This document shows, piece after piece, positions 1 through 64,000 of a stretch of DNA of 64,000 nucleotides (position 1 is the first letter of the stretch; the number at the start of each line of letters is the position of its first letter). The position numbers and the translations under genes are program-made. The notes beneath the pieces are model-generated. The model had not been told where the DNA came from. It was given only the letters and a program-made list of their open reading frames with translations, and searched no databases. Origin of the DNA: Nocardia sp. CC227C (GTDB taxonomy: Bacteria; Actinomycetota; Actinomycetes; Mycobacteriales; Mycobacteriaceae); contig NZ_JASITE010000007.1 in NCBI RefSeq assembly GCF_030767025.1, forward strand, positions 248,001 to 312,000. The letters are read 5' to 3'.

Positions 1-2
1 GT

Positions 3-260
3 ACCGACTGCCTGACCGTTTCCAGCCCTCGGCCCCTGATCTACGCAGATCTCGATGCTCGGCCGGAGCGCGGTGCGGCAGCGGTGGTCGCACTCCTCGA
101 TAATGTTTCGGAGATACTGCGCGCGCCTCGCTACCCCATAGGCCCGCTCAGGTGGTCTCCGGGTGGGCACGTTCGTACCAGGTGCACCAACCGCGATGTG
201 CGGCTAGCCTTGCGGGCCGATGGATACGCCGCGCCGCCCACTGCTCTTCCTCGACGTTGA
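3..260 (+). CDS. Possible 3' end of an unidentified gene (partial)
   Basis: The third forward frame is open from the window edge to a TGA at 258-260. Its first part reads like real protein (a stretch with RPLIYADLDARPERGAAAVV) and has the GC-rich third codon positions expected here. The later part is Arg-rich and less protein-like, and it overlaps the HAD remnant in another frame. I do not recognise the family. It may be the tail of a gene that begins before the window, possibly with a drifted C-terminus. Confidence 0.25.
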   Translation, partial: TDCLTVSSPRPLIYADLDARPERGAAAVVALLDNVSEILRAPRYPIGPLRWSPGGHVRTRCTNRDVRLALRADGYAAPPTALPRR

Positions 261-366
261 CGGCCCGCTCATACCCTTCGGCGCGAAACCCGAAGGCACC
301 CGAGCAAGTTCGTCCGTCCGAGACGAACTCGATATCGTGCTCGCCAGGTCGGCACGTCGCCCCTGA
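220..366 (+). pseudogene. N-terminal remnant of a HAD-like hydrolase
   Basis: An ATG at 220 opens a 48-residue frame whose start, RPLLFLDVDGPLIPFGA, is the phosphoaspartyl motif I (DxDG) of a HAD-superfamily protein common in actinomycetes. Members of this family are normally 150-200 residues long; here the frame stops at 364-366 right after a non-conserved stretch, and no continuation is seen downstream. I call it a truncated, non-functional remnant. The DxD motif itself is intact, so truncation looks recent. Confidence 0.5.
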
Positions 367-427
367 GCGGGGCGACGACGCAGAAGCTGGATTGTCTCGT
401 CTGTGTGGACGTCTGTCCTCGGGGTCG

Positions 428-1072
428 CTAGCCCGCGCAGCGCTCGCGCAGGGTGTCCACGCCGGGGCCGGTGAGGTCGTCGCAGTAGGCGGACCGACCG
501 GCCATCGCCATGGTCAGCGCGAGCGTCGTGCCGCTCACCAGGGGGCCGGTTCCGGTGGCGAACGGGCCGTCGCTGGCTTCCAGGCGGAGTCCCTCGATCG
601 TGCTGCGGCTGGTGACCGTGAAGTCCCGGCTCGCGTAGAAGCGCGCGACCTCGGTGGCTGCTTCGACCGAGGGCTCGCGAGGCATACCCAGCGGGCGGCG
701 GATGTCCTGCGCGTGCACGACCACCTCACCCAGCCAGGCCGCCGTATGCCCCGACGCGGCGGTGGTGCTGGTGACCACCGCCCGGAACCGCGCCAAGGTC
801 TCCGCGGGGGTCGCACCCCGATGCTCGGCCAGCCGCCGCGCATTGTGCTCATCGAAATCGAACCGGACACCGACGACACTGCGCAGCCACCGGAACCGCC
901 CGATACTCGCCGCCGCGGTGAGGTGGGCGACAACCTCCTCCACGGTCCATTCCCCGCACAGCGACCGCTCGGCCCACCGCGCATCGTCCAACTCGGCGAG
1001 ATCATCGGCCAATGCCGCACGCTCGGCGTGGGCCATGGCCCACAGCTCGTCACGGGTAACCGGCTTCGTCAC
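428..1072 (-). CDS. Maleylpyruvate isomerase family / DinB-like mycothiol-dependent protein
   Basis: A 214-residue protein of the actinobacterial maleylpyruvate isomerase N-terminal family. This is a DinB four-helix fold usually linked to mycothiol-dependent chemistry; the substrate is unknown. The N-terminal signature is visible as LCGEWTVEEVVAHLTAAA, and the metal-ligand-type histidine follows in VVHAQDIRRPLG. The GTG start at 1072 is chosen because AGGAGG lies 9 nt upstream; the longer open frame to 1156 has no such site. It stands alone between a HAD remnant and a divergent AraC gene. A second member of this family is at 32190-32780. Confidence 0.75.
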   Translation of the reverse strand: MTKPVTRDELWAMAHAERAALADDLAELDDARWAERSLCGEWTVEEVVAHLTAAASIGRFRWLRSVVGVRFDFDEHNARRLAEHRGATPAETLARFRAVVTSTTAASGHTAAWLGEVVVHAQDIRRPLGMPREPSVEAATEVARFYASRDFTVTSRSTIEGLRLEASDGPFATGTGPLVSGTTLALTMAMAGRSAYCDDLTGPGVDTLRERCAG

Positions 1073-1480
1073 GCGAGGCAACCTCCTGGTTCGTCGCTGC
1101 CGCCAGTCGACAGCGCGGGCGGGACCCATCGACCGCACGGCACGATCGCAGGCCATCGCTGTACCGACGACACGGGCCGCGAAAAGTCATCGGTCGGGTC
1201 CCTGCGGCCCGTGCGCGGCACCCTGCACAGGCGGGCCACAGGCACGCCTGCGGCGGAACGGCACTCTTCCAGCACGGTGGGGCGAGAGGTTCGCCCACGC
1301 GGATGCTGATCCGGCTGCTCGCGCCCCGGAGGCCGGTCCAGCGGCGGGTGTTGGTGTAGTCGCGCAGGCCACGGGGATACCGCCGGGTCGGCTCGGTGCC
1401 ATGGCGTTCGATCCGGTACGGCCGCGAGAGCGGGACCGGGATGCGAATTTCCGAACACGGCTCGTACGCCGCGAGTTAGC

Positions 1481-2614
1481 ATGTCGCACCGACCGACTCG
1501 ACAGGTGCGGAGGTGGGGTGTGGGGACCGATCAGACGCTGTTGCACCGCTTCGTGCTGAATCAGCTGGAGCGAGCGGGACTCGATCGGGAGCGGATGATC
1601 CGGGAGTGCGGCGTGCCCGGGTGGGCGTTGTCCGGGGACGGCGTGCACGTTTCCAGCGAGACGTTCTGGCGGTTGTGGGAGATCGGGGCGCGCTGGCTGG
1701 ACGACCCGGATGTGGCGCTGCGGGTGGCCAGCCGCTACGAGCTGAAGGCAACCCGGCTGTACGACTATCTGTTCGTCAGCGCGCCGACGGTCGGCGCGGG
1801 ACTGGCGACATGCGGCCCGTATGTCGCCGCGGTGACCACCAACCACCGGTTCGATGTCGTCGACGGTGACCGCGGCCCGACGCTGCGACTCGATATGGTC
1901 GACGGCGGGGAACGCGCGCGAGATCACACGCATCTATGGGGATTGACCGCCGTATTGACCCGAGCCCGACGGGTCGTCGCGGCCTCCCTGGACCCGATCG
2001 TGGTATCGCTGCGGCAGCGCGCACCCCGTCGCCTGGACCTCTATCGCGAGGTGTTCGGCGACGCCCGGCTCGAATTCGGCGCGGATGCGGACGCGCTGAC
2101 GTTCCGGGCCGCCGATATGGAATTGCCGCTCACCACCGCCGATCCGGAGCTGGCCGCGGTACTGCGACCACTGGCCGAGGCCCTGCCGCCACCGCCGCCG
2201 CTGGCGGCGGCCTGGCCGGAGCGGGTAGCGGTGGCGATCGCGGAAGTGTTCGACAGCGGGGACGTCTCGTTGGAGGCGGTGGCGCGCCGCCTGGCCACCA
2301 GCCCGCGCACCCTGCAACGCCGCTTGGCCGAAGCGGGGACGACCTGGCGCCGGGAGCTGGATCGCGCTCGCCATGCCCGCCTCACCGCGGCGGCGGCCGC
2401 GGGCCCGCTGAGCCGCAACCGGCAGGCCCGCCTGCTCGGCTACGCGGACGCCGCATCCATGCGCCGCGCGACGCTGCGCTGGGCGGTGGCGAACCGGACG
2501 CCTGTGGTCGCCGGGCCGGAACCGCAGCTAGACCCTGAGATGGCTGGCGGCGAGGGTCCAGAACAGCGATGGCGGCATGCCTTCGAGATCCCAGCTCCCG
2601 GCGATCGCACGTGA
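1481..2614 (+). CDS. AraC-family transcriptional regulator (arabinose-binding-like N-domain)
   Basis: A 377-residue regulator. Residues about 20-200 form the N-terminal ligand domain typical of the OruR/ArgR-like AraC group. The C-terminal HTH is at roughly 255-330, with LATSPRTLQRRLAEAGTTWR as the first helix-turn-helix and LLGYADAASMRRATLRW as the second. The last ~40 residues are an unrelated-looking tail and overlap the convergent small gene by 87 bp, so the original stop may have been lost. A GTG at 1520 is an alternative start. The target is unknown; AraC regulators of this group often control a neighbouring catabolic gene, but none is obvious here. Confidence 0.8.
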   Translation: MSHRPTRQVRRWGVGTDQTLLHRFVLNQLERAGLDRERMIRECGVPGWALSGDGVHVSSETFWRLWEIGARWLDDPDVALRVASRYELKATRLYDYLFVSAPTVGAGLATCGPYVAAVTTNHRFDVVDGDRGPTLRLDMVDGGERARDHTHLWGLTAVLTRARRVVAASLDPIVVSLRQRAPRRLDLYREVFGDARLEFGADADALTFRAADMELPLTTADPELAAVLRPLAEALPPPPPLAAAWPERVAVAIAEVFDSGDVSLEAVARRLATSPRTLQRRLAEAGTTWRRELDRARHARLTAAAAAGPLSRNRQARLLGYADAASMRRATLRWAVANRTPVVAGPEPQLDPEMAGGEGPEQRWRHAFEIPAPGDRT

Positions 2615-2719
2615 GGTCGCGACCAGCCCCGGCACATCGAAATCATCGCGAGTCGCCGTACCTTTGGCCTCCAAGGCCGTGATCACGTAGGCGACGGCGC
2701 TCTCTCGGGTGTGGGGCAC
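2528..2719 (-). CDS. Small conserved-looking hypothetical protein
   Basis: A 63-residue acidic helical protein (starts VPHTRESAVAYVITALEAKG, ends SLFWTLAASHLRV). The GTG at 2719 is chosen because GGAGA sits about 5 nt upstream; the open frame extends further to 3010 but that part is Arg/Pro-rich and not protein-like. The sequence has clean amphipathic helices and good codon bias. I do not recognise a family. It converges on and overlaps the 3' end of the AraC gene, which is unusual and suggests one of the two ends has shifted. Confidence 0.55.
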   Translation of the reverse strand: MPHTRESAVAYVITALEAKGTATRDDFDVPGLVATSRAIAGSWDLEGMPPSLFWTLAASHLRV

Positions 2720-3460
2720 GGTATCTCCAATCACATGTCGACGGGCCACGGTGAACCGCTGATGAGGATGTCCTACAACTGATTTCGCTCCAAGATCACA
2801 ACGGCGCGACGCTGTGCCGCGCGTACCGACTGCCACTGTCGCAGGGGCTCCCGGCGGGCGGCCAGAGCCGAACGCGCCAATCTCCGGCAAACGCGCCAAC
2901 TCACCGGCGGGGAAGTCCGGTCGAACGCATTCGGTCGTTCTGCATCGTCGGTCATGGTCCGGGCCGCCCGGTGTCGACGGCGCGGCGTGCTGTGTCAATT
3001 GCCTGGACATTGCGGTGTTCTACTCGGCCGTCCAGTTTTTGGAGTGTGCCGTGCCTCGCGCACAGGTGGCGGACAAACCGGTTCGGTGGCTCTGGAACCG
3101 CTGCTCGGATGCGCGGCGCTACGCGGTGGTGTTGCTAGTCGCTCGTTGGCGGTGCGCGCAGCAGACCTGACCGGTAATATCAATCGTCGTTATTGAAATG
3201 CGCTGCAGTCGAAAGAATCTGGTATGCCGTGCCGTCGATCCGGCCCAGCGGCTCGCTCGATCTCGACGGCACGATACGGCACTGCGCAGGGAGGAATCCG
3301 CTGTGGCGAGATCGAATCGGCACACGAGCCCGGCAGCGCTGACCGCTCGTCGTCCGGTTTCGGGCACGGGGCAGGTCCGCCGGTAGCTCCCCTGCATCAC
3401 AGAGGCCACATAGCTCACCTTCCGCTTCCATCCATGCACCCTCGACAGGAGAATCCTGCA
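2720..3460. other. Gene-free interval before the first P450
   Basis: I see no convincing gene on either strand in these ~740 bases; the long open frames are Arg/Pro-rich antisense shadows. A short dyad TCAAT-N7-ATTGA lies at 3180-3196 in a locally AT-richer patch and could be a regulator site for the P450 downstream, but this is weak. The Shine-Dalgarno sequence AGGAGAA at 3447-3453 belongs to the next gene. Confidence 0.5.
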
Positions 3461-4717
3461 GTGCAGCACTTCGTCCACACGGAGCACGACGACACCCCGA
3501 CCCTGTCGGTCGAGCAGCTCGGACCTCGGGTCCCGCTCTACACACCCGAGTTCGCCGCCGACCCGCATGCCACCTACCGCGAGATGCGTTCGCGATACGG
3601 CACTTTGGTGCCGGTCGAAATCTGGCCCGGGATATCGGCCACCCTGGTGATCGGCTATCACACCGCGGTCCGCATCCTCCACGATCCAGAGCACTTCTCC
3701 GCTGATCCGCGGCCGTGGCAGAAGACCGTGCCGGCCAACCTGCCGATCATGCCGATGATCGAATGGCGTCCGAACGCGCTGCGCACCAACGGCAACACCG
3801 TCAACCACACGCGCTACCGCGAAGCGACCAACGCCGCGCTGGCCGGGGTCAACCTGCACGGACTGCGCGCTCAGGTGGAAAGACACGCGGTGGAGATCAT
3901 CAACGGCTTCTGCGTCGACGGTTCCGCGGACCTGCTGTCCCAGTACTGCCTGCCGCTGGTGTTCTCGGTGCTCAACGAGATCATCGGCTGCCCACCGGAA
4001 ATCGGAGAGCAGGTCGCCGCGGCGAGTGCGGCGCTGTTCGAGGGCGTCGACACCGCGACGGTCAACGCCATGCTCGATGCGGCTCTGCTGGAGCTCACCC
4101 AGCTCAAACGCCGCGAGCCGGGCGACGACATCGCGACTCGTCTCGTCCAGCACCCGGCGCGGTTGACCGATATCGAGATGATCCACCAACTCGTCACCTG
4201 TTACTCCGCAGGGATCGAGATTCCACAGAACCTGATCGCCAACAGCCTGCTGCTGATCCTCTCCGACGCCCAGAGATTCTCCGCCGTCAACGGATTCCCG
4301 CCGTCGACGCAGTCGGTGCTCGACGAGATCCTCACCACCGACCCGCCGTTGGCCAACTACTGCCTCACGTATCCGCGGCAGCCGATCATCGTCGACAATG
4401 TGTGGCTGCCGGTGGACCAGCCGGTCATCACCAGCATGGCGGCCTGCAACAACAGCCCCGAGGTCAATACCGGCGAGTATGCTGGCAACGGTTGGCATCT
4501 GGCCTGGGGCACCGGCCCGCATGCCTGTCCGTCCCATGCGCGCTCCGTCTCGCAACTGATCGCCCGCGACGCCATCGACCAACTCCTCGACGCCCTGCCC
4601 GAGCTCGCCCTCGCCGTTCCCGCCGACCAACTCGAGTGGCGGCCGGGTCCCTTCCACCGCGCGCTCGCCGCGCTGCCAGCCGTATTCCCCCCATCGCCGC
4701 GTATGCACACCCGGTGA
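3461..4717 (+). CDS. Cytochrome P450, CYP157-like, lacking ExxR
   Basis: A 418-residue P450-fold protein. The GTG start at 3461 has AGGAGAA 7 nt upstream. The heme-ligand loop is present as AWGTGPHACPSHARS with the axial Cys, but the usual Phe is Trp and the Gly after Cys is Pro. The K-helix position reads LDEILTTDPPLANY, so the normally invariant ExxR arginine is missing. The I-helix (SAGIEIPQN) lacks the proton-relay Thr. The same departures are known in the CYP157 family of Streptomyces conservons, though no conservon GTPase genes are next to it. A close paralogue lies at 9583-10791. It may act with the acyl-CoA dehydrogenase that follows 152 bp downstream. The substrate is unknown. Confidence 0.85.
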   Translation: MQHFVHTEHDDTPTLSVEQLGPRVPLYTPEFAADPHATYREMRSRYGTLVPVEIWPGISATLVIGYHTAVRILHDPEHFSADPRPWQKTVPANLPIMPMIEWRPNALRTNGNTVNHTRYREATNAALAGVNLHGLRAQVERHAVEIINGFCVDGSADLLSQYCLPLVFSVLNEIIGCPPEIGEQVAAASAALFEGVDTATVNAMLDAALLELTQLKRREPGDDIATRLVQHPARLTDIEMIHQLVTCYSAGIEIPQNLIANSLLLILSDAQRFSAVNGFPPSTQSVLDEILTTDPPLANYCLTYPRQPIIVDNVWLPVDQPVITSMAACNNSPEVNTGEYAGNGWHLAWGTGPHACPSHARSVSQLIARDAIDQLLDALPELALAVPADQLEWRPGPFHRALAALPAVFPPSPRMHTR

Positions 4718-4869
4718 CGACCACGCAGCTGAGATAACAACACACAGAATCGTTTTCGACACAGCAGTGCCGGGCCGGCCGACCGTGGTCGGTCCGGAAA
4801 GTAGGAACCGTACGTGCAACCCGACAGAATCGGAACGGCACGTGCGGAATCGCAGGATAGGTGAGTGCC

Positions 4870-6705
4870 ATGACAACGACAGATTTCCCGGTAGACGGAG
4901 TCTTCGCCGAGCCGCCGCTGCGGCGCACCGACCCCGCCACGACCGTCGAGGCGTTGCAGGCGGTGATCTTCGGCAAGCACGTCGCGCTGCACACCCGGGT
5001 CCGCGACATTGTCGTCGGGCTGGCCGATCTGCCCTCCTCCGGCCTCACCTTCACCCAGGAAGCCGAACGCGCCCCGGCCCTGCTGCGAGCGGTCATCGCC
5101 GGGCTGGGGCACCCGGCCCGCGAGATCGCGGCGGACGCCCAACTGCGCGGCGCGCTCTGCGACTGGGCGCAGATCGCCGCGCCCAGGCTGCTGCTGGTGC
5201 TGACCGGCCACTTCGACCTCGCGATCGGTGCGATTCTCGCGCTCGGCAATGGATCTCGTTACCAGCAGCGGTGTCTGGCCGAGTTGGACACCGCGGCGAC
5301 GCTGGGGGTGCTGGTACTGACCGAACTCGGCGGTACCAACGGCGCCGACCACCGCACCACCGCCACTTGGGAACCGGCCACCGGAGGGTTCCGGCTCACC
5401 ACCCCGGCCGCCGCGGCGATCAAGTTCATGCCCAATGTCGCCGATCCGGCGGTACCGAAAACGGTGGTGATCACCGCACGGCTGGTCGTCGACGGCCGAG
5501 ATCAAGGCGTGCTGCCCTTCCTGCTCGAGCTCCGCACGTCCGAGGGGCTGGCCGAGGGCGTGCACGTGGTGCGACTACCCGACAAGGACTCCGCGCCCAT
5601 GGACCACGCCCTGATCCGGTTCGACCGGGTGTGGCTACCCCGCGAAGCCCTGCTGGGTGGGGATTGGGCACACATCGACGCCGACGGGAACTTCACGTGC
5701 GATCTGCCGCCCCGTAGCCGCTTCCATCGGGCGATCAGCGTTCTCGGCAACGGACGACTCGACCTCGCCAATGCCGCGATCGCCAGCGCCCGTGCCGGGT
5801 TGGCAGGTCTGGTGAACTACAGCCGCCAACGTCGTCCCGGCTCGGGCACCCTGATGGCCGACCGCGACGCGGTGCAACGTGATCTCGCCACCGGGCTCGC
5901 CGCTGTGTACGCGACCAGTGTGCTCGGGCGTCGTCTGCGCGACCTGCGCGCGGACGCCAACGTCACCGCCAAGGAGCACGCACTCTGGTCGATGCTCGCC
6001 AAACCGCTGCTGTCCGATACCGCCAACGACGTTCTCATGATGTGCCGTGATCGCGCCGCCGCCCAGGGCGCGCTGCGCATCAACCATCTCGTCGACTGGA
6101 TCGGAAACCTCGCCGCGATCCGCACCGCCGAAGGCGAGAACCAGATCATGCAGATCACCGCGGGCAGACAGGGGCACACCCTCACCGCACTGCAGTTGCC
6201 GGGCACACCAACGCAGATGCCCTGGTACATCGCGATGCTCGCCGACCGCGAACGCACCATCGCCGATGCCCTGAGCGTCGGCAGCCACGAAACGGCCGGT
6301 GACATCCTCGGCCCCGATGCGGCCGCCATCGAGCTGGCCACCGCGACGGCCGAACGCCTCGCCGCCACCGCCCTGGCGACCGCGGCGTTCACCACCGCCG
6401 ATCCCACCGCCCGCAAACTCGCCGTCGCCGCGGCGGCCGCCTACGCCCTCGGACGCATCCACGCCCACGGCATCTGGTACACCGCCAACCACCGACTGAC
6501 TCCGCAGCGGGCCGCGGCGATCACCACCGAACTCACCCGCAACCTACGTGTGATCGCCGACCATCTACCGATGCTGGTGGCCGCGTTCGCGCTTCCCGCA
6601 CTACCGGGACCCCTCTTCACCTCCGACTACATCGAGACGTGGATGGGGCACGTGGGTTGGGACAGCGCCAGCTTCCCGGAGGTCGGCTCTACCGCATACC
6701 GGTAG
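4870..6705 (+). CDS. Acyl-CoA dehydrogenase/oxidase family flavoprotein
   Basis: A 611-residue protein, longer than a simple acyl-CoA dehydrogenase (~380) and close to acyl-CoA oxidases. The middle domain is recognisable in LGVLVLTELGGTNGADHRTT (the flavin-contact LTE.G segment) and the C-terminal helical domain in GRLDLANAAIASARAGLAGL. A GGTGAG lies 4 nt before ATG 4870; GTG 4861 is an alternative with AGGA too close. It probably oxidises an acyl-CoA or acyl-carrier-bound substrate. It follows the P450 on the same strand and its stop overlaps the convergent AraC gene by 17 bp. Confidence 0.75.
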   Translation: MTTTDFPVDGVFAEPPLRRTDPATTVEALQAVIFGKHVALHTRVRDIVVGLADLPSSGLTFTQEAERAPALLRAVIAGLGHPAREIAADAQLRGALCDWAQIAAPRLLLVLTGHFDLAIGAILALGNGSRYQQRCLAELDTAATLGVLVLTELGGTNGADHRTTATWEPATGGFRLTTPAAAAIKFMPNVADPAVPKTVVITARLVVDGRDQGVLPFLLELRTSEGLAEGVHVVRLPDKDSAPMDHALIRFDRVWLPREALLGGDWAHIDADGNFTCDLPPRSRFHRAISVLGNGRLDLANAAIASARAGLAGLVNYSRQRRPGSGTLMADRDAVQRDLATGLAAVYATSVLGRRLRDLRADANVTAKEHALWSMLAKPLLSDTANDVLMMCRDRAAAQGALRINHLVDWIGNLAAIRTAEGENQIMQITAGRQGHTLTALQLPGTPTQMPWYIAMLADRERTIADALSVGSHETAGDILGPDAAAIELATATAERLAATALATAAFTTADPTARKLAVAAAAAYALGRIHAHGIWYTANHRLTPQRAAAITTELTRNLRVIADHLPMLVAAFALPALPGPLFTSDYIETWMGHVGWDSASFPEVGSTAYR

Positions 6706-7642
6706 CGGGGTCGCCGAACAGCTTGTCACGCATCTCGATCGGGGTGAGCCCGTAGCGCTCGCGATAGGCTTCTCGAAAGCTGCGCGCGCTCGCGAACCCC
6801 TCTTCGAAGGCGACTGTGTCCATATCGAACGGCAGCGCGGTACGCACGCGTCGATGTGCGCGGTGTACGCGGACCTCGCGCAGTATCGCGGCTGCCGGAG
6901 GATACCCGGCACTCTTCAGCACCTTGTACAGCGTGCGCTCGCCGATTCCGAGCATTGCGGCGATCGCCGCGGGTGTCACCTCGGGGTCCCGCGCGTGCTG
7001 TTCGATGACTCGCCGTGCGCGTTCGGCCTCGATCGCGCGCTTGCCGAGCGCGGCGTCCGGATACGGATTGATAATCCCCCTGAGCACTTCGACCGCACTG
7101 CTGTACGCGACGCTCCAATCCACGGCCGTCCACCCCTGGGCCTCGCCGAGCAGTCTGGTCTGCGCTCCGAGCGTGCGTACCAGGGGGCGCGTCTCATCCA
7201 GTGCGAGCGGGGCTCGTTCGGCATGTGCCTCCTCGACCGAGTCCCTGCCGACGGTCAGGATCAGCGCGGTGATATCCCCCTCGTGTGTCATGAACAGCGG
7301 TTCGTGCCAACGGAAGAAGCCGACCTTGCCGGGGCGGAAGATCTCCCTGGAATCTCCTTGCTCGAATCTGAAGTTCCCCTCCAGCGGGATGAGGAGTCGG
7401 TAACTCTGGTCATCGTCGTCGGCGCGGATATGGCGCCGACTGCGCCGGTAGTCGAGCGGGGTGGTGGAGAATCTGACCAGCTGCATGGAGCCGAGCCGCT
7501 GGGCGAAGGCGGTCGAGCGGAAGTTCTCTCGGAAAGTCAGCCCTACCGATCCCTGCCTCTGCTCGAGGTAGTCGTCCCACGATCCGGCGGGATCTGTTTC
7601 GTCGGACGCGAAGTCCTCAGTCTGAAACTCCGCACCACCCAT
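6689..7642 (-). CDS. AraC-family transcriptional regulator (AraC_binding_2-like)
   Basis: A 317-residue regulator with an N-terminal cupin-like sensing domain (RRHIRADDDDQSYRLLIPLE region, then PGKVGFFRWHEPLFMT). The C-terminal double HTH is at about 215-305 (AIAAMLGIGERTLYKVLKSA and FEEGFASARSFREAYRERYG). This is the NitR/FeaR-like layout often seen beside amidase, nitrilase or aromatic catabolism genes. ATG 7642 is preferred over the upstream frame start because a GGGGCGG stretch precedes it. It converges on the flavoprotein gene with a 17-bp overlap. Confidence 0.8.
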   Translation of the reverse strand: MGGAEFQTEDFASDETDPAGSWDDYLEQRQGSVGLTFRENFRSTAFAQRLGSMQLVRFSTTPLDYRRSRRHIRADDDDQSYRLLIPLEGNFRFEQGDSREIFRPGKVGFFRWHEPLFMTHEGDITALILTVGRDSVEEAHAERAPLALDETRPLVRTLGAQTRLLGEAQGWTAVDWSVAYSSAVEVLRGIINPYPDAALGKRAIEAERARRVIEQHARDPEVTPAAIAAMLGIGERTLYKVLKSAGYPPAAAILREVRVHRAHRRVRTALPFDMDTVAFEEGFASARSFREAYRERYGLTPIEMRDKLFGDPATGMR

Positions 7643-8107
7643 ACGAACCGCCCCGTTCACACACCCGCAGCTAGCCACAAATCGGGCACCACACTACCTG
7701 ACTTCCCGAGCCCCCTTCGAGCCCCGAGACGGGGTGCGGCGGGCAGAAAACGACCACGAATGGGCAGGAAAGCGATCGAGACCCGGTGGCGGCGGGACTT
7801 AGTGTGCGGTACAGACTCTCGCGGATCTGGTCGTGGTGGCATCCACCAGAACCGACACCCTGCGAGCAGGACCGGTGGGAACTGACGCGAAGGGGGCGTC
7901 AGTACCCGCCCGATGGGTCGGCGAACGTCGACCGCGGCGCCTCGGTCGACGAAGCCCGAGGCGCCGCAGTACACCTTCGCCGGCCGGGCCCGGCTGCCGC
8001 CGCGTCGCCCCGACGGTCATTGATGTCGGTTTTGTCCAAGACCGTGGTGGATTGCCGCTCTACCATGACCATCGGCACTTCGGCCGTTCGAACTTCTGGA
8101 GGGTTCC
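7643..8107. other. Intergenic interval between divergent genes
   Basis: About 465 bases between the AraC gene and the reductase gene. The open frames here are low-complexity and not supported. The only clear element is the GGAGGG Shine-Dalgarno at 8098-8103 for the TTG start at 8108. Confidence 0.5.
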
Positions 8108-8683
8108 TTGACACGAGAACTGGTCTACACCGGCTTCATGACGCTCGACGGCGTGGTCGATTCGCCCGGCGGCAAGGCCGAGGGACATCGCAGTGGTGGT
8201 TGGGTGTTCGAGACCGAGTTCGTCCCGGAGGCGTACTCGCTCAAGGGAGAAGAGCTCGCCGACACCACGGCGCTGATGTTCGGCCGCCACAGCTACGAGG
8301 TCTTCGCGCCGATCTGGCCGAAGTCCGAGGACCACGCCGCGTACAAGGAGCTGCCCAAGTACGTCGTATCCACCGGCCTCACCGACGGCGACCTTGTCGA
8401 TGATTGGGGTCCGACCACCATCCTGCGCTCCACCGCGGATGTCGCGGAACTCAAACGCGGCGAAGGCGGTGCGATCTTCATCCACGGCAGCGCCGAACTG
8501 GTGCGGCGGCTGGCGGAGGCCGACCTGATCGACCGGTACAACCTGCTCGTCTTCCCGGTGCTGCTGGGCGCGGGCAAGAGCTTGTTCAGCAGGGCCGATC
8601 GGGACAAGCAGCAGTTGCGCCTGGAGGATTCCGCGGCCTACGCCAATGGGGTGACCAAACTCGTCTACAGCGTCGTGCGCTGA
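8108..8683 (+). CDS. RibD C-terminal / dihydrofolate reductase-like protein (YyaP/YwjB type)
   Basis: A 191-residue protein of the RibD_C family, a DHFR-fold NADPH-dependent reductase group that is widespread but mostly of unknown substrate. Visible signatures are the N-terminal VYTGFMTLDGVVDSPGG and the cofactor segment GAIFIHGSAELVRRL followed by the late strand LLVFPVLLGAGKSLF. The start is TTG at 8108, supported by GGAGGG 4 nt upstream; no ATG/GTG fits better. It overlaps the convergent AraC regulator by 19 bp. Confidence 0.85.
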   Translation: MTRELVYTGFMTLDGVVDSPGGKAEGHRSGGWVFETEFVPEAYSLKGEELADTTALMFGRHSYEVFAPIWPKSEDHAAYKELPKYVVSTGLTDGDLVDDWGPTTILRSTADVAELKRGEGGAIFIHGSAELVRRLAEADLIDRYNLLVFPVLLGAGKSLFSRADRDKQQLRLEDSAAYANGVTKLVYSVVR

Positions 8684-9384
8684 GCGAGGTCGAGCGCGAT
8701 CGCCCCGCCCTCGCCCGCGCGGAGTTGGCCCGCGGTGCGCCCGACGTATCGGCGCAGCGCCCGCGCGAGATGTGGCTCGTCGTAATACCCCAGTGCGGCA
8801 ACGACTTCGGCATCGGGTACGCCCGAGGCGAGCAATGTGGCGGCGGTGCGCACCCGCTCGATCTGCCGTACCGCACCCCGGGTGAGCCCGGTCGCCGCCC
8901 GGAACCGCCGCTCCAGCGTCCGGTCGCTGACAGCGGGGCGATATCCGCGCACCGCCTCCGCGACCAACCGGTCGTGCATCACGACACCGTCGCGGACCAG
9001 CCGTTGCGCCAGTGCCTCGGCATCGTCGGGATGCGGTATCTCCCACCGGCCGCCGTCCAGCCAGAAGCCGCGCGGGGAGACGTCCGGCAGGGCGATACCG
9101 CTGTCGAGCAATGCGGTGGCGGCCACCGACCGCAGCGAGGTGCCGACCGCGAACTCGATGCCGACGAAATCGGCGTCCTCGGGCACCGGCGCGGTGCCCG
9201 TACGGGTTTCCGCGCCGGTGACGCCGACGTGCGTGCGGCCCCGTTCCACCCAGAACACCAGTCCCCAGGTGCCGGTCGCCACCGACGTCATCTCGGCCAC
9301 CCGCTCGCTGCGGCAGGTCCAGACCGTGGTGATCCACGGCGAATCCGACGCGCGCGTATCGAATACCAGCCCCACGGTCGCCAC
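8665..9384 (-). CDS. AraC-type helix-turn-helix regulator
   Basis: A 239-residue protein (GTG 9384, or GTG 9375). The N-terminal half is a sensing domain with WITTVWTCRSERVAEMTSVA, a pattern of actinobacterial AraC proteins that are co-located with small oxidoreductases. The HTH domain at about 155-225 contains VSDRTLERRFRAATGLTRG and ALGYYDEPHLARALRRYVG. The open frame continues upstream to 9576 but that part overlaps a tandem-repeat block and has no ribosome site. It probably regulates the convergent RibD-like reductase, judging only by adjacency. Confidence 0.75.
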   Translation of the reverse strand: MATVGLVFDTRASDSPWITTVWTCRSERVAEMTSVATGTWGLVFWVERGRTHVGVTGAETRTGTAPVPEDADFVGIEFAVGTSLRSVAATALLDSGIALPDVSPRGFWLDGGRWEIPHPDDAEALAQRLVRDGVVMHDRLVAEAVRGYRPAVSDRTLERRFRAATGLTRGAVRQIERVRTAATLLASGVPDAEVVAALGYYDEPHLARALRRYVGRTAGQLRAGEGGAIALDLAQRTTL

Positions 9385-9485
9385 TCTAATCGCGCGGTGG
9401 CCGGGGGATCGGCCGCTCGCGCCGGGCGAAGCGACCGATCGCACCCGGCCGGATCGTGGAACTCGGTGTGCGGAACCCATGCTGT

Positions 9486-9587
9486 GCGCACCCTGCCCGG
9501 GAGCGCAATGTGCCCGGGAGCGCACCCCGCCCGGGATCGCACCGTGCCACAGAGCACACCGTCTCCTGATGCGCACCGTCCCCTAGA
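9486..9587. repeat. 17-bp tandem repeat, about six decaying copies
   Basis: Six consecutive 17-bp units starting at 9486, 9503, 9520, 9537, 9554 and 9571. The first three are nearly identical (GCGCAccctGCCCGGGA type); the last three are diverged. The block runs into the stop codon region of the P450 gene at 9583-9585, so it lies between the 3' end of that gene and the 5' end of the AraC gene. Confidence 0.7.
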
Positions 9588-10791
9588 GGTGGGGCAACGA
9601 CGGCGACGTGTGGACGTAGGACAGTGGGGGAGAGGGTGGGAACCGGGCCGGGACGGAGGCGGGTGCGCGGTGGAATGCGCTCGCCCGCCAGTGCACCTCT
9701 TCCAGCGGCACCGCGAGTTCGATATCCGGGAGCGCGTCGAGCAGCTGGTCCAGCGCCTCCTGGACGATGACCATGGCCAGCGCGCGCGCCGGGCACTGAT
9801 GTGGGCCCGCACCCCACGCCAGGTGGGAACGGTTGCCGGTGCGGTCGCCGGATACGGCGGGGTCGCTGTTGCCCGCGGCCAGGCTGACCAGCACCGGCTG
9901 GTGTTCGGGCAGAATCGCCTCACCGACGATCTGCATCTGCCGCGGGAAGCGCGGGCAGGCGTTGGCCAGCGGCGGGTCGGCGAAGAGCACCTCGTCGATG
10001 GCGTCGCGGGCGGTGAGCGCACCCGCGAGTAGTTCCTCGCCGAAGCGGTCGTCGGTCATCAGCAGCAGCAGGGTGTTGGCGATGAGGTTCCAGGTCGGTT
10101 CGCACCCGGTCGCGTACAACATGGCCAGCTGGTAGGCCACCTCGGTATCGTCCAGTCCGGCAGGGTGGTTCAACAGCCAGGTCGCCACATCGCCGGCGGG
10201 GGCGGCGCGCTTGGCGGATACGGTCTCCCGCATGGCCGCCAGCAGCATCCGATCGCCGTGCTCCACCGAGGCCGCGTCGTTGTCCTCCCGCATCAGGCCG
10301 ATGGCCTCGAACGCGGCCTGGGCCGCCGCCGGTGCGAGTCCGAGTACGCGGTTGAACGCTTGGACGGTGAGTGGAATCGCGAAGCGGCTCAGCAGATCCG
10401 CGGAACCGGATTCGCAGAATCCGTCGATCAGCCGAGCGGCGGCGTGCTCGACCGTCATGGATAGTGCGAACGGATCCACGCGGTCGAGACAGTCGGTGAC
10501 GGCGCGCCGGTACCGAGTGTGGTCGGTGCCCGCGCTGCGCATCGCGTCGGGCCGCCATTGCAGCATCGGCAGGGCGGGGCAGTCGCCGGTGACGCGTTGC
10601 TGCCACTGGCGTGGGTCGGCCGGGAATCGGGACGGGTCGGTGAGTACGTCCAGGGCCGCCCGGTACCCGGTCACCAGTGTGACGGGCACCCCGGGGGCGA
10701 CCTCGACGGGTGCCAGCGCTCCGTAGCGGTACCGCAGATCCTGGTATGCGGCACCGGGATCGGCCGCGAATTCCGACGAGTACAGCCTCAC
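9583..10791 (-). CDS. Cytochrome P450, CYP157-like, lacking ExxR (second copy)
   Basis: A 402-residue paralogue of the P450 at 3461-4717. It shares the opening EFAADP....Y motif, the K-helix AIDEVLFADPPLAN without the ExxR arginine, and the heme loop SHLAWGAGPHQCPARAL with the axial Cys. The I-helix reads YATGCEPTWN. The GTG at 10791 is the only start in frame, but it seems to cut off about 25 N-terminal residues. An ATG-led 25-codon frame at 10788-10865, preceded by TGAGGAG, ends in TGA exactly over this start. This suggests a frameshift in the N-terminal segment or a re-initiating leader. The role is unknown. Confidence 0.8.
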   Translation of the reverse strand: MRLYSSEFAADPGAAYQDLRYRYGALAPVEVAPGVPVTLVTGYRAALDVLTDPSRFPADPRQWQQRVTGDCPALPMLQWRPDAMRSAGTDHTRYRRAVTDCLDRVDPFALSMTVEHAAARLIDGFCESGSADLLSRFAIPLTVQAFNRVLGLAPAAAQAAFEAIGLMREDNDAASVEHGDRMLLAAMRETVSAKRAAPAGDVATWLLNHPAGLDDTEVAYQLAMLYATGCEPTWNLIANTLLLLMTDDRFGEELLAGALTARDAIDEVLFADPPLANACPRFPRQMQIVGEAILPEHQPVLVSLAAGNSDPAVSGDRTGNRSHLAWGAGPHQCPARALAMVIVQEALDQLLDALPDIELAVPLEEVHWRASAFHRAPASVPARFPPSPPLSYVHTSPSLPHL

Positions 10792-10865
10792 GGGCGCACA
10801 CCGCCGTCGCTGTCGTGCCCACGGAGGCCGAGGTGGTGCGGATGGGATTGCGTCGGCAAGAGCAT

Positions 10866-11667
10866 CTCCTCAGGTGCAACTGCACGGATAGTCGATAGGG
10901 TGGGTAGCGAAACCGCCGTCGACGCGCTCCGCCCGCGCCGTGAGACAAGGAGCGTGAGTACTGCCAGGTTCGAGTGTCGATAAGACCTCGCCACGGTGAA
11001 CTCCTTGCTTCATGCGGTCGGGGAACCAGCGCAAGGCTCAACTCGACATCCTGCACCGGCACGCCAAATATGTTCGACCGCAGCGTATTTAGATACCGCC
11101 GTTTGATATTAGCGGGTGAATTCGCCGCGTGCAGGGCTAACGGGCCATGAGCAACATCGCCGCGCGCCGACCGGCATCCGACCAGTTTCCCGCTTGTCGT
11201 GCGGTGGGCGCCGCGTACTGCCTGCGCGTAGGCCGCGACGCCGTTAACCGCACCGAAAGGTCGGCTTCATCTCCGTGAAATGCGAGCAATTGCCATAGCA
11301 TTTCGGTTCCCGCGGTGGTCGATCGCGCGTACCGCACGATGCGAGAATATCGAAACCGAGATCGAATTCGATACTGACCGGTCGTATTTATCCAATCGGT
11401 CCGAGCACCTGGAAATGGCCGGTGCGAGTCGATTCGACGGCTATGTCGCATTCGTCCAGGGGCAGTCGCCGAGGAAGTCGAAACCGATGCGGCTGAGCGC
11501 GAATGCGGTTCGGCCTCGATTCGCCAGGTATCGATCGACGGCGGGCACGACGAGACCGCCGAGGTGGCTGACAATGCTGCTCGTCCGGATCCCGCTCGCG
11601 TGCGCGGTCGATATGCAGCGGTTGTCGGCGACCCGGACGAGGTAGCGGTCGGGGTCCGCCGGTGTGG
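10866..11667. other. Gene-free, locally AT-richer interval
   Basis: About 800 bases without a supportable gene. Open frames on both strands (for example 11137-11574 minus) are Arg/Ser-rich and lack ribosome sites. The segment around 11070-11400 is visibly lower in GC than its surroundings and could be a decayed gene or horizontally acquired spacer; I cannot identify a family. Confidence 0.4.
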
Positions 11668-12297
11668 TCACCGGGCCGCTGTTCGGGGTGCGCTCGCGGT
11701 GGTGAACAGCTGCTCGAGGTGGTAGCGCACCACCGCGACGGCGTTGTCCACGCTGCGCTGACCGACCAGGATGCTGGTGCCCAAGCCGTTGGTGAGTGTG
11801 ACCAATCGGGTCGCCTCGATCATGACGTCGACGTGCTCCGCCAATTCGCCCGCGGTCCGCGCATCGGCGAGCGCGGCGGCGAGCTGTTGTTCGAGCCGGT
11901 CGACACCGCTGATGAAGGGCTGTGCGGCGAGTAGGGGGTCGGTCATGGCGAGTACCGCGTAGGAGGTGCCGACCAGGTGGAAGACCCGGCTGGGCGCATC
12001 GGTGGGCAGCGCTTCGAGTAGGAACGCCTCGATGACGGCGCGCGGCGGCGGGGGGTCGGGGAGGTCGGCCAGTCGCCGCGCCCAGCGGCGGTGGCTGCGC
12101 TGTTCCAGATGTTGGAGCGCGCCGATGAGTAACTGCTCCTTGTTCTGGAAGTAGTACTGCACCAGGCGCAGGGACACCTGCGCCTCGGCCGCGACCGATC
12201 GCATCGTCACCGCATGCAGCCCGTCGCGGCTCGCGACGCGGACCAGCGCTTCGGCGATCTCGGCGCGTCGTGTCGCGTGGTCGGGGGTCCGGGGCAC
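11668..12297 (-). CDS. TetR-family repressor of the adjacent efflux pump
   Basis: A 209-residue TetR-family protein. The N-terminal HTH at about 10-55 is clear (AVTMRSVAAEAQVSLRLVQYYF, the last residues being the family signature). The C-terminal ligand domain is ordinary in length. It is divergent from the MFS transporter with only 74 bp between, and that gap holds two copies of a palindrome. The usual arrangement is drug-inducible repression of both genes. Confidence 0.9.
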   Translation of the reverse strand: MPRTPDHATRRAEIAEALVRVASRDGLHAVTMRSVAAEAQVSLRLVQYYFQNKEQLLIGALQHLEQRSHRRWARRLADLPDPPPPRAVIEAFLLEALPTDAPSRVFHLVGTSYAVLAMTDPLLAAQPFISGVDRLEQQLAAALADARTAGELAEHVDVMIEATRLVTLTNGLGTSILVGQRSVDNAVAVVRYHLEQLFTTASAPRTAAR

Positions 12298-12324
12298 GGC
12301 CGGTCCTTTCGCTGTCGGAGGCGG

Positions 12325-12356
12325 TATGATACAAGTGTATATGATACAAGCGTATA
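12325..12356. promoter_or_regulatory. Tandem TetR operator and overlapping promoter
   Basis: Two near-identical palindromic sites, ATACAAGTGTAT at 12329-12340 and ATACAAGCGTAT at 12344-12355, lie 15 bp centre to centre in the gap between the TetR and MFS genes. A -10-like TATGAT overlaps the first on the plus strand. This is a strong candidate binding site for the TetR protein encoded next door. Confidence 0.75.
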
Positions 12357-12371
12357 AGCCAGGAGGCGGGG

Positions 12372-13790
12372 ATGGCTCGACCTGATGTCCAGGCGGATCG
12401 TGTAGTCGAGAAGTCCAGCGGTGCGGCGAAAGTCGTGCTGGCGGTGGCCTGCGCCGCCCAGTTCATGGTGGTGCTGGACATCTCGGTGGTGAATGTGGCG
12501 CTGCCGTCGATCCGGGACGCGCTCGGCTTCGACGAGACCGGACTGCAATGGGTGGTCAATGCCTACGCCCTGACCTTCGCGGGCTTCCTGCTGCTGGGCG
12601 GTCGGCTGGCGGATCTGTTCGGACGCCGCCGGATCTTCCTCACCGGCCTGGTGCTGTTCGCCGGGGCGAGTCTGGCGGGCGGCCTCGCCGGTTCGGCCGC
12701 ACTGCTGGTGGTGGCGCGCGCGGTCCAGGGTTTGGGCGCGGCGGTGCTGGCTCCCGCGACCCTGACCATTCTGACCGCGACCTTCCCCGAAGGACCTGCC
12801 CGCACCCGGGCACTGGCGACCTGGACGGCCGTGGGCATCGCGGGCGGCACCGCGGGCAATCTGGTGGGCGGCGTGCTCACCGAGTTCCTGTCGTGGCGGT
12901 CGACACTGCTGATCAATGTGCCCATCGGGGTGGTGGCGGTGGCGCTCACCGCCCGCACTGTGGCCGCCGACCGCCCGAGCGAGGCGCGGCCGCGACTGGA
13001 CGTGGTGGGCGCGGTGCTGGCCACGGCCGGTTTGGGCGCGCTCGCCTTCGGTGTCGCCGAGGCGGCGAAGTCGGGGTGGGACTCGCCGGCGACGATCGCC
13101 GGTATCGGAGCGGGGGCAGGTCTGCTCATCGCGTTCGTGGCCGTGGAGGCGCGGGTGGCGGTGTCGCCGCTGATTCCGTTGCGCCTGTTCACTATTCGCT
13201 CGGTCTCGGTGGGTAACGTGGCCATGCTGCTGGCCGGAGCCTGTCTGAATCCGATGTGGTTCTTCCTCACCCTGTCGATGCAGAACGTGCTCGGATACAG
13301 TCCGCTGCTGACCGGATTGGCCTTCCTGCCGCACACCGTGGTCGCCATCCTGGTGGGCGCGCGTGCGACACCGTGGCTGATGCGGCGTGCGGACGGGCGA
13401 GTCCTGATCATGGTGGGCTCGTTGCTCGCCGCGGTCGGATTCTGGTGGCAGGCGCAGCTCACCGTCGACAGCGGCTATGTGCTCGGAATACTCGGTCCCG
13501 CCATTGTTTTCAGCGTCGGCAGCGGCCTGCTCAACACCCCGATCACCACGGCGGTGACGGCCGGCGTGCCCACCGCCGACGCGGGAGCGGCCTCGGGCGT
13601 GATGAATACCGCCAAACAGGTCGGCGGTGCGCTCGGCCTGGCCGCCTTGATCACCGTGGCCGGTGCGCACGGCGGTGCCCCGGACGTGCTGCTCGACGCC
13701 TACAACCGCGCCTTCTACGCCATCGCGGCCGTCATGATCGTGGTCGCGCTCGTCGCCGCGGCCCTGCCCGCCCAGCGCGATCGGGACTGA
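12372..13790 (+). CDS. MFS transporter, DHA2 (EmrB/QacA) 14-helix family
   Basis: A 472-residue multidrug-type proton antiporter. It begins with a long first helix (VVLAVACAAQFMVVLDISVV; the DxSVVNVALP motif follows). Motif A is GGRLADLFGRRRIF and motif C is in GIAGGTAGNLVGG. The hydrophobic segments fit about 14 helices. AGGAGG lies 5 nt upstream of ATG 12372. The TetR gene is divergent and a SARP gene converges 6 bp downstream. As it borders the polyketide cluster, it is a candidate self-resistance/export pump, analogous to the exporter in enterocin-type clusters. Confidence 0.9.
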   Translation: MARPDVQADRVVEKSSGAAKVVLAVACAAQFMVVLDISVVNVALPSIRDALGFDETGLQWVVNAYALTFAGFLLLGGRLADLFGRRRIFLTGLVLFAGASLAGGLAGSAALLVVARAVQGLGAAVLAPATLTILTATFPEGPARTRALATWTAVGIAGGTAGNLVGGVLTEFLSWRSTLLINVPIGVVAVALTARTVAADRPSEARPRLDVVGAVLATAGLGALAFGVAEAAKSGWDSPATIAGIGAGAGLLIAFVAVEARVAVSPLIPLRLFTIRSVSVGNVAMLLAGACLNPMWFFLTLSMQNVLGYSPLLTGLAFLPHTVVAILVGARATPWLMRRADGRVLIMVGSLLAAVGFWWQAQLTVDSGYVLGILGPAIVFSVGSGLLNTPITTAVTAGVPTADAGAASGVMNTAKQVGGALGLAALITVAGAHGGAPDVLLDAYNRAFYAIAAVMIVVALVAAALPAQRDRD

Positions 13791-13796
13791 GCGCGG

Positions 13797-14621
13797 TCAG
13801 GCCGGTCGTGAGCCCGGCAGCCCGGGATCGTCGTCCGCGCCGCTGAGGATCTGCATGTGCAGGCGCTGGAACGACTGCGACGGGTCGATCCCGAGTTCGC
13901 CGCGCAGTTGCCGCTGCAGTTCGGCGTAGACCTCGAGCGCCTCCACCCGCCGCCCGGTGCGGGCCAGCGCGTCCATCAGCTGGTAGTGGAACCACTCCCG
14001 CAGCGGATACCGGCCGCACAGCTCGTGCAGTTCGACGATGACCTCGCTGTACCGGGCCAACCGCATCTGGGCTTCGATGGCGAGCTGCTGTGCGGCCATG
14101 ATCTCCTCGGCGAGCCGGACCGCGCTCGCGGTGAGCACCTGACCGAGGGCGACATCCATCATCGGGTCGCCGTGCACGAGGCCGAGTGCCCGGCGGGTCA
14201 GCGAGACGGTGATCTCCGGGTCGTCGTACAGATGCGCCCTGGCCTTGGCGGCCAGGGCGCGGAAGCGGGCGAGGTCGATATCGACGATGTCCTCGCACAG
14301 CGAGTATCCGGGTGAGTCCGTTCTGAGCACCCGCCCGCCGCACTCCCGGCCGTCGAGGCCGTCGATGGCCTGGCGCAGCTGGTAGATGTAGGTCTGCATG
14401 GTGGTGGTGGCGCTGCGTGGCGGGTCCTCTGCCCAGAGTTCGGCGATCAGCGTGTCGTGCGTGACCACCGTCCCGGGTCGCAATGCCAGAACAGCTAACA
14501 CTTGGCGAACCTTGGGCGAGAGTGTCGCCTCGGCTCGTCCGGCCCCGAGTCGCACCGGGCCCAGCAATCGCACCGCCAAGCCGGTGGGCTCCGCGGTCAG
14601 TCCTCCCTCGAGCAGCTTCAC
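13797..14621 (-). CDS. SARP-family pathway activator
   Basis: A 274-residue Streptomyces antibiotic regulatory protein. An OmpR-type winged helix occupies about 15-100 (LSPKVRQVLAVLALRPGTVV, then TMQTYIYQLRQAID). It is followed by a bacterial transcriptional activation domain at about 110-260 (RALGLVHGDPMMDVALG and ELRGELGIDPSQSFQRLHMQ). No NB-ARC or TPR extension, so it is of the short ActII-ORF4 type. GTG 14621 has GGAGG 6 nt upstream. It probably activates the PKS promoters that carry 11-bp-spaced TCGAAGC repeats at 15779 and 25792. Confidence 0.9.
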   Translation of the reverse strand: MKLLEGGLTAEPTGLAVRLLGPVRLGAGRAEATLSPKVRQVLAVLALRPGTVVTHDTLIAELWAEDPPRSATTTMQTYIYQLRQAIDGLDGRECGGRVLRTDSPGYSLCEDIVDIDLARFRALAAKARAHLYDDPEITVSLTRRALGLVHGDPMMDVALGQVLTASAVRLAEEIMAAQQLAIEAQMRLARYSEVIVELHELCGRYPLREWFHYQLMDALARTGRRVEALEVYAELQRQLRGELGIDPSQSFQRLHMQILSGADDDPGLPGSRPA

Positions 14622-14861
14622 GCAAAACCTCCAGGTAAGTATCTGGAATCCCCCGTATCGACGCTGATCTGGAAATCCCCTCGAATGTGGTCAAGACTGG
14701 CCGGATTCGGCATGGCCCCGCAACCGGAGGATGTTGTTTCGGCCACATGCAGACACGGATTCACTTCTGAACGGAAGTATGTGGAGGTGAATGGCAAGTG
14801 GTGGGCTACCTCATGTCCGGGAGTGGTCACGGACCGCGATGAACACTAGGCTTCCTGCGGT

Positions 14862-15764
14862 ATGACCTCCGCGACCCCCGTCGGTGGTGCGGCCGTCGGC
14901 CTCGTCTACCGGTTCGTCCGTGACGAGCGCCGCGTGCCCCTCACCGCGATCTCGCCCTCGATCGGGCGGCCGGATCGCGATGTCGACAAGGCACTGGACT
15001 ACCTGCGATTCCACCGTCTGGTGGACGACTCCCGCGATACGGCCGGCGCGGTCCGGGCCACGAGTCCGCTGCTGGCCCTGGGGCGGCTGGCGCTGCTGGC
15101 CATGGCGGACGAGATTCCCGAGGTCGACCTGGCGGGCTTGGTCGCACCCGAAACCGTCGCGCACGCACTCCAGCACGCCGCGTTGCAGTCGGCCACCCAG
15201 CACATCGCGGTCAGCATCGACTGTTTCACGGCGCTGACCGAAACCGCGGTCACCATGGCCCAGCGCAATCTCACGGTGTACCACGCCCGGCCGCTGCTGG
15301 GTTCGGCGCAGGCGGTGCGGACCATTGTCGAATACGCACAGCTGAAGGGGCTTCCGGTGACGAGCGTCTGGTCCCGGGCCTTCGTCTCGGCGGCGGAGAA
15401 CGCCGAGCTGCAGCAGTGGCTGCGGGAGCGCGACATCGCGATGGTCGTACACCCCGCCAGCGACGTCCGCGGCATCGTGATCGACGACGGACGTCTCGGC
15501 GTGCTCCACCACGATCTGGAGGGCGTGGTGGTCCGCACCCACTGCGACGGTCTCGCACCGGATGGCGTCGGGTGTCGGCCCGCATCCCGTCGGCTGCGTG
15601 TGCTGCGCGGCGTCATCGACGGCGACACCGACGAGGAACTGTCCGTCCGGCTGAATGTGAGCGTCAAGACGATTCGCCGCGACGTTACCCGGGTACGGGA
15701 GCTGCTCGGCGCGTCGAGTCGCACGAGTCTCATCGCGACCGCGCGCATGTTGCACCTGGCCTGA
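14862..15764 (+). CDS. LuxR-type HTH regulator with TrmB-like N-terminal half
   Basis: A 300-residue regulator. The N-terminal ~60 residues look like a winged helix (LVYRFVRDERRVPLTAISPS). The middle part resembles phospholipase-D-like/TrmB effector domains. The C-terminal LuxR HTH is at about 240-295 (DTDEELSVRLNVSVKTIRRD). A TAGGCT hexamer 9 nt before the ATG and no Shine-Dalgarno suggest leaderless translation. It sits between the SARP and the acyl-CoA ligase, 52 bp ahead of the latter, so it is probably a second cluster regulator. Confidence 0.75.
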   Translation: MTSATPVGGAAVGLVYRFVRDERRVPLTAISPSIGRPDRDVDKALDYLRFHRLVDDSRDTAGAVRATSPLLALGRLALLAMADEIPEVDLAGLVAPETVAHALQHAALQSATQHIAVSIDCFTALTETAVTMAQRNLTVYHARPLLGSAQAVRTIVEYAQLKGLPVTSVWSRAFVSAAENAELQQWLRERDIAMVVHPASDVRGIVIDDGRLGVLHHDLEGVVVRTHCDGLAPDGVGCRPASRRLRVLRGVIDGDTDEELSVRLNVSVKTIRRDVTRVRELLGASSRTSLIATARMLHLA

Positions 15765-15778
15765 ACCTCGATCGATCT

Positions 15779-15796
15779 TCGAAGGGGTCTCGAAGC
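15779..15796 (+). promoter_or_regulatory. Candidate SARP binding site upstream of the aryl-CoA ligase
   Basis: Two heptamers, TCGAAGG at 15779-15785 and TCGAAGC at 15790-15796, are separated by 4 bp and so have the 11-bp period known for SARP targets (for example ActII-ORF4). The same heptamer pair occurs in the divergent KS/KR promoter. Its position just upstream argues that the ligase starts at GTG 15817 rather than GTG 15799. Confidence 0.65.
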
Positions 15797-15816
15797 GGGT
15801 GTCGGGTACTGGTGCG

Positions 15817-17325
15817 GTGAATGCGATTCCGGACAACGCGGACAACGCGGCGCCTCTGCTCACCCTCGTCGATCGAGTCGTCGCCCGCGGCGACGGAGCG
15901 CGTCCCGCCATCTGGACCGATGACGGTCCGATCAGCTACCTGGGACTGCTGGGTCTGATCCGCGTCGCCGCATGGCGGTTGTGGGCACTGGGCGTGCGGC
16001 GTGAGGACCGGATCGTGGTGGAACTCGATGATTCCGTCGAGTTCGTCGCGGCATTCCTGGGGGCCGTGCGCATCGGGGCGGTGCCGGTGCCGGTCAACCC
16101 CTGGGCGGATCTGGCCGACTACGCCGTGGCAGACAGCGGCGCCCACGCGTGGGTGACCGATCGGGTGGACAGCGGCGGCCCCTGTCAGATCGTCACGGGG
16201 CGGGAGCTGATCGCCTCGCCGCCCGGCGATCTCGACATCGGGCTCCCGCCAGCCGTCGTCGACGGCGAGGACACCGCGTTCTGGCTCTACAGCTCCGGCT
16301 CCACCGGTCGCCCGAAGGCGGTGGTGCACCTGCACCGAGATATCGCCGGAAGCTGTGCCGGCTACGCCGGGCGGGTGCTCGGCGTGCGGCCCGACGACGT
16401 GTTCTTCTCCACCGCCAAGCTGTTCCACGCCTACGGCCTCGGCGGTGGCCTGCTGTTCCCGCTGTGGCACGGGGCCTCGGTGGCGTATCTGCGGGGCAAG
16501 CCCGGTCCCGAGGGCATCGCCCGGACCATCGCGAGGCACCGGCCGACGGTCTTGTTCTCGGTACCCGCGCTCTATCACGCGATGCTCCGACATCGCAGCG
16601 GCGCAGAGCGTTTCGAATCGCTGCGGCTGTGCGTATCGGCGGCCGAACCGCTGACCGAGCCGGTCTGGGAGCGCTGGCGCGACGTGTTCGGGCTCGAGAT
16701 CCTCGACGGCATCGGTTCGACCGAGATGCTGCACATCTATTGCAGCAACCGGCCGGGCGACGTGGTCGCCGGTTCGGCCGGACGGCCGGTCCCCGGCTAC
16801 GAACTCGATCTGCGCCCGCATCCGGGCGCGCCCGAGCCCGGGGCGGGCGAGCTGTGGGTGCGGGGACCGAGCACCTTCGACCGCTACTGGCGGAATCAGG
16901 ACGCGACCCGAGAAGCGTTCCAGGGCAGCTGGTTCCGAACCGGAGACTGCTTCCGGGTGGTCGACGGCCGCTACTGGTACCTGGGCCGGCTCGACGACCT
17001 CATGAAGATCGGCGGACTGTGGGTTTCGGCCCACGTGATCGAATCCGCGCTCATGGCGCATCCGCTCGTCGCCGAGGTCGCCGTGGTGGCGGTCCGCACG
17101 GCGGAGATGAATCGGATCAAGGCCTTCGCGGTACCGGCCCGCTCGGTGCCCGAGCACGAGTCGAGTGCGCTGATCGCCGAGCTGCGGCGCTGGTGCGCCG
17201 ACCGGCTGCGGGCCGACCAGGTGCCGCAGTACGTCGAGCTGGTGGACTCGCTGCCGAAGACGCCGGGAGGCAAGGTGCGCCGGTTCGCCCTGCGGGAGCG
17301 GGAAGCTCCTAGCGCGGTGGGATGA
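15817..17325 (+). CDS. Benzoate-CoA ligase-family acyl-activating enzyme
   Basis: A 502-residue ANL-superfamily enzyme that would adenylate an aromatic or short carboxylic acid and pass it to CoA or an ACP. The phosphate-binding core is LYSSGSTGRPKAVVHLH, of benzoate/4-hydroxybenzoate-CoA ligase type. The other core motifs are FHAYGLGGGLLFP, ILDGIGSTEMLHIY, WFRTGDCF and the catalytic C-terminal PKTPGGKVRR. With the MIO ammonia-lyase next door it would activate a PAL-derived acid (cinnamate, benzoate or a beta-amino acid) as starter unit, comparable to EncN of the enterocin pathway. It converges on the NTF2-like gene with a 17-bp overlap. Confidence 0.85.
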   Translation: MNAIPDNADNAAPLLTLVDRVVARGDGARPAIWTDDGPISYLGLLGLIRVAAWRLWALGVRREDRIVVELDDSVEFVAAFLGAVRIGAVPVPVNPWADLADYAVADSGAHAWVTDRVDSGGPCQIVTGRELIASPPGDLDIGLPPAVVDGEDTAFWLYSSGSTGRPKAVVHLHRDIAGSCAGYAGRVLGVRPDDVFFSTAKLFHAYGLGGGLLFPLWHGASVAYLRGKPGPEGIARTIARHRPTVLFSVPALYHAMLRHRSGAERFESLRLCVSAAEPLTEPVWERWRDVFGLEILDGIGSTEMLHIYCSNRPGDVVAGSAGRPVPGYELDLRPHPGAPEPGAGELWVRGPSTFDRYWRNQDATREAFQGSWFRTGDCFRVVDGRYWYLGRLDDLMKIGGLWVSAHVIESALMAHPLVAEVAVVAVRTAEMNRIKAFAVPARSVPEHESSALIAELRRWCADRLRADQVPQYVELVDSLPKTPGGKVRRFALREREAPSAVG

Positions 17326-17701
17326 TCCGCGTGACGTGGATCGAGCCGATCCGCTCCCCGGCCACGGTCAGCGAGAACCGGAACTCACCGCTGGTGTCGG
17401 CCGCGCCGTTCACGCCACGCTGCGACTGATGCGCCACCACCAGCGCCGCGCTCCCCAGCGGCACCACCAGCGCCGCGCTCCCCAGCGGCCTGATGTGGAG
17501 GTCGGACAGTTCGAAGGCGTCGTTGCGCACCGCGCCGGTGCGGTACTTGTCCAGCCATTGCGCCTTCGTCCGCACCCACCCCATGGGCCCGACGCCGAGG
17601 AAGTCGTCGGCCAGCAGTGCGTCGAGCGAGTCCGGGTCGCCGGCCAGCTCGGCCCTGCGCCACCGTTCGACGATCTCGGTGATCCGTTGCGGCTCAGACA
17701 T
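17309..17701 (-). CDS. NTF2-like (SnoaL/DUF4440-type) small protein
   Basis: A 130-residue protein with the NTF2-like fold signature RRAELAGDPDSLDALLADDFLGVGP. It is the last gene of the PKS operon; ATG 17701 overlaps the ammonia-lyase stop by 8 bp, which implies translational coupling. NTF2-fold proteins in PKS clusters often act as cyclases or hydratases, but no specific role is visible. It carries a 9-residue perfect in-frame repeat (LGSAALVVP then LGSAALVVA), encoded by a 27-bp tandem duplication in a beta strand, which may disturb the fold. Confidence 0.7.
   Translation of the reverse strand: MSEPQRITEIVERWRRAELAGDPDSLDALLADDFLGVGPMGWVRTKAQWLDKYRTGAVRNDAFELSDLHIRPLGSAALVVPLGSAALVVAHQSQRGVNGAADTSGEFRFSLTVAGERIGSIHVTRIIPPR
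17435..17488. repeat. 27-bp perfect tandem duplication inside a gene
   Basis: Two identical 27-bp units at 17435-17461 and 17462-17488. The length is a multiple of three, so the NTF2-like frame is preserved and nine residues are duplicated. The perfect identity points to a recent event. Confidence 0.9.
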
Positions 17702-19310
17702 GTTCGGCGGCGCGGTCATCGCGGTACTCCTCGTCGTCGCTGGGCAGTCCGGCGAAGTCGCCCGCCTCCTCGCTGAGCAGGAACTCGGCCAGGGCCTCCA
17801 GATGATCGGTGATGGTGACATCCCGGTCCAGGTAGGGCACGACGGTGCGCACCCGTTCGTACAGTGGGCGCGTCCACGAGCTGAGACCGTCCGCGCCCCG
17901 GATGTCGACGGCCTGGCAGGCGCACAGCAATTCGAACGCGATCACATAGGCGGCGTTGCGCAGAATCTCCCGGGCCCGGCGGGCAGCGACGAATCCGAAG
18001 GACACGATGTCCTGGAAGTCGGCGGTGGTGGTCAGCGACTGGACGGAGACGGGGACGGTGAGGGTGCGGGTCTCGGCCGTCACGGACGCGGTCATGAACT
18101 GCCCGCCCATGAGGCCCAGCCGGAGTCCGGGATCCTCCCGGCACAGGAAGGGTGGCAGGCCATTGCTGTTGGACTGGTCGAGGAACCGATCGACGCGCCG
18201 GTTGGCGAGGTTGGTCACGGTGGTGAGGGCGATGCCCAGGTGGTCCATGGCCATGGCGATGTACTGACCGTGGAAGTGCCCGTTGTGGAAGGCTTCCCGG
18301 ATATCGGGCAGCACGATGGGATTGTCACTGGTGGAATTGAGTTCGTTCTCGACGGTCGTCTCGATCCAGTCCAGGCTGTCGAGCACCGGGCCCAGGATCT
18401 GCGGCGTGCAGCGAATGGAATACGCGTCCTCGATCGCCATCTTCTCGACGCCGCCCGCCGCGCCGTCGCGGCGGGCGGCGAGGATCGCCTCGATATCGCG
18501 TTCGGACCGCGCCAGTCCGGAGTCGCGCAGGCCACGGTGGATGCGGGCGGCGGCCCGCGCCTGGCCACGGTGCGGTTTGACCGCGTGCACCCGCGGGTCG
18601 AACGGATCCACGATGCCCGCGAGACCCTCGATGGCGAGAGCGGAGATCACGTGGTACAGCTCGACCAGCCGCCGCGCGGACCGGTAGGTGAGCAGGGCGA
18701 TGCCCACCATCCCGGCGGTGCCGTTGATCATGGCCAGGCCCTCCTTGTAGCCCAGCCGGGCCGGGGTGATCCCGGCCCGCCGCAGGGCCTCACCGCCGTC
18801 GAGGATCTCGCCCCGGTAGCGGGCCTTCCACTGTCCGATGCCGACCATCGCGATATAGGCGAGGGGGCCCAGATCGCCGCTGGTGCCCAGCGATCCCTTC
18901 TCCGGAATGCAGGGCACGACATCGGCATTCAGCATGGCGATGTAGATGCGGAGGTTCTCCGGCCGGATGGCGGAATTGCCCAGTGACAGCGAGACGATGC
19001 GGGTGATCATGATGGCGCGGGTGGTGTCCGCGTCGAGATAGGCCCCGACATTGGTGGCGACGGCCCGGATCAGGTTCTCCTGCAACCGCTGTGCGTCGGC
19101 GGCCGGGACGAAGCGGTCGGCGAATCCGCCGACGCCGGTGGTCACCCCGTAGATGATCCGGCCGTCGGCGACGAATTCGTCCAGCAGCGACCGGGATTCG
19201 GCGACACGATGCCAGGAGCGATCGTCGAGGTCCACGGGCCACCGGTCGAGCGCGGCGCGGGCCACCTGGTCGAGGGTGACGCGGTCATCGAGTCGAATGG
19301 TCAATCCCAT
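17694..19310 (-). CDS. MIO-type aromatic amino acid ammonia-lyase or aminomutase
   Basis: A 538-residue member of the HAL/PAL/TAL/aminomutase family. The MIO-forming tripeptide is Thr143-Ser144-Gly145 in SLGTSGDLGPLAYIA, in place of the usual Ala-Ser-Gly. The catalytic Tyr54 is in IIYGVTTGVGG, and later active-site motifs are STSDNP and QSLTTTADFQD. The selectivity loop reads NLIRAVATNVG, matching neither histidase (SH) nor tyrosine lyase (HL). It would make cinnamate from phenylalanine, or a beta-amino acid if an aminomutase; a TSG motif is, to my memory, also found in the Pantoea phenylalanine aminomutase AdmH. In this cluster it should supply the starter acid, like EncP. Confidence 0.85.
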   Translation of the reverse strand: MGLTIRLDDRVTLDQVARAALDRWPVDLDDRSWHRVAESRSLLDEFVADGRIIYGVTTGVGGFADRFVPAADAQRLQENLIRAVATNVGAYLDADTTRAIMITRIVSLSLGNSAIRPENLRIYIAMLNADVVPCIPEKGSLGTSGDLGPLAYIAMVGIGQWKARYRGEILDGGEALRRAGITPARLGYKEGLAMINGTAGMVGIALLTYRSARRLVELYHVISALAIEGLAGIVDPFDPRVHAVKPHRGQARAAARIHRGLRDSGLARSERDIEAILAARRDGAAGGVEKMAIEDAYSIRCTPQILGPVLDSLDWIETTVENELNSTSDNPIVLPDIREAFHNGHFHGQYIAMAMDHLGIALTTVTNLANRRVDRFLDQSNSNGLPPFLCREDPGLRLGLMGGQFMTASVTAETRTLTVPVSVQSLTTTADFQDIVSFGFVAARRAREILRNAAYVIAFELLCACQAVDIRGADGLSSWTRPLYERVRTVVPYLDRDVTITDHLEALAEFLLSEEAGDFAGLPSDDEEYRDDRAAEHV

Positions 19311-19349
19311 GGCTACGAGCCTTTCTCGAACGGATACGCCTGTCGGAGG

Positions 19350-20567
19350 TCACCAGGTCAGGGGGAGGGCGTGCGGGCCGCGCACCTGCAGGCCCGACCG
19401 CCACCGCAGTTCGTGCCCGGGTACCGCCAGCCTCAGATCGGGGAAGGCCGAGACCAATTCCGTGAGTGCGACGGTGAGTTCCATCCGGGCCAGCTGCGCG
19501 CCGAGACAGTGGTGTGCGCCGTGCCCGAAGGTGAGGTGGCGGTTGCGTTCCCGGTCCAGGCGTACCGCCAGCGGGTCGGCGAAGACGTCCGGATCGGTAT
19601 TGGCGGCGATGGTGGGCGCGATGACGACCTCACCGGCCGCGATGGTGACGGGGGCGGCGGTGTCGGCCCCCAGGGTGATCGGTGCGGCGGTGACCCGGGC
19701 GCGGAAGCCGCCCGCGCCGAGTGGGAGCACGCGCAGCAGTTCCTCGACCGCCGGGGCGATACGGGCCGGATCGGCGGCGAGCCACCGCCAGGCATCGGGC
19801 CGGGTCGCCAGGGTGTAGACGGAGTTGGTGAGTTGTGCCGACGTCGTCTCGAATCCGGCGACGAGCAGATCGGTGGCGAGCGCCACCACCTCGGCGCGGG
19901 TCAGGCGTCCGGCCCGCATGCCGGTGACCAGGGCGCCGATCAGGTCGTCGTGCGGTCGTCGGACACGCTCGCCCACGAGATGGTCGAAGTAGTCGCCGAG
20001 TTCGCGGGCCGCGGCCGCGACCTGTTCGGGTGTGGCCGCTGTGCTGGAGAGCATGGTCTGGCTCCATCGCCGGAATCGGTTCCGGTCCGCGGCGGGCACA
20101 CCGAGCAGGTCGCCGATCACGATGGCGGAGAGCCGCTGGGCGAACTGTGCGACGAGTTCGGCACGACCGGCCGCCCGCAGCTCGGCGATGAGCGTGCGCG
20201 CGGCGCGCCGGGTGGCCGGCCGCAGCGCCTCGACTCGGCGTGCGGTGAACCAGGACGCCACCGCCCCGCGCAACCGGGTGTGCTCGGGTGCGTCCAGCGA
20301 CATCAGCAGCCCCTCGCCGCCGGCGCGGGGCAGGATGCGCGGCGTCGCGGGATCGGTGGTGGCGGCGCGGCGACAGTCCGGCGAGGCGAAGACGGCGCGG
20401 ATGTCGCGGTAGCGGGTGAGCAGCCAGGCACAGCCTTCGAACGGCAGCCGGACACGGGCGATCGGCGTACGGGAACGCAGGGTGGCGAACACCGTTTCGA
20501 CGTGCAGCGCGTCCGGTTGGGCGACGGGGAAGTCGCATATCGGCGTCGCCCGCGCGGCGGCCGTCAT
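19350..20567 (-). CDS. Cytochrome P450 (canonical) of the PKS operon
   Basis: A 405-residue soluble bacterial P450. All motifs are intact: I-helix DLLVAGFETTS, K-helix EELLRVLP (ExxR), and heme loop FGHGAHHCLGAQLAR. ATG 20567 overlaps the stop of the flavoprotein gene by 1 nt (TGATG). It probably hydroxylates the polyketide late in the pathway, as EncR does for enterocin. No ferredoxin gene is seen in the cluster, so electrons must come from elsewhere in the genome. Confidence 0.9.
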   Translation of the reverse strand: MTAAARATPICDFPVAQPDALHVETVFATLRSRTPIARVRLPFEGCAWLLTRYRDIRAVFASPDCRRAATTDPATPRILPRAGGEGLLMSLDAPEHTRLRGAVASWFTARRVEALRPATRRAARTLIAELRAAGRAELVAQFAQRLSAIVIGDLLGVPAADRNRFRRWSQTMLSSTAATPEQVAAAARELGDYFDHLVGERVRRPHDDLIGALVTGMRAGRLTRAEVVALATDLLVAGFETTSAQLTNSVYTLATRPDAWRWLAADPARIAPAVEELLRVLPLGAGGFRARVTAAPITLGADTAAPVTIAAGEVVIAPTIAANTDPDVFADPLAVRLDRERNRHLTFGHGAHHCLGAQLARMELTVALTELVSAFPDLRLAVPGHELRWRSGLQVRGPHALPLTW

Positions 20568-21967
20568 CAGCACGCCGCCGCGCCGGTCGGGGTGGCGGGC
20601 AGGATGTTCGGATTGAGCCGGAAGAAGTTGTCGGGATCGTAGGCGGCCTTGATCTCCCGGAGCCGCCGGTACTTGGCCTGCCCATAGGAGTCGGCGGTGC
20701 GGTCGTCCTCGTCGGGATTCATGAAGTTGACGTAGCCGCCGGACAGGAAGCCCGCGATGGCGGCGTACCCCTCGCGCGCCCAGGCGACATTGGCCGTGTC
20801 CTGCGCGGGATCGTTCCAGGCCGCCGCGAAACTCAGCACGTACGGCAGGTCGCGGTTGTGGTAGGCGGTGGCGTCGGTGGGCACCCGGGCCACGGCGCCG
20901 CCGAGGTACAGCAACTCCAGCTGCGAGAACGGCGAGGTGATCCGGCTGCCGTGGTGCAGCACCTGGTCGATCAACGCGTCGGGCAGCGCGGCCGCGTATC
21001 CACTCTTGGTGCAGATGCGTTCGGGGACAACGGCTCCCGGAAACGCGTAGGCCTGGACGCCGCGATAGGGGAGGGTGGCCTTGGTGACGCCGTGGCAGGG
21101 CGCGAGCGCGATGATCTCGTCGATGGCGGCCTCGCCGTCGACCGGGTTGCCCACCCAGCAGGCCATCGAGCACAGCACCGGCGTGCCCCACAGCGGCTTC
21201 GGGATCTCGGGCAGTGGCGGCGCGAGTCGCAGATAGAACACCCAGGTGAGTTCCTCGGGGGCGGTGGGCATCCGGTCGCGCCAGGTGGTCAGGACGTGGC
21301 GGGCATCATCGAGGGCGAAGTAGCCGCAGAAGAATCGAATCGGTCCCACGCGGTGCAGGTCGAACTCGAATTCGGTGACGATGCCGAAGTTTCCGCCGCC
21401 GCCGCGCAGCCCCCAGAACAGGTCGGGGTGCTCGGTCGCGCTCGCGGTGACCCGTTCGCCGGTGGCCAGGACGACCTCCGCCGATCGCAGGCTGTCGATC
21501 GACAGCCCGTATTTGCGGCTCAGCCAGCCGAACCCGCCGCCGAGTACGAGACCGCCCAGCCCGGTGTGCGAGACCACGCCCGCCGGGGTGGCGAGCATAT
21601 GCGCCTGGGTCGCGGTGTCGAAGGCGCCGAGCAGGCAGCCGCCCTGGGCGCGGGCCACCATGGCGTCCGGATCGACGGCCACCGCGGACAGTGATCGCAG
21701 GTCGATGACGAGGCCGTCGTCACAGGTGGAGTGACCGGCCATGGAGTGGCCGCCGCAACGCACCGCGACCGGCACCTCGGCGGCGCGCGCCCAGGTCACC
21801 GCGGCCTGCACGTCGGCGACGGAGGCGGCTCGCGCGACAGCCAGCGGATGGCGGTCGATCATGCCGTTCCAGACGCGACGCGCGCGGTCGTAGCCCGGAT
21901 CGCAGGGCCGGACGACCGGACCGGTCAGGCGGTCCGTGAGGGAGTTCAGATCGGCTGTGGGTGGCAT
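20567..21967 (-). CDS. FAD-linked oxidase, BBE family, EncM-like
   Basis: A 466-residue berberine-bridge-enzyme-type flavoprotein. The FAD_binding_4 domain covers about 35-210 and the BBE C-terminal segment is GGYVNFMNPDE to PDNFFRLNPNI. His74 in RCGGHSMAGHS is the expected covalent FAD attachment residue. The second, cysteinyl linkage seen in bicovalent members is absent (the region reads HTGLGGLVLGGGFGW), so it is mono-covalent like EncM. EncM oxidises a poly-beta-ketone and triggers a Favorskii-type rearrangement in enterocin biosynthesis; the gene neighbourhood supports a similar role. AAGGA precedes the ATG, 3 bp after the AT gene. Confidence 0.85.
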   Translation of the reverse strand: MPPTADLNSLTDRLTGPVVRPCDPGYDRARRVWNGMIDRHPLAVARAASVADVQAAVTWARAAEVPVAVRCGGHSMAGHSTCDDGLVIDLRSLSAVAVDPDAMVARAQGGCLLGAFDTATQAHMLATPAGVVSHTGLGGLVLGGGFGWLSRKYGLSIDSLRSAEVVLATGERVTASATEHPDLFWGLRGGGGNFGIVTEFEFDLHRVGPIRFFCGYFALDDARHVLTTWRDRMPTAPEELTWVFYLRLAPPLPEIPKPLWGTPVLCSMACWVGNPVDGEAAIDEIIALAPCHGVTKATLPYRGVQAYAFPGAVVPERICTKSGYAAALPDALIDQVLHHGSRITSPFSQLELLYLGGAVARVPTDATAYHNRDLPYVLSFAAAWNDPAQDTANVAWAREGYAAIAGFLSGGYVNFMNPDEDDRTADSYGQAKYRRLREIKAAYDPDNFFRLNPNILPATPTGAAAC

Positions 21968-21970
21968 CGG

Positions 21971-22984
21971 TCATTCCTTCCGGCCGGAGGCGGCGGTCGT
22001 GATCGGGGTGCCGAGCCGGGCGAGCGCGGTGGCCAGGGCGGCGCGGTCGGCACCGGGTGGGAGTCGCCGGGGCGGCAGCAGCGCGATGCAGCGGCTGTCC
22101 CCGGCCGCGACCGGGGCGGTGCGCCGGGCCAGCGCCGACAGGGATTGCCCGGGACCGGTTTCGACGAGGGTGCACGGTCCGCCGGCGAGGACGGCGCGCA
22201 GCGCCGGTCCGAACAGCACCGGCCGGGCCGGTTGGGTCAGCCAGAATTCGGGGTCGGTGGCGTGGCCCGGGTCCAAGGGGCCGCCGAGGTATCCCGAGTA
22301 CATGGGCAGGCGCGGGGCGCGCAGTCCGGCGGACAGCCGCGCGCCGGCCGGCCCCGTCGCGGCATCCGGTGCCCCGGCATTCATGAGCGGGCTGTGAAAC
22401 GGTTGCAGCGCATGGACATCCGCGCAGGTGATGCCGTCCGTGCGCAGCCGTTGCCGGGCGGCGTGCAGCCCGTCGCTGCCTCCGCACACCAGTACCTGCC
22501 GGGGGCCGTTGACCGCCCCGATCACCACGTCGGGCAGCCCGGTGAGCCGTTCCCGCACCGATTCCGGATCGGCGGCCACGGCGAGCATGCCGCCCGCGGG
22601 GGCATGGCGATAGTGCCGCACGAAATCGGCCAACAGCGCGAGGGCGTCGGTGAAGTCGAGGACATCGGCGACGACCGCGGCCGCGATCTCACCCACGCTG
22701 TGCCCCAGCACGGCGTCCGGGCGGATGCCCGCGGCCATGACGGTGCGGGCGAGCGCGCAGTTCACCGCCAGCAGCAGCGGCTGCGCACGGGTGATGTCGT
22801 GGAACAGCGGCCCGGGATCGGGCCGCAGCCAGATCTTGCGCAGGGCGGGATCGTCGAGAACGGTGAACGCCGCGTCCATGGTGTCGGTGAACGTCTCGTC
22901 GGCGCCGTAGAGGTCGGCGGCCATGCGCGGATGCTGTGCGCCCTGGCCGGGGAACAGGAAGACGATGCGGGAGCGGGCGCTCAT
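21971..22984 (-). CDS. Acyltransferase (FabD/EncL-like), lacking the usual carboxylate-binding Arg
   Basis: A 337-residue acyl-CoA:ACP transferase-fold protein. It has FLFPGQGAQ at the N-terminus and the catalytic Ser96 in GHSVGE; the second His is in QPFHSPL. In malonyl transferases an Arg lies 8-9 residues before the PAGG/PEG turn and binds the free carboxylate; here that stretch is LADFVRHYRHAPAGG, with no Arg at that place. This suggests a monocarboxylic substrate such as benzoyl or cinnamoyl, as proposed for EncL. ATG 22984 overlaps the ACP stop (ATGA). Confidence 0.8.
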   Translation of the reverse strand: MSARSRIVFLFPGQGAQHPRMAADLYGADETFTDTMDAAFTVLDDPALRKIWLRPDPGPLFHDITRAQPLLLAVNCALARTVMAAGIRPDAVLGHSVGEIAAAVVADVLDFTDALALLADFVRHYRHAPAGGMLAVAADPESVRERLTGLPDVVIGAVNGPRQVLVCGGSDGLHAARQRLRTDGITCADVHALQPFHSPLMNAGAPDAATGPAGARLSAGLRAPRLPMYSGYLGGPLDPGHATDPEFWLTQPARPVLFGPALRAVLAGGPCTLVETGPGQSLSALARRTAPVAAGDSRCIALLPPRRLPPGADRAALATALARLGTPITTAASGRKE

Positions 22985-23223
22985 GCCGGGGCACCGTTGA
23001 CCCATCGCATCAACTGTTCGGGAGTGGTCAGGTCCCACAGGGTCTCGTCGGGGATCACGATGCCGTGCGCGCGTTTGAGATGTGCGCAGGTTTCCATCAG
23101 GGCCAGCGAGTCGAAGCCGAGTTCGGTGAAGTCCGTGGTCGTGAAATCGCCGTCCAGGTTGATGGATTCGTCCTCGCCGGCGCTCGCGATCATGGCCGCG
23201 CGGAGTTGTTCGGTGGTCAGCAT
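22981..23223 (-). CDS. Type II PKS acyl carrier protein
   Basis: An 80-residue ACP. The phosphopantetheine serine is Ser39 in ELGFDSLALMETC, with the four-helix pattern and acidic helix II expected. It lies between the chain-length factor (43 bp upstream) and the acyltransferase (ATGA overlap) in the PKS operon. Confidence 0.93.
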   Translation of the reverse strand: MLTTEQLRAAMIASAGEDESINLDGDFTTTDFTELGFDSLALMETCAHLKRAHGIVIPDETLWDLTTPEQLMRWVNGAPA

Positions 23224-23266
23224 CGGTCTGCCTTTCTCGTGCGTTGCTTTCTCCTGCGTTGAACGC

Positions 23267-24469
23267 CTATTTCCGGAGCACCAGCGCCGAATGGAAGCCG
23301 CCCGCGCCGCGGGCGAGCACCAGCGCCGTGGTCAGCGGCGTATCCCGGGCCCGCCCGCACACCAGGTCGATGGGCAGGTCGGTGGACGGCACCTGCGGTG
23401 CGGGCGGAATCACGTTGTCGCGCAGGGCCAGCAGCGCGCACACCACATCCAGCGGTCCGGCTCCGGCCATCAGGCGGCCGGTGCCGCTCTTGGGTGCGGC
23501 GACGGGGACGCCATGTGGTCCGAAGATCTCCGCCAGCACGGCGGCCTCGGCCGTGTCCGCGGCCCGCGTGCCCGCCGCGTCGGCGAAGACCACGTCGACG
23601 TCACCCGGGCGCAGTCCGGCGTCGGCCAGCGCGGTGGTCACCACCCGGTGCAGGGGCCGGGTGTGCGAAGGATCGTCGCGGGGATCGAATCCGGACGCGT
23701 ACCCGGCGATGCGGCCGTAGACGGTGCCGAGTTCGACGGTGTCGCCGGCTTCGAGCACGAGCATCGCACCCCCTTCGCCGGGCACGTAGCCGTCCGCGGC
23801 GGGGGAGAACGGACGATAGCCCGCGGCGGGTTCGCGTGCCGGGGACAGTGCGCCGGAGGCTTGGTGCGAGACCCAGCCCCAGGGATCGAAGGAGGATTCC
23901 ATCCCACCCGCGATCGCCATCGAGCAGCGGCCGCGGCGGATGGTGCGGCGCGCGTGCCCGAGGGCGTCGAGCCCGCCGGACTGTTCGGCCACCAGCACCG
24001 CGCCCGGCCCGCGCAGCCGGTGGCGGATCGAGATCTGACCGGTGTTGACCGCGTAGAACCAGGCGAAACACTGGTAGACGCTGACACTTTCGCGGCCCTC
24101 GGTCCACAGCCGCCGCATCTCGCGATGGGAGAACTCGAAACCGCCGGTCGCATTGGAGGTGACCACCGCGCAGTCGAACGGGTCGCGATGGTCGAGGTCG
24201 ATCTTGGCGTCGGCGAGCGCCCGTTCCGCGGCGACCAGGGCGAGCTGGGTGACCCGGTCGGTCTGTGTGATGAGCCGTCCCGGGAGATGGTCCCTGGCGA
24301 CGAAATCCGGGATCACCCCGGCGAGCGCGCTGCGGTAGCGCCGATCGAAATCGTCGACGACACGGATGCCGGATTCCCCGAGGCAGGTTCGCCGCCAGTA
24401 TTCGTCGACGGTGAGCCCGGTCGGGGCGAGGACGTCGACACCGGTCACGACGCAGTCGGTGCGGGTCAT
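23267..24469 (-). CDS. Ketosynthase chain-length factor (KS-beta)
   Basis: A 400-residue KS-fold protein. The active-site Cys is replaced by Gln163 in LVAEQSGGLDALGHARR, the hallmark of chain-length factors in aromatic type II PKSs. The remainder of the KS fold is present, but the catalytic His motifs are also degenerate (FADAAGT, PKSGTGRLMAG). ATG 24469 overlaps the KS-alpha stop as ATGA, the classical coupled KS-alpha/KS-beta pair. It would set polyketide length together with KS-alpha. Confidence 0.93.
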   Translation of the reverse strand: MTRTDCVVTGVDVLAPTGLTVDEYWRRTCLGESGIRVVDDFDRRYRSALAGVIPDFVARDHLPGRLITQTDRVTQLALVAAERALADAKIDLDHRDPFDCAVVTSNATGGFEFSHREMRRLWTEGRESVSVYQCFAWFYAVNTGQISIRHRLRGPGAVLVAEQSGGLDALGHARRTIRRGRCSMAIAGGMESSFDPWGWVSHQASGALSPAREPAAGYRPFSPAADGYVPGEGGAMLVLEAGDTVELGTVYGRIAGYASGFDPRDDPSHTRPLHRVVTTALADAGLRPGDVDVVFADAAGTRAADTAEAAVLAEIFGPHGVPVAAPKSGTGRLMAGAGPLDVVCALLALRDNVIPPAPQVPSTDLPIDLVCGRARDTPLTTALVLARGAGGFHSALVLRK

Positions 24470-25722
24470 GCGGTCACCTTTCGCAGCACCATGGCACTCT
24501 GGAAGCCGCCGAAGCCGCTGCCCACGGTGAGCACGGTGTCGAGCTCGGCCTCGCGGGCGGTCAGCGGCACATAGTCCAGATCGCAGCGGGGGTCGGGTTC
24601 GTGCAGATTGGCGGTGGGCGGGATGAGCGAATCCCGCATGGCCAGCAGGCAGGCGGCGATCTCGATGGAGCCGATCGCGCCGAGGGAGTGCCCGACCATC
24701 GACTTGATCGAGCTGACCGGCACGCGGCGGGCGTGCTCGCCCAGACCGCGTTTGATCGCGGCGGTCTCGTGCATATCGTTCTGCTTGGTGCCCGAGCCGT
24801 GCGCGTTGACGTAGCCGATCGCCTCCGCCGGAACCCGCGCCTGCGCCAGCGCCTGGCCGATTGCCCGCGTCATCTCCTCGCCCTCGGCGGTCAGGCCGGT
24901 CATGTGATAGGCGTTGCAGGTGGAGGCGTATCCGGCGACCTCCCCGAGAATCGGCGCGCCGCGGCGCACCGCTCGCTCGAACTCCTCCAGCACCACCATG
25001 GCCGCGCCCTCGGCGATGGCGAAGCCGTTGCGGCGGCGGTCGAAGGGTTTCGCGGCGGTGGCGGGATCGTCGTTGTCCGGGGTCGTGGCGCGGATGGCGT
25101 CGAAGCACGCCACCGCGATCGGCGTGATCGGGGCGTCGGTGGCTCCCGCCAGCACGATGTCCGCCGAACCCTCCTCGATCAGGGTCGCGCCGTGCCCGAC
25201 GGCATCGATACCGGAGGTGCATCCGGCCGAGACCACACTCACCGGCCCCTCCGCCGCGGCGACCCGCGCGACCTCCCGGGCGATGGAGCCGGGCGTGAAA
25301 TAGTCGAACAGATGCGGTGACTGGTAGCTCTGATCGACGAACCACTCGGCCCCCTGGTCGGACAGCACCACGTACTCCTGCTCGATGCTGGTGGCCGAGC
25401 CGACCGCATTGCCGACCGTCACGCCGACTCGCCCGGGGTCGCGGTCCTCGCTCAGCCGGGCCTGGGCCAGCGCCCGCCGGGCGCAGATCACGGCCAGCAT
25501 GGCGGCTCGATCCAGCCGCCGCGTCTCGCGGTGGCTCAACCCCATGGCCAGGGGGTCGAGATCGATCTCCCCGGCGACCTGGGAACGGAACTGGCTGGGA
25601 TCGAAGGCGGTGATCCGGCGGATCGCCGTCCGCCCCGCGGTGATCATGGCCCAGAAGCCTTCGGTGTCCACCGATCCCGGTGCCAGTACTGACAGTCCGG
25701 TTACTACGACTCGTCGACGCAC
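24466..25722 (-). CDS. Type II PKS ketosynthase KS-alpha
   Basis: A 418-residue beta-ketoacyl synthase. The catalytic Cys168 is in VVSAGCTSGIDAVGHG; the two His are in VNAHGSGTKQND and KSMVGHSLGAIG. Length and motifs match ActI-ORF1-type enzymes. GTG 25722 (VRRRVVVTGLSVLAPG) is chosen because this is where family members begin; an in-frame ATG at 25758 lacks a ribosome site. It is the first gene of the minus-strand operon and is divergent from the ketoreductase, sharing a promoter region with SARP-type repeats. Confidence 0.93.
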   Translation of the reverse strand: MRRRVVVTGLSVLAPGSVDTEGFWAMITAGRTAIRRITAFDPSQFRSQVAGEIDLDPLAMGLSHRETRRLDRAAMLAVICARRALAQARLSEDRDPGRVGVTVGNAVGSATSIEQEYVVLSDQGAEWFVDQSYQSPHLFDYFTPGSIAREVARVAAAEGPVSVVSAGCTSGIDAVGHGATLIEEGSADIVLAGATDAPITPIAVACFDAIRATTPDNDDPATAAKPFDRRRNGFAIAEGAAMVVLEEFERAVRRGAPILGEVAGYASTCNAYHMTGLTAEGEEMTRAIGQALAQARVPAEAIGYVNAHGSGTKQNDMHETAAIKRGLGEHARRVPVSSIKSMVGHSLGAIGSIEIAACLLAMRDSLIPPTANLHEPDPRCDLDYVPLTAREAELDTVLTVGSGFGGFQSAMVLRKVTA

Positions 25723-25791
25723 ACGGCACAGCCTGCGGCGGGGATGTCCACATCGCATCGAAGTCCGGTCGCGGCCGAGCGCGAACCGGTC

Positions 25792-25809
25792 TCGAAGCGA
25801 GCTCGAAGC
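25792..25809. promoter_or_regulatory. Candidate SARP binding site in the divergent KS/KR promoter
   Basis: TCGAAGC at 25792-25798 and TCGAAGC at 25803-25809, separated by GAGC, give a perfect direct repeat with an 11-bp period. A related TCGAAGT is at 25758-25764 and a weaker GAGAAGC at 25815-25821. The KR Shine-Dalgarno GGAGGA is 42 bp downstream. This is the best candidate for activation of both PKS transcripts by the SARP. Confidence 0.7.
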
Positions 25810-25859
25810 CCGACGAGAAGCGTGACCGCAGAATCCCAGTCGATGAGTTCGGAGGAATC

Positions 25860-26621
25860 ATGGGCGGCGTGGCACTGGTCACCGGCGGCACCAGCGGTAT
25901 CGGGTACGCGTGTGCGAAACAGTTGCACGACAGTGGTTTCCGAGTGGTGATCACCGGGCGTGACGAGGTCAAGCTGGACAAGACGCTCGCCGAACAACCC
26001 GCGTGGGCGGGGTATGTCAACGACGTCCGCGACCGCCACGCGGTGCGCGATCTCGTCACGACGGTGGCCGCCGCGCACGGGCCGATCGAGGTGCTGGTCA
26101 ACAATGCCGGGCGCGGTGGCGGCGGGCCGATCGCCACCATCAGCGACGAGCTGTGGCTGGACGTGATCGAGACCGATCTCAACAGCGTGTTCTGGGTGAC
26201 CCGGGCGGTGTTGAACGAATGCCCCACCATTCGCGGGGCGTCCGGCCGGATCATCAATATCGCCTCCACCGGCGGCAAGCAGGGGGTGCCGTACGGCACG
26301 CCCTATTCCGCCGCCAAGGCGGGCGTCATCGGGTTCACCAAGGCGCTGGCGAAGGAACTCGCCGCCACCGGGGCCACCGTCAACGCGGTGTGCCCCGGCT
26401 ATGTCGAGACGCCGATGGCGGTGTCGATCCGGGAGTCCTATTCGAGTATGCAGGGCATCTCCGAATCGGAGGTGCTGGCGAACTTCGAGGCCAAGATCCC
26501 GTTGGGCCGCTACAGCACGCCCGAGGAGGTCGCGGGAATGGTCGGCTACCTGGCCGGCCCGGCCGCGGCATCGGTCACCGCGCAGGCGATCAATGTCTGC
26601 GGCGGACTCGGCAGCTACTGA
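25860..26621 (+). CDS. Polyketide ketoreductase, ActIII/EncD type
   Basis: A 253-residue SDR. It has the nucleotide motif TGGTSGIGYACA, the NNAG motif VNNAGRGGGG, and the Ser-Tyr-Lys site in IASTGGKQGVPYGTPYSAAK. The stretch NAVCPGYVETPMA and the C-terminal VTAQAINVCGGLG are close to ActIII-type C9 ketoreductases. GGAGGA lies just before ATG 25860. It would reduce one keto group of the nascent poly-beta-ketone with NADPH. Confidence 0.92.
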   Translation: MGGVALVTGGTSGIGYACAKQLHDSGFRVVITGRDEVKLDKTLAEQPAWAGYVNDVRDRHAVRDLVTTVAAAHGPIEVLVNNAGRGGGGPIATISDELWLDVIETDLNSVFWVTRAVLNECPTIRGASGRIINIASTGGKQGVPYGTPYSAAKAGVIGFTKALAKELAATGATVNAVCPGYVETPMAVSIRESYSSMQGISESEVLANFEAKIPLGRYSTPEEVAGMVGYLAGPAAASVTAQAINVCGGLGSY

Positions 26622-26644
26622 CACCCACGTCCCGAAAGCGAGCC

Positions 26645-27313
26645 ATGAACACTGCGGCGACCACCGACCCCGGCCAGACCTTCTACCGGACCAATCGTCT
26701 CAACGGCTACGACCTGATCACGGTCAATGCCGCGAACCGGCTGCTCTGGCGTTGTCCGCCGGAGCATTTCGTCGAACTGTACAACCGGAACGTCTCGGGC
26801 CGGCACCTCGATATCGGCCCCGGGTCCGGGTACTACCTCGACCACTGCGAGTTCCCGGTCGCGCGTCCGGTGATCACGCTGCTCGATCTCAATCCCGACC
26901 CGCTGACCTTCGTCGCCGGGCGGATCGCGCGCTACGCGCCGGACACCGTGCGGGCCGACCTCCTCGGCGAACTGCCGCCGATACCCAACGCCCCCTTCGA
27001 TTCCATCGCGATCAATTACGTGCTGCACTGTCTGCCCGAACCGCCCGCGGGCAAACAGGAGGTGTTCGCCCGGCTGAAGCCGCTGCTGACCGACACCGCG
27101 GTGGTGTTCGGCAGCACGGTGGTCACCGGCGGCGCTCCCACGACGCCGCTGTCGAAGGCGTTCAACACGCTCTATCAGCGGATGGGCGCCTTCCACAATC
27201 AGAACGACACCGTGGAGTCCCTGCACGGCGCGCTGGACCGGCACTTCATGAGCCATATCCTCGAAATACGGGGCAGCGTCGCCCTGTTCACCGCGCGGGG
27301 GCCGCGGCGATGA
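26645..27313 (+). CDS. Class I SAM-dependent methyltransferase (EncK-like)
   Basis: A 222-residue methyltransferase. The SAM-binding motif I is LDIGPGSGYYLD; the acidic ribose contact follows in LLDLNPD, and the FDSIAINYVLHCL strand is the post-motif. It lies 23 bp after the ketoreductase and overlaps the SnoaL-like gene (ATGA). In enterocin-type pathways a methyltransferase O-methylates the pyrone; a similar tailoring role is inferred here only from context. Confidence 0.82.
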   Translation: MNTAATTDPGQTFYRTNRLNGYDLITVNAANRLLWRCPPEHFVELYNRNVSGRHLDIGPGSGYYLDHCEFPVARPVITLLDLNPDPLTFVAGRIARYAPDTVRADLLGELPPIPNAPFDSIAINYVLHCLPEPPAGKQEVFARLKPLLTDTAVVFGSTVVTGGAPTTPLSKAFNTLYQRMGAFHNQNDTVESLHGALDRHFMSHILEIRGSVALFTARGPRR

Positions 27314-27750
27314 CGGGTGTGACGACCGTGTCGGCCGAACTGCACGCCGAGATCAGCCTGTTCTACGCCCGCCATATGCGCGCCATGGACGAAGGGCGCG
27401 TGACGGAGTGGACCGCCGACTTCACCGAGGACGCCGAATTCCACACCAACGCACGCCCGACCGCGCAGATCGGGCGTGCCGAGATCGCCGCCGGAGCGGG
27501 TGTCGCGGCGCGGAAGTTGCTGGACGACAACGTCCTTCGGAGACACTGCCTGACCACGCTCGACATTCGGGCGGATGGCGACGGGATCGTCCGGGCGAGC
27601 AGCTACGCCATCATCGTCCGTACCCCGCCCGGTGGCCCGACCGCGATCGAGTTCCTGTGCACCTGCGATGACGAACTCGTGCGCGGCGACGGGCGGTGGC
27701 TCATCAGGCATCGTCGCGTCCGGCGGGACGATCTGGTCCATCCGGTGTGA
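27310..27750 (+). CDS. SnoaL-like NTF2-fold protein
   Basis: A 146-residue protein of the SnoaL_4/ring-hydroxylating beta-subunit-like group (FYARHMRAMDEGRVTEWTAD, then the C-terminal strand pair GDGRWLIRHRRVRRDD). SnoaL-type proteins act as polyketide cyclases or hydroxylases; the residues that would decide this are not clear. It ends the KR-MT-SnoaL transcript and overlaps the convergent TetR gene by 47 bp. It is the second NTF2-fold protein of the cluster, which otherwise has no aromatase/cyclase. Confidence 0.72.
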   Translation: MTGVTTVSAELHAEISLFYARHMRAMDEGRVTEWTADFTEDAEFHTNARPTAQIGRAEIAAGAGVAARKLLDDNVLRRHCLTTLDIRADGDGIVRASSYAIIVRTPPGGPTAIEFLCTCDDELVRGDGRWLIRHRRVRRDDLVHPV

Positions 27751-28378
27751 CCGGGGATACTCCGAGCTCGAGATAGGCGACGATGCCGCCGATGAGACCG
27801 TCGAGTGCGTCGTCGAGGTTGCCGTAGGTGCCGAGCGTGCGTTCGGAGGTGATGCCCCGCATGGCCGCCGGTAGGAGTGCCGCTACCTGCCGCACCTTGA
27901 CCGCGTCGACGTGCAGGTCGGCGAAGGTGCGTTCACAGGCATGGTCCCACCGCGGCTTCCAGGACGCGAGTTCGGCGGCGGTGCGTGGATAGTCGCGTTC
28001 CAGTTCGGCATGGTCGCGGGGGAGGGCGGCGCGCAGCGTCTCGATCGCCAGCGATTCGGGGGTGCGCAGTCCCGCGGCCATGGTGTGGACCAGGTCCGAC
28101 ACCCGGTCACGCAGTGTGCCAACGGGGTTCGCGCGTGCGGGCAGATCGCCGCGCTTGTCGGCGGTGTGGCGCAGCACCGCCGCCCACAGGCCGTCGATAT
28201 CGCCGAACTGGTATTTGATCACGCCCCAGGTCGCGCCGATATCGCGCGCGATCCGATTGCCGGAAACCGCGGCGGGATCGCCGGTGGCCAGTGAGGTGAT
28301 GGCCGCCTCGAGCATGCTGTCGCGAGAGGCGATGCCGCGCCTGTTCGCCCGCCGTCCACCGATCGCCGCCTCCGTCAC
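27704..28378 (-). CDS. TetR-family regulator
   Basis: A 224-residue TetR-type protein with the N-terminal HTH GNRIARDIGATWGVIKYQFG (about 40-60). The C-terminal half contains LRTPESLAIETLRAALPRDH, typical of the ligand domain. It is divergent from the Rieske oxygenase gene at 28497 with a 118-bp gap, so it most likely controls the Rieske/dehydrogenase pair rather than the polyketide genes it converges upon. Confidence 0.82.
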   Translation of the reverse strand: MTEAAIGGRRANRRGIASRDSMLEAAITSLATGDPAAVSGNRIARDIGATWGVIKYQFGDIDGLWAAVLRHTADKRGDLPARANPVGTLRDRVSDLVHTMAAGLRTPESLAIETLRAALPRDHAELERDYPRTAAELASWKPRWDHACERTFADLHVDAVKVRQVAALLPAAMRGITSERTLGTYGNLDDALDGLIGGIVAYLELGVSPVTPDGPDRPAGRDDA

Positions 28379-28496
28379 ACAGCCGGATACTACCGATCGC
28401 GCTCGCGTCGAACCACTGTCATAGACGGCTCTTTCATTCTTTCACAGAGGGTTCTATGCTGATGGTCGCCGCGGGACCGGGCTTCGGAGGATCGAG

Positions 28497-29504
28497 ATGG
28501 CGAAACCACCACTGCCGATGGAGCCGACGGGCTGGTTCCAAATCGCGTGGGCCGCCGAGATACCCGTCGGTGGCGTGCACAGGATGACGTACTTCGGCCG
28601 CGATATGGTTGCCTGGCGGGCGGTTTCGGGCCGGATCTCGGTTTTCGACGCCTACTGCGAACATCTCGGCGCACATCTGGGCTACGGCGGGCGCGTCGAG
28701 GGGGAGAACCTGGTCTGCCCGTTCCACGGCTGGCAGTGGGACCGGGACGGCCGCAATGTGTGCATACCGTACGAGAGCCATCCGAATCGCGGACGGCGCA
28801 TCCGCTCCTACCCCGTCGTCGAACGCAACGAGGCGGTCTGGATCTGGTTCGACACCGCCGGACGAGCGCCGTACTTCGAGGTCCCGGATCTGTTCTCCGC
28901 CTTCGGCGACGACAAGACCGCCGCCGACTACTATCCGCCGTTCCCCGCCGCGACGCTGTACCGGCGAGGACTGGAGTTGCACCCGCAGTACGTCCTGGAG
29001 AACGGTGTCGACTTCGCGCATTTCGAGTTCGTGCACAAGACGCCGTTCGTCCCCGAGTTCACCCGCCACGACTTCTCGGGGCCGGTCTCCTACGTGGACT
29101 TCACCATCGCCTTCGACGCGCGCGTCACCGCCGACGCCGTGCGGAGCGGCGTCGAGTCCGTCAATGCCGGGCTGGGCTGCTCGATCACCAAGAGCTGGGG
29201 CATGGTCGACAACCGCACCATGCCCGCGGTGACCCCGGTCGACGACAGCACCTGCGATGTGCGCTTCACCGTGTGGATCGGCCGCAAACGCGGCGAGGAC
29301 GGTCCCGACATCACCGAATACGGCAGGGCGATGGCGGGTTTCGTCATCGAGCAGTTCGAGGCCGATATCGAGATCTGGTCGCATCAGCGGTATTCGGACC
29401 CGCCGGCGCTGTCGCGCAGCGAATTCCGGGGATTCACCGCACTGCGGGAGTGGGCGGTGCAGTTCTATCCCGCCATCCCACGGCAGAAAGGCCCGTCAGC
29501 ATGA
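28497..29504 (+). CDS. Rieske non-heme iron oxygenase, KshA-like
   Basis: A 335-residue oxygenase alpha subunit. The Rieske [2Fe-2S] ligands are CxH in YCEHLGAHLGYGG and CxxH in LVCPFHGWQWD. The mononuclear iron ligands are in the NGVDFAHFEFVH segment (about 165-180). The size and the short C-terminal domain resemble 3-ketosteroid 9-alpha-hydroxylase oxygenases, but the substrate is open. GGAGGA precedes ATG 28497. It is coupled by ATGA to a DapB-like dehydrogenase; no reductase component is next to it. Confidence 0.85.
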   Translation: MAKPPLPMEPTGWFQIAWAAEIPVGGVHRMTYFGRDMVAWRAVSGRISVFDAYCEHLGAHLGYGGRVEGENLVCPFHGWQWDRDGRNVCIPYESHPNRGRRIRSYPVVERNEAVWIWFDTAGRAPYFEVPDLFSAFGDDKTAADYYPPFPAATLYRRGLELHPQYVLENGVDFAHFEFVHKTPFVPEFTRHDFSGPVSYVDFTIAFDARVTADAVRSGVESVNAGLGCSITKSWGMVDNRTMPAVTPVDDSTCDVRFTVWIGRKRGEDGPDITEYGRAMAGFVIEQFEADIEIWSHQRYSDPPALSRSEFRGFTALREWAVQFYPAIPRQKGPSA

Positions 29505-30583
29505 GCACCGGCAGGATTCGGGTGTTCCAGGTCGCCACCGGCAACCTCGGCACCGAGATGATCGGACGCGTCCGCGAACACCCCGACCTCGAACTGGTCG
29601 GGCTGCACTGCTACACGCCGGAGAAGATCGGGCGCGACGTCGGTGAGATCGTCGGCATCGGACCGATCGGCGTGCGCGCCACCGGATCGGTCGAGGAGAT
29701 CATCGCGGCCCGGCCCGATGTACTCACCTTCCACGGGGTGTTCCCCGACGAGGACCTGTACGAACGGGTGCTGGAGGCGGGCATCGACGTGGTGACCACC
29801 GCCGACTGGATCACCGGATTCCATCGGGACCGCAACCATCCGCACCCGTCGGGCCGGAAGGTCAGCGAGGTCATCCGGGCCGCGTGCGAGCGGGGGAACT
29901 CGACCTTCTACGGCACCGGCATGAATCCGGGCTTGTGCCAGATCCTCGGCATCGTGCACAGCGCCGACGTCGCCGACATCGAGAATGTCACCGTGACCGA
30001 ATCGGTCGACGTCTCCTGCCACCACTCCGTGGACACCTGGCGGGCGGTCGGCTACGGGCGTCCCGTCGACGATCCGACCATCGCGGATTCGCTCTACAAG
30101 TACACCGCCGTGTTCGCCGACGCGGTGCACCTCATGGCCGACGCCTTCGACCTCGCACTGGACGAGGTGTCGTTCGACTACGAGCTCGGCGCGTGCACCG
30201 AGGACGTCGATCTGGGCTGGTACGCCCTGCCCGAGGGCTCGCTGGGCGCGAGCCGCATCAGGTACCGGGGCATGGTCGACGGCGTGTCGCGAGTGGAGAC
30301 GCATCTCGAATGGCAGATGACCCCGCATACCGACCCCGCGTGGAATATCAAGGGCTGCTACATCACCCAGATCACCGGCGATCCGAATATCTACAGCAAG
30401 CACATGATCTTCCCGCGCAAGGGGTTGGACCTGTCCGATCCCGCGAACTTCGCCGCCATCGGCATGACCGTCACCGGATTGCCGGCGCTGAACGCCATCC
30501 GATCCGTGCACGCCGCACCGCCGGGGATCATCACCAGCGCCGACCTGCCCCTGCGCTCCTTCGCGGGCCGATTCAAACCCTGA
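29501..30583 (+). CDS. Dihydrodipicolinate reductase-like / 2,4-diaminopentanoate dehydrogenase-like protein
   Basis: A 360-residue NAD(P)-binding protein. The Rossmann start is RVFQVATGNLGTEMIGRV and the LTFHGVFPDEDLYERVLEAG region follows; TGMNPGLCQILGI is typical of the actinobacterial DapB-like family that is often annotated as dihydrodipicolinate reductase but sits in catabolic clusters. ATG 29501 overlaps the Rieske stop (ATGA), so the two proteins are made together. It may oxidise or reduce the product of the Rieske enzyme. The reaction is not known to me. Confidence 0.72.
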   Translation: MSTGRIRVFQVATGNLGTEMIGRVREHPDLELVGLHCYTPEKIGRDVGEIVGIGPIGVRATGSVEEIIAARPDVLTFHGVFPDEDLYERVLEAGIDVVTTADWITGFHRDRNHPHPSGRKVSEVIRAACERGNSTFYGTGMNPGLCQILGIVHSADVADIENVTVTESVDVSCHHSVDTWRAVGYGRPVDDPTIADSLYKYTAVFADAVHLMADAFDLALDEVSFDYELGACTEDVDLGWYALPEGSLGASRIRYRGMVDGVSRVETHLEWQMTPHTDPAWNIKGCYITQITGDPNIYSKHMIFPRKGLDLSDPANFAAIGMTVTGLPALNAIRSVHAAPPGIITSADLPLRSFAGRFKP

Positions 30584-30769
30584 GTCGTCCGCGCAGCCCC
30601 GGCGGTTGCCGCGTCTACGCTCCGCGATCGCGCGTGGTTCTTCGCGCGCTGGGACGGCGAGGGGGTGCCGTGGTGGACGCCTTACATCGCGCGGCGCGGC
30701 CGATCTCACCGCGCAGTGGATACCCCGACTCGCTGCGCCGTCCCGGCACGCGGCCTACGGTTGTCGAGT

Positions 30770-31054
30770 ATGGCGAGCAAAGACATAGTGGTGACCGTGA
30801 GCGAGGGGGACTGGCTCACCTTGCGCGATGCCGCCGAGTGCGCGGGGATGAGTGTTCCGGCCTATATCCGCTGGGGTGTGCGCCTGCTGGCCTTACAGGC
30901 CGGTCCGGGCGGCTCCCCGCGACGCGATATCCCCGTGCGCCCCACGGCGAGTCACCGCACCCCCATCGCCCCCGACGAACCCGAGTCCACCGCGTGGACG
31001 GAGACGTTCGCCGAACGGCTGTCGCACCGCGCGGACACCTTCCACATCGACTGA
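30770..31054 (+). CDS. Small hypothetical protein with RHH-like helical segment
   Basis: A 94-residue protein. Residues 5-40 (VTVSEGDWLTLRDAAECAGM then SVPAYIRWGVRLLAL) have a strand-helix-helix pattern like ribbon-helix-helix or mobilisation-accessory proteins; the tail is Pro/Arg-rich. ATG 30770 is chosen because the sequence before it is not protein-like; no strong ribosome site is seen. A GC-rich hairpin starts 2 bp after the stop. The function is unknown. Confidence 0.55.
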   Translation: MASKDIVVTVSEGDWLTLRDAAECAGMSVPAYIRWGVRLLALQAGPGGSPRRDIPVRPTASHRTPIAPDEPESTAWTETFAERLSHRADTFHID

Positions 31055-31055
31055 A

Positions 31056-31074
31056 CCCGGGGCCGGACCCCGGG
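31056..31074 (+). terminator. GC-rich hairpin after the stop codon
   Basis: A perfect 7-bp stem, CCCGGGG (31056-31062) and CCCCGGG (31068-31074), with a 5-nt loop. It lies directly after a stop codon. There is no T-run, as is common in actinomycetes, so it is a probable but not certain transcription terminator. Confidence 0.5.
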
Positions 31075-31245
31075 CGTTCACGGGCCGCCGTGCGGCGGTA
31101 GGCACCCGGCGACGGCTGTGGCGGGTGAGCGCGGCCGACACGGTGATGACGGGGGTGCAGCGCACTGTCACCGGATGAAGCGCGCTGTCATGGCCCGTTG
31201 CTGCTGTCGGCGCGGTGCTCGCGCCCGCCACGCTCGCATCGCCGC

Positions 31246-31698
31246 CTAGCTGAAGTCGTAGTCCAGGGGGATGTGCCAGTTCTGGTCGATGACCTCGCGG
31301 ATGGCGGCGGCGTCACGGTTCAGGTAGTGCGGTTTGGCGTCCAGTTCCTTGGATAGATTCGGCACGTCCAGGCCGCAGTCCTGGCCGATCAGCCCGTAGC
31401 GGTGGCCGACCGCCCAGACGCAGGCTCGCGCCCAGCGGACGGGCTTGCCCCGGCGGATGAGGTCGGGGGCCTGCCTGCCCAGACGTTCGACCAGCGTGAA
31501 GGACTCCAGTGCGTAATTGGTTCCGAGACAGTCGCCCGCGTAGCGCCAGGCTTGCGGTGCCGCCTCGATGACGACCCGGGCGGCGGGCCGGGACAGGCCC
31601 TCCACACCGGGGCGCGGTGGCATGCCGAGCTCCGGCAGCCAGAAGAACGCGGCCGCGATCGGATCGACCGGGCCATCGCGCCGCGACGAAATGCCCAT
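31246..31698 (-). CDS. Hypothetical protein
   Basis: A 150-residue protein with no family I can name. It has a compact, well-conserved-looking core (LIRRGKPVRWARACVWAVGH, then RYGLIGQDCGLDVPNLSKEL) rich in Trp and Arg, and it ends IDQNWHIPLDYDFS. No signal peptide or membrane segment. It starts with ATG 31698. Codon use is typical of the window. It is unlinked to obvious partners. Confidence 0.6.
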   Translation of the reverse strand: MGISSRRDGPVDPIAAAFFWLPELGMPPRPGVEGLSRPAARVVIEAAPQAWRYAGDCLGTNYALESFTLVERLGRQAPDLIRRGKPVRWARACVWAVGHRYGLIGQDCGLDVPNLSKELDAKPHYLNRDAAAIREVIDQNWHIPLDYDFS

Positions 31699-31815
31699 GG
31701 GGCGAGACTAGCGCCGTTCACCGACACTCGGGTCGGAGCGGGCGAATCATCGGGCGGCGCAGGTGGAATCGACTGGAATCGACGCGGGTGGCCGCACCGA
31801 TTCGGGTGTGTCGGG

Positions 31816-32115
31816 CTACTTGCCCGGATTCCAGTGCATCTCGCCGTCGTGGTAGTAGTAACCGCTCCGGTCGGGGTTCTGGACCCAGTGGTGTTCGTAG
31901 CCGTTCTCGCCGAGTTGGAGCACGTAGCCGTAGCCCCGTTCGTCGGTGTTCTCCGCGGTGGCCGTGCCGGTCGCCCATGCGGCGGGCACGGCCAGGAGAC
32001 CGGCGGCGAGCAGGGCTACGCCGAGCGAGCGGGCCCCGACGCCGCGCGGGCGCGGCACCGGTGCGGAATCGGCCGGGGTGATCGGTGCGGGCGGGGTGGG
32101 ATCGTTGGTCGTCAC
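31816..32115 (-). CDS. Small single-pass membrane or secreted protein
   Basis: A 99-residue protein from GTG 32115. It has a Pro-rich cytoplasmic N-terminus and one hydrophobic segment (SLGVALLAAGLLAVPAAWA) followed by a Tyr/His-rich C-terminus (YGYVLQLGENGYEHHWVQNP). The second part ends in repeated YYYHDGEMHW-like aromatics. It may be an uncleaved signal anchor or a secreted peptide. The function is unknown. Confidence 0.55.
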   Translation of the reverse strand: MTTNDPTPPAPITPADSAPVPRPRGVGARSLGVALLAAGLLAVPAAWATGTATAENTDERGYGYVLQLGENGYEHHWVQNPDRSGYYYHDGEMHWNPGK

Positions 32116-32189
32116 ACTTACGAGTGTCCTCGCCCGTCGGATCGGGCACATCGGGAAAGTCCCCGAGTGGCACCCTGATCCGCATCCGG

Positions 32190-32780
32190 TCATCCCCGCG
32201 TGACGGGCCGGCGACCGGTGACGGTGAGGAGGATGTCCTTGGCGGGCATGTCGATCGGGCTTCCGGAGCCGATCGTGCAGTCGGCGTCGGTCGCCCGCAG
32301 CTGGACACCGGTGAGGTCGACACCGAAGTAGGCCAGCGCTTTCTGATCACCGTCCCCGAGGACCAGCGCGATGCGGTCCGCCGGGGCGGCGGGCAGGCCC
32401 AGCGGCTCGGTGATGTCGAGGCCGTGGATGACGTCGTGGCCCAGCGCGGCGGCAGGGTCGCCACCCGGCGGCCGCCACGGGTGGTTCACATTGTCGCGCA
32501 GGCAGGTGAGGAGGTCGGCGTCGCTCAGACGTCGGGTGTCGGCGTGCGCCGCGCGGTCGGCGTAGCGGTTGAACGAGAAGCGCGCCGCGGCCAAGCCGAT
32601 GGCGAACCGAAGTATCGAGATGCGGTAGGGCATGGTCATATGGGCGACGACCTCGCGGACCCGCCAGCCCGCGCAGAGCGAGGGCGCGGCCCACTGGTCG
32701 GGAGTGAGGGTGCCCAGCAGTTCGGCGAGGCGTTCCCGCTCGGCGGTGGTGTGGGCGCGCAGGTCGATGGTGTCGTTCAC
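32190..32780 (-). CDS. Maleylpyruvate isomerase family / DinB-like protein (second copy)
   Basis: A 196-residue member of the TIGR03083-type family: LCAGWRVREVVAHMTMPYRI with the conserved His, and LGHDVIHGLDITEPLGLPA with the second His pair. GGAGAG lies 3-8 nt before GTG 32780. These proteins are assumed to act with mycothiol, but most lack known substrates. It stands downstream of an ECF sigma gene on the same strand (60-bp gap). Confidence 0.78.
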   Translation of the reverse strand: MNDTIDLRAHTTAERERLAELLGTLTPDQWAAPSLCAGWRVREVVAHMTMPYRISILRFAIGLAAARFSFNRYADRAAHADTRRLSDADLLTCLRDNVNHPWRPPGGDPAAALGHDVIHGLDITEPLGLPAAPADRIALVLGDGDQKALAYFGVDLTGVQLRATDADCTIGSGSPIDMPAKDILLTVTGRRPVTRG

Positions 32781-32840
32781 GGGCTCTCCGTAGCGTCGTA
32801 GCGATGGGGTCACTACTGCTACGACGCGCGTGGCCGGAAT

Positions 32841-33818
32841 TCATCGGTTGTCGCGGGAATCGAGTGTCTCGGGCAGTCCGAACCGTGCGAATCGCGCGTG
32901 CGTACCCAGGAAGGTGAGCAGGCGCGCGATGCGACCGCCGCGCTGCTCGACCGCGAGCAAGGCGAACGGGCGCAGGATGCCGTGCTCGTCCGGGCGGTAC
33001 TGCCCGAATCCGGCCGATCCGCTGATCCGGACGGGCACCAGCCGATCCCGCGCGCAGTCGTCGGCCGCGGCGAAGATCCGGAGTTGGGCGGCGCGCCCGT
33101 CGATGCGCCAGGGGAAGGGCGGCATGCTCGATTCGGCGTCCTCGCACAGCAGCGCGGCCAAGGCGTCGACATCGTGCGCCTCGAAGGCGATCACGTACCG
33201 CCGCAACAGCTCTCGATCCCGCTCGGTATCGAGGTCGAGTGCGTCCAGGCGACCCGTGCGTACCGTGTCGAGCGTCGCGCGGGCCCGTTGCAGGGCGCTG
33301 TTCACCGCCGCCGCGCTGACGCCGAGCATCCCGGCCGTCTCGGCCGCCGAGAACGCCAGTACGTCCCGCAAGACCAGGACGGCCCGCTGTCGCGGCGGCA
33401 GATGCTGCAATGCGGCCACGAACGCCAACCGCACCGACTCCCGGTGCACGACCACCTCGGCCGGATCGGTCGCGTCGATGAGTTCGGCGTCGGGCATCGG
33501 CTCGATCCACCGGTCGGCGGGCAGCACCGATCCGGCGTCGAATCCCTCGGGAACCGGCCCCTCCCAGACGAGCATGCGCCGTCGCGCCGCCCGCAGCATG
33601 TCCAGGCACACATTGGTGGCGATGGCGTGCACCCACGTGGACAGCCTCCCCTTGCCGGGGTCATAGCTGCCGCGCCGCGCATAGGCGCGGATCAGTGTCT
33701 CCTGCACCGCGTCGTCGGTGTCGGCGGCGGAGCCGAGCAGGCGATAGCAGTAACCGGTCAGCGGAATCCGCAGCGCCTCCAGGGTGCGGGGGTCCAACTC
33801 TTCGGTATCGACGGCCAC
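32841..33818 (-). CDS. ECF sigma factor with C-terminal NTF2/SnoaL-like domain
   Basis: A 325-residue sigma-70 family protein. Region 2 is about 10-75 (GYCYRLLGSAADTDDAVQET, then STWVHAIATNVCLDML). Region 4 is about 140-190 (LPPRQRAVLVLRDVLAFSAA). The remaining ~130 residues form an NTF2-like domain (YVIAFEAHDVDALAALLCED), the layout of the SigG/SigJ-type long ECF sigma factors, in which the C-domain is thought to modulate activity instead of an anti-sigma factor. GTG 33818 is chosen on family length; the site is weak. Confidence 0.88.
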   Translation of the reverse strand: MAVDTEELDPRTLEALRIPLTGYCYRLLGSAADTDDAVQETLIRAYARRGSYDPGKGRLSTWVHAIATNVCLDMLRAARRRMLVWEGPVPEGFDAGSVLPADRWIEPMPDAELIDATDPAEVVVHRESVRLAFVAALQHLPPRQRAVLVLRDVLAFSAAETAGMLGVSAAAVNSALQRARATLDTVRTGRLDALDLDTERDRELLRRYVIAFEAHDVDALAALLCEDAESSMPPFPWRIDGRAAQLRIFAAADDCARDRLVPVRISGSAGFGQYRPDEHGILRPFALLAVEQRGGRIARLLTFLGTHARFARFGLPETLDSRDNR

Positions 33819-33904
33819 GGCCCCATGCTCGCAGTCGGCGCGCGCGTGGGCCACCACCGGCCGGTTGGCGGTGTCGGCCCGCACGCTGCAGCGAGAGGTA
33901 CCCG

Positions 33905-34318
33905 CTAGGCCGTGGGTGCGGAGTAGCGGGCCGCGCTGCGATCCGACAGCAGTGCGGCGAACTCCTCGGCGTAGGCGAGTTGGCGGCGCAGTGTCGCGCA
34001 GCTCGTCTCGGCCTTGTCGTGACAGTCGCGCAGGACCTCCGCCGCTCGATGGTGCTCGTCGGGTGAGGCGGCGGTGTCGTCGAGGACAGCGAGGGAGTCC
34101 AGCAGGTCCTTCATCTCCGCCAGGGTGAAGCCCAGCGGCTTCATGCGGCGGATCACCATGAGGCGGCGCACGTCGGCGTCGGTGTAGAGGCGGAAGCCGC
34201 CCGTCGACCGCGCCGACGGTGTGACCAGGCCAACGTCGTCGTAGTGGCGGATCGTCTTGATCGACAACTCGGTTCGCTCGGCGACCTGACCGATTTGCAG
34301 GGTGGCGCGGTCGGGCAT
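33905..34318 (-). CDS. MerR-family regulator of the SulP operon
   Basis: A 137-residue MerR protein: winged HTH at about 8-45 (IGQVAERTELSIKTIRHYDD, VGLVTPSARSTGGFRLY) and a C-terminal coiled coil. No Cys cluster for metals. It follows the SulP gene with a 1-bp gap, so it is co-transcribed and should sense something linked to the transported anion. A promoter with MerR-type geometry lies upstream of SulP at 36005-36035. Confidence 0.9.
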   Translation of the reverse strand: MPDRATLQIGQVAERTELSIKTIRHYDDVGLVTPSARSTGGFRLYTDADVRRLMVIRRMKPLGFTLAEMKDLLDSLAVLDDTAASPDEHHRAAEVLRDCHDKAETSCATLRRQLAYAEEFAALLSDRSAARYSAPTA

Positions 34319-34319
34319 G

Positions 34320-35840
34320 TCAGTGGGCTCCGGTGAGGTGGCCGCTGAGGCGTTCGTGGCGTTGTTCGGAGGCGGGGTTGAGCCCGATGATCTCGGCGTT
34401 CTTGCCTTTGGCGGCGTATTTGGTGGTGATGGCGTCGAGGGTGGCGACGGTGGAGGCGTCCCAGATGTGGGCGTCGGACATGTCGATGACGACGTTGTGC
34501 GGGTCGCCGGTGTAGTCGAATTGGTAGACGAGGTCGTTGCTGGAGGCGAAGAACAGTTCGCCGCGGACTTTGTAGACGCGGGTGTCGATGTCGCCGTCGT
34601 GGTCGGTGTCGGCTTCGTGGACCTTGGTCACCTCGGTGAAGTGGGCGACGCGGTGGGCGAAGGCGACCATGGCGGTGAGCACGCCCGCGATGACGCCGTA
34701 GGCCAGATTGTGGGTGAACACGGTGACCGCGACGGTGACGGCCATGACGGTGGTCTCGGCGATGGGCATGCGGCGCAGGGTCTTGGGTGCGATGGAATGC
34801 CAGTCCATGGTGCCGACCGAGACCATGATCATGACCGCGACCAGGGCGGCCATGGGGATCAGCGCGACCACATCGCCGAGGCCCACGACGAGGATGAGCA
34901 GGAAGATGCCGGCGAGGAAGGTGGAGATGCGGGTGCGGGCGCCGGAGACCTTCACGTTGATCATGGTCTGGCCGATCATGGCGCAGCCGCCCATGCCGCC
35001 GAAGAATCCGGTGACGACGTTGGCGATGCCCTGACCCCAGCCTTCGCGGGTCTTGTCGGAGTGGGTGTCGGTGATGTCGTCGACGAGTTTGGCGGTCATC
35101 AACGATTCGAGCAGGCCGACCAGGGCCATGGCCAGGGCGTAGGGGGCGATGATCTGGAGGGTGTCCAGGTTCAGCGGCACGTTCGGGATCAACAGCGACG
35201 GCAGGCTCGACGGCAGCTCACCCTCGTCGCCGACGTCGGGCACGTTCAGCGCGAACACGATGGTGGCCGCGGTGAGCGCGACGATGGCGACCAGGGGGGC
35301 CGGGACGACGGTGGTGAGCTTGGGCAGGAACACCATGATCAGCAGGCCGAGGGCGACCATGGGATAGACCAGCCACGGCACCCCGAGCAGATGCGGAATC
35401 TGGGCCATGAAGATGAGGATGGCCAGGGCGTTGACGAAGCCGACCATGACGCTGCGCGGGATGAATCGCATCAGCTTGGCCACGCCGAGCACACTCAGCA
35501 CCACCTGGAGCACGCCCGCCAGGATCACCGTGGCAATGAGGTAGTCGAGTCCGTGATCGGCCACCACCGGGGCGATGACCAGGGCGATCGCGCCGGTCGC
35601 CGCCGAGATCATGGCCCGGCGGCCGCCGACGATGGCGATGGTGACGGCCATGGTGAAGGACGCGAACAGCCCCACGCGCGGGTCGACGCCCGCGATGATG
35701 GAGAAGGAGATCGCCTCCGGGATGAGCGCCAGCGCCACGACCAGACCGGCCAGCACCTCGGTGCGCAATCGGGTGGGATTGCGCAGCGCGTGAAGTACCG
35801 ACCCTTCGGTATCACGTGTGGTGGGCGCGGCTGTCGCCAT
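34320..35840 (-). CDS. SulP-family anion transporter with STAS domain
   Basis: A 506-residue permease with about 11-12 hydrophobic helices ([20 protein letters not shown] is the first, with the conserved ALIPEAI) and a C-terminal STAS domain at about 400-495 ([20 protein letters not shown] with the conserved DxS..D). SulP proteins move sulfate, bicarbonate or similar anions. ATG 35840 has TTGGAG 8 nt upstream; an ATG at 35852 is less likely. It forms an operon with the MerR gene. Confidence 0.9.
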
Positions 35841-36004
35841 CGGCGGCTCCAATCATCACTGCGCACACGTCACCGGGCCGCGGAGACGTGTGGGCATGAA
35901 CAGAAATTCACGGGATGCGAGCGACCGACGATGCGGGGGGATACTGCTGGAGTTCACCGGCCACGGTGCCGGGTGAGGTATTCAGCTAACGCTCAGCGAT
36001 GGGA

Positions 36005-36035
36005 ACTCTACCCTCCGGGGCGGGTAGAGTCGCAA
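36005..36035 (-). promoter_or_regulatory. MerR-type promoter with 19-bp spacer
   Basis: On the minus strand TTGCGA (36035-36030) and TAGAGT (36010-36005) are 19 bp apart, the elongated spacer that marks MerR-activated promoters. A perfect 9-bp dyad, ACTCTACCC (36005-36013) with GGGTAGAGT (36022-36030), overlaps the spacer. It is about 150 bp upstream of the SulP-MerR operon, so autoregulation by that MerR protein is likely. Confidence 0.75.
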
Positions 36036-36100
36036 ACTCGGCGGGGTGGAGGTGGCCGAGATCTCATTTCTTCCGCGAAGTAATCGACTGCCGTGGTGGG

Positions 36101-37102
36101 TCAGCGCGAGGCCGCGTCGCCGAGGCGGCTCAGGGTCCGCATGGCCTCGTGCTCGATGCGTGCGATATCGCCGAGGGTGGTGCCCGCCTGGGTGAGATGC
36201 CGTTCCTCGCCCGTTGTTCCGGCCCGCGCGATGAGCGCGGCGACCTCGGTCCACCGGGCAGCCGCCTGCGCGTACAAGCGGTGGCCGGTGCGCAGCGCGG
36301 TGTCATCCCGCAACCACAGGGCTTCGGCGAGGAAATCGCGGTAGAGATTGCGGAACAGCGCGCCGCCGGTACCGGCCCGCTCCATCAGCAGCGCGGCCTG
36401 CGGCAGGTCGTGCCGGGGGTCGTCGGTACGTCGGAGCCAGGTGGGCACCAGCTTCGCGGCCTTCTCGATACCCCGGTACCCGAGGTTGGCGATGGGCGGG
36501 GTGAGAAAGGCGTCGGCGCAGGCGGTGATGGCGGGGACGATCCGGTCTCGCGGGTCGGGCGGGGGAAAGGGCACCGTGAGGGTGAAGGACCGGTTTCTGG
36601 CCGTCATCGGCCCGCGGGCGGCGCGGGCAGCGGCGAGGCTGGCCAGGCTGGTGGACACCGCGCCGCCCTGCTGGTCGGTGTCCACCAGGAGGGCGGCGTG
36701 GTCGTCGTAGCCGTACATCGCGACCATATGGCCGCCGAAATGCACCTTCGACCCGAAATAGTCCAGGTGGTAGCTGTCCAGCTGGAGCCCCACCGGCTGC
36801 CCCTCGTCGATGGCGAAAACCACGTTCTGCCAAGCCTTTCGCGGCGAGGCGGTCTCCTGCACCCGCAACTCCAGCTCCAGCGCGGCGGCCAGATTCCGGG
36901 TGAGTTCGAACGGTTTGACCCGTCCGCCCAGGAACGGAAAGCCCACGGCCCTGCTGTCCCAGTAGACGAAGGACAGCCCGGAACCGAGCCCGAAGAGCAT
37001 GGCCTCGGACAGCTCCAGGCCCTGATGCCGCAGCAGCACCCCCAGCGCCGTCGTCTCACAATGCTTCATGCCGCGCGCATCGACGTCGAGAACCGTGCTC
37101 AT
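36101..37102 (-). CDS. BtrH N-terminal-domain / DUF4872-type protein
   Basis: A 333-residue protein. The N-terminal papain-like part shows GMKHCETTALGVLLRHQG with the nucleophile-type Cys, and FGGHMVAMYGYDDHAALLVD with the His, as in BtrH, the acyltransferase of butirosin biosynthesis. The C-terminal half is all-helical (DUF4872-like). GGAAGG lies 7 nt before ATG 37102. Standalone homologues are common in actinomycetes with no known substrate, so an acyl- or aminoacyl-transfer role is only an analogy. Confidence 0.75.
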   Translation of the reverse strand: MSTVLDVDARGMKHCETTALGVLLRHQGLELSEAMLFGLGSGLSFVYWDSRAVGFPFLGGRVKPFELTRNLAAALELELRVQETASPRKAWQNVVFAIDEGQPVGLQLDSYHLDYFGSKVHFGGHMVAMYGYDDHAALLVDTDQQGGAVSTSLASLAAARAARGPMTARNRSFTLTVPFPPPDPRDRIVPAITACADAFLTPPIANLGYRGIEKAAKLVPTWLRRTDDPRHDLPQAALLMERAGTGGALFRNLYRDFLAEALWLRDDTALRTGHRLYAQAAARWTEVAALIARAGTTGEERHLTQAGTTLGDIARIEHEAMRTLSRLGDAASR

Positions 37103-37309
37103 CCGTAGCCTTCCTGACGGGAACCGCATGCCGTGACGTCATGCTGGACCCTCCCGCGACGGGAGAGTCCAGTCCCCCCGCACGGCGGTGGCCCGCTGCC
37201 GGAATCGGCGGGCCACCCGGCTGTGCACTGCTACCAGTACCAGTTCCGCACGACGATCAGCCCGTCTGCCCGCCCGGTATGGCAATCGGTTGGCTATCTC
37301 ATCGTGAGG

Positions 37310-37693
37310 TCAGTCCACCTGTTCGCCCCGTCGGTGGCGGAGCTCGAGGTCACGTTGGCGGGCCTCCTCCTGGCGTTTGGCCTCGGCTCGCTGCTGTTCG
37401 GCGCGGGCCCGGAGGGCGCGGAGGAATGCCTCGTCGTCGTCGGGGTTGGTGTGGACGTAGCGGCCGGGGCGGTCGTATTCGGGGTAGGCGGTGGTCGAGC
37501 GGGGGCGCGGGGGCTCGTAGGGTCGGCCGAGGATCAGCCAGAGCAGGGCTCCGACGGTGGGGACGAGGAGGATGACGAGGAGCCAGCCGCCCTTGGGCAG
37601 GTGGCGGATGCCGGACTCGGGGGCGGTGATCACGTCGATCAGGCAGTAGACCCACAGGGCCAGGGTGATGAGTCCGACGATCAGGTAGGGCAT
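37310..37693 (-). CDS. PLDc_N-domain membrane protein
   Basis: A 127-residue protein. The first ~65 residues are the PLDc_N (phospholipase D N-terminal-like) domain with two membrane helices (LIVGLITLALWVYCLIDVIT, and GGWLLVILLVPTVGALLWLI) separated by the conserved LPKGGW. The rest is a charged cytoplasmic coil rich in Arg/Glu. GAGGAG precedes ATG 37693. This is a common small actinobacterial protein of unknown role. Confidence 0.85.
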   Translation of the reverse strand: MPYLIVGLITLALWVYCLIDVITAPESGIRHLPKGGWLLVILLVPTVGALLWLILGRPYEPPRPRSTTAYPEYDRPGRYVHTNPDDDEAFLRALRARAEQQRAEAKRQEEARQRDLELRHRRGEQVD

Positions 37694-37957
37694 GGCGTTC
37701 TCCTCGAACACGTTCGGGGTGCTCGACCGGTTCGGTGGTGGTACGTCGCGAATCCCCCAAGGATCTTTCGACGGTGGATAGTACCTCGAGTCGGCCATAG
37801 GCAACTACTTGGCAAATTATTGATATGTCGGCTGCTTGACCTTCGGTCGGTCGGCGGCCCGACAGACACACGACCGGAGTGGGAGCAGACTCGGCCGCGC
37901 AATGTCCAACAGGGTGCGTGGTGATCGTGCCGCCAGTCCGGATCTCGAGGAGTATTG

Positions 37958-39070
37958 ATGACGCAGGGTTCGACCACTGTGGAGGAAGTGCCGCGCGGGG
38001 CGGCCGACCCGCGGGAGGTGTTCGGGGAGAGGCTGATCGAGGATGCGACCCGGGCGCTGGAGCTGATGAGCGTGCAGCTCGGGCTGGCGCTGGGGTTGTA
38101 CCGTGCGCTGGCCGAGCATTCGGCCACCGCGGCGGAATTGGCCGAGCGAGCCGGCATTGCCGAGAGATACGCGCGCGAATGGCTGGAACAGCAGGCCACC
38201 GCCGGATACCTGCACTGCGCGAATCCGCGCGATGCGGCACAGGCGCGCCGCTTCGCATTGCCCGCCGCGCACGCGGAAGTGCTGCTGGCGCACGAGAGCC
38301 CGTACTTCGTGGCGCCGACCGCGCCGATGATCGCCGGTGTGGCCCGGGTGCTGGACGAGCTGGCCGCCGCCTACCGTACCGGCGGCGGGGTGCCGTTCTC
38401 CGCCTACGGGACCGAAATCCGCCATGGCATCAGGGATCTCAACGGCCCCCTGTTCCATCACGAACTCGCCGACTGGCTCACCGCGGTCCCGGACGTGGAC
38501 GCGCGCCTGCGTACCGAGCCCGGCACGCGGATTCTGGACCTCGGCTGCGGCTGCGGACGCTCCACCACCGCCCTGGCGACCACCTACCCGCACGCGAGCG
38601 TGCACGGGGTGGACCTGGACGCCGCCTCGATCGAGGAGGCGCGTGCCGCGGCCGATCGAGCGGGACTGGCCGATCGGGTGCGCTACAGCGCCGCCGACGC
38701 CGCCGGACTCACCGAAACCGGTGCGTACCAACTGATCACGATCTTCGAAGCCCTGCACGACATGGGTGATCCGGTGGGCACCCTGCGCGCCGCGCGCCGT
38801 GCCCTCACGGCCGACGGCGCGGTCCTCATCGGTGACGACCGGGTCGAGGACGAGCTGACCACCCCCGGCCCCCTGCTGGAACGCTTCCAGTTCGGTTGCA
38901 GCGTGCTGCACTGCCTGCCCGCCACCATGGCCGAGAATCCGGTGGAGGCCAATGGCACCATGCTCCGCACGTCGACCCTGCTGCGCTGGGCACGGGAGGC
39001 CGGATTCACCGAGGCCCGCGTGCTGCCCATCGAGAACGCCTTCTGGCGGTTCTTCCTGCTGCGGCCCTAG
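37958..39070 (+). CDS. Class I SAM-dependent methyltransferase with N-terminal winged helix
   Basis: A 370-residue methyltransferase. The N-terminal helical/winged-helix part (ALEHSATAAELAERAGIAER-type segment, about 45-75) resembles O-methyltransferase dimerisation domains. SAM motif I is ILDLGCGCGRSTTALA at about 190-205, followed by VHGVDLDAASIEEAR. GAGGAG lies 5 nt before ATG 37958. Such proteins are often called 'methyltransferase, Rv2258c-type'. The substrate is unknown. It is flanked by a hydrolase remnant on the other strand. Confidence 0.82.
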   Translation: MTQGSTTVEEVPRGAADPREVFGERLIEDATRALELMSVQLGLALGLYRALAEHSATAAELAERAGIAERYAREWLEQQATAGYLHCANPRDAAQARRFALPAAHAEVLLAHESPYFVAPTAPMIAGVARVLDELAAAYRTGGGVPFSAYGTEIRHGIRDLNGPLFHHELADWLTAVPDVDARLRTEPGTRILDLGCGCGRSTTALATTYPHASVHGVDLDAASIEEARAAADRAGLADRVRYSAADAAGLTETGAYQLITIFEALHDMGDPVGTLRAARRALTADGAVLIGDDRVEDELTTPGPLLERFQFGCSVLHCLPATMAENPVEANGTMLRTSTLLRWAREAGFTEARVLPIENAFWRFFLLRP

Positions 39071-39109
39071 ACGCACGCGGGGGCGACCGCTCGGGCGCTC
39101 GCTTTCCCG

Positions 39110-39337
39110 GACGCGGGGTCGCGCGATACCGGCGAGAATCGTGTGCGCGACCAGGTCCGGATCATCGGACATGGGAACATGCCCGCAGCCGGGCATCCGT
39201 AACCAGCGGGTGTGGGCGGGCAGCTGATCCCGGTGCTGGCCGACGTCCCGAGGCAGCATGCGGTCGCGGGTGCCGAGGGCGACCGTGACGGGCGCGGCGA
39301 TGCGCTGCCCGCCCGCGAACCGCGGCCCCCGGTCCGG
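39110..39337 (-). pseudogene. C-terminal remnant of an alpha/beta hydrolase
   Basis: About 75 codons in one minus frame encode the typical C-terminal part of an alpha/beta hydrolase: IAAPVTVALGTRDRMLP (the acid-residue strand) and LRMPGCGHVPMSDDPDLVA (the catalytic His in GCGHVP). There is no N-terminal part: the next gene's stop lies just upstream at 39359, and the frame runs without its own stop into the antisense of the methyltransferase gene. This is a truncated, inactive remnant. Confidence 0.65.
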
Positions 39338-39358
39338 TGCACCGGACCGGCGGCCGGA

Positions 39359-40060
39359 TCAGGACGGCGGCACCGTGCCGAGCAGGATGTTCTTCAGATG
39401 TTCGGGGGCGATCAGGGTGCAGTAGTGCTGCCCCTTGAAGGCGTCGGGGATGCCGGGCGTATCCAGGGGCACGTGCAGTGCTTTCGAGGGCAGGTGCAGT
39501 TTCCCGTCGGAATCGACCGTGGCCGTGGGGAAGTCGGCCAGCCACTCCTGACCGGTGGCCGCCGGGGTGTCGGGGTCGATGTCCACCTGGTACGGGCGGA
39601 AGACCAGTGCGGCACGTTCCTCGCGGGTCAGGTCGCGGGCCACCCGCCACAGCGTTCTCCGGTTGGTCTCGCCGCAGGTGCCGTCCCCGCCGGCGGTCCG
39701 GTCGCCGTACTCCTGATTGATGTGATCGGCCGACTTCCCCTTGCAGCGCACCTGGCGCGGTGAGCCGGTGTCGTCGTAGGTGGTGTAGCTGGTGACGGTG
39801 AGCGGGCGCACCTGGGGTTTGGAGGCGGCGAAGGCGGCCGGGTCGGTATACGGCACCTCGGCGAAACTCCCACCTGCCCGGTGGAATCGGACCAGGCGCA
39901 GCGAAGCCGTGCCGACCTGGGCGCGCTGGCACAGCGTCAGCGAGGACAGACCCTGTTCCTCCACGGGTTCGGCGGCGGCCGGTGCGGCGAACCCGCCGAG
40001 CAGTGTGGTGGTGAGGGCCGCGGTGACGAGGCCGGAGGCGAGCGGGAATCGAATACGCAT
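39359..40060 (-). CDS. Secreted hypothetical protein with conserved cysteines
   Basis: A 233-residue protein with a clear Sec signal peptide (MRIRFPLASGLVTAALTTTL, cleavage near APAAAE). The mature part has about six Cys, including CQRAQVG and CKGK...DGTCGETNRR, fitting an extracellular, disulfide-bonded domain. I do not recognise a family. It is on the same strand as, and 71 bp downstream of, the secreted hydrolase, so the two probably form one transcript. Confidence 0.7.
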   Translation of the reverse strand: MRIRFPLASGLVTAALTTTLLGGFAAPAAAEPVEEQGLSSLTLCQRAQVGTASLRLVRFHRAGGSFAEVPYTDPAAFAASKPQVRPLTVTSYTTYDDTGSPRQVRCKGKSADHINQEYGDRTAGGDGTCGETNRRTLWRVARDLTREERAALVFRPYQVDIDPDTPAATGQEWLADFPTATVDSDGKLHLPSKALHVPLDTPGIPDAFKGQHYCTLIAPEHLKNILLGTVPPS

Positions 40061-40131
40061 GGGAGGGAGTGCTTTCGACGTGGGACGGGGGAGGGCCGAC
40101 CGCGCGATGCGGTCGACGGCCGGTGCGGAGG

Positions 40132-41085
40132 TCAGTGGCCGGTGAGGATCTGCGCCGTGGGCGCGGCGGGCACCGTGCCGTGCGGTGCGGCGGGGTAGTA
40201 GTCGGGTGTGCGCGCACCGGTGACGAAATCGCCCATCCAGCCGAGGGCGAGGGTGCGCAGCGTGGCGGAGTTGACCGATTCCGAGATGCCGCACAGCATT
40301 TCGCCCATCGCATCGGAGCTGGTGCCCTCGGCGTCGGTGTGCACCCCCGACGGCAGCAGCACGCCGAGGAAGGGGCGATGCAACCGGGTCCGCACCGCCA
40401 GGGTGCCGATACCGAAGCTGTTGCAGGGTGACGGCGGGGCCGAAATCGTCAGTGTCGGCAGGTCGGTGCCGGTGATGCCGTCGAGGGCGCGGTCGATGTT
40501 GTTGCCGATGAACGAGCGCACGGGGTCGAGCAGGATCACTCCGCGCAGCGTGTTCCACGTCTCCAGGTGATGGGTGCGCAGCCGCTCGGCGACGTAGGCG
40601 ACGGCCTCGGCCCCCGCCGAATGCCCGACGAACACCAGCCGTTCGGGTATGGCGGGAACGGCCCGGCCCGCGCGGTGCGCGGCGTCGGTGAGGCTGGTCG
40701 ACAGTGCGCCGCCCGGGGCCGAGGCGGTGCCGAACAGGGCCGCCACATCGTGCAGGAAAGCGGTGTTGTCGCCGATGTTCTGCAGGGTGCAGCCCCACAG
40801 GTTCATGAACGGCATGCTCGGCGCGAAGACCAGGTACCCGGCCTCGGCGAAGGTCGCGGCGAGCGTGCCCACATGTCCGCTGGAGCGGGCGAAGCCGTGC
40901 TGCACCCACACCAGTGCCCGGGGCTGCCCGGCGGGCAGGTACCAGTCCGCGCCCTGCTCGAGAACCGTGGCCGCGCAGGGGATGTCGACGCTTCCGGGTA
41001 GGCGGTCGACGGCCTGGGCATCGGGTGCGGCCAGCAGTGCGGCGAGAACGGCGATGGTGGCCAGACCTGGGCCTCTGAGATGCAT
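40132..41085 (-). CDS. Secreted alpha/beta hydrolase (chlorophyllase-like features)
   Basis: A 317-residue hydrolase with a signal peptide (ATIAVLAALLAAPDAQA). The oxyanion turn is ALVWVQHGFARSSGHV; the nucleophile elbow is LVFVGHSAGAEAVAYVAERL. The strand after it reads GVILLDPVRSF; the DPV triplet and the overall order recall plant chlorophyllases, though the family also includes lipases. GGGAG lies 5 nt before ATG 41085. It is divergent from the CoA-ester lyase across an interval with the GTTTC-type operator, so it may release phytol or another ester outside the cell as the first step of the pathway to its right. Confidence 0.72.
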   Translation of the reverse strand: MHLRGPGLATIAVLAALLAAPDAQAVDRLPGSVDIPCAATVLEQGADWYLPAGQPRALVWVQHGFARSSGHVGTLAATFAEAGYLVFAPSMPFMNLWGCTLQNIGDNTAFLHDVAALFGTASAPGGALSTSLTDAAHRAGRAVPAIPERLVFVGHSAGAEAVAYVAERLRTHHLETWNTLRGVILLDPVRSFIGNNIDRALDGITGTDLPTLTISAPPSPCNSFGIGTLAVRTRLHRPFLGVLLPSGVHTDAEGTSSDAMGEMLCGISESVNSATLRTLALGWMGDFVTGARTPDYYPAAPHGTVPAAPTAQILTGH

Positions 41086-41227
41086 GGCTACTCCCACAAC
41101 GGGCGCCTGTTTCCTCTAGTGGAATGGCGTTTCTTCTTTGGCTGACCATTAAGGGCGATGGCGGCGCTGGTGTCAAGCGGTCGGTGTGAGCCTATTGAGG
41201 CTGGACAGCGGGGGCGGTGACCACTAT

Positions 41228-41252
41228 GTTTCGATATGGGAAACTGTGTTTC
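41228..41252. promoter_or_regulatory. Candidate IclR operator: GTTTC-N7-GAAAC plus phased half-site
   Basis: A perfect 17-bp site at 41228-41244 and a further GTTTC at 41248-41252, exactly 20 bp after the first. It lies 50 bp before the CoA-ester lyase ATG. The same motif and spacing recur at 52961, 53146 and 62899. Confidence 0.7.
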
Positions 41253-41302
41253 ACTATTTCACGGTGTGCCGGTGGGTTGCCGTGACGAGTGTGGGGGAGT
41301 GG

Positions 41303-42130
41303 ATGCGATCAGTGCTGTACGTGCCGGGCAATCGGCCGGAACTGTTCGACAAGGCGGTGTCCGGCCCGGCGGACGTGGTCCTGCTGGATCTGGAGGATGC
41401 GGTGCCCGTGCGCGACAAGGACGGTGCGCGGGCGGAGGTGGCCGCCTGGTTGCGCGCTGCCGCCCCGTCGGCGCGGCGGGTGTGGGTGCGCGTCAATCCC
41501 GGTGAACAGGGAATCGAGGACATCCGAGCGGTCGCCCCCGCCGGAGTCGAGTCCATCTGCCTGGCGAAAGCCGAGTCCGCGCAGCAGATTCGGGCGGTGG
41601 GTGAGCTGCTGGCGGCGGTGGAACCGGCGACGCGACCCATTCGCCTCTGCCCGCTGCTGGAGAGCGCCGCCGCCGTCTGCGCGGCGCGCGAGATCGCCGC
41701 CGCGCCGCGGGTGCTGCACCTGATGGTCGGGGAGGCGGACCTGTGTGCGGAACTGGGCATCACCCCCGGGCGCGACGGCTACGAGATGGTCGCCCTGCGC
41801 ACCGGGATCGTGCTGGCCAGCGCCGCCGCGGGCATCGCGCCCCCGCCCGCGCCGACCAGCACCGACTTCCGCGACCTCGACGGTCTGCGCGCATCGACCG
41901 AAGCGCTACGCCGCTTGGGTTTTCGCGGCCGCACCTGTATCCACCCCGCCCAGGTCCCCGTCGTCAACGAGGTGTTCACCCCCGGCCCCGCCGAGCTGGA
42001 CGCGGCCCGCGGGCTGGTGCGCCGCTTCGAGGCCGCCGCCGGTGGAATCGTCCTCGATGACGCGGGCCGCATGGTGGACCGCGCCGTCGTCCGCCGCGCC
42101 CGCGCGCAGCTCGACAACGCGCCCGAATAG
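41303..42130 (+). CDS. CoA-ester lyase, HpcH/HpaI-CitE family
   Basis: A 275-residue TIM-barrel lyase of the citrate lyase beta/malyl-CoA lyase family. Visible motifs: MRSVLYVPGNRPELFDKA at the start, VVLLDLEDAVP (metal-ligand acidic residues), LCPLLESAAAVCAAREIA, and TCIHPAQVPVVNEVF near the end. It would cleave a beta-hydroxyacyl-CoA (for example a citramalyl-CoA) to two acyl units. GGGGAG precedes ATG 41303; GTG 41282 is possible. The operator upstream puts it in the IclR regulon; it could process dicarboxylates that come from the isomerases. Confidence 0.85.
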   Translation: MRSVLYVPGNRPELFDKAVSGPADVVLLDLEDAVPVRDKDGARAEVAAWLRAAAPSARRVWVRVNPGEQGIEDIRAVAPAGVESICLAKAESAQQIRAVGELLAAVEPATRPIRLCPLLESAAAVCAAREIAAAPRVLHLMVGEADLCAELGITPGRDGYEMVALRTGIVLASAAAGIAPPPAPTSTDFRDLDGLRASTEALRRLGFRGRTCIHPAQVPVVNEVFTPGPAELDAARGLVRRFEAAAGGIVLDDAGRMVDRAVVRRARAQLDNAPE

Positions 42131-42221
42131 CAGACGCGCGCACGGTGTCGCAGTGTTCGGGTGCGCGCCGTGGTGGGGTGACTGTCGTGCGCGGTTGATT
42201 CGCCTGTGCCAGGAAGATGCG

Positions 42222-42400
42222 CCGTGCCGGGACCGCCGTCGCGTCGTGCCGGTTGCCGTGCCGACACTGCCTTCGTGCCGTAGCGGTTGCCGTGCCGGGA
42301 TTGCCGTGGTGCCGGTTTCTGTGCCGGGATTGTCTTCGTGATGTAGCGGTTTCTGTGCCGGGATTGTCGTCGTGCCGTAGCGGTTGCCGTGCCGGGACCG
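42222..42400. repeat. Imperfect tandem repeats in a gene-free stretch
   Basis: The interval 42131-42624 has no gene. Its middle consists of repeated GTGCCGGGA.TGCCGT and GTAGCGGTTgCCGTGCCGGGA-type units; for example the 25-mer beginning TGCCGTAGCGG occurs at about 42276 and again at about 42373. The repeats are downstream of the lyase gene and of the convergent cupin gene, so they lie in a shared 3' region. Confidence 0.6.
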
Positions 42401-42624
42401 CCGTCGCGGTGGGGTGGCTGTCGCGCAGGGTGGTGCCGTGCCGAGGTGGCTGTCGCGCCGTGGCGGCCGCTGTGCTGGAGCGGCGTCGCCGGGATGGCCG
42501 CCGAACCGGCTTGTGCCGGGTACGGGGTGACCCTGTCATGCACCCCGTACCCGGTAACCCTCGCGCGCCGGGCCGCATCGGGAGTCGATGGGGCCGCGAC
42601 GGACTCGGGTCGTCGTGGCCGCCG

Positions 42625-43518
42625 CTACTGGTAGCTCGGATCGGCCCAGGCTCCGATGGAGCGGGAGCGGACCGGTTCGATGTAGCGCGGGGCGAGGCTG
42701 TGCGGGTACTCCTCGCCCCAGTTGGTGGCGTCGCCGGACATGGTCACCCGGGCGTTGTCGGTGTACCAGTCGACGAGATCGGCGTCCGAGCGCACGATCC
42801 AGGTGCAGCCCTGCTCGGCGTCGGCGGTGAAGTCGCCGTGGCGGATGAGCGCGGGTCGCCAGAAGTACGTGCCGGGCCACATCTTTCCGAAGTTGTAGTC
42901 GAAGCCGCCGTCGAGGCAGTACGCCTCCTCCGAGCACGGGTGGTGGGCCAGGGGCTCCTCGCGCCAGCCGGGCTTGGCCTTGATCAGGCGGGTGTAGGAG
43001 CCGGTCTTCTCATCCCGGTGCAGCAGTTTGATGTACAGGCCCGGCACCGGGGTGCCGCCGAGGTCGAAGCGCATCGGACTGCCGTCCTTGACGTCGATCC
43101 ACGGCATCTCGGCCGAATCGAGCACCACGAGTTTCTGGTCGGGCCGCACGAAGTCGCGGTCGGCGTCGGCGAGGTCGAAGCGCCAGTCGCCCTGCTCGCG
43201 GAACAGCAGGATCTCGGTGCCCGCGGTGACGGAGATCGGTGGCGTCCGGACGCCGATGGGGGCCATCCAGTACCCCTCCGGGCCGAGCACGGTATCCCCG
43301 ATGGTCACCTCGCCCGACAGCACGTACCACTCCGTCTCGGCGTGGTGCACCCCGGCGGGCCGGGACCAGTCGCTGGTGAAAGTGACCTCCAGGGAGGCGG
43401 ATCCGTCCTCCTCGTCGTAGCTGAGGTTGCGCTGTACGGCGCTGCCGGTGGCGTGCTCGAACTCGGCCATGTGGGTGATCAGGTCGCGTTTGTCGACGAG
43501 TTCTACATGTGGACGCAT
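42625..43518 (-). CDS. Cupin protein, DUF4437-like
   Basis: A 297-residue double-cupin protein. The first cupin has HHAETEWYVLSGEVTIGD (two His and Glu for metal) and LGPEGYWMAPIG; the second has the HHPCSEEAYCLDGG and WPGTYFWRPALIRHGDF segments. Bicupins of this type can be dioxygenases or ring-cleavage/isomerase enzymes, but this family has no assigned reaction that I know. GAGGAGGA lies 3 nt before ATG 43518. It is divergent from a TetR gene with a shared inverted site. Confidence 0.75.
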   Translation of the reverse strand: MRPHVELVDKRDLITHMAEFEHATGSAVQRNLSYDEEDGSASLEVTFTSDWSRPAGVHHAETEWYVLSGEVTIGDTVLGPEGYWMAPIGVRTPPISVTAGTEILLFREQGDWRFDLADADRDFVRPDQKLVVLDSAEMPWIDVKDGSPMRFDLGGTPVPGLYIKLLHRDEKTGSYTRLIKAKPGWREEPLAHHPCSEEAYCLDGGFDYNFGKMWPGTYFWRPALIRHGDFTADAEQGCTWIVRSDADLVDWYTDNARVTMSGDATNWGEEYPHSLAPRYIEPVRSRSIGAWADPSYQ

Positions 43519-43540
43519 CGGTCCTCCTCGGGGAGCGGTA

Positions 43541-43594
43541 TTTCCGATACGAAATGTACTGCTTATGAATAACCAAAACAAGGTGTATCGTAAA
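43541..43594. promoter_or_regulatory. Inverted TetR-type sites between cupin and TetR genes
   Basis: TTTCCGATAC at 43541-43550 and, inverted, GTATCGTAAA at 43585-43594 match in 9 of 10 positions. They flank an AT-rich core in the 81-bp divergent gap, one near each start codon. They are candidate operators for the adjacent TetR protein, controlling both directions. Confidence 0.55.
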
Positions 43595-43599
43595 TTCTC

Positions 43600-44160
43600 G
43601 TGACTCGACCCGGACGTCCCGCGGGCCCCGCCGCCGATACCGAAGCCGTCGTACTGACCGCGGCGCTGGACCTGCTGCTCACCGAGGGGGCCGTCGCGCT
43701 CACCCCGCAGCGCCTGCACGCGGTGACCGGCGTCGCCCGCACCACCATCTACCGGCACTGGCCGACGCCGCGCGAGGTCCTCGCCGCGCTCATCGCCGTC
43801 GCCCCGCACGAACCGCTCACGCCCAGCGGCGATCTCGTCGCCGATCTGCACACCGAGGTGGACCTGCTGTGTGATCGCCTGCGCGACAAGCCGGTCGCCG
43901 CATTCCTGCGCGCGCTGGTGACCGCGTCGTCGGCCGATCCGTCGTGCACCGAGCTGCGCCACCGCTATGTGGCCGATCTGCTCGAGCCGTTCCGGGCGGC
44001 GCTGCGCGCGCTCGGATTCGGCGACGAGGCCGCGGTCGAGGAGGCGGCCTCGGCGATCGTCGCGCCGCTGCTGGTGGACGCGCTGCTGCTGGACCGTCCG
44101 GTGGACCGGGAGCGCGCCCACCGCGCCGCCGCCGACGTACTGGCCCGCGTGACCACCTGA
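43600..44160 (+). CDS. TetR-family regulator
   Basis: A 186-residue TetR protein; the HTH is LTPQRLHAVTGVARTTIYRHW (about 38-58, the first 20 residues form helices 2-3). The C-terminal domain resembles the TetR_C group with LRALVTASSADPSCTELRHR. GTG 43600 follows the operator closely and no Shine-Dalgarno is seen, so it may be translated leaderless. It is followed at 53 bp by the isomerase-like gene and is divergent from the cupin gene. Confidence 0.83.
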   Translation: MTRPGRPAGPAADTEAVVLTAALDLLLTEGAVALTPQRLHAVTGVARTTIYRHWPTPREVLAALIAVAPHEPLTPSGDLVADLHTEVDLLCDRLRDKPVAAFLRALVTASSADPSCTELRHRYVADLLEPFRAALRALGFGDEAAVEEAASAIVAPLLVDALLLDRPVDRERAHRAAADVLARVTT

Positions 44161-44212
44161 GTCGAACCCGTTTCCAGCCTTACAGCCCGTTTCAGCCTTA
44201 CAGGGGAGCATC

Positions 44213-44956
44213 ATGACCAATGCCGTCGGCACCCGCGCCGTCTTCGGTGTCGTCGTACCGAGTACGAATACCGTTGTCGAGCACGACTACTGGCGGGCCG
44301 GGCTACCGGGCATCGCCTTCCGCGCCGGATCCATGTACATCCCGAATCCGGTGATGGGCGACGACGCCGACTTCCAGGCGCTGCTGGTGCAGATCCGCGC
44401 CGCCATCGACACCGCCGTGCGCGACGTGCTCACCGCCGAACCCGAACGCATGGTCATGGGCATGTCCGCGGAGACGTTCTGGGGCGGCGTGGCCGGGAAC
44501 GCGGCCTTCGAACAGCGGCTGCGCGAGCGCACCGGCCTGCCGGTCACCACGGGGGCGAGTTCGTGCCGGGCGGCCCTGCGGGAGTTGGGCTGTCGCCGCA
44601 TCGCGGTGTTCTCGCCGTATCAGCCCATCGCCGACCGCGAGGTGGGGCGGTTCTTCACCGAGGCGGGGTTCGATGTCGCCGCCGTCACCGGGCTGCGCTG
44701 CCCGAGCGCCATGGATATCGCGCGCGTCGGCGACGACCGGCTGCGTGCGGTCGTCGCGGCACTGGACGGCCCGGATGTGGAGGCGATCGTCCAGGTCGGC
44801 ACGAATCTGTCGTTCGTCGCCCTGGCCGACCGGCTGGAAGCGGAACTGGGCAAGCCCGTGATCGCCATCAATGCCGCCACGCTGTGGCACGCCCTGCGCG
44901 ACCACGGTTTCGACGATCGCATCGAGGGCGCGGGGACACTCCTGCGTGAATACTGA
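44213..44956 (+). CDS. Maleate isomerase / arylmalonate decarboxylase-like protein lacking the active-site Cys
   Basis: A 247-residue Asp/Glu-racemase-superfamily protein. The substrate-binding start FGVVVPSTNTVVEHDY is typical of maleate isomerases. The first catalytic loop is MGMSAETFWGG (no Cys, as in arylmalonate decarboxylase) and the second, normally with the key Cys, reads VQVGTNLSFVAL with Val instead. So neither catalytic Cys is present. It is a paralogue (same length) of the protein at 45214-45957, which keeps the second Cys. GGGGAG precedes ATG 44213. A different chemistry, or a regulatory role, must be considered. Confidence 0.8.
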   Translation: MTNAVGTRAVFGVVVPSTNTVVEHDYWRAGLPGIAFRAGSMYIPNPVMGDDADFQALLVQIRAAIDTAVRDVLTAEPERMVMGMSAETFWGGVAGNAAFEQRLRERTGLPVTTGASSCRAALRELGCRRIAVFSPYQPIADREVGRFFTEAGFDVAAVTGLRCPSAMDIARVGDDRLRAVVAALDGPDVEAIVQVGTNLSFVALADRLEAELGKPVIAINAATLWHALRDHGFDDRIEGAGTLLREY

Positions 44957-44969
44957 CCCCTACCCGCTC

Positions 44970-45082
44970 GGTGATCCGGCGACGCGGTGGTGATCCGGCG
45001 ACGCGGTGGTGATCCGGCGACGCGGTGGTGATCCGGCGACGCGGGGGTGACCCGACAGCGCGGGGTGATCCGACGACGCGGC
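44970..45082. repeat. 19-bp tandem repeat, about six copies
   Basis: Units of GGTGATCCGGCGACGCGGT begin at 44970, 44989, 45008 and 45027, the first three perfect. Two further diverged units run to about 45082. The array lies in the 3' space between the two convergent isomerase paralogues. The following ~130 bases to 45213 hold no gene. Confidence 0.9.
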
Positions 45083-45213
45083 GAATGACGAGCGACCTCG
45101 TGCGGGCCGACAGGCGCGGGGGCGTAGTGGAGCCCGTGACATCGGCGGCACGGCTTCGGCGCATCGCCGATGCGCCGAAGCCACGTCGAGGGTCGGTGGT
45201 CAGCGGTCCGTGG

Positions 45214-45957
45214 TCAGTGGTCGCGCAGCAGCGCTCCCGCCCCCTCCACACGGTCGTGGATGTGATTGTCGCGCAGCGCCATCCACCAGGTCGCCGCATT
45301 GATGGCGATCACCGGTTTGCCGAGCCAGCGCTCGGCCTCGTCGGCCAGCCGCACCATGGACAGGTTGGTGCCGCACTGCACCAGCGCGTCCACCCCGGCA
45401 CCGTCCACCTCGCGCAGCGCCGTGCGCAGTTCGTCCTCGGTCACGTGCGCGATGGACACCGCCGTCGGGCAGCGCAGCCCGCGAATGGCCTTGACCTCGA
45501 AGCCGAGTTCACCGAAGAAGCGCACCACATTCTCGTCGCCCACCGGCTGGTAGGGCGTGACCACGCCGATCCGCTCCGCACCGTACAGCCGCAGCGCCCG
45601 TCGGCACGCCTCCGCGCCGGTGGCCACCCGCAGTCCGGTGATGTCGTGGATCTGGCGCACGAACTGCCGATTGCCCTCGACACCGCCCCAGAACGTCTCG
45701 GCGGACATGCCCATGACCATGTAGTCGGGTTCGCAGGTCAGCACGCGTTCGCAGGCGGCTCCGATCTCGGCGCGGATCTGCTCGAGCAGCCGCCCCATAC
45801 CGGCGTCGTCGTTCATGTTCTGGTCGCGAATGTGGATGCGGCCGAAATGGGCCGTGACCCCCGGGACGGCCATGCGGTAGAAATCGGGTTCCACGATGGT
45901 GTTGGTCGAGGGCGCGATCACCCCGAATTTGCGCCGCCAGCCCAGTGCGTCGGTCAT
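45214..45957 (-). CDS. Maleate isomerase / arylmalonate decarboxylase-like enzyme (single-Cys form)
   Basis: A 247-residue Asp/Glu-racemase-superfamily enzyme. FGVIAPSTNTIVEPDF forms the dicarboxylate-binding start; the first loop is MGMSAETFWGG (no Cys) and the second is VQCGTNLSMVRL with the Cys. A single Cys in the second loop is the pattern of arylmalonate decarboxylase (Cys188), whereas maleate isomerase has two. It could isomerise a substituted maleate or decarboxylate a malonate-type acid. ATG 45957 overlaps the SDR stop (ATGA), so it is the last gene of the tetrapyrrole operon. Confidence 0.82.
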   Translation of the reverse strand: MTDALGWRRKFGVIAPSTNTIVEPDFYRMAVPGVTAHFGRIHIRDQNMNDDAGMGRLLEQIRAEIGAACERVLTCEPDYMVMGMSAETFWGGVEGNRQFVRQIHDITGLRVATGAEACRRALRLYGAERIGVVTPYQPVGDENVVRFFGELGFEVKAIRGLRCPTAVSIAHVTEDELRTALREVDGAGVDALVQCGTNLSMVRLADEAERWLGKPVIAINAATWWMALRDNHIHDRVEGAGALLRDH

Positions 45958-46736
45958 GGGTTCCTCTCCGTGTCGAACAGGTCGCGGCGGCGCACCGGCG
46001 CGAGGGCGAACCGCCCGATGATCTTGCGGGTGGTCAGCCAGCGCACGTGCGCGCCATTGCGCCGCTTGTCGAGCGCCCGCGCGGCCAGCCAGGGCGCGAC
46101 CGTCTCCACCGGATCGGCCAGGATATTGAAGATCCTGCGCGCCTTGGCCAACTCGTCGGGATCGTCGTAGCCGTGGGTGAGCAGGTCGGTGACGACCATC
46201 CCCGGACTGAGCAGCCCGACCGACACCCCGGCCGGGACCTCGGCGGCCAGCGCGGTGGTCAGGTAGGTGACCGCGCGCTTGCTCGCCCCGTACACCCCCA
46301 ACCCGGCGACGGTGCGCCCGTCACTGCCGAGTCCCTCCATATTCCAGATATGGCCGCCGCCGTTCTCGGCCATGCCCGCCACGGCCACGGCGCAGCCGTT
46401 GAGCACGCCCAGCAGATTGGTGTCCAGCACCGTGCGGGCGGTCTCGACGGGCAACTCCCACAGCGGTTTCCGATCGTGGGAGACGCCCGCGTTGTTGATC
46501 CAGACGTCCACGCCGCCGCACTGCCGCACCGCGGTGTCCCACAGCTGCCGCACCTGCTCCCGGTCGGTGACATCGGCGGTGACCACCACCGCGTGATCGG
46601 GGAGTTCGGCGCGAATCCGCTGCACCCGCTCGGCATCGCTGCCGCACAGCGCGACCCGGTGACCGCGCTCGAGCAGGGCGCGCACCATGCCCAATCCGAT
46701 GCCGCGGGTGCCGCCGGTGACCACCACCGTGCTCAT
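45954..46736 (-). CDS. SDR of the NYC1/NOL (chlorophyll b reductase) type
   Basis: A 260-residue short-chain dehydrogenase. Cofactor motif TGGTRGIG (7-14), NNAG motif VDVWINNAGVSHDRKPLWEL, active site Ser138, Tyr149 and Lys153. Beyond the general SDR fold it has the strings WNMEGLGSDGRTV, VGLLSPGMVVTDLL and NILADPVETVAPWL, which to my reading are diagnostic of plant NOL/NYC1, the enzymes that reduce the 7-formyl group of chlorophyll b. It has no transit peptide or membrane segment. It overlaps both neighbours by ATGA, inside the operon with the RCC-reductase-like and PAO-like genes. Confidence 0.78.
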   Translation of the reverse strand: MSTVVVTGGTRGIGLGMVRALLERGHRVALCGSDAERVQRIRAELPDHAVVVTADVTDREQVRQLWDTAVRQCGGVDVWINNAGVSHDRKPLWELPVETARTVLDTNLLGVLNGCAVAVAGMAENGGGHIWNMEGLGSDGRTVAGLGVYGASKRAVTYLTTALAAEVPAGVSVGLLSPGMVVTDLLTHGYDDPDELAKARRIFNILADPVETVAPWLAARALDKRRNGAHVRWLTTRKIIGRFALAPVRRRDLFDTERNP

Positions 46737-47596
46737 GAGCGCTCCAGCACGCCGTGCATGACCGCGGCCAGGCTGTTGTGGTCGAACATCTGGTACACCA
46801 CGGCCATCCTGCTGCCCGCGCCCATACCGGGTTCGGCGTCCATCATGAATTCCCGGCCGAGCAGCCGACGGCCGTCGACGGTGTGCAGGCGCACGAAGTT
46901 CGCTCTGCCGTAGGAGTTCCCATTGCCCCACACATCGGGCCCCTCGTGGAAGGAGCGCACCCCGTCGCGGCGCACCGTGATCCGGGAATCGGATTCGACC
47001 GGGCCCGACATGACCAGGCGGTGCTCGGCCACCAGCAGGGTCACCGGATCGATCTCGAGCTCCATGCGCAGCGCGCCCAGCGGCTGCTGGTCGGCAGACC
47101 ACAGCTCCAGCTCACCGGCGTAGCGGCTCTTCTCCTTGGTCGGCACGGTGAACACCACCGGACCGCAGCGGGTTTCGGCCTCGACCCGCTGCTCGACCAG
47201 GTCCGGGTCGCGGGTGTAGAGACCGTCGAACACCCCGACCAGCGCCGGACCCTGGTACAGCACCGATGAGTACACCTGGGTGTCGCCGAGGGTCTGGTTC
47301 CAGGTCTGGAGGCCGACCTGCCAGCCCGGACCGTAGTAGTTGGCGTCCACGAATCCGCCGTAGGGCTGGCCCGATCCGAAGAAGTCCGGGCCGGTGTAGA
47401 TCCGGTCGGCGTCGGAGTCGCGGACGCCGAACGCGAACGGCGCACCGAGGGCGAAACGGCCCGCCAGCGTGCCGCCTCCGGTGAGGCCGCCATCCATGTA
47501 GTAGGTGGTGGTGCCGTTCTCGTGCACCGACGCGCGCCGGATGTCCTCGAAGCCGCACCAGGTGCCGTTCGCGTCGAACAGGGAGGGGCGGCCCAC
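46733..47596 (-). CDS. Beta-rich hypothetical protein of the tetrapyrrole operon
   Basis: At least 287 residues with many short strands and Gly/Tyr/Trp (FDANGTWCGFEDI, TTTYYMDGGL, YGGFVDANYYGPGWQV). The pattern suggests a double lipocalin-like barrel; I cannot name the family. The GTG 47596 is the first standard start, but the frame continues upstream with protein-like sequence (HFQQRIAGEWVG) and AAGGGG lies 7 nt before an in-frame ATC at 47641-47639. A rare ATC start giving about 302 residues is possible. It may bind a pigment, by context only. Confidence 0.65.
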   Translation of the reverse strand: MGRPSLFDANGTWCGFEDIRRASVHENGTTTYYMDGGLTGGGTLAGRFALGAPFAFGVRDSDADRIYTGPDFFGSGQPYGGFVDANYYGPGWQVGLQTWNQTLGDTQVYSSVLYQGPALVGVFDGLYTRDPDLVEQRVEAETRCGPVVFTVPTKEKSRYAGELELWSADQQPLGALRMELEIDPVTLLVAEHRLVMSGPVESDSRITVRRDGVRSFHEGPDVWGNGNSYGRANFVRLHTVDGRRLLGREFMMDAEPGMGAGSRMAVVYQMFDHNSLAAVMHGVLERS

Positions 47597-47654
47597 CCAT
47601 TCGCCCGCTATGCGCTGCTGAAAATGGCTCGGAGCGTTGATGGCGATACCCCTT

Positions 47655-48350
47655 TCACTGTCCGGCGAGCAGTTCGCCGCGTACCCGCTCGGCCTGTTCC
47701 ACGCCGAGCAGTCGGGCGACCCGCCCCCATACGGGGTCGACCTCCGGGCTGAACAGGTTGGCGCGCTGTATCCGGTCGCGTACGGCGAGTTCGGCGTCCA
47801 CGGCCGGAACGCCGTTGTCCACCAGCGTGAGCCAGTGCTCGAGATACCGGTCCACGGTGGCGTCGAGAGCCTTGAACGCGGCCTCGGTGGCCCGGCACAC
47901 CACCATCCACGGCGACATCATGGCCCGCTGCCGTGGCCCGATGGCGGCGGCGGAGAGACCGTCGACGCGCCACGCCTCCTCCAGCGGCGCGGTCAGCGGC
48001 CCGAAGGCGGCGTCCAGGTAGTCCAGGTGCACCGCCGGGTCCACGCGCGGGATGAGATCCAGGTGCATGGCGTGGTAGTCGCCCGCGTACACCGCGTCCA
48101 GGGTGAAATGCGGTACGGCGGAATCGCTTCCGGTGAAGGCGAAGACCATATGGCTGTCGAGGCCGATGGGCGGCACCACCAGGTCCACCACCACCGCCTT
48201 GTCGATGGGTTCGCCGCGCAGCACCCGCAGCCGGCCCACCGGATCGGGCGATACGGGACCGGTCAGCGGCAGATCCTCGGCGACGGTGAGGCCGAGCGCG
48301 GCGCTCAGCGCCGACAGGGTGCGCTCGCTCAGCGCGGTGGGCAGGCTCAT
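47655..48350 (-). CDS. Bilin reductase / RCC reductase superfamily-like protein (second)
   Basis: A 231-residue protein. The core VPHFTLDAVYAGDYHAMHLD is followed by LIPRVDPAVHLDYLDAAFG; the H-x-DL-x-PR pattern followed by a short helix with a YLD motif is shared with red chlorophyll catabolite reductase and ferredoxin-dependent bilin reductases. MMSPWMVV then matches the SPT/SPW strand. These enzymes reduce linear tetrapyrroles with ferredoxin. ATG 48350 overlaps the Rieske stop (ATGA). Less certain than the protein at 50421-51230. Confidence 0.55.
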   Translation of the reverse strand: MSLPTALSERTLSALSAALGLTVAEDLPLTGPVSPDPVGRLRVLRGEPIDKAVVVDLVVPPIGLDSHMVFAFTGSDSAVPHFTLDAVYAGDYHAMHLDLIPRVDPAVHLDYLDAAFGPLTAPLEEAWRVDGLSAAAIGPRQRAMMSPWMVVCRATEAAFKALDATVDRYLEHWLTLVDNGVPAVDAELAVRDRIQRANLFSPEVDPVWGRVARLLGVEQAERVRGELLAGQ

Positions 48351-49468
48351 TCGGCATTACCTCCGGTGCGGGCCTTGTGCACCCAGGCACTGGCCAGTTC
48401 GGGATTGTCGTGGCGGGCGGGGGAGGCGATGACGGTCGCGGCGCGGCGCGGCGAGTCGCCGGTGATGATGTCGTCGTCGCCGACCCACCAGCCCTGTTTG
48501 CGCAACTCCAGCCGTCGCCGCCGGTAGGCCACCTGAAGGGCGTCGCTGCGGACGTGCAGTTCGTCGGCGAGGTCGAACGGCAGCAGTTCGGGCCGCTGCG
48601 ATTCCACCACCGGTCGGTCCTGGAGCAGAATCTTCTCGATGCGCTTGCGCGCATTGCCGTCGGCCCACGCGCCGGTGAAGAAATTTCGATAGCCGAGAAT
48701 CTTCACCAGCGTGCGGTCCTGGGAGAGCGGGATATTGAAGTCGTAGAGCAGCATGTCGCCGATGGGCAGTCGGATGTGCAGCTTCACGATGTTCGGCAGG
48801 TACCACGCATTGGTCACCGTGACCGATTCCGGGCGGGGCCGCCGCCGGGCCAGCAGTCCCCACAGTCCGGTGGGCAGCGGCGGACTGAGCTGGATGTCGG
48901 CCTCGGCCGACCAGTCCGTCTGGCGGATGCGGAAATCCGGGATCTCGGGCTTGTCGGGATTGCCGAAACTGGTGCCGTGCACGAACGGCGTATGCGCGGC
49001 ATCGACCACATTCTCCAGCGCCCGTTCGTAATTGGCGTCGATCTCCATGTCGAACCGCACCTCCCGGAACTCCGGGTCGTCGTGTTCGGGAATGACCGGG
49101 ATCGGCGGCCGCTCCGCTTCCGGGAGGTCGCCCAGGAACGCCCACACCATGCCGTAGCGCTCCATGGTCGGGTAGGCGTCGATGCGCGCCTTGCGGGGAA
49201 TCTTGCGCTCCTCGGCATTGGCCGGGATCTTCACGCAGACACCCTCGCTGTTGTACTGCCAGCCGTGGTACGGGCAGGCGATGCGGTCGCCGGTGACCGT
49301 GCCCATGGACAGCGCCCCGCCCCGGTGCACGCACAGATCCGACAGGCAGGTCACCGTGCCGGAGCGGGTGCGGAACAGCACGAAATCCTGTCCGAGGCAG
49401 GTCACCTTCCGGGGCTGCCGGCCGATGCGGTCGGCGAATTCCAGGGCGTACCAGAAGTTCTTCAGCAT
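48347..49468 (-). CDS. Rieske oxygenase, pheophorbide a oxygenase (PAO)-like
   Basis: A 373-residue Rieske non-heme iron oxygenase. The cluster ligands are in LCVHRGGALSMG and IACPYHGWQYNSEGVC; the segment after it, VKIPANAEERKIPRKARIDA then YPTMERYGMVWAFLG, is like plant PAO/PTC52-type oxygenases. The iron site is ENVVDAAHTPFVHG (Asp, two His). PAO opens the porphyrin ring of pheophorbide a. Unlike plant PAO it has no C-terminal CxxC and no membrane helices. It lies between the two bilin-reductase-like genes and 8 bp after the hydrolase. Confidence 0.8.
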   Translation of the reverse strand: MLKNFWYALEFADRIGRQPRKVTCLGQDFVLFRTRSGTVTCLSDLCVHRGGALSMGTVTGDRIACPYHGWQYNSEGVCVKIPANAEERKIPRKARIDAYPTMERYGMVWAFLGDLPEAERPPIPVIPEHDDPEFREVRFDMEIDANYERALENVVDAAHTPFVHGTSFGNPDKPEIPDFRIRQTDWSAEADIQLSPPLPTGLWGLLARRRPRPESVTVTNAWYLPNIVKLHIRLPIGDMLLYDFNIPLSQDRTLVKILGYRNFFTGAWADGNARKRIEKILLQDRPVVESQRPELLPFDLADELHVRSDALQVAYRRRRLELRKQGWWVGDDDIITGDSPRRAATVIASPARHDNPELASAWVHKARTGGNAE

Positions 49469-49476
49469 GGTGGTTC

Positions 49477-50424
49477 CTATCGCCGGGTCAAACGCAGTGC
49501 GGCATCGTCGAATTCGGCCAGTTCGGTCTTGGCCGCGGCATCGCCGCGCAGATGCGTCCGCAGGAATATCGTGACCAGGCGCGCGAACGACGGCATCGCG
49601 TCGGTGTCGCCGGGGCCGTCGAGGAAGGCGCGGGCGGCGGTGGGATCGGCGTCGGCGATGCCGAAGTGATTGGCTCCCGGCGCCTCCGCGAGCAGGTGAT
49701 CACCGTCGGGCAGCGCCTCGGTGAAGGTGCGCCGCACCGGATCGGGCCGGTCGTCGCCCTCCTCCCCGTAGCGGTCCGCGCTGCCCTGGATGACGCCGTC
49801 GCGTGAACCCACGCCGAGCAGCACCGGGCAGGCGGTCTGGGCGGGCAGTACGGTCCCCGGCTCCCAGCCCAGCATGGTGGCCACCAGAGTGTGTGCGCCC
49901 CAGGCGAAGACGGCCGCGATCTCGGGGAAGAAGCGCGCGGACTGGAGTGCCACGGTGCCACCCGCCGAATGCCCGCCCAGGGCGACACGCTCCAGGTCGA
50001 GCGCTCCCCGCAGCGGCGGCTGCTCGTTCAGCTCGGCCAGCGCGGTCAGGACCGCGCCGATGGTCGGGCAGGTCGGGCGGGTGCCGTAGGCGTCCGGGCG
50101 GGCGGCGTCGAGATCCACGCCCGGGGTGAGACCGCGCTGGCCGCCGAACAGTTCGGCGACCCGGTCCAGGGTGACCACCACGAATCCGGCCGCCGCGACG
50201 GCGGTGGCGAAGCGTCGGTAGGACTCCTGCCCGACATTGACCCCGGACAGGAACACCACCACCGGGTAGGGTGCGCCCGCCGGATCGGGTGGGAACACGC
50301 CGGTGAGCCGTTCGGCGTCGGAACCGCTGGCGACGGCCGGGTAGTAGACCTTCAGATGGGCGGTGTCGAACGGCGCGGTACCGTCGGTGCGCGCCGACCA
50401 CCACAGGGAGCGAATCAATGTCAT
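49477..50424 (-). CDS. Alpha/beta hydrolase, chlorophyllase/PAF-acetylhydrolase-like
   Basis: A 315-residue cytoplasmic hydrolase. YPVVVFLSGVNVGQESYRRF carries the oxyanion turn, VALGGHSAGGTVAL the nucleophile Ser, VLLGVGSRDGVI the acid and GANHFG the His. The order and the VVVFLxG...A..GFVVVTLD start resemble chlorophyllases and PAF-acetylhydrolase-like esterases. In an operon with PAO-like and RCC-reductase-like genes, removal of phytol or a methyl ester is the obvious proposal. ATG 50424 overlaps the upstream stop (ATGA). Confidence 0.8.
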   Translation of the reverse strand: MTLIRSLWWSARTDGTAPFDTAHLKVYYPAVASGSDAERLTGVFPPDPAGAPYPVVVFLSGVNVGQESYRRFATAVAAAGFVVVTLDRVAELFGGQRGLTPGVDLDAARPDAYGTRPTCPTIGAVLTALAELNEQPPLRGALDLERVALGGHSAGGTVALQSARFFPEIAAVFAWGAHTLVATMLGWEPGTVLPAQTACPVLLGVGSRDGVIQGSADRYGEEGDDRPDPVRRTFTEALPDGDHLLAEAPGANHFGIADADPTAARAFLDGPGDTDAMPSFARLVTIFLRTHLRGDAAAKTELAEFDDAALRLTRR

Positions 50425-51230
50425 GCCGTCGGCCTCGGCAGTTCGCGGTCGCCGCCCCAGAGCGCGCGCACCAGGCGCTGGGTGAGCTCGGGTCCGAAGA
50501 ACCGCTCGCCCATGACATTGGCCGGGTCGCGTTCGGCGATATTGCGGCGGACGGCCAGATCTCGCTGCGCGAGCGCGCGGCGTTCCGCGGCGGGCACCGG
50601 CTCGGCCTCGTCCACCCAGCCCAGCCACTGCTCCACCCGGGTGGTCAGCACCTGCGCCACGGTGTCGAGATTCGGTCGCGTCGGCGGAAAGGAATAGCAG
50701 TACGCGGTGGGGGAGAGGCTGCCGCGGATGAATCCGGTACGGCTGGTGAACCAGGTGAAATCCGGATGGTCGCGTTTGAAGTCCAGCCAGGGTTCGTCAT
50801 TGGGGGCGTAGAAGTCGTCGAAGTACGCGCCGTCGCCGACCAGGTCGCCACGCGGAACCGCGTCCACGTAGAACCAGCCCTCCGGCCACAGCAGCAGCGC
50901 CGACCCGAGGTGCGGCACCCGGATGTGCGGACCCAGCCATGCGGTGAGGTGCAGGTTCACGAAACCGGTGCGTGGATCGCCGATCCAGGAGTGCACCAGC
51001 CAGTCGATCTCCGGTCCGGAATAGGCGGCGAGGCTGCCGGAGGGACCCGCGGCGGGGTCGCCGTAGGTTTCCAGATCGGACGTCGAGGGATCGCGGGTGA
51101 GCGCGAAGCGTTCGGCGATACGGGACTTCAACCCGCTCAGCAGCGCCCGCCACTCCTCGAAGGTCTCGGTCACATCGGCGCGCGGGGTTTGGTCGACCAG
51201 CTGCTCGACGTGTTGCAGGGTTTCGCTCAT
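50421..51230 (-). CDS. Red chlorophyll catabolite reductase (RCCR)-like protein
   Basis: A 269-residue protein. The core from about residue 70 to 180 parallels plant RCCR: SWIGDPRTGFVNLHLTAWLG, VPHLGSALLLWPEGWFYVD, then AVPRGDLVGDGAYFDDFYAP, and finally GFIRGSLSPTAYCYSF. In Arabidopsis RCCR the same order is SWI...GASLNI, PNFVVEL, LDLPxRKDLV..PDYLKxFY and RxxxSPTA. RCCR reduces the C15=C16 bond of the opened chlorophyll macrocycle using ferredoxin. The protein lacks a transit peptide. It follows the nitrilase gene by 94 bp and leads the hydrolase-PAO part of the operon. Confidence 0.68.
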   Translation of the reverse strand: MSETLQHVEQLVDQTPRADVTETFEEWRALLSGLKSRIAERFALTRDPSTSDLETYGDPAAGPSGSLAAYSGPEIDWLVHSWIGDPRTGFVNLHLTAWLGPHIRVPHLGSALLLWPEGWFYVDAVPRGDLVGDGAYFDDFYAPNDEPWLDFKRDHPDFTWFTSRTGFIRGSLSPTAYCYSFPPTRPNLDTVAQVLTTRVEQWLGWVDEAEPVPAAERRALAQRDLAVRRNIAERDPANVMGERFFGPELTQRLVRALWGGDRELPRPTA

Positions 51231-51324
51231 GGCTGCTCCGGAGTCGTCGATTCGGTTGTCACACGGCTGCTTTCGTCGGATCGCGGATTTCGTCAGGACA
51301 CGGGTTCATCGGGACACGGATTCG

Positions 51325-52932
51325 TCAGGACACGGGTACGGAGTCGAAGGGCCGGCGGGGGCGATCGGCCACCAGATCGGTCCCCCGGGAGACCAGTCGG
51401 TTGGCGGCCTGGGCCGGTCGGATCCGGGCGCGGACACCGGTGCCACCGGCCGGTACCGCGGTGATGTCGGGGTGGCTGATCACCCCGGCGAACGGGCCCT
51501 GCCACGCGGTCCAGAGCGTGAAATCGGGGCTGAGCGCGTAGATTCCGCCGCTGAGCGCACCGTCGCGGCCGGTCCCGGCCGCCACCACGTTGAGCCGGTT
51601 CTCCGCCGCCCGTTCGGGAAGCCCGAGACTCGTTTCCCAGGCTTCGGCGGGAGTGTGGGACACCGCGACCACCTCGGCGTCCTGAATGGCCGCCAGCCGG
51701 AAGGTCTCGGGAAACAGCGCGTCGTCGCCGACCACGAGAGCGATTCGGCCCCACGGGAGTTCGACCACGGTGAGGGTGGAGCCGGGGGCGGCCGGCCATG
51801 GGTGGCGCGCGGTCGGATGCAGCTGCGGCTGGCGCGCCACCACCCCGTCGGCGTGCACCAGCAGACCGTGGTGAGCGACGCCTTCGCGGACCGTGGTGAC
51901 GGCGTACGCGGTCGTGCCGCGCAGCGCGTCGGCGAGTTCGGGAACCGGGATGGCGGCCAGTTCGGGCAGCACGATCAGGTCGGCACCGGCGGTGGCCAGG
52001 GTGCGGACGATATCGGGATCGGGTAGCGCGACCGCGGCGGTCACCGCCTCGGCGCCGGGCTCGGCCCGTGGCGCCGCGGGTGTGGCGAGCAGCGGCCGAT
52101 AGAGTTCGGGACGCCGGGCGGCGAGCACATCGGTGCCGTCGGGCCGCCGTTTGTCGTCGGCGCGAGCGATCTCGATATCGGCGACCACCACGGCCTCCCC
52201 GCGCGGCGGCGCCACGGCGACCCGGCTGCCGTCGGGGGCGACGATCTGGCTCTCCCCGGCCCCGTCCAGGCGGTCCGGCGGCACCCCGAGCCGGGCGGCG
52301 ATCTCGGGCAGCCGGTCCGCCGGCAGCAGCGGGCCGACCTTGTTCGCGGCGATCACCCACACCTTGTTCTCGGCGGCGCGCACCGGTATATGCAGCGCCG
52401 CCTCGTCGACGGCGAAGGAGTTGAGGCTGTTGAGCAGCACCTGCGCGCCGCGGACGGCGAGCGAGCGGGTGACCTCGTTGACGACGCCCTCCATGCAGGC
52501 GTACATGCCGATGCGGCCGAGCGCGGTCTCGATGATCGGCGAATCCTGGCGGCCCGCATCGAGGTAGTCGTTCTCGGCGCCCATGAGGATCTGCTTGTCG
52601 GCCCGGCCGAGCAGCTCGCCGCCGGGGCCGAAGAGCAGTGAGGCGCCCGTGGTCCGGCCGTGGGCGTGCGCGAGCGTGACGCCGATCTTGACGAATACGC
52701 CGTGGTGCGCGGCACGGGCGGCGATGGTGGAGAGAAAGGAATCTCCGAGCTCGCACGCCATTCGGTGCGCATGAGCGCGGTCGTCGTACCAGGATAGGTG
52801 GTTGCAGAACTCGGGGAGGACCACCAGTTCGGCCCCCGTCTCGGCGGCGGCGTCGATCATGCGGACGCAGGTGGCGAGATTGTTCGCGACATCGGTTCCG
52901 ACCGCGAACTGCGCGGCCGCGACTCGGGTCAT
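51325..52932 (-). CDS. Tandem nitrilase-fold (carbon-nitrogen hydrolase) protein
   Basis: A 535-residue protein with two CN-hydrolase domains. In the first (1-270) the full triad is visible: Glu41 in VVLPEFCNHLSW, Lys113 in GRADKQILMG and Cys146 in GMYACMEGV. In the second the Glu is kept (IVLPELAAIP) but the Lys and Cys positions are lost (VVGDDALFPE), so it is probably a non-catalytic partner domain. It would hydrolyse an amide or nitrile; a maleamate-like amide from pyrrole-ring fragments is a possibility. ATG 52932 is chosen because ATG 52971 overlaps the operator. It is the first gene of the operon. Confidence 0.82.
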   Translation of the reverse strand: MTRVAAAQFAVGTDVANNLATCVRMIDAAAETGAELVVLPEFCNHLSWYDDRAHAHRMACELGDSFLSTIAARAAHHGVFVKIGVTLAHAHGRTTGASLLFGPGGELLGRADKQILMGAENDYLDAGRQDSPIIETALGRIGMYACMEGVVNEVTRSLAVRGAQVLLNSLNSFAVDEAALHIPVRAAENKVWVIAANKVGPLLPADRLPEIAARLGVPPDRLDGAGESQIVAPDGSRVAVAPPRGEAVVVADIEIARADDKRRPDGTDVLAARRPELYRPLLATPAAPRAEPGAEAVTAAVALPDPDIVRTLATAGADLIVLPELAAIPVPELADALRGTTAYAVTTVREGVAHHGLLVHADGVVARQPQLHPTARHPWPAAPGSTLTVVELPWGRIALVVGDDALFPETFRLAAIQDAEVVAVSHTPAEAWETSLGLPERAAENRLNVVAAGTGRDGALSGGIYALSPDFTLWTAWQGPFAGVISHPDITAVPAGGTGVRARIRPAQAANRLVSRGTDLVADRPRRPFDSVPVS

Positions 52933-52958
52933 ACGTGTGCGCCCTTCCACTCCGGATA

Positions 52959-52985
52959 GTGTTTCGTACATCGAAACACCGTTTC
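52959..52985. promoter_or_regulatory. Candidate IclR operator of the tetrapyrrole operon
   Basis: GTTTC-GTACATC-GAAAC at 52961-52977, extended to perfect 8-bp arms GTGTTTCG/CGAAACAC (52959-52979), with a further GTTTC at 52981-52985, exactly 20 bp after the first. It is 27 bp upstream of ATG 52932. Confidence 0.75.
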
Positions 52986-53145
52986 CATAGTCTTGATTCT
53001 GTACCCGGTGCCGGGATCTGTCCAGCGGCGTCCGCGGATTTCGCGTCGCGGTAATCGCGGGCGGTCCGATCCTGCTGTTTCCCTTGCGGTGAGGTCTGTT
53101 TCGCCTTGACACCCGCTGGAGGTGCGGGTTCAATATGGCAATTCC

Positions 53146-53170
53146 GAAACTGCGTTTCCATCAGAGAAAC
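53146..53170. promoter_or_regulatory. Candidate IclR operator of the neocarzinostatin-fold operon
   Basis: GTTTC-CATCAGA-GAAAC at 53154-53170, with 7-bp arms GCGTTTC/GAAACGC, and a GAAAC half-site at 53146-53150, 20 bp from the right half. It lies 18 bp upstream of the leader peptide start at 53188. Confidence 0.72.
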
Positions 53171-53187
53171 GCTCGCAGGAGGTAAGG

Positions 53188-53238
53188 ATGACGACCTGCG
53201 ATTCGCAGCGATCCTCGTTCCCCCGGTCGGAGGGTTGA
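53188..53238 (+). CDS. Short leader peptide ahead of the membrane protein
   Basis: A 16-codon frame (MTTCDSQRSSFPRSEG) with the best ribosome site in the area, AGGAGG at 53177-53182. It stops 1 nt before the ATG of the membrane protein (TGATATG). Such an arrangement usually couples translation. It has no similarity that I recognise and may simply aid initiation of the next gene. Confidence 0.45.
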   Translation: MTTCDSQRSSFPRSEG

Positions 53239-53239
53239 T

Positions 53240-54493
53240 ATGCGAACCGATCGAATCGGGCTCGCCGCCCTGGTGCTCGCCGGTGCCTGGGCGGGTCCGG
53301 TGGCGGGCGGGCAGCTGGTATTGCTGAGCAAGCCGTTCGGCGGCATGGTCGGCGTGCCCGGGACGGCGATCGGCTATATCGCGCTCACGGCGCTGGTCAC
53401 CGGCTCGGCGGCCGGAGTCGTGGCGGTGTGGCGACGGTGGTCGCCGTCCTGGGCGGCGGGGGCCGGGATCGTGGCCGGGGCGGCGTTCACAGCCGCCGGG
53501 ATGCTCTCCGGCCCGGTGCCTTTCGTCGCCGCGCTGCTGGTCGCGAGCGCGGCCTGCGGCCCGCTCATCGCCATCGGCCGAGTCCTGGTCTGGCGACGGC
53601 CGCGCGCGCTGGCCGGATGGCAGGTGGCGATGACGGTGGGCGTGGCGGTCGCGGCGGGTACGGGCGGCCGCTGGATCGAGACGCCCGGTACCGCGCTGAT
53701 CGTCGCGGGGATCGCGGTAGGGCTGCACAGTGCGCTGGCGCTGGGAGTGAAACGTCCTACGGAAGAGGTCATGCCGATCAGTGCAGGTGCTGCCGGTGCT
53801 GCCGGAGCTGCTGGTGCCGGAGCTGCTGGTGCCGACGGTGCCGGTGCCGCTGCCGGTGCCGACGGTGCCGGTGTCGGTGTCGGTGCCGACGGTGCCGGTC
53901 TCGGTGTCGGCGCTGACGCCGGTACCGGTCTGTCGCGCCACGATCTCCTGCTCGGTTACGCCGCCGCTGGATTCGTGCTCGGCGGAACCATACTGCCCGC
54001 ACTACACCTGCTGCTCTTCCGCTGGGAAGTTTTCGGTGCCGACCAGGTGGGGTTGCTGATGCTGGCCGCCGTGCCCGCGGGTATCGCGGTGGCACTGCCG
54101 GGTCCGCACGCGAGCGCCGTTCCGGTGCTGCTGATCCTCGCCGCGGGCGGTCCGGTCCTGGTGTCCACGGCTCCGGGCGCCGCCGGTGTGGCGATCGGCA
54201 TCGCGGTCACCCTGGCCGCGGGGGCGCGGGCGGCCCGCGGTCTGGACCGCACGGCCGCGATCACGCCCGGACACCCGTGGTGGGCGGTGTTCACCCTGCT
54301 CGTCGTGCTGGTCGCCGGAGTGCTCGGCCTGGGCGCGGTGTCGCTGCTCGCTTCCCGCTTCGGTACGGGTACGGCGCTCACCGCGCTCGCACTGCCCGTC
54401 CTGGTCGCCGCCGCGCTGTACGCGCGCTCGGCGCGTCCCCGACCGGCGCGAACCAGCGCCGCCCACCCGGTGCTCGAAGGAGGGCTGCCATGA
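53240..54493 (+). CDS. Polytopic membrane protein with Gly/Ala-repeat loop (MFS-like)
   Basis: A 417-residue protein with about 11 to 12 hydrophobic helices in two halves. The first begins LAALVLAGAWAGPVAGGQLV. The halves are joined by a ~50-residue loop made of GA/AGAAG/GADGAG repeats (about 180-235). The two-halves layout resembles MFS, but the motif-A signature is not clear. It leads an operon with two neocarzinostatin-fold surface proteins under an IclR-type operator; uptake or efflux of a hydrophobic ligand is a reasonable guess. AGGG precedes the ATG. Confidence 0.7.
   Translation: MRTDRIGLAALVLAGAWAGPVAGGQLVLLSKPFGGMVGVPGTAIGYIALTALVTGSAAGVVAVWRRWSPSWAAGAGIVAGAAFTAAGMLSGPVPFVAALLVASAACGPLIAIGRVLVWRRPRALAGWQVAMTVGVAVAAGTGGRWIETPGTALIVAGIAVGLHSALALGVKRPTEEVMPISAGAAGAAGAAGAGAAGADGAGAAAGADGAGVGVGADGAGLGVGADAGTGLSRHDLLLGYAAAGFVLGGTILPALHLLLFRWEVFGADQVGLLMLAAVPAGIAVALPGPHASAVPVLLILAAGGPVLVSTAPGAAGVAIGIAVTLAAGARAARGLDRTAAITPGHPWWAVFTLLVVLVAGVLGLGAVSLLASRFGTGTALTALALPVLVAAALYARSARPRPARTSAAHPVLEGGLP
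53778..53935 (+). repeat. Low-complexity coding repeat (GGTGCCGxx units)
   Basis: About 160 bp of degenerate 6- and 18-bp repeats (GGTGCTGCC, GCTGGTGCC, GACGGTGCCGGT types) that encode a Gly/Ala/Asp/Val-rich linker inside the membrane protein. The repeats keep the frame and are likely to be length-variable between strains. Confidence 0.85.
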
Positions 54494-55065
54494 TCCGCGC
54501 GGCCGCGGTCTGTTCCATCACGCTGGCGGCGCTGGCCGTCACCGCACCCGGGTACGCGGCCCCGGAGGACCCGCCCGTGCTGTCGGTGACCGCCAGTTCC
54601 GGTCTGGCAGAGGGACAGCGAATCACCGTGGACGGCAGCGGCTTCCGCCCCGGACTCGCCGCCGTCGCGGTGGGGCTGTGCACGCAGGGCTTCGCCAACG
54701 GGCTGCGGGACTGCGATCTGGAGGGCGGGGCGACCTTCGTCAATATCGCCGCCGACGGCACCATTCCGACGGTAACCCTCACCGCGCGGGCGCGTTTCGG
54801 CGATATCGACTGCACACAGCGGCAATGCGTGATCGCCGCCGCACCCCTGCCCGGCACCGAACCGCAATCGGTGATCGACGCCAATTCGGCGCAGATCCCC
54901 GTGGACTTCGCCGGTTCCCGACCGCCCACGACCACCACGACCACCACGTCGGCCACCCGCGTCGACTCCGAGACCACCGGCCCGTCGACGGCGCTCTGGT
55001 CGGTCACGGCCGCCCTGCTGTCCGCCGTCGCTCTCGCCGCGCTCGCCGAGCGTCGGCGCTTGTGA
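54490..55065 (+). CDS. Surface-anchored neocarzinostatin-fold protein (first)
   Basis: A 191-residue protein: signal peptide (AVCSITLAALAVTAPGYA), an immunoglobulin-like domain at about 30-140, a Thr-rich stalk (PPTTTTTTTSAT) and a C-terminal membrane helix followed by ERRRL. The domain matches neocarzinostatin apoproteins: LSVTASSGLAEGQRITVDG at the start and four Cys in the two-disulfide arrangement (GLC...RDC and DCTQRQC). Those proteins bind hydrophobic chromophores. ATG overlaps the upstream stop (ATGA). It may bind the tetrapyrrole or another aromatic ligand at the cell surface. Confidence 0.75.
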   Translation: MIRAAAVCSITLAALAVTAPGYAAPEDPPVLSVTASSGLAEGQRITVDGSGFRPGLAAVAVGLCTQGFANGLRDCDLEGGATFVNIAADGTIPTVTLTARARFGDIDCTQRQCVIAAAPLPGTEPQSVIDANSAQIPVDFAGSRPPTTTTTTTSATRVDSETTGPSTALWSVTAALLSAVALAALAERRRL

Positions 55066-55083
55066 CATCCCCGAGGAGGAAAT

Positions 55084-55668
55084 ATGAAGTCCACCGTCCT
55101 GCGCACCGCCGTACCGGCGGCCGCCGCCACCCTGGCGCTGCTCATCGGCAGTCCGGCGGCGTTCGCCGCGCCTACCCTGGAGGTGAGCGAGAGTTCCGGT
55201 GTCGCGCCCGGACAGGTGATCACGGTGAATCTGGCGGGGCTGCCGCCGAATCTGCCCACGGTGGCCGTGGGCCAGTGCACGCCGCAGATCACGCTGCCGA
55301 CCGACTGCCAGCTCAGCGGCTCGCTCATGGGCCGGTCCGATGAGCAGGGCGTCTGGCAGCCGACCGGCGGGCGAGAGCTGGCTCTGGTCGAGGCGGTGGG
55401 CGGCACCGACTGCACCGCCGCCCCGGGCGCCTGCACCGTCGCGGTCACCAGTCTGACCGACCCGTCGAAGATCCTGGCGGCCGTCCCGCTCACCTTCGGC
55501 GCGCCGGAGACCACGCCGCCGTCCACACCGCTGGCCGATGCCGACACGACCGAAGCGGCCGGGGAGGACAGCGATACCGGCATGATCGTCGCCATTGTGG
55601 CAGGCGGGGTGGCACTCGCGGCCGTGGCCGCCGGACTGCTGGTGATGCGTCGCCGCGGCAGCCGATGA
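55084..55668 (+). CDS. Surface-anchored neocarzinostatin-fold protein (second)
   Basis: A 194-residue paralogue of the preceding protein with the same plan: signal peptide ending SPAAFA, domain start LEVSESSGVAPGQVITVNLA, four Cys (VGQC...TDC, DCTAAPGAC), a Thr/Ala-rich stalk and the anchor IVAIVAGGVALAAVAAGLLV followed by MRRRGSR. GAGGAGG lies 5 nt before the ATG. The two domains are only moderately alike, so they may bind different ligands or form a pair. Confidence 0.75.
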   Translation: MKSTVLRTAVPAAAATLALLIGSPAAFAAPTLEVSESSGVAPGQVITVNLAGLPPNLPTVAVGQCTPQITLPTDCQLSGSLMGRSDEQGVWQPTGGRELALVEAVGGTDCTAAPGACTVAVTSLTDPSKILAAVPLTFGAPETTPPSTPLADADTTEAAGEDSDTGMIVAIVAGGVALAAVAAGLLVMRRRGSR

Positions 55669-55976
55669 GCGCCGGAGGGATGGGCACCGACGGGGCGCTC
55701 ACCCACGTGGTGCTCATGAAGTTCGCCGATCGCGCGGACAGTGAGCGCGCGGCGGAACTGCTGCGCGGCCTGGCGGGCGAGGTCCCGCACCTGAGATCGC
55801 TGTCGGTCGCGCTGGACGAACTCGGCACCGATGTCTCCTACGACCTGTGCCTGGTGACCACCCACGACTCCGGCGCGGAACTGCTTGCCTACCAGGGGCA
55901 TCCGGCACACCGCGAGGTGGCGGCCTGGCTGGTGCCGCGTCTGGCGGCGCGGGCGGTGGTGGACTATCACTCCTGA
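55665..55976 (+). CDS. Dabb-family (stress-responsive A/B barrel) protein
   Basis: A 103-residue dimeric alpha+beta barrel protein: VVLMKFADRADSERAAELLR, the central DVSYDLCLVTTHDSGAELLA and the terminal AAWLVPRLAARAVVDY. Dabb proteins include small enzymes such as olivetolic acid cyclase and heme-like binders. It overlaps the upstream gene by ATGA, so it belongs to the neocarzinostatin-fold operon. Confidence 0.78.
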   Translation: MSAGGMGTDGALTHVVLMKFADRADSERAAELLRGLAGEVPHLRSLSVALDELGTDVSYDLCLVTTHDSGAELLAYQGHPAHREVAAWLVPRLAARAVVDYHS

Positions 55977-56430
55977 GCGGGGGCGGCCGGTCCCGGCTCG
56001 CGCCCCTTCACCGTGCGGTGGCACACCGCGATCAGCGCGGCCCGCAGTTCCTCGTCGGGTATCCCCGCCAGGGGCCCTCGTCGAGGCGAAGGGGATGGAC
56101 CGCGATGGTGGTCATGATCATGGTGCGGATACGCAGCGCCCGCAGCGCGTGCACCGCCGCGGCGGCCCGAGGGGTGGCGGGCTCGGGGTCCGCCCCGAAG
56201 TAGTCGTGGGCGCGCCGTTCGTGGCGGGCCGCGTACTCCGTTGCCAGCGTTCGTGATCCGGGCGTCGCACCGCCGTGCGACTGACCGGAGAGCAGGCGGA
56301 AGGCGTCGGGGTCGCGGATGCTCCAGTCCCAGACGGCGTCGACGATCCCTGCGCCACGGTGCTCACCGAGGAGCAGCGGAAGACGTTGGCGGAGTTCGTC
56401 TCCCGGGGTGGGCGTCGGCCGGTGCTGCAC
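55967..56430 (-). pseudogene. Degraded TetR-type C-terminal domain with frameshift
   Basis: One minus frame (56430 to about 56070) reads GIVDAVWDWSIRDPDAFRLL and then RAAAAVHALRALRIRTMIMT, like a TetR-family ligand domain. Near 56070 the frame shifts by one base: the next frame continues IPDEELRAALIAVCHRTVKG to a stop at 55967, where it would fit in place of the unlikely YPTRNCGPR. No HTH part is found upstream before the aldehyde dehydrogenase end at 56652. I call it a broken regulator gene. Confidence 0.55.
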
Positions 56431-56651
56431 GGCACCAATGCCGCCATCGAACTCCTGGGCTGACGGAGCCGGGTACGGTCTGCTATTTCATGCTCGGCCA
56501 CTGTCGCGGTCGCTACGACCTGCGCGACGTCGGGTATCGCCGATCTGGGGCGCGCCGACCGGGCGGCTGGGAGTCCCCGGCGTTCCGGACAATCCTGGCG
56601 TCGCTGCGTGCACTGGGCGGTGACCGGCCGGATGCGTGCCGAGGTGGACGG

Positions 56652-58079
56652 CTACCGCGACGTCGCGTCCGGGTAGGCGCGCGCGGGCATGCCCGCGCCG
56701 CCGGGGCGGAACGCGGCCGGGGCGTGGATCACGGTGCTCTGCACGTACTCTCGCAGGCCCTCGTCGGCGTATTCGCGGCCGAAGCCGCTGCGTTTGATGC
56801 CGCCGAACGGTGCTCGCAGCGACATGCCGGTGCGGTTGTGGGTGTTGACGAAGGTGAATCCGGCCTCGAGCCGGGCGGCGACGGCGAGGGCGCGGTCCTC
56901 GTCGGCCGACCAGACCGAGGCGGCGAGCCCGAAATCGGAGTCGTTGGCCCGCGCGAGCGCCTCCTCCTCGCTCTCGTAGGTGAGCACCGGGACCAGGGGG
57001 CCGAACTGCTCCTCCCGCACTAGCGCGGCGTCGTCCGGGAGATCGAGGGCCAGCGCGGGCGCGACGTAGTACCCGCCGGAGGTGTCGGCCGGCAGATCCG
57101 CGAGCGGGATGAGCCACCCGCCCCGATTCCAGGCGTCGGAGATGAAGTGGTTCATGCGCTCGACGGCGGCGCGATCGACCACCGGACCCATGGTCACCCG
57201 TTCGTCCAAGGGGTCGCCGACGGTCAGGACGCGCCGGGCCGCCGCGAGATAGGACTCGACGAACTCGTCCAGGCGGGGGCGAGGTACGTACAGCCGCTTG
57301 GCCGCCATGCACACCTGACCGGAGGTGGCGAAGGAGGCGAGCACCAGGCGCTCGTAATCGCCCGGGGTGAGCGCGAAGTCGTCGAGGAACACCGCCGGAT
57401 CGTTGCCGCCGAGTTCCAGCACCACCGGGGTGAGCGCCGAACCGGCCGCCGCGGCGATCCGGCGGCCCGCCTCGGCCCCGCCGGTGAAGGCCACCTTGCC
57501 GACCCGCGGATGGGCGATGAGCGCCCGCACGGTCTCCGGGCCGCCGTGGATCACGTGCGTGGCGGGCAGCAGCGCCGCCAGCTTCGACACCGTGAGGGGC
57601 GCGAGCGGAGACGGCTTGAGCACCACCGCGTTCCCGGCGGCGAGGGCGGGACCGAGTTTGAGCGCGGCGAGAATGATGGGCGCGTTCCACGGCGTGATCG
57701 CGGCGACCACCCCGAACGGCGCGGGGGTGCGCTCGATCCGGCCGAACTCGTCGTCGACGACCGAGCCGTCCAGCACGCGCGGCGCGTTCGCGCACACCCA
57801 CCGCAGATACGCCGCGGCGAAACCGATCTCGCCCCGGCAGTCGGCCACCGGCTTACCCGTCTCCCGGGCGAGCAGCACACTCAGCCGCGCGGTCGCGTCC
57901 GCGAGCGCGTCGGCGGCGGTGCCCAGCACCGTGAGGCGGCGTTCCAGCGGCAGCGCCGACCACCCCAGGAAGTCCCGATGCGCCTCGCGGACAACCGGAT
58001 CCACCGCGTCGGCCGATGTGACCGGCACCGTCCCGACGGTCTCGCTGGGACGCGCGGGGTTCTCCCGCGAGATTCTCAT
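56652..58079 (-). CDS. Aldehyde dehydrogenase (NAD-dependent)
   Basis: A 475-residue ALDH-superfamily enzyme. The oxyanion Asn is in AAITPWNAPII, the general base Glu in PVVLELGGNDPAVFLDD and the catalytic Cys in ATSGQVCMAAKRLYVP. NAD-site motifs FTGGAEAGRRI and the C-terminal PFGGIKRSGFGREYADEG are intact. Start ATG 58079. It is a single gene without an obvious operator; it may oxidise an aldehyde released in the pathway, but the specificity cannot be read. Confidence 0.9.
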   Translation of the reverse strand: MRISRENPARPSETVGTVPVTSADAVDPVVREAHRDFLGWSALPLERRLTVLGTAADALADATARLSVLLARETGKPVADCRGEIGFAAAYLRWVCANAPRVLDGSVVDDEFGRIERTPAPFGVVAAITPWNAPIILAALKLGPALAAGNAVVLKPSPLAPLTVSKLAALLPATHVIHGGPETVRALIAHPRVGKVAFTGGAEAGRRIAAAAGSALTPVVLELGGNDPAVFLDDFALTPGDYERLVLASFATSGQVCMAAKRLYVPRPRLDEFVESYLAAARRVLTVGDPLDERVTMGPVVDRAAVERMNHFISDAWNRGGWLIPLADLPADTSGGYYVAPALALDLPDDAALVREEQFGPLVPVLTYESEEEALARANDSDFGLAASVWSADEDRALAVAARLEAGFTFVNTHNRTGMSLRAPFGGIKRSGFGREYADEGLREYVQSTVIHAPAAFRPGGAGMPARAYPDATSR

Positions 58080-58596
58080 CGGTGCGCTCCGTTCTGTTCG
58101 CCCCGGCCGTCCAGGCCCCCGTGGCCGATGCCCGTCGCGGTCTCCTCGACCGGGGACGCGAGTATGGCGTCGCGGATGCGCGACGCGCTGGCGTCGGATC
58201 TGGTCAAGGGGGGTACCGCGCGGCACGTGCTGGTGGTCGGCGTCGAGAAGGCGTCGGTGGCGGGCGATTCCCGCGGCTCAGCAGGCCCACCGTGCGGGTG
58301 GGGGTACTCGGCGGTGGCCGGGTCTCGGCCATTCCCGGCGGTCTTCAGGGGGCGGGGGTGACGGAGTGAGCGCGGCGGCTGTCCCGAGCAGCTGTCCGGT
58401 GTGGCCTTCGTGCGTGACTCCGAGGCGGGCGTCGTACCGATCGGTTCCGGTGCGGCTGGATGATGGGCAGCGAACGGAGCCGAGACAGCCGTCCCCGCGC
58501 GAGGATCGGCAGTGTTCGGGCGGGCGCGTCGTCCGGTGGCGGCCGGGTACGCCGGGGTGGTGGGTATCGCGGCGTGGGACGCCGTCGCGGGGCGGG
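58080..58596. other. Gene-free interval
   Basis: About 515 bases between the aldehyde dehydrogenase start and the FAD monooxygenase stop. Several frames are open but all are low-complexity Arg/Gly-rich and lack ribosome sites. I see no operator of the GTTTC type here. Confidence 0.5.
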
Positions 58597-59739
58597 TCAC
58601 CGTGGCATCTCCAGTGAGTCGAGCAGGCAGGCGCGTCGCAGGTGGGCGCGGGCGGCGATCGGGTCGGCCGCCAGTGCGCGCAGGTGGTCGTGGAAGGTCC
58701 GATCCTCGTCGCGCAGCCGCCGCCAGTTGTCGTGACTGGTGCGCTGCACGTAGTCGACGGCGACCGTGCGCCGCCGGGCGGCCACCGCGTCCAGTGCCGC
58801 TTCCGGGCCGCCGCCGAGCACATCGGCCAGTGCGGTGGCCAACTGGACGGCGTCGTGGATTCCGCTGTTCATTCCCATTCCGCCGAGCGGATTGTTCACG
58901 TGCGCGGCATCACCCATCAGCAGTACGCGGCCGTTGCGGAAGGAAGGCGTGACGCGCTGGTGCACCCGGTACAGCGAGGCGTGCCGGATGCGCCACGGGC
59001 GGCCCAGATCCGCGACGGCCGCCAAACGCTGTGGCAGGCGCGACCATTCGAGGTCGTCGTCGGAGTCGGCGGGGGTGGGCAGCAGCACCCGCCAGTGTTC
59101 TGGGGTGCGCAGCAGCACCAGCCATTCGTCCGGGTCGAATACGTAGTTGATCGGTGCGAGGCCGGGCAGCGCCGCCACGAGATCCTCGTCGACCGACGCG
59201 ACCAGGAACCGTTCCGGATAGGTGCTGCCGTCGAATCCGGCCCCGATGCCGTAGCGGACCGCCGAATGCGCGCCGTCCGCGCCGATCACCCAATCGGCGC
59301 GCACCGGCCCCCGCGACGTGTGCAGCACGGCCCCGTCGTCGGTGGCGTACAGACCGCGCACCTCGTGGCCGAAGCACACCCGGGCGTGCGCGGGCAGCGC
59401 GGCGAGCAGGATGGGCGTGAGTTTGCTCTGCTCGCACTGCACCCGGAACGGATAGTCGGTGTCGTCGGCGAGCACGCCCAGATCGAGCGTGGCGATCGCG
59501 CCGCCGCCGCGTTCCCGGTATTGGAATGTGGGCGCGATGATGCCCTGGGCCAGCAGCGGTTTCAGCACCCCGAGCTGCGCGAGCATCTCCAGCGTCGGCG
59601 GATGGAAGGTGGAGGCGCGCGATTCGGCGGCCAGGCCGCCGCCCTGTTCGAGCACGGTGACCGGGACCCCGCGGCGGGCGAGGGTGAGCGCGGCGGTCAA
59701 TCCGACCGGGCCCGCGCCCACCACCACGACGGCGGTCAC
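58597..59739 (-). CDS. FAD-dependent aromatic monooxygenase (PHBH type)
   Basis: A 380-residue group A flavin monooxygenase. FAD motif 1 is VVVGAGPVGLTAALTLARRG, the DG motif is WVIGADGAHSAVR and the GD motif is LLMGDAAHVNNPLGGMGMNS. Such enzymes hydroxylate aromatic rings with NAD(P)H. ATG 59739 overlaps the upstream aldehyde dehydrogenase stop (ATGA), making it the last gene of the flavin-reductase operon. Confidence 0.9.
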   Translation of the reverse strand: MTAVVVVGAGPVGLTAALTLARRGVPVTVLEQGGGLAAESRASTFHPPTLEMLAQLGVLKPLLAQGIIAPTFQYRERGGGAIATLDLGVLADDTDYPFRVQCEQSKLTPILLAALPAHARVCFGHEVRGLYATDDGAVLHTSRGPVRADWVIGADGAHSAVRYGIGAGFDGSTYPERFLVASVDEDLVAALPGLAPINYVFDPDEWLVLLRTPEHWRVLLPTPADSDDDLEWSRLPQRLAAVADLGRPWRIRHASLYRVHQRVTPSFRNGRVLLMGDAAHVNNPLGGMGMNSGIHDAVQLATALADVLGGGPEAALDAVAARRRTVAVDYVQRTSHDNWRRLRDEDRTFHDHLRALAADPIAARAHLRRACLLDSLEMPR

Positions 59740-61124
59740 GGCGTGTGGAGGGCGAAGCGGCCCTCGACGCCGACCACCCGGGCTCCGGTGAAGAAGCGCA
59801 GGGTTTCGGTGGTGCCCTCCTCGCCGAGTCCGGACAGCCCCCAGGCCGGGCGCGGCGTCATGAGGTGCAGGCTCATGATCGACGACCCGTTGACCTTGAC
59901 CTCACCGGCGCGAATCCGGTGCGCCACCGTGAGCGCCAGCTCCTCGTCGCCGCCGCACACATAGCCCTCCAGCCCGTAGGGCACGGCATTGGCCAGTCGC
60001 ACCGCCTCCTCGACGGAGTCGTAGGTGACGGTTCCGGCGACCGGCCCGAACACCTCGTCGGCGAGATCGCCGGCGAGCAGCGCGGGTTCCAGATAGTTCC
60101 CGCCGCCGGGCAGCGTGCCGAAGGCATGGAAGCGGCGTCCGGCCAGCGCCGCCCGCACGCGGTGGACATGACGGGAGTGGATGAGCGGACCGAATTCCGT
60201 CTCCCGATCCAGCGGCGGCCCGATACGCAAGGCGGCCAGCCGTTTTCCGGTGGCGTCGAGAATCTCGGCGGCGCGCTCGGCGGGCAGGATCAACCGGCCC
60301 AGCGCCCGGCACCACTGGCCGTTGAGGGTGGTGAGCAGTTCGGCCGCCATGCGCGCGGCGGTATCGAGATCGGCGTCGGGCAGCACGACGAGGGGATTGT
60401 TGCCGCCCAGTTCCAGCTGGCACGGCCGCAGCAGCGGAGCCGACACGGTGGCGATCGAGCGGCCCCCGGGCAGACCGCCGGTGAAGGAGACGGCCTTGAC
60501 GCGCGGATCGGCGACCAGCTGCGCACCGGTCGCAGCTCCGCCCTGCACCAACTGGAACATCCCGGCGGGCACCCGCTCGGCGATCACCTCGGCCAGCGGA
60601 ATCGCGCTGTAGGGCGCGAATTCGCTGACCTTCAGGATGACCGGGCAGCCCGCCGCGAGCGCATTGGCGACCTTGTGCGCGGCCATCGGGGCGGGTGCGT
60701 TCCACGGCACCAGGCACAGCGCCGGACCCAGCGGCAGCCGCCGCACCCGCACCCCCTCCCGGTCGGCCCGCAGCGCCCCCGCCCGAAGCTGTTCGGCGGC
60801 AAGGCGGAACGCACCCGAGACGATCGCGCCCAGCGGCTCGGTCTGCCGGATCGGCACGCCGGTGGCGCGGGCGTCGAGTTCGGTGATGCGGGGCAGCAGC
60901 GGCTCCAAGGCGTCGGCGATGGCGTCGAGGATCTCCGGGGTGACGGCTCCGGATGCGTTGTCCGCCACCGCGAGTGCGCGCTCGACACGCTCCGGGGCGG
61001 TGGCGACGGCCCGCGCCACCGGCATGCCGGTCGCCGGATCCTCCAATGCCGGACCGAGATCCACGGTCGGCGTGCCCCGTTCGCCGTCGATCAGGTCGAC
61101 GATCTCGGGCAGCGCCGCGCTCAT
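59736..61124 (-). CDS. Aldehyde dehydrogenase family protein (second)
   Basis: A 462-residue ALDH-fold protein. Asn is in CLVPWNAPAPM, Glu in CQLELGGNNPLVVLPD, and the catalytic Cys is expected in NGQWCRALGRLILP. The C-terminal tail PRPAWGLSGLGEEG deviates from the common PFGGxKxSG motif. It sits in a four-gene coupled operon, with ATGA overlaps on both sides: two-component flavin monooxygenase, ALDH, FAD monooxygenase. This points to consecutive oxidation of one substrate. Confidence 0.87.
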   Translation of the reverse strand: MSAALPEIVDLIDGERGTPTVDLGPALEDPATGMPVARAVATAPERVERALAVADNASGAVTPEILDAIADALEPLLPRITELDARATGVPIRQTEPLGAIVSGAFRLAAEQLRAGALRADREGVRVRRLPLGPALCLVPWNAPAPMAAHKVANALAAGCPVILKVSEFAPYSAIPLAEVIAERVPAGMFQLVQGGAATGAQLVADPRVKAVSFTGGLPGGRSIATVSAPLLRPCQLELGGNNPLVVLPDADLDTAARMAAELLTTLNGQWCRALGRLILPAERAAEILDATGKRLAALRIGPPLDRETEFGPLIHSRHVHRVRAALAGRRFHAFGTLPGGGNYLEPALLAGDLADEVFGPVAGTVTYDSVEEAVRLANAVPYGLEGYVCGGDEELALTVAHRIRAGEVKVNGSSIMSLHLMTPRPAWGLSGLGEEGTTETLRFFTGARVVGVEGRFALHTP

Positions 61125-62407
61125 CGCGCCGCCCCCGGAGCGGTGGTGAACAGCTCGTTGGCCTCGGCGTCGGTGACGATGCGCGCCACCTCGAGCATGC
61201 CCCGCTCGGCCGGGAACGTCATGACCAGCCCCATGGCGAGATCGCGCAGCGCGCGCCCGGCCGGACCGCCCATGGACGCCGCCGAGGTGCCGCCCGCCTT
61301 GAGCGCGCCCAGCGCCACCTGGAAGCAGGCCTCGGTGACCGCGCCCTTGCCGAGCCGCCACTGGGTGAACACCTCCGACTTCGGCTTGATCGGCGGCTCC
61401 GCGGTCTCGATGCTCAGCTGATAGCGCAGCCACAGGTACGCGGTGCGCAGCTGGCGGGTCATCTCGCCGATCAGCACCTGGTGCACGGGGGAGGAGGCGA
61501 TGGGCTCCCCGGTGTCGGCGAAGGTCTTGCGCGTGGTCGCGGTCAGGGTCTCGTCGTAGGCGCGCTGGGCGCAGCCGGTGTACACCGCCGCGATGGCGAG
61601 CTGATTGCCGACGAAACTGCCTCTGCTCATGGTGAGCATCTTGGTGAACGCGCCCGGAACCGCAAGGGCCTCGTCCTCGGGGATGAACACCTCGTCGAGC
61701 CGGATGCCGTTGTTGGCGGTGGCCCGCATACCGAGTCCGTCCCAGGGGGCGCGCACGCTCACCCCGGGTGCGTCGCGCGGTACGAAGAAGGTCGCCAACC
61801 CCTCGGCGGTCTCGTAGCCCTCCAGCTTGGCCGAGGTCAGGTAGTAGTCGGCCACCCCGGTCGCGCAGCCGAAGGACTTCTCGCCCTGGAGCATCCAACC
61901 GCCCTCCACCTTTCGCGCGGTGGTGGCGATGGTGATGTTGGCCTTGGCGGTCTTCACCGACTCGGAGGCGAAGTTGGCCAGCCACACGCCGTCGGCCATG
62001 CGGGTCAGCACCTTCTCGGCGAAGGCACGCACCACCGGGATCTCCTCGGCGGCGAAGAGTCCGGCGTCGATCGCCTCCAGCGGCAGCAGCCCGCGCGAGG
62101 CGCTGGTGTTGTGGAAGAAGTACGCCAGCGCCGTGGACGGGCAGGCCGTGCCCATGGCGAAGGTGGCGGCGGCCAGATCGCGCAGGGTGCCGCCGAGGCC
62201 GCCGAACTTCTCCGGCACCACCAGGCCCAGCAGTCCGGCATCGCGCAGCAGTCCGAGATGCGAGGCCGGGAAGGTGGCGGTGCGATCCGCCTCCTCGGCG
62301 GCGGCGCGCAGGGCGGGCAGCACCGCGTCGACGCGTTCGGCGCGCTGCCGTTCCGCATCGGTCATATCTTCGACTAGCCGTTGGCCGGTCGGTCGTTCGG
62401 CGGTCAT
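61121..62407 (-). CDS. Acyl-CoA dehydrogenase-fold flavin monooxygenase (group D-like)
   Basis: A 428-residue ACAD-fold protein (GLLGLVVPEKFGGLGGTLRD at the N-terminus; WMLQGEKSFGCATGVADYYL in the middle; RGSFVGNQLAIAAVYTGC in the helical C-domain). The adjacent upstream gene encodes a flavin reductase with ATGA overlap. The pairing suggests a two-component monooxygenase such as HsaA/HsaB or DszC rather than a dehydrogenase. ATG 62407. It is in the IclR-operator-controlled operon. Confidence 0.82.
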   Translation of the reverse strand: MTAERPTGQRLVEDMTDAERQRAERVDAVLPALRAAAEEADRTATFPASHLGLLRDAGLLGLVVPEKFGGLGGTLRDLAAATFAMGTACPSTALAYFFHNTSASRGLLPLEAIDAGLFAAEEIPVVRAFAEKVLTRMADGVWLANFASESVKTAKANITIATTARKVEGGWMLQGEKSFGCATGVADYYLTSAKLEGYETAEGLATFFVPRDAPGVSVRAPWDGLGMRATANNGIRLDEVFIPEDEALAVPGAFTKMLTMSRGSFVGNQLAIAAVYTGCAQRAYDETLTATTRKTFADTGEPIASSPVHQVLIGEMTRQLRTAYLWLRYQLSIETAEPPIKPKSEVFTQWRLGKGAVTEACFQVALGALKAGGTSAASMGGPAGRALRDLAMGLVMTFPAERGMLEVARIVTDAEANELFTTAPGAAR

Positions 62408-62889
62408 CGGGCAATCCCCTCGTGGTAGGTGCGGTCGTGGTAGATCAGCGGGGGTGCGGGCCGCGGCCGGGCGGCGTCCTCGACCAGGCCGAGCACGATG
62501 GTGTGGTCTCCGGCCGGGTGGCAGGCGGCGACCGCGCAGTCCAGCCAGGCCACCGCGTCGGTGAGGATCGCCGCTCCGCTGGGCGCGGTGTCCCAGTCGC
62601 CGACTGCGAAGCGGGCGGCGGGATCGCCGCTCGGGGTGGCGAAGCGCCGTCCGATCTCCTCGTGGTCGTGGCCGAGCACATTGATCGCGAACACTCCGCT
62701 GCGGCGGATGAGTCGGCAGGTGGTGCTGGCCGTCGTCAGGCTGATGGAGACCAGCGGCGGATCCAGGGCCACACTGGTGAAGGAACTGGCCGTCATGCCG
62801 TGTCGCCCGCCGTCGTCGCGGATGGTCGTCACCACGACGACACCGGTGGCCCACTGCGCCAGCACCGCACGGAGATTCGTCGAACTCAC
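62404..62889 (-). CDS. Flavin reductase (HsaB/DszD-like)
   Basis: A 161-residue flavin reductase of the FMN-binding split-barrel family: WATGVVVVTTIRDDGGRHGM, TASSFTSVALDPPLVSISL, and the C-terminal PLIYHDRTYHE. It should supply reduced FMN/FAD to the ACAD-fold oxygenase encoded next. ATG 62889 is only 10 bp from the double operator, so the transcript is leaderless or has a very short leader. Confidence 0.9.
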   Translation of the reverse strand: MSSTNLRAVLAQWATGVVVVTTIRDDGGRHGMTASSFTSVALDPPLVSISLTTASTTCRLIRRSGVFAINVLGHDHEEIGRRFATPSGDPAARFAVGDWDTAPSGAAILTDAVAWLDCAVAACHPAGDHTIVLGLVEDAARPRPAPPLIYHDRTYHEGIAR

Positions 62890-62898
62890 GGGCTTTCC

Positions 62899-62935
62899 GT
62901 TTCGATAGAGGAAACGCTGTTACGCACAAGGTAAC
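62899..62935. promoter_or_regulatory. Double IclR-type operator of the flavin monooxygenase operon
   Basis: GTTTC-GATAGAG-GAAAC at 62899-62915 and GTTAC-GCACAAG-GTAAC at 62919-62935: two 17-bp palindromes with identical geometry, 20 bp centre to centre. Confidence 0.75.
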
Positions 62936-63001
62936 GCTGCGCGGGAGTGTGGTGCAAGCGGAGCGGCGAAAATGGCCAGTACTCGCGGGATTCGGCGGGG
63001 C

Positions 63002-63018
63002 GTTTCCCAATGGGAAAT
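63002..63018. promoter_or_regulatory. IclR autoregulatory operator candidate
   Basis: GTTTC-CCAATGG-GAAAT, one mismatch from the consensus, with a long palindromic core (TTTCCCAATGGGAAA). It lies 21 bp upstream of the IclR GTG. Confidence 0.7.
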
Positions 63019-63039
63019 GGCGTGCCCTAAGCTGTAGGC

Positions 63040-63825
63040 GTGTCGGACACCGAGGCCGAGAATCAAAGTCGTTCCATCGCCGCCGTCGAGCGCGCCATGG
63101 ATGTATTGCTGCTGTTCGGCCGAACCGGGCGACCCGATCTAGGCGTCACCGAGATCGCCAACGAACTGGGCCTGACCAAAGCGGCGGTGCATCGCATCCT
63201 GACGGCGCTGCGCAATCGCGAACTCATCAGCCTGGAGCCGACCACCCGCCGCTACGCACTCGGCCACGCCGCCATCGCGCTGGGCCGTGCCTATCTCGCG
63301 CGCACCGATCTGCGCGTCATGGCGGCCCCGGAGCTGCGCCGACTGGCAACGCTCACCGGGGAGACCGCCACCCTGTCCATTCGGCGCGGTGATACCCGCA
63401 TGTACGTGGACCAGGTGGTGCCCGATCAGGAACTTCGGATGGAAGTCGCCCTCGGCGTGCCGTATCCGCTGCACGCCGGCAGCTCCTCCAAGGCCATCCT
63501 GGCCTTCCTGCGCAAGGAGGAGATCGACGAGTATCTGGACCGCCACGAGCTGACTCCCTTCACCGACGCCACCATCACCACCCCGCGCAAGCTGCGCTCC
63601 GAACTGGCCGAGGTGCGCAAGCGCGGATACGCGATCTCGTTGGGGGAGCGGCAGATCGGCGCGGCCTCGGTCGCGGCCCCGGTGCTCGACCACGACGGCG
63701 GCGTGGTGGCCGCGATCAGCGTGTGCGGACCGCTGTCGCGCTTCGAGCCGCGGTTGCAGGAGTACGTGCCGATGCTGCAGAAGGCGGCGGGCGCGGTGTC
63801 GGCACAGCTGGGCTATTCGGGCTGA
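63040..63825 (+). CDS. IclR-family regulator of the catabolic regulon
   Basis: A 261-residue IclR protein. The winged HTH is at about 8-70 (VTEIANELGLTKAAVHRILT) and the effector domain at about 85-255 (VALGVPYPLHAGSSSKAILA, SLGERQIGAASVAAPVLDHD). GTG 63040 is the likely start. A near-consensus site lies just upstream, so autoregulation is probable. Because IclR operators elsewhere are palindromes bound by dimer pairs, the 20-bp-phased GTTTC-N7-GAAAC sites at four other promoters fit this protein. The effector would be an intermediate of the pathway. Confidence 0.9.
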   Translation: MSDTEAENQSRSIAAVERAMDVLLLFGRTGRPDLGVTEIANELGLTKAAVHRILTALRNRELISLEPTTRRYALGHAAIALGRAYLARTDLRVMAAPELRRLATLTGETATLSIRRGDTRMYVDQVVPDQELRMEVALGVPYPLHAGSSSKAILAFLRKEEIDEYLDRHELTPFTDATITTPRKLRSELAEVRKRGYAISLGERQIGAASVAAPVLDHDGGVVAAISVCGPLSRFEPRLQEYVPMLQKAAGAVSAQLGYSG

Positions 63826-63836
63826 GCGCGCCGCCC

Positions 63837-64000
63837 TCACAGGTCCGCGCCGGGCTTGAGCACGCCCAGTGCCGCCGCCGCGAGCACACTGCCCCAGATC
63901 GCCCACACATAGGGCAGGCAGCCGTCCACGCTGCGTCGCAGGGTGCGCTCCACCGACTCGCTGGAGCCCGAGGACATCAGGGTCGCGAAGGCGGGGCCGA
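63837..64000 (-). CDS. C-terminal end of a membrane transporter (partial, runs off the window)
   Basis: The frame enters at the right edge and ends at TGA 63839-63837. It encodes GPAFATLMSSGSSESVERTL, a short loop, and a final membrane helix (YVWAIWGSVLAAAALGVL), then a brief polar tail. This fits the last one to two helices of an MFS-type transporter. It converges on the IclR gene. Confidence 0.6.
   Translation of the reverse strand, partial: GPAFATLMSSGSSESVERTLRRSVDGCLPYVWAIWGSVLAAAALGVLKPGADL

Follow-up and report, generated by a model that had tools for sequence, protein, structure and literature searches.

Neocarzinostatin-fold surface proteins with an MFS-fold partner as a putative uptake module of an RCCR-type catabolic cluster in Nocardia

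Nocardia sp. CC227C encodes two membrane-anchored proteins of the neocarzinostatin (NCS) type, NCS1 and NCS2, together with a transporter-like partner, within the 64,000-nucleotide stretch of DNA analysed here (the window). A preliminary description had noticed this group, and we confirm that the observation is real; its interpretation is supported in part. The NCS operon faces a divergent catabolic cluster that contains a relative of red-chlorophyll-catabolite reductase (RCCR, PF06405). We consider it probable that NCS1 and NCS2 serve as the extracellular ligand binders of an uptake module tied to this adjacent RCCR-type cluster; the ligand, its hand-over, the direction of transport and the binding of an IclR-family regulator are inferred. 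The signal peptides would export both proteins, and the C-terminal anchors would hold their domains on stalks at the membrane, beside the MFS-fold protein encoded in the same operon. The pathway substrate that they may capture there would be bulky and hydrophobic: most likely a tetrapyrrole pigment, or what remains of one after de-esterification or opening. It would be handed to the membrane protein for import, after which the cytoplasmic enzymes of the RCCR-type cluster would degrade it. The IclR-type regulator would switch the two divergent operons together.

NCS-fold proteins are known mainly for carrying antitumour drugs, as apoproteins of the enediynes. If such proteins have a conserved function as surface receptors in nutrient uptake, part of this large unassigned family would be explained and there would be a natural ligand to seek; the open-access literature searched contained no paper with NCS surface proteins as its topic by title. 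Should a chlorophyll product be the ligand, these would be entry genes for bacterial chlorophyll turnover, of which no description was found in the same literature, and the operon would be open to experiment at each level: regulator, operator, receptor, transporter and enzymes. It is possible, although we propose it only tentatively, that Actinobacteria have a dedicated route for acquiring chlorophyll-type pigments, in which a wall-anchored, membrane-anchored and secreted NCS relay feeds an MFS or LIV-type ABC importer and then a complete RCCR-type degradation pathway.

The four-gene run and its proteins

Window positions 53240-55976 hold four genes, with 4-base overlaps between genes 1 and 2 and between genes 3 and 4:

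53240..54493, + strand: membrane protein with a predicted 12-helix MFS fold (AlphaFold model, MFS structure matches), 417 aa, Ala/Gly repeat in the central loop
54490..55065, + strand: NCS1, 191 aa; signal peptide, predicted NCS-fold domain, Thr-rich stalk, GPS-CTERM membrane anchor
55084..55668, + strand: NCS2, 194 aa; second NCS-domain protein, TM anchor, RRR tail
55665..55976, + strand: Dabb (A/B barrel) protein, 103 aa, last gene of the run; PF07876 at 64.8 bits

The Dabb gene lies within the coordinates of the preliminary description and is absent from its title. Relatives of it are present in many RCCR clusters, often adjoining the nitrilase gene.

Direct reading of NCS1 and NCS2 gives a signal-peptide-like start and four Cys within the NCS domain of each. 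PF00960 was the only family found for the two proteins in a Pfam scan. In hmmscan NCS1 scored 47.3 bits, over the cut-off of 25 bits, and NCS2 21.8 bits, under it; in a genome scan NCS2 reached 23.2 bits alone and 26.4 bits with its neighbours. The NCS domain of NCS1 was modelled by AlphaFold mostly with a pLDDT above 90. Searched with this model, Foldseek returned NCS-family chains in all of its top 14 rows, and VIA-align gave a Z of 13.7 for macromomycin (2mcm, over 99 residues) and 13.0 for neocarzinostatin, the highest Z of any non-family chain being 7.3. The NCS profile also matched the family among PDB sequences at about 1e-6. Cys64, Cys75 and Cys113 are invariant in a 57-row alignment and Cys108 is conserved in at least 90%; the four Cys of NCS2 are likewise conserved. 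NCS1 is therefore predicted to adopt the NCS beta-sandwich with two disulfides. A plasmid collection contained no match to NCS1. The neocarzinostatin fold that had been proposed for both proteins is thus supported for NCS1 by Pfam, PDB sequence search and structural model, with NCS2 falling on either side of the PF00960 cut-off depending on the scan.

At the C-terminus of both proteins a hydrophobic stretch precedes a basic tail (ERRRL in NCS1, RRRGSR in NCS2). The architecture first described for the pair, with signal peptide, four Cys, C-terminal anchor and basic tail, is found in both, and their anchoring in the envelope is borne out from their sequences; the Thr-rich stalk applies to NCS1, that of NCS2 being rich in Thr, Pro, Ala and Asp. 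NCS1 matches GPS-CTERM (NF040681) at 34.7 bits, over the cut-off of 28, and all 24 Nocardia NCS1 proteins have GPS-type ends. Among ten scanned relatives, three scored 33.6-43 bits and a fused protein 18.4, the other six being unlisted. LPxTG-like motifs are present at 10 of the 16 NCS ends examined outside Nocardia, and three of the ten scanned relatives, also outside Nocardia, passed TIGR01167. None of 34 Nocardia NCS2/3 ends carries L[PA]xTG, and sortase (PF04203) gave no match in the genome of the window, with matches in three control genomes. Two anchor types are thus seen: GPS-CTERM, which is a membrane anchor, and an LPxTG-like wall anchor in genera other than Nocardia. An additional NCS copy without an anchor is present in some Nocardia. 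GPS-CTERM did not turn up in the open-access literature searched.

The membrane protein, previously called transporter-like, was modelled with a pLDDT of 83.6, and the model matches MFS transporters with a Z of 32.3 over 345 residues, in keeping with a predicted 12-helix, two-bundle MFS fold. Against Pfam it passed no family cut-off and matched no MFS family at E up to 1. Its structural matches within the MFS include MCT1/basigin complexes and drug exporters, and proteins of this superfamily can work in either direction, export or import.

The divergent cluster and the shared operator

The divergent cluster, the operator copies next to the two operons and the regulator are placed as follows:

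47655..48350, - strand: weak relative of ferredoxin-dependent bilin reductases (PF05996 at 17.2 bits, under the cut-off of 31)
48347..49468, - strand: Rieske oxygenase with a VanA_C domain (Pfam)
49477..50424, - strand: chlorophyllase/DLH-like alpha/beta hydrolase (PF07224 at 28.3 bits, cut-off 26; PF01738 at 23.4, cut-off 21)
50421..51230, - strand: RCCR relative (PF06405 at 47.9 bits, cut-off 24.9)
51325..52971, - strand: nitrilase-superfamily protein (PF00795), first gene of the divergent catabolic operon
52961..52977, no strand: second operator copy GTTTCGTACATCGAAAC, an exact match at the start of the nitrilase/RCCR operon
53154..53170, no strand: operator-like inverted repeat GTTTCCATCAGAGAAAC, just 3' of the TTGACA ... 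TTCAAT promoter-like block of the membrane protein-NCS operon
63040..63825, + strand: IclR-family regulator (PF01614, PF09339), with operator copies just upstream

The cluster resembles plant chlorophyll breakdown (chlorophyllase, PaO, RCCR) in that its RCCR and chlorophyllase relatives score over their Pfam cut-offs and a Rieske oxygenase accompanies them. The RCCR profile matches plant RCCR (3agb) at 2.6e-15, and relatives of the nitrilase are found at 50-76% identity in the RCCR loci compared. There are also differences. The Rieske enzyme is of the VanA_C type, with no PaO family in its Pfam list. We take the catalytic residues of plant RCCR to be Glu154 and Asp291; at the column of the former the RCCR relative has Ala111 (by alignment, with our own numbering offset), and the equivalent of the latter, D235, is invariant in the 11 sequences aligned. 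The VanA_C-type Rieske enzyme and the Ala in place of the catalytic Glu point against a simple chlorophyll reading of the cluster. To our knowledge, plants have no such surface module. RCCRs are treated as an outgroup of bilin reductases in the accessible text of PMC10151467, in which the word neocarzinostatin is absent.

The operator, an inverted repeat GTTTC-N7-GAAAC, is carried by both the NCS operon and the RCCR-type cluster. The window has four exact copies (41228, 52961, 53154 and 62899) and one copy with a single mismatch at 63002. The copies at 52961 and 53154 agree with the earlier claim that the two operons have an operator in common. When up to two mismatches are allowed, the repeat is hardly enriched across the whole window (13 against 8.5 expected); exact sites at 80 RCCR loci of other genomes number 119, against 1, 0 and 0 in three resampled controls. 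Several relatives have operator pairs between the two divergent operons, and TTGAC[AG] ... TTCAAT is present in all 12 Nocardia sequences compared, the window included. Judged from sequence, the IclR-family regulator is the candidate for binding the shared operator.

Linkage and transporter partners in other genomes

RCCR was found in 35 of the 148 genomes of the genus, and all 35 are among the 36 that have NCS, each of these 36 with two or three NCS copies. Inside Nocardia this co-occurrence mostly reflects one locus that is inherited or lost whole. In a sample of the order, 6 of 397 genomes have RCCR; NCS is present in all 6 of these compared to 44 of the 391 others. NCS and RCCR share a contig, no more than about 41 kb apart, at 60 of 80 named RCCR loci (33 of them with NCS inside the fetched stretch, plus 27 others); the remainder comprises 11 without NCS, 7 with NCS on another contig and 2 that are weak or unlinked. 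The NCS module is placed at different ends of the RCCR cluster, and gene order varies between families. The 11 genomes without a PF00960 match (5 Nonomuraea, 2 Streptosporangium, Planobispora, Planomonospora, Catellatospora paridis and Actinoplanes couchii) indicate that NCS is not essential to every RCCR cluster. NCS proteins are also present in many actinobacteria without RCCR. The NCS-like neighbourhoods of such genomes (L245-L256), compared by query set and by eye over the first residues, had no visible link to heme uptake; gene calling there gave zero genes in L245 and L249 and one in L252.

The coupling to a transporter is tight. Each of the 33 Nocardia loci tested, from 30 genomes, has a membrane ORF directly 5' of NCS1; the count omits L029 (G055), where the contig ends. 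Outside the genus, NCS adjoins a transporter in 18 of 20 neighbourhoods, hand-picked among 36 genomes; the two exceptions, L238 and L242, have NCS off the RCCR contig. At most 28 bases separate the genes in the 17 unfused pairs. The partner is a LIV-type ABC importer, a fusion of MFS with a degenerate ATPase, a lone MFS-like protein or, in Yinghuangia, a 619-aa protein in which an MFS-like part is fused to NCS. In Micromonosporaceae and Nocardioides the NCS operon includes LivH-LivM-LivG, LivF and a binding protein. The LIV-type ABC importer is a feature of relatives, as at locus L096 (BPD_transp_2 permease, PF02653 at 176 bits; ABC ATPase, PF00005), and is absent from the window. LivHMG adjoins NCS in 7 of 9 non-Nocardia loci with NCS in the fetched stretch, the other two being cut at the end. 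The 452-aa binding protein has no Pfam match and is named from its position and look; a search of the window genome, run without a positive control, found no relative of the Micromonospora binding protein. Both arrangements of NCS, alongside a LIV-type ABC system that includes a binding protein and in fusion with MFS, favour capture and import.

The Nocardia membrane protein is homologous to MFS-LivF-like fusions (E 1.1e-46), a tie that runs via the fusions of Thermomonosporaceae. Against a single Micromonospora MFS-LivF protein, the Nocardia membrane-protein profile gave a weak match (probability 17%, E 0.0015), and BLAST of the window protein against it gave nothing. WxL- and WxLIP-like surface proteins are present in 15 of the 20 other-genus loci and a sortase gene in 7. 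Queries for LIV, binding protein, WxL, WxLIP and sortase had no match in 41 Nocardia loci at 1e-5.

Alternative explanations and related systems

The tight coupling of NCS to MFS proteins, with one fusion to an MFS-like protein, could also mean that NCS acts as an accessory subunit or chaperone of the transporter without binding any ligand, in the manner of the Ig-fold basigin with MCT1. Basigin assists trafficking and does not bind a ligand, and the MCT1/basigin complexes among the matched structures suggest the comparison, which is our own analogy: an MFS transporter with a single-pass protein that has an Ig-like sandwich, although the sandwich family and the organism are different. We judge this explanation unlikely, as NCS is also found with LIV-type ABC permeases, all NCS-bearing genomes of the genus keep two or three copies, and neither the wall-anchored type outside Nocardia nor the anchorless form would be needed for a pure subunit. 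Alternatively, the MFS protein may pump out a pigment or product that is toxic or photosensitising, which the NCS proteins would keep sequestered outside the cell. The sequence does not fix the direction of the MFS protein, drug exporters are among its structural matches, and antibiotic producers have soluble NCS proteins whose binding keeps a reactive chromophore stable. Such self-protection is nevertheless quite unlikely in our view, since in Micromonosporaceae and Nocardioides NCS is coupled to an ABC system of the importer class with a binding protein, and the neighbouring cluster looks catabolic.

A role in surface structure (wall hydrophobicity or adhesion), linked to the cluster only through surface contact with an insoluble substrate, would fit the WxL-/WxLIP-like proteins and sortases of other genera, and the NCS-like CwpG of Actinoplanes missouriensis is a candidate sortase substrate in the accessible text of PMC13251363. 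We regard it as improbable: Nocardia retains NCS and the transporter with none of those genes nearby (0 of 41 loci) and no sortase match in the window genome, and according to the same text deletion of cwpG left mycelial growth unchanged on the medium used. CwpG resembles the proteins described here in its NCS-like domain (residues 31-131 of 219) and differs in having been studied, in that text, for morphogenesis only; it bears a sortase sorting signal (PMC13251363).

That NCS1 and NCS2 are enediyne apoproteins or resistance proteins is scarcely credible, even though fold and family are the same, and the apoprotein reading was rejected on score, anchor and catabolic gene context. NCS1 (49.3 bits) and NCS2 (45.6 bits) miss the NF040680 equivalog cut-off of 86, as do ten relatives at 41.8-61.1 bits. 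Neocarzinostatin presumably contacts its chromophore through Trp39, Phe52 and the Phe76/78 loop; in a HMMER comparison with neocarzinostatin, the NCS profile has Gln at Trp39 and Ser at Phe52 and lacks the Phe loop. With this loop and these aromatics missing, an enediyne of the neocarzinostatin type is an improbable ligand. The proteins described here share the domain fold, the four Cys and the profile match with the PF00960 chromoproteins (neocarzinostatin, macromomycin, C-1027 and kedarcidin). Unlike these, they are anchored, occur in tandem and have genetic links with a transporter and a catabolic cluster.

The reading that we prefer, capture at the surface for import, would resemble the Isd (NEAT domain) and Hta heme-uptake relays of Gram-positive bacteria, but with a relay built from NCS domains. 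The Pfam scan gave neither NEAT nor HtaA in NCS1 or NCS2, and the transporter is MFS-like or a LIV-type ABC system. Common to both are wall- and membrane-anchored binding domains, a membrane importer, a sortase nearby in some families and sometimes an anchorless copy.

Gene run, folds and promoter region

In the 7.58-Mb genome of Nocardia sp. CC227C, two neocarzinostatin-type proteins, NCS1 and NCS2, are encoded in a four-gene run. The divergent catabolic cluster contains a relative of red chlorophyll catabolite reductase (RCCR; PF06405, 47.9 bits).

Genes of the window
53240-54493, + strand, gene 1 of the run: membrane protein
54490-55065, + strand, gene 2: NCS1
55084-55668, + strand, gene 3: NCS2
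55665-55976, + strand, gene 4: Dabb protein
Across the divergent intergenic region, - strand, catabolic run: nitrilase-like, RCCR-like, chlorophyllase/DLH-like and Rieske (VanA_C) genes
Same - strand run, remaining genes: weakly bilin-reductase-like, unknown, SDR and Amdase-type
3' of the NCS run: two aldehyde dehydrogenases, flavin monooxygenase-like, acyl-CoA dehydrogenase-like, flavin reductase, IclR regulator
40132-41097: hydrolase-like protein with a signal-like start, Pfam matches below cut-off only; recurs in the Nocardia cluster

Neighbours within 53240-55976 overlap by 4 bases, except NCS1 and NCS2, which are separated by 18 bases. At 53188-53238, a 16-codon open reading frame (starting MTTCD) lies behind a strong ribosome site and ends in TGATATG at the start of the membrane protein; a similar short frame is present in locus L115, and in L023 the frame behind such a site runs on into the membrane protein.

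The neocarzinostatin fold proposed in the preliminary description is borne out for NCS1, which scored 47.3 bits against PF00960 (cut-off, 25); NCS2 scored 21.8 bits against the same cut-off. In a PDB search, a profile of 15 NCS proteins matched macromomycin, kedarcidin and neocarzinostatin (E values of 1e-6 to 4e-6). AlphaFold modelled the NCS1 domain with confidence; NCS-family chains occupied the first 14 Foldseek rows, and VIA-align gave a Z score of 13.7 to 2mcm (99 residues, 1.9 A), the best non-family chain scoring 7.3. The membrane protein matched no Pfam family above cut-off, and its model is a 12-helix MFS fold, in line with the transporter-like partner suggested earlier. Foldseek returned 220 matches at E values up to 0.001, the 50 listed all being MFS proteins, and Z reached 32 against MFS structures. 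This fold settles neither the substrate nor the direction of transport. A Gly/Ala-rich near-repeat (53770-53940) in the central loop of this protein is shorter in seven relatives (protein alignment A2).

The sharing of an operator between the NCS run and the RCCR-type operon was also supported. Exact copies of GTTTC-N7-GAAAC are present at 41228, 52961, 53154 and 62899, and a copy with a single mismatch at 63002; these sites lie 5' of a CitE-like gene, to either side of the divergent promoter region, and at the promoters of the flavin reductase and IclR genes. Eighty RCCR loci from other genomes contained 119 exact copies, whereas three controls made by first-order resampling contained 1, 0 and 0. 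We infer that the IclR protein binds this operator. In 12 of 12 Nocardia sequences compared, the window included, TTGAC[AG] ... TTCAAT stands 5' of the membrane protein, directly followed by the operator region.

Association of NCS genes with the RCCR cluster

PF00960 was found in 36 of 148 genomes of the genus sample, with two or three matches each, and PF06405 in 35, all of them among the 36; the exception, G055, is a 1340-contig assembly. In the order sample, all 6 genomes with PF06405 (of 397) have PF00960, which also occurs in 44 of the 391 genomes without PF06405. An RCCR-alignment scan of named genomes gave 108 relatives, and the 80 best were retained. The closest loci are from Nocardia, Nocardia otitidiscaviarum being best (93% identical). 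An NCS gene lies inside the fetched stretch in 33 of the 80 loci. Among the other 47 genomes, 27 have it at a distance of 2 to 41 kb from an RCCR gene on the same contig, 7 have it on another contig and 2 have it weakly or not demonstrably linked; in 11 there was no PF00960 match. Same-contig linkage thus amounts to 60/80, with 27/27 in Nocardia and 33/53 in other genera. The Nocardia linkage mostly reflects a single locus passed on by descent and should not be counted as many events. Stronger evidence for association is that the module changes position across families, yet stays with the RCCR cluster: most of the Nocardia loci seen have it between the nitrilase and ALDH genes, the Nocardia loci L100-L103 have it beyond Amd2, as do Micromonospora and Catellatospora, and in Actinomadura it is beside IclR.

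The RCCR-type cluster itself (window 41246-63825, loci L095-L260) recurs in Nocardia, Micromonosporaceae, Actinomadura, Nonomuraea, Streptosporangium, Streptomyces, Yinghuangia and Nocardioides, its core proteins being mostly 50-90% identical, and as a subject this recurring catabolic cluster reaches well beyond the NCS proteins. Second, diverged RCCR-like genes occur at L232:6573-7400 and G568:C25:42442-42957; the Streptomyces one is below cut-off, and the Nocardioides one is about 2 kb from an NCS gene.

Transporter forms, anchors and surface proteins

A membrane ORF ends directly 5' of NCS1 in 33 of 33 Nocardia loci tested (30 genomes; L029, where the contig ends, is outside this count). 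A transporter gene adjoins or is fused with NCS in 18 of 20 non-Nocardia neighbourhoods, which we selected from 36 genomes; in the two exceptions, L238 and L242, NCS is off the RCCR contig. In 7 of 9 further non-Nocardia loci a LivHMG gene adjoins NCS, the other two being cut off there.

The transporter takes four forms. In Micromonosporaceae and Nocardioides it is a LIV-type ABC importer with a LivH-LivM-LivG fusion, LivF and a binding protein, and in Micromonospora LivF is fused to an MFS-like part. In Actinomadura, Thermomonospora, Actinocorallia and Streptomyces sp. or43, the MFS-like part is joined to a degenerate LivF, which lacks the P-loop lysine in 6 of 6 read (L226, L227, L229, L231, L237 and L244; for example, GPGSRTLL versus GPNGVGKTT). 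Nocardia and Streptomyces flavidovirens have the MFS-like part alone. In Yinghuangia soli (L230:8629-10488), a 619-aa protein fuses the MFS-like part, NCS1 and an anchor, with a helix between the MFS-like part and NCS where the signal peptide formerly sat; this topology would place the NCS domain outside. The Nocardia membrane-protein profile matched the second form (E value, 1.1e-46), which in turn matched the Micromonospora MFS-LivF protein over both halves (4e-24); the direct match between Nocardia and Micromonospora was weak. The series suggests that the ABC parts may have been lost, and the degenerate LivF is possibly a pseudo-ATPase, intermediate between an ABC importer and a stand-alone MFS-like protein. 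Nonomuraea clusters without NCS (L259:1149-4603 and L260:2364-5770) have a pair of ABC-transporter proteins nearby instead (ABC_membrane and ATPase by Pfam in L259), perhaps a replacement transporter.

Envelope anchoring of NCS1, as proposed before, is predicted from a GPS-CTERM match of 34.7 bits in the window protein, and all 24 of 24 Nocardia NCS1 C termini have a GP[ST]-type motif, a transmembrane segment and a basic tail. NCS1-like proteins outside Nocardia also have GPS-type ends. LPxTG-like motifs (LPYTG, LPHTG, LPQTG, LPKTG, LPATG and LAHTG) occur in 10 of 16 non-Nocardia NCS ends compared. By tblastn, with a Pfam check for the L225 sortase only, 7 of 20 non-Nocardia loci have a sortase gene, in six cases a called gene beside the operon (Actinomadura, Thermomonospora and Actinocorallia). 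PF04203 was absent from the window genome and matched in three control genomes, so the anchors in the window genome should be plain membrane anchors. No LPxTG-like motif was found among 34 Nocardia sequences of NCS2 and NCS3, a third copy in some Nocardia. Fourteen of these 34 stop at the last domain strand when ends are read by eye (a computed transmembrane test gave 9 anchorless), and from their sequences they look secreted without an anchor. Together, the wall-type, membrane-anchored and anchorless forms suggest that NCS proteins may form a relay.

WxL-like and WxLIP-like proteins are present in 15 of 20 other-genus loci (WxLIP, 35.2 bits, above cut-off; WxL, 21 bits, below). Queries for LIV, binding-protein, WxL, WxLIP, Ig-like and sortase proteins had no match in 41 Nocardia loci at 1e-5; the module in Nocardia is therefore reduced. 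A membrane protein of about 240 aa without a Pfam family (L225:1242-1988 and relatives), mostly with five hydrophobic stretches, lies near a sortase or IclR gene in 8 of 20 non-Nocardia loci. L246:9954-19230, which comes from a different genus in the family and a genome with no RCCR match, encodes proteins containing between two and four NCS-like repeats; two of these proteins have a second hydrophobic stretch.

The possible ligand

The preliminary description suggested that the NCS proteins could capture pigment or breakdown products and hand them to the membrane protein. Two bilin-reductase-superfamily relatives (one weak) and a chlorophyllase relative in the cluster favor a tetrapyrrole; against it, the Rieske enzyme has no PaO-type match in Pfam, and in alignments the RCCR relative has Ala at the site of the plant Glu, which we take to be the catalytic residue. 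On this mixed evidence, an uptake module of NCS proteins and transporter is a reasonably probable reading, and a relay specifically for chlorophyll pigments seems rather doubtful. A chlorophyllase-like hydrolase lies 3' of NCS2 in three Actinomadura/Thermomonospora loci; together with the Nocardia hydrolase-like protein that has a signal-like start, these would fit de-esterification outside the cell.

Our literature search, limited to one open-access collection and the terms used, found no paper linking NCS proteins to RCCR or uptake. The only anchored NCS-like protein met there was the sortase-substrate candidate CwpG from Actinoplanes missouriensis, deletion of which left mycelial growth unchanged (PMC13251363).
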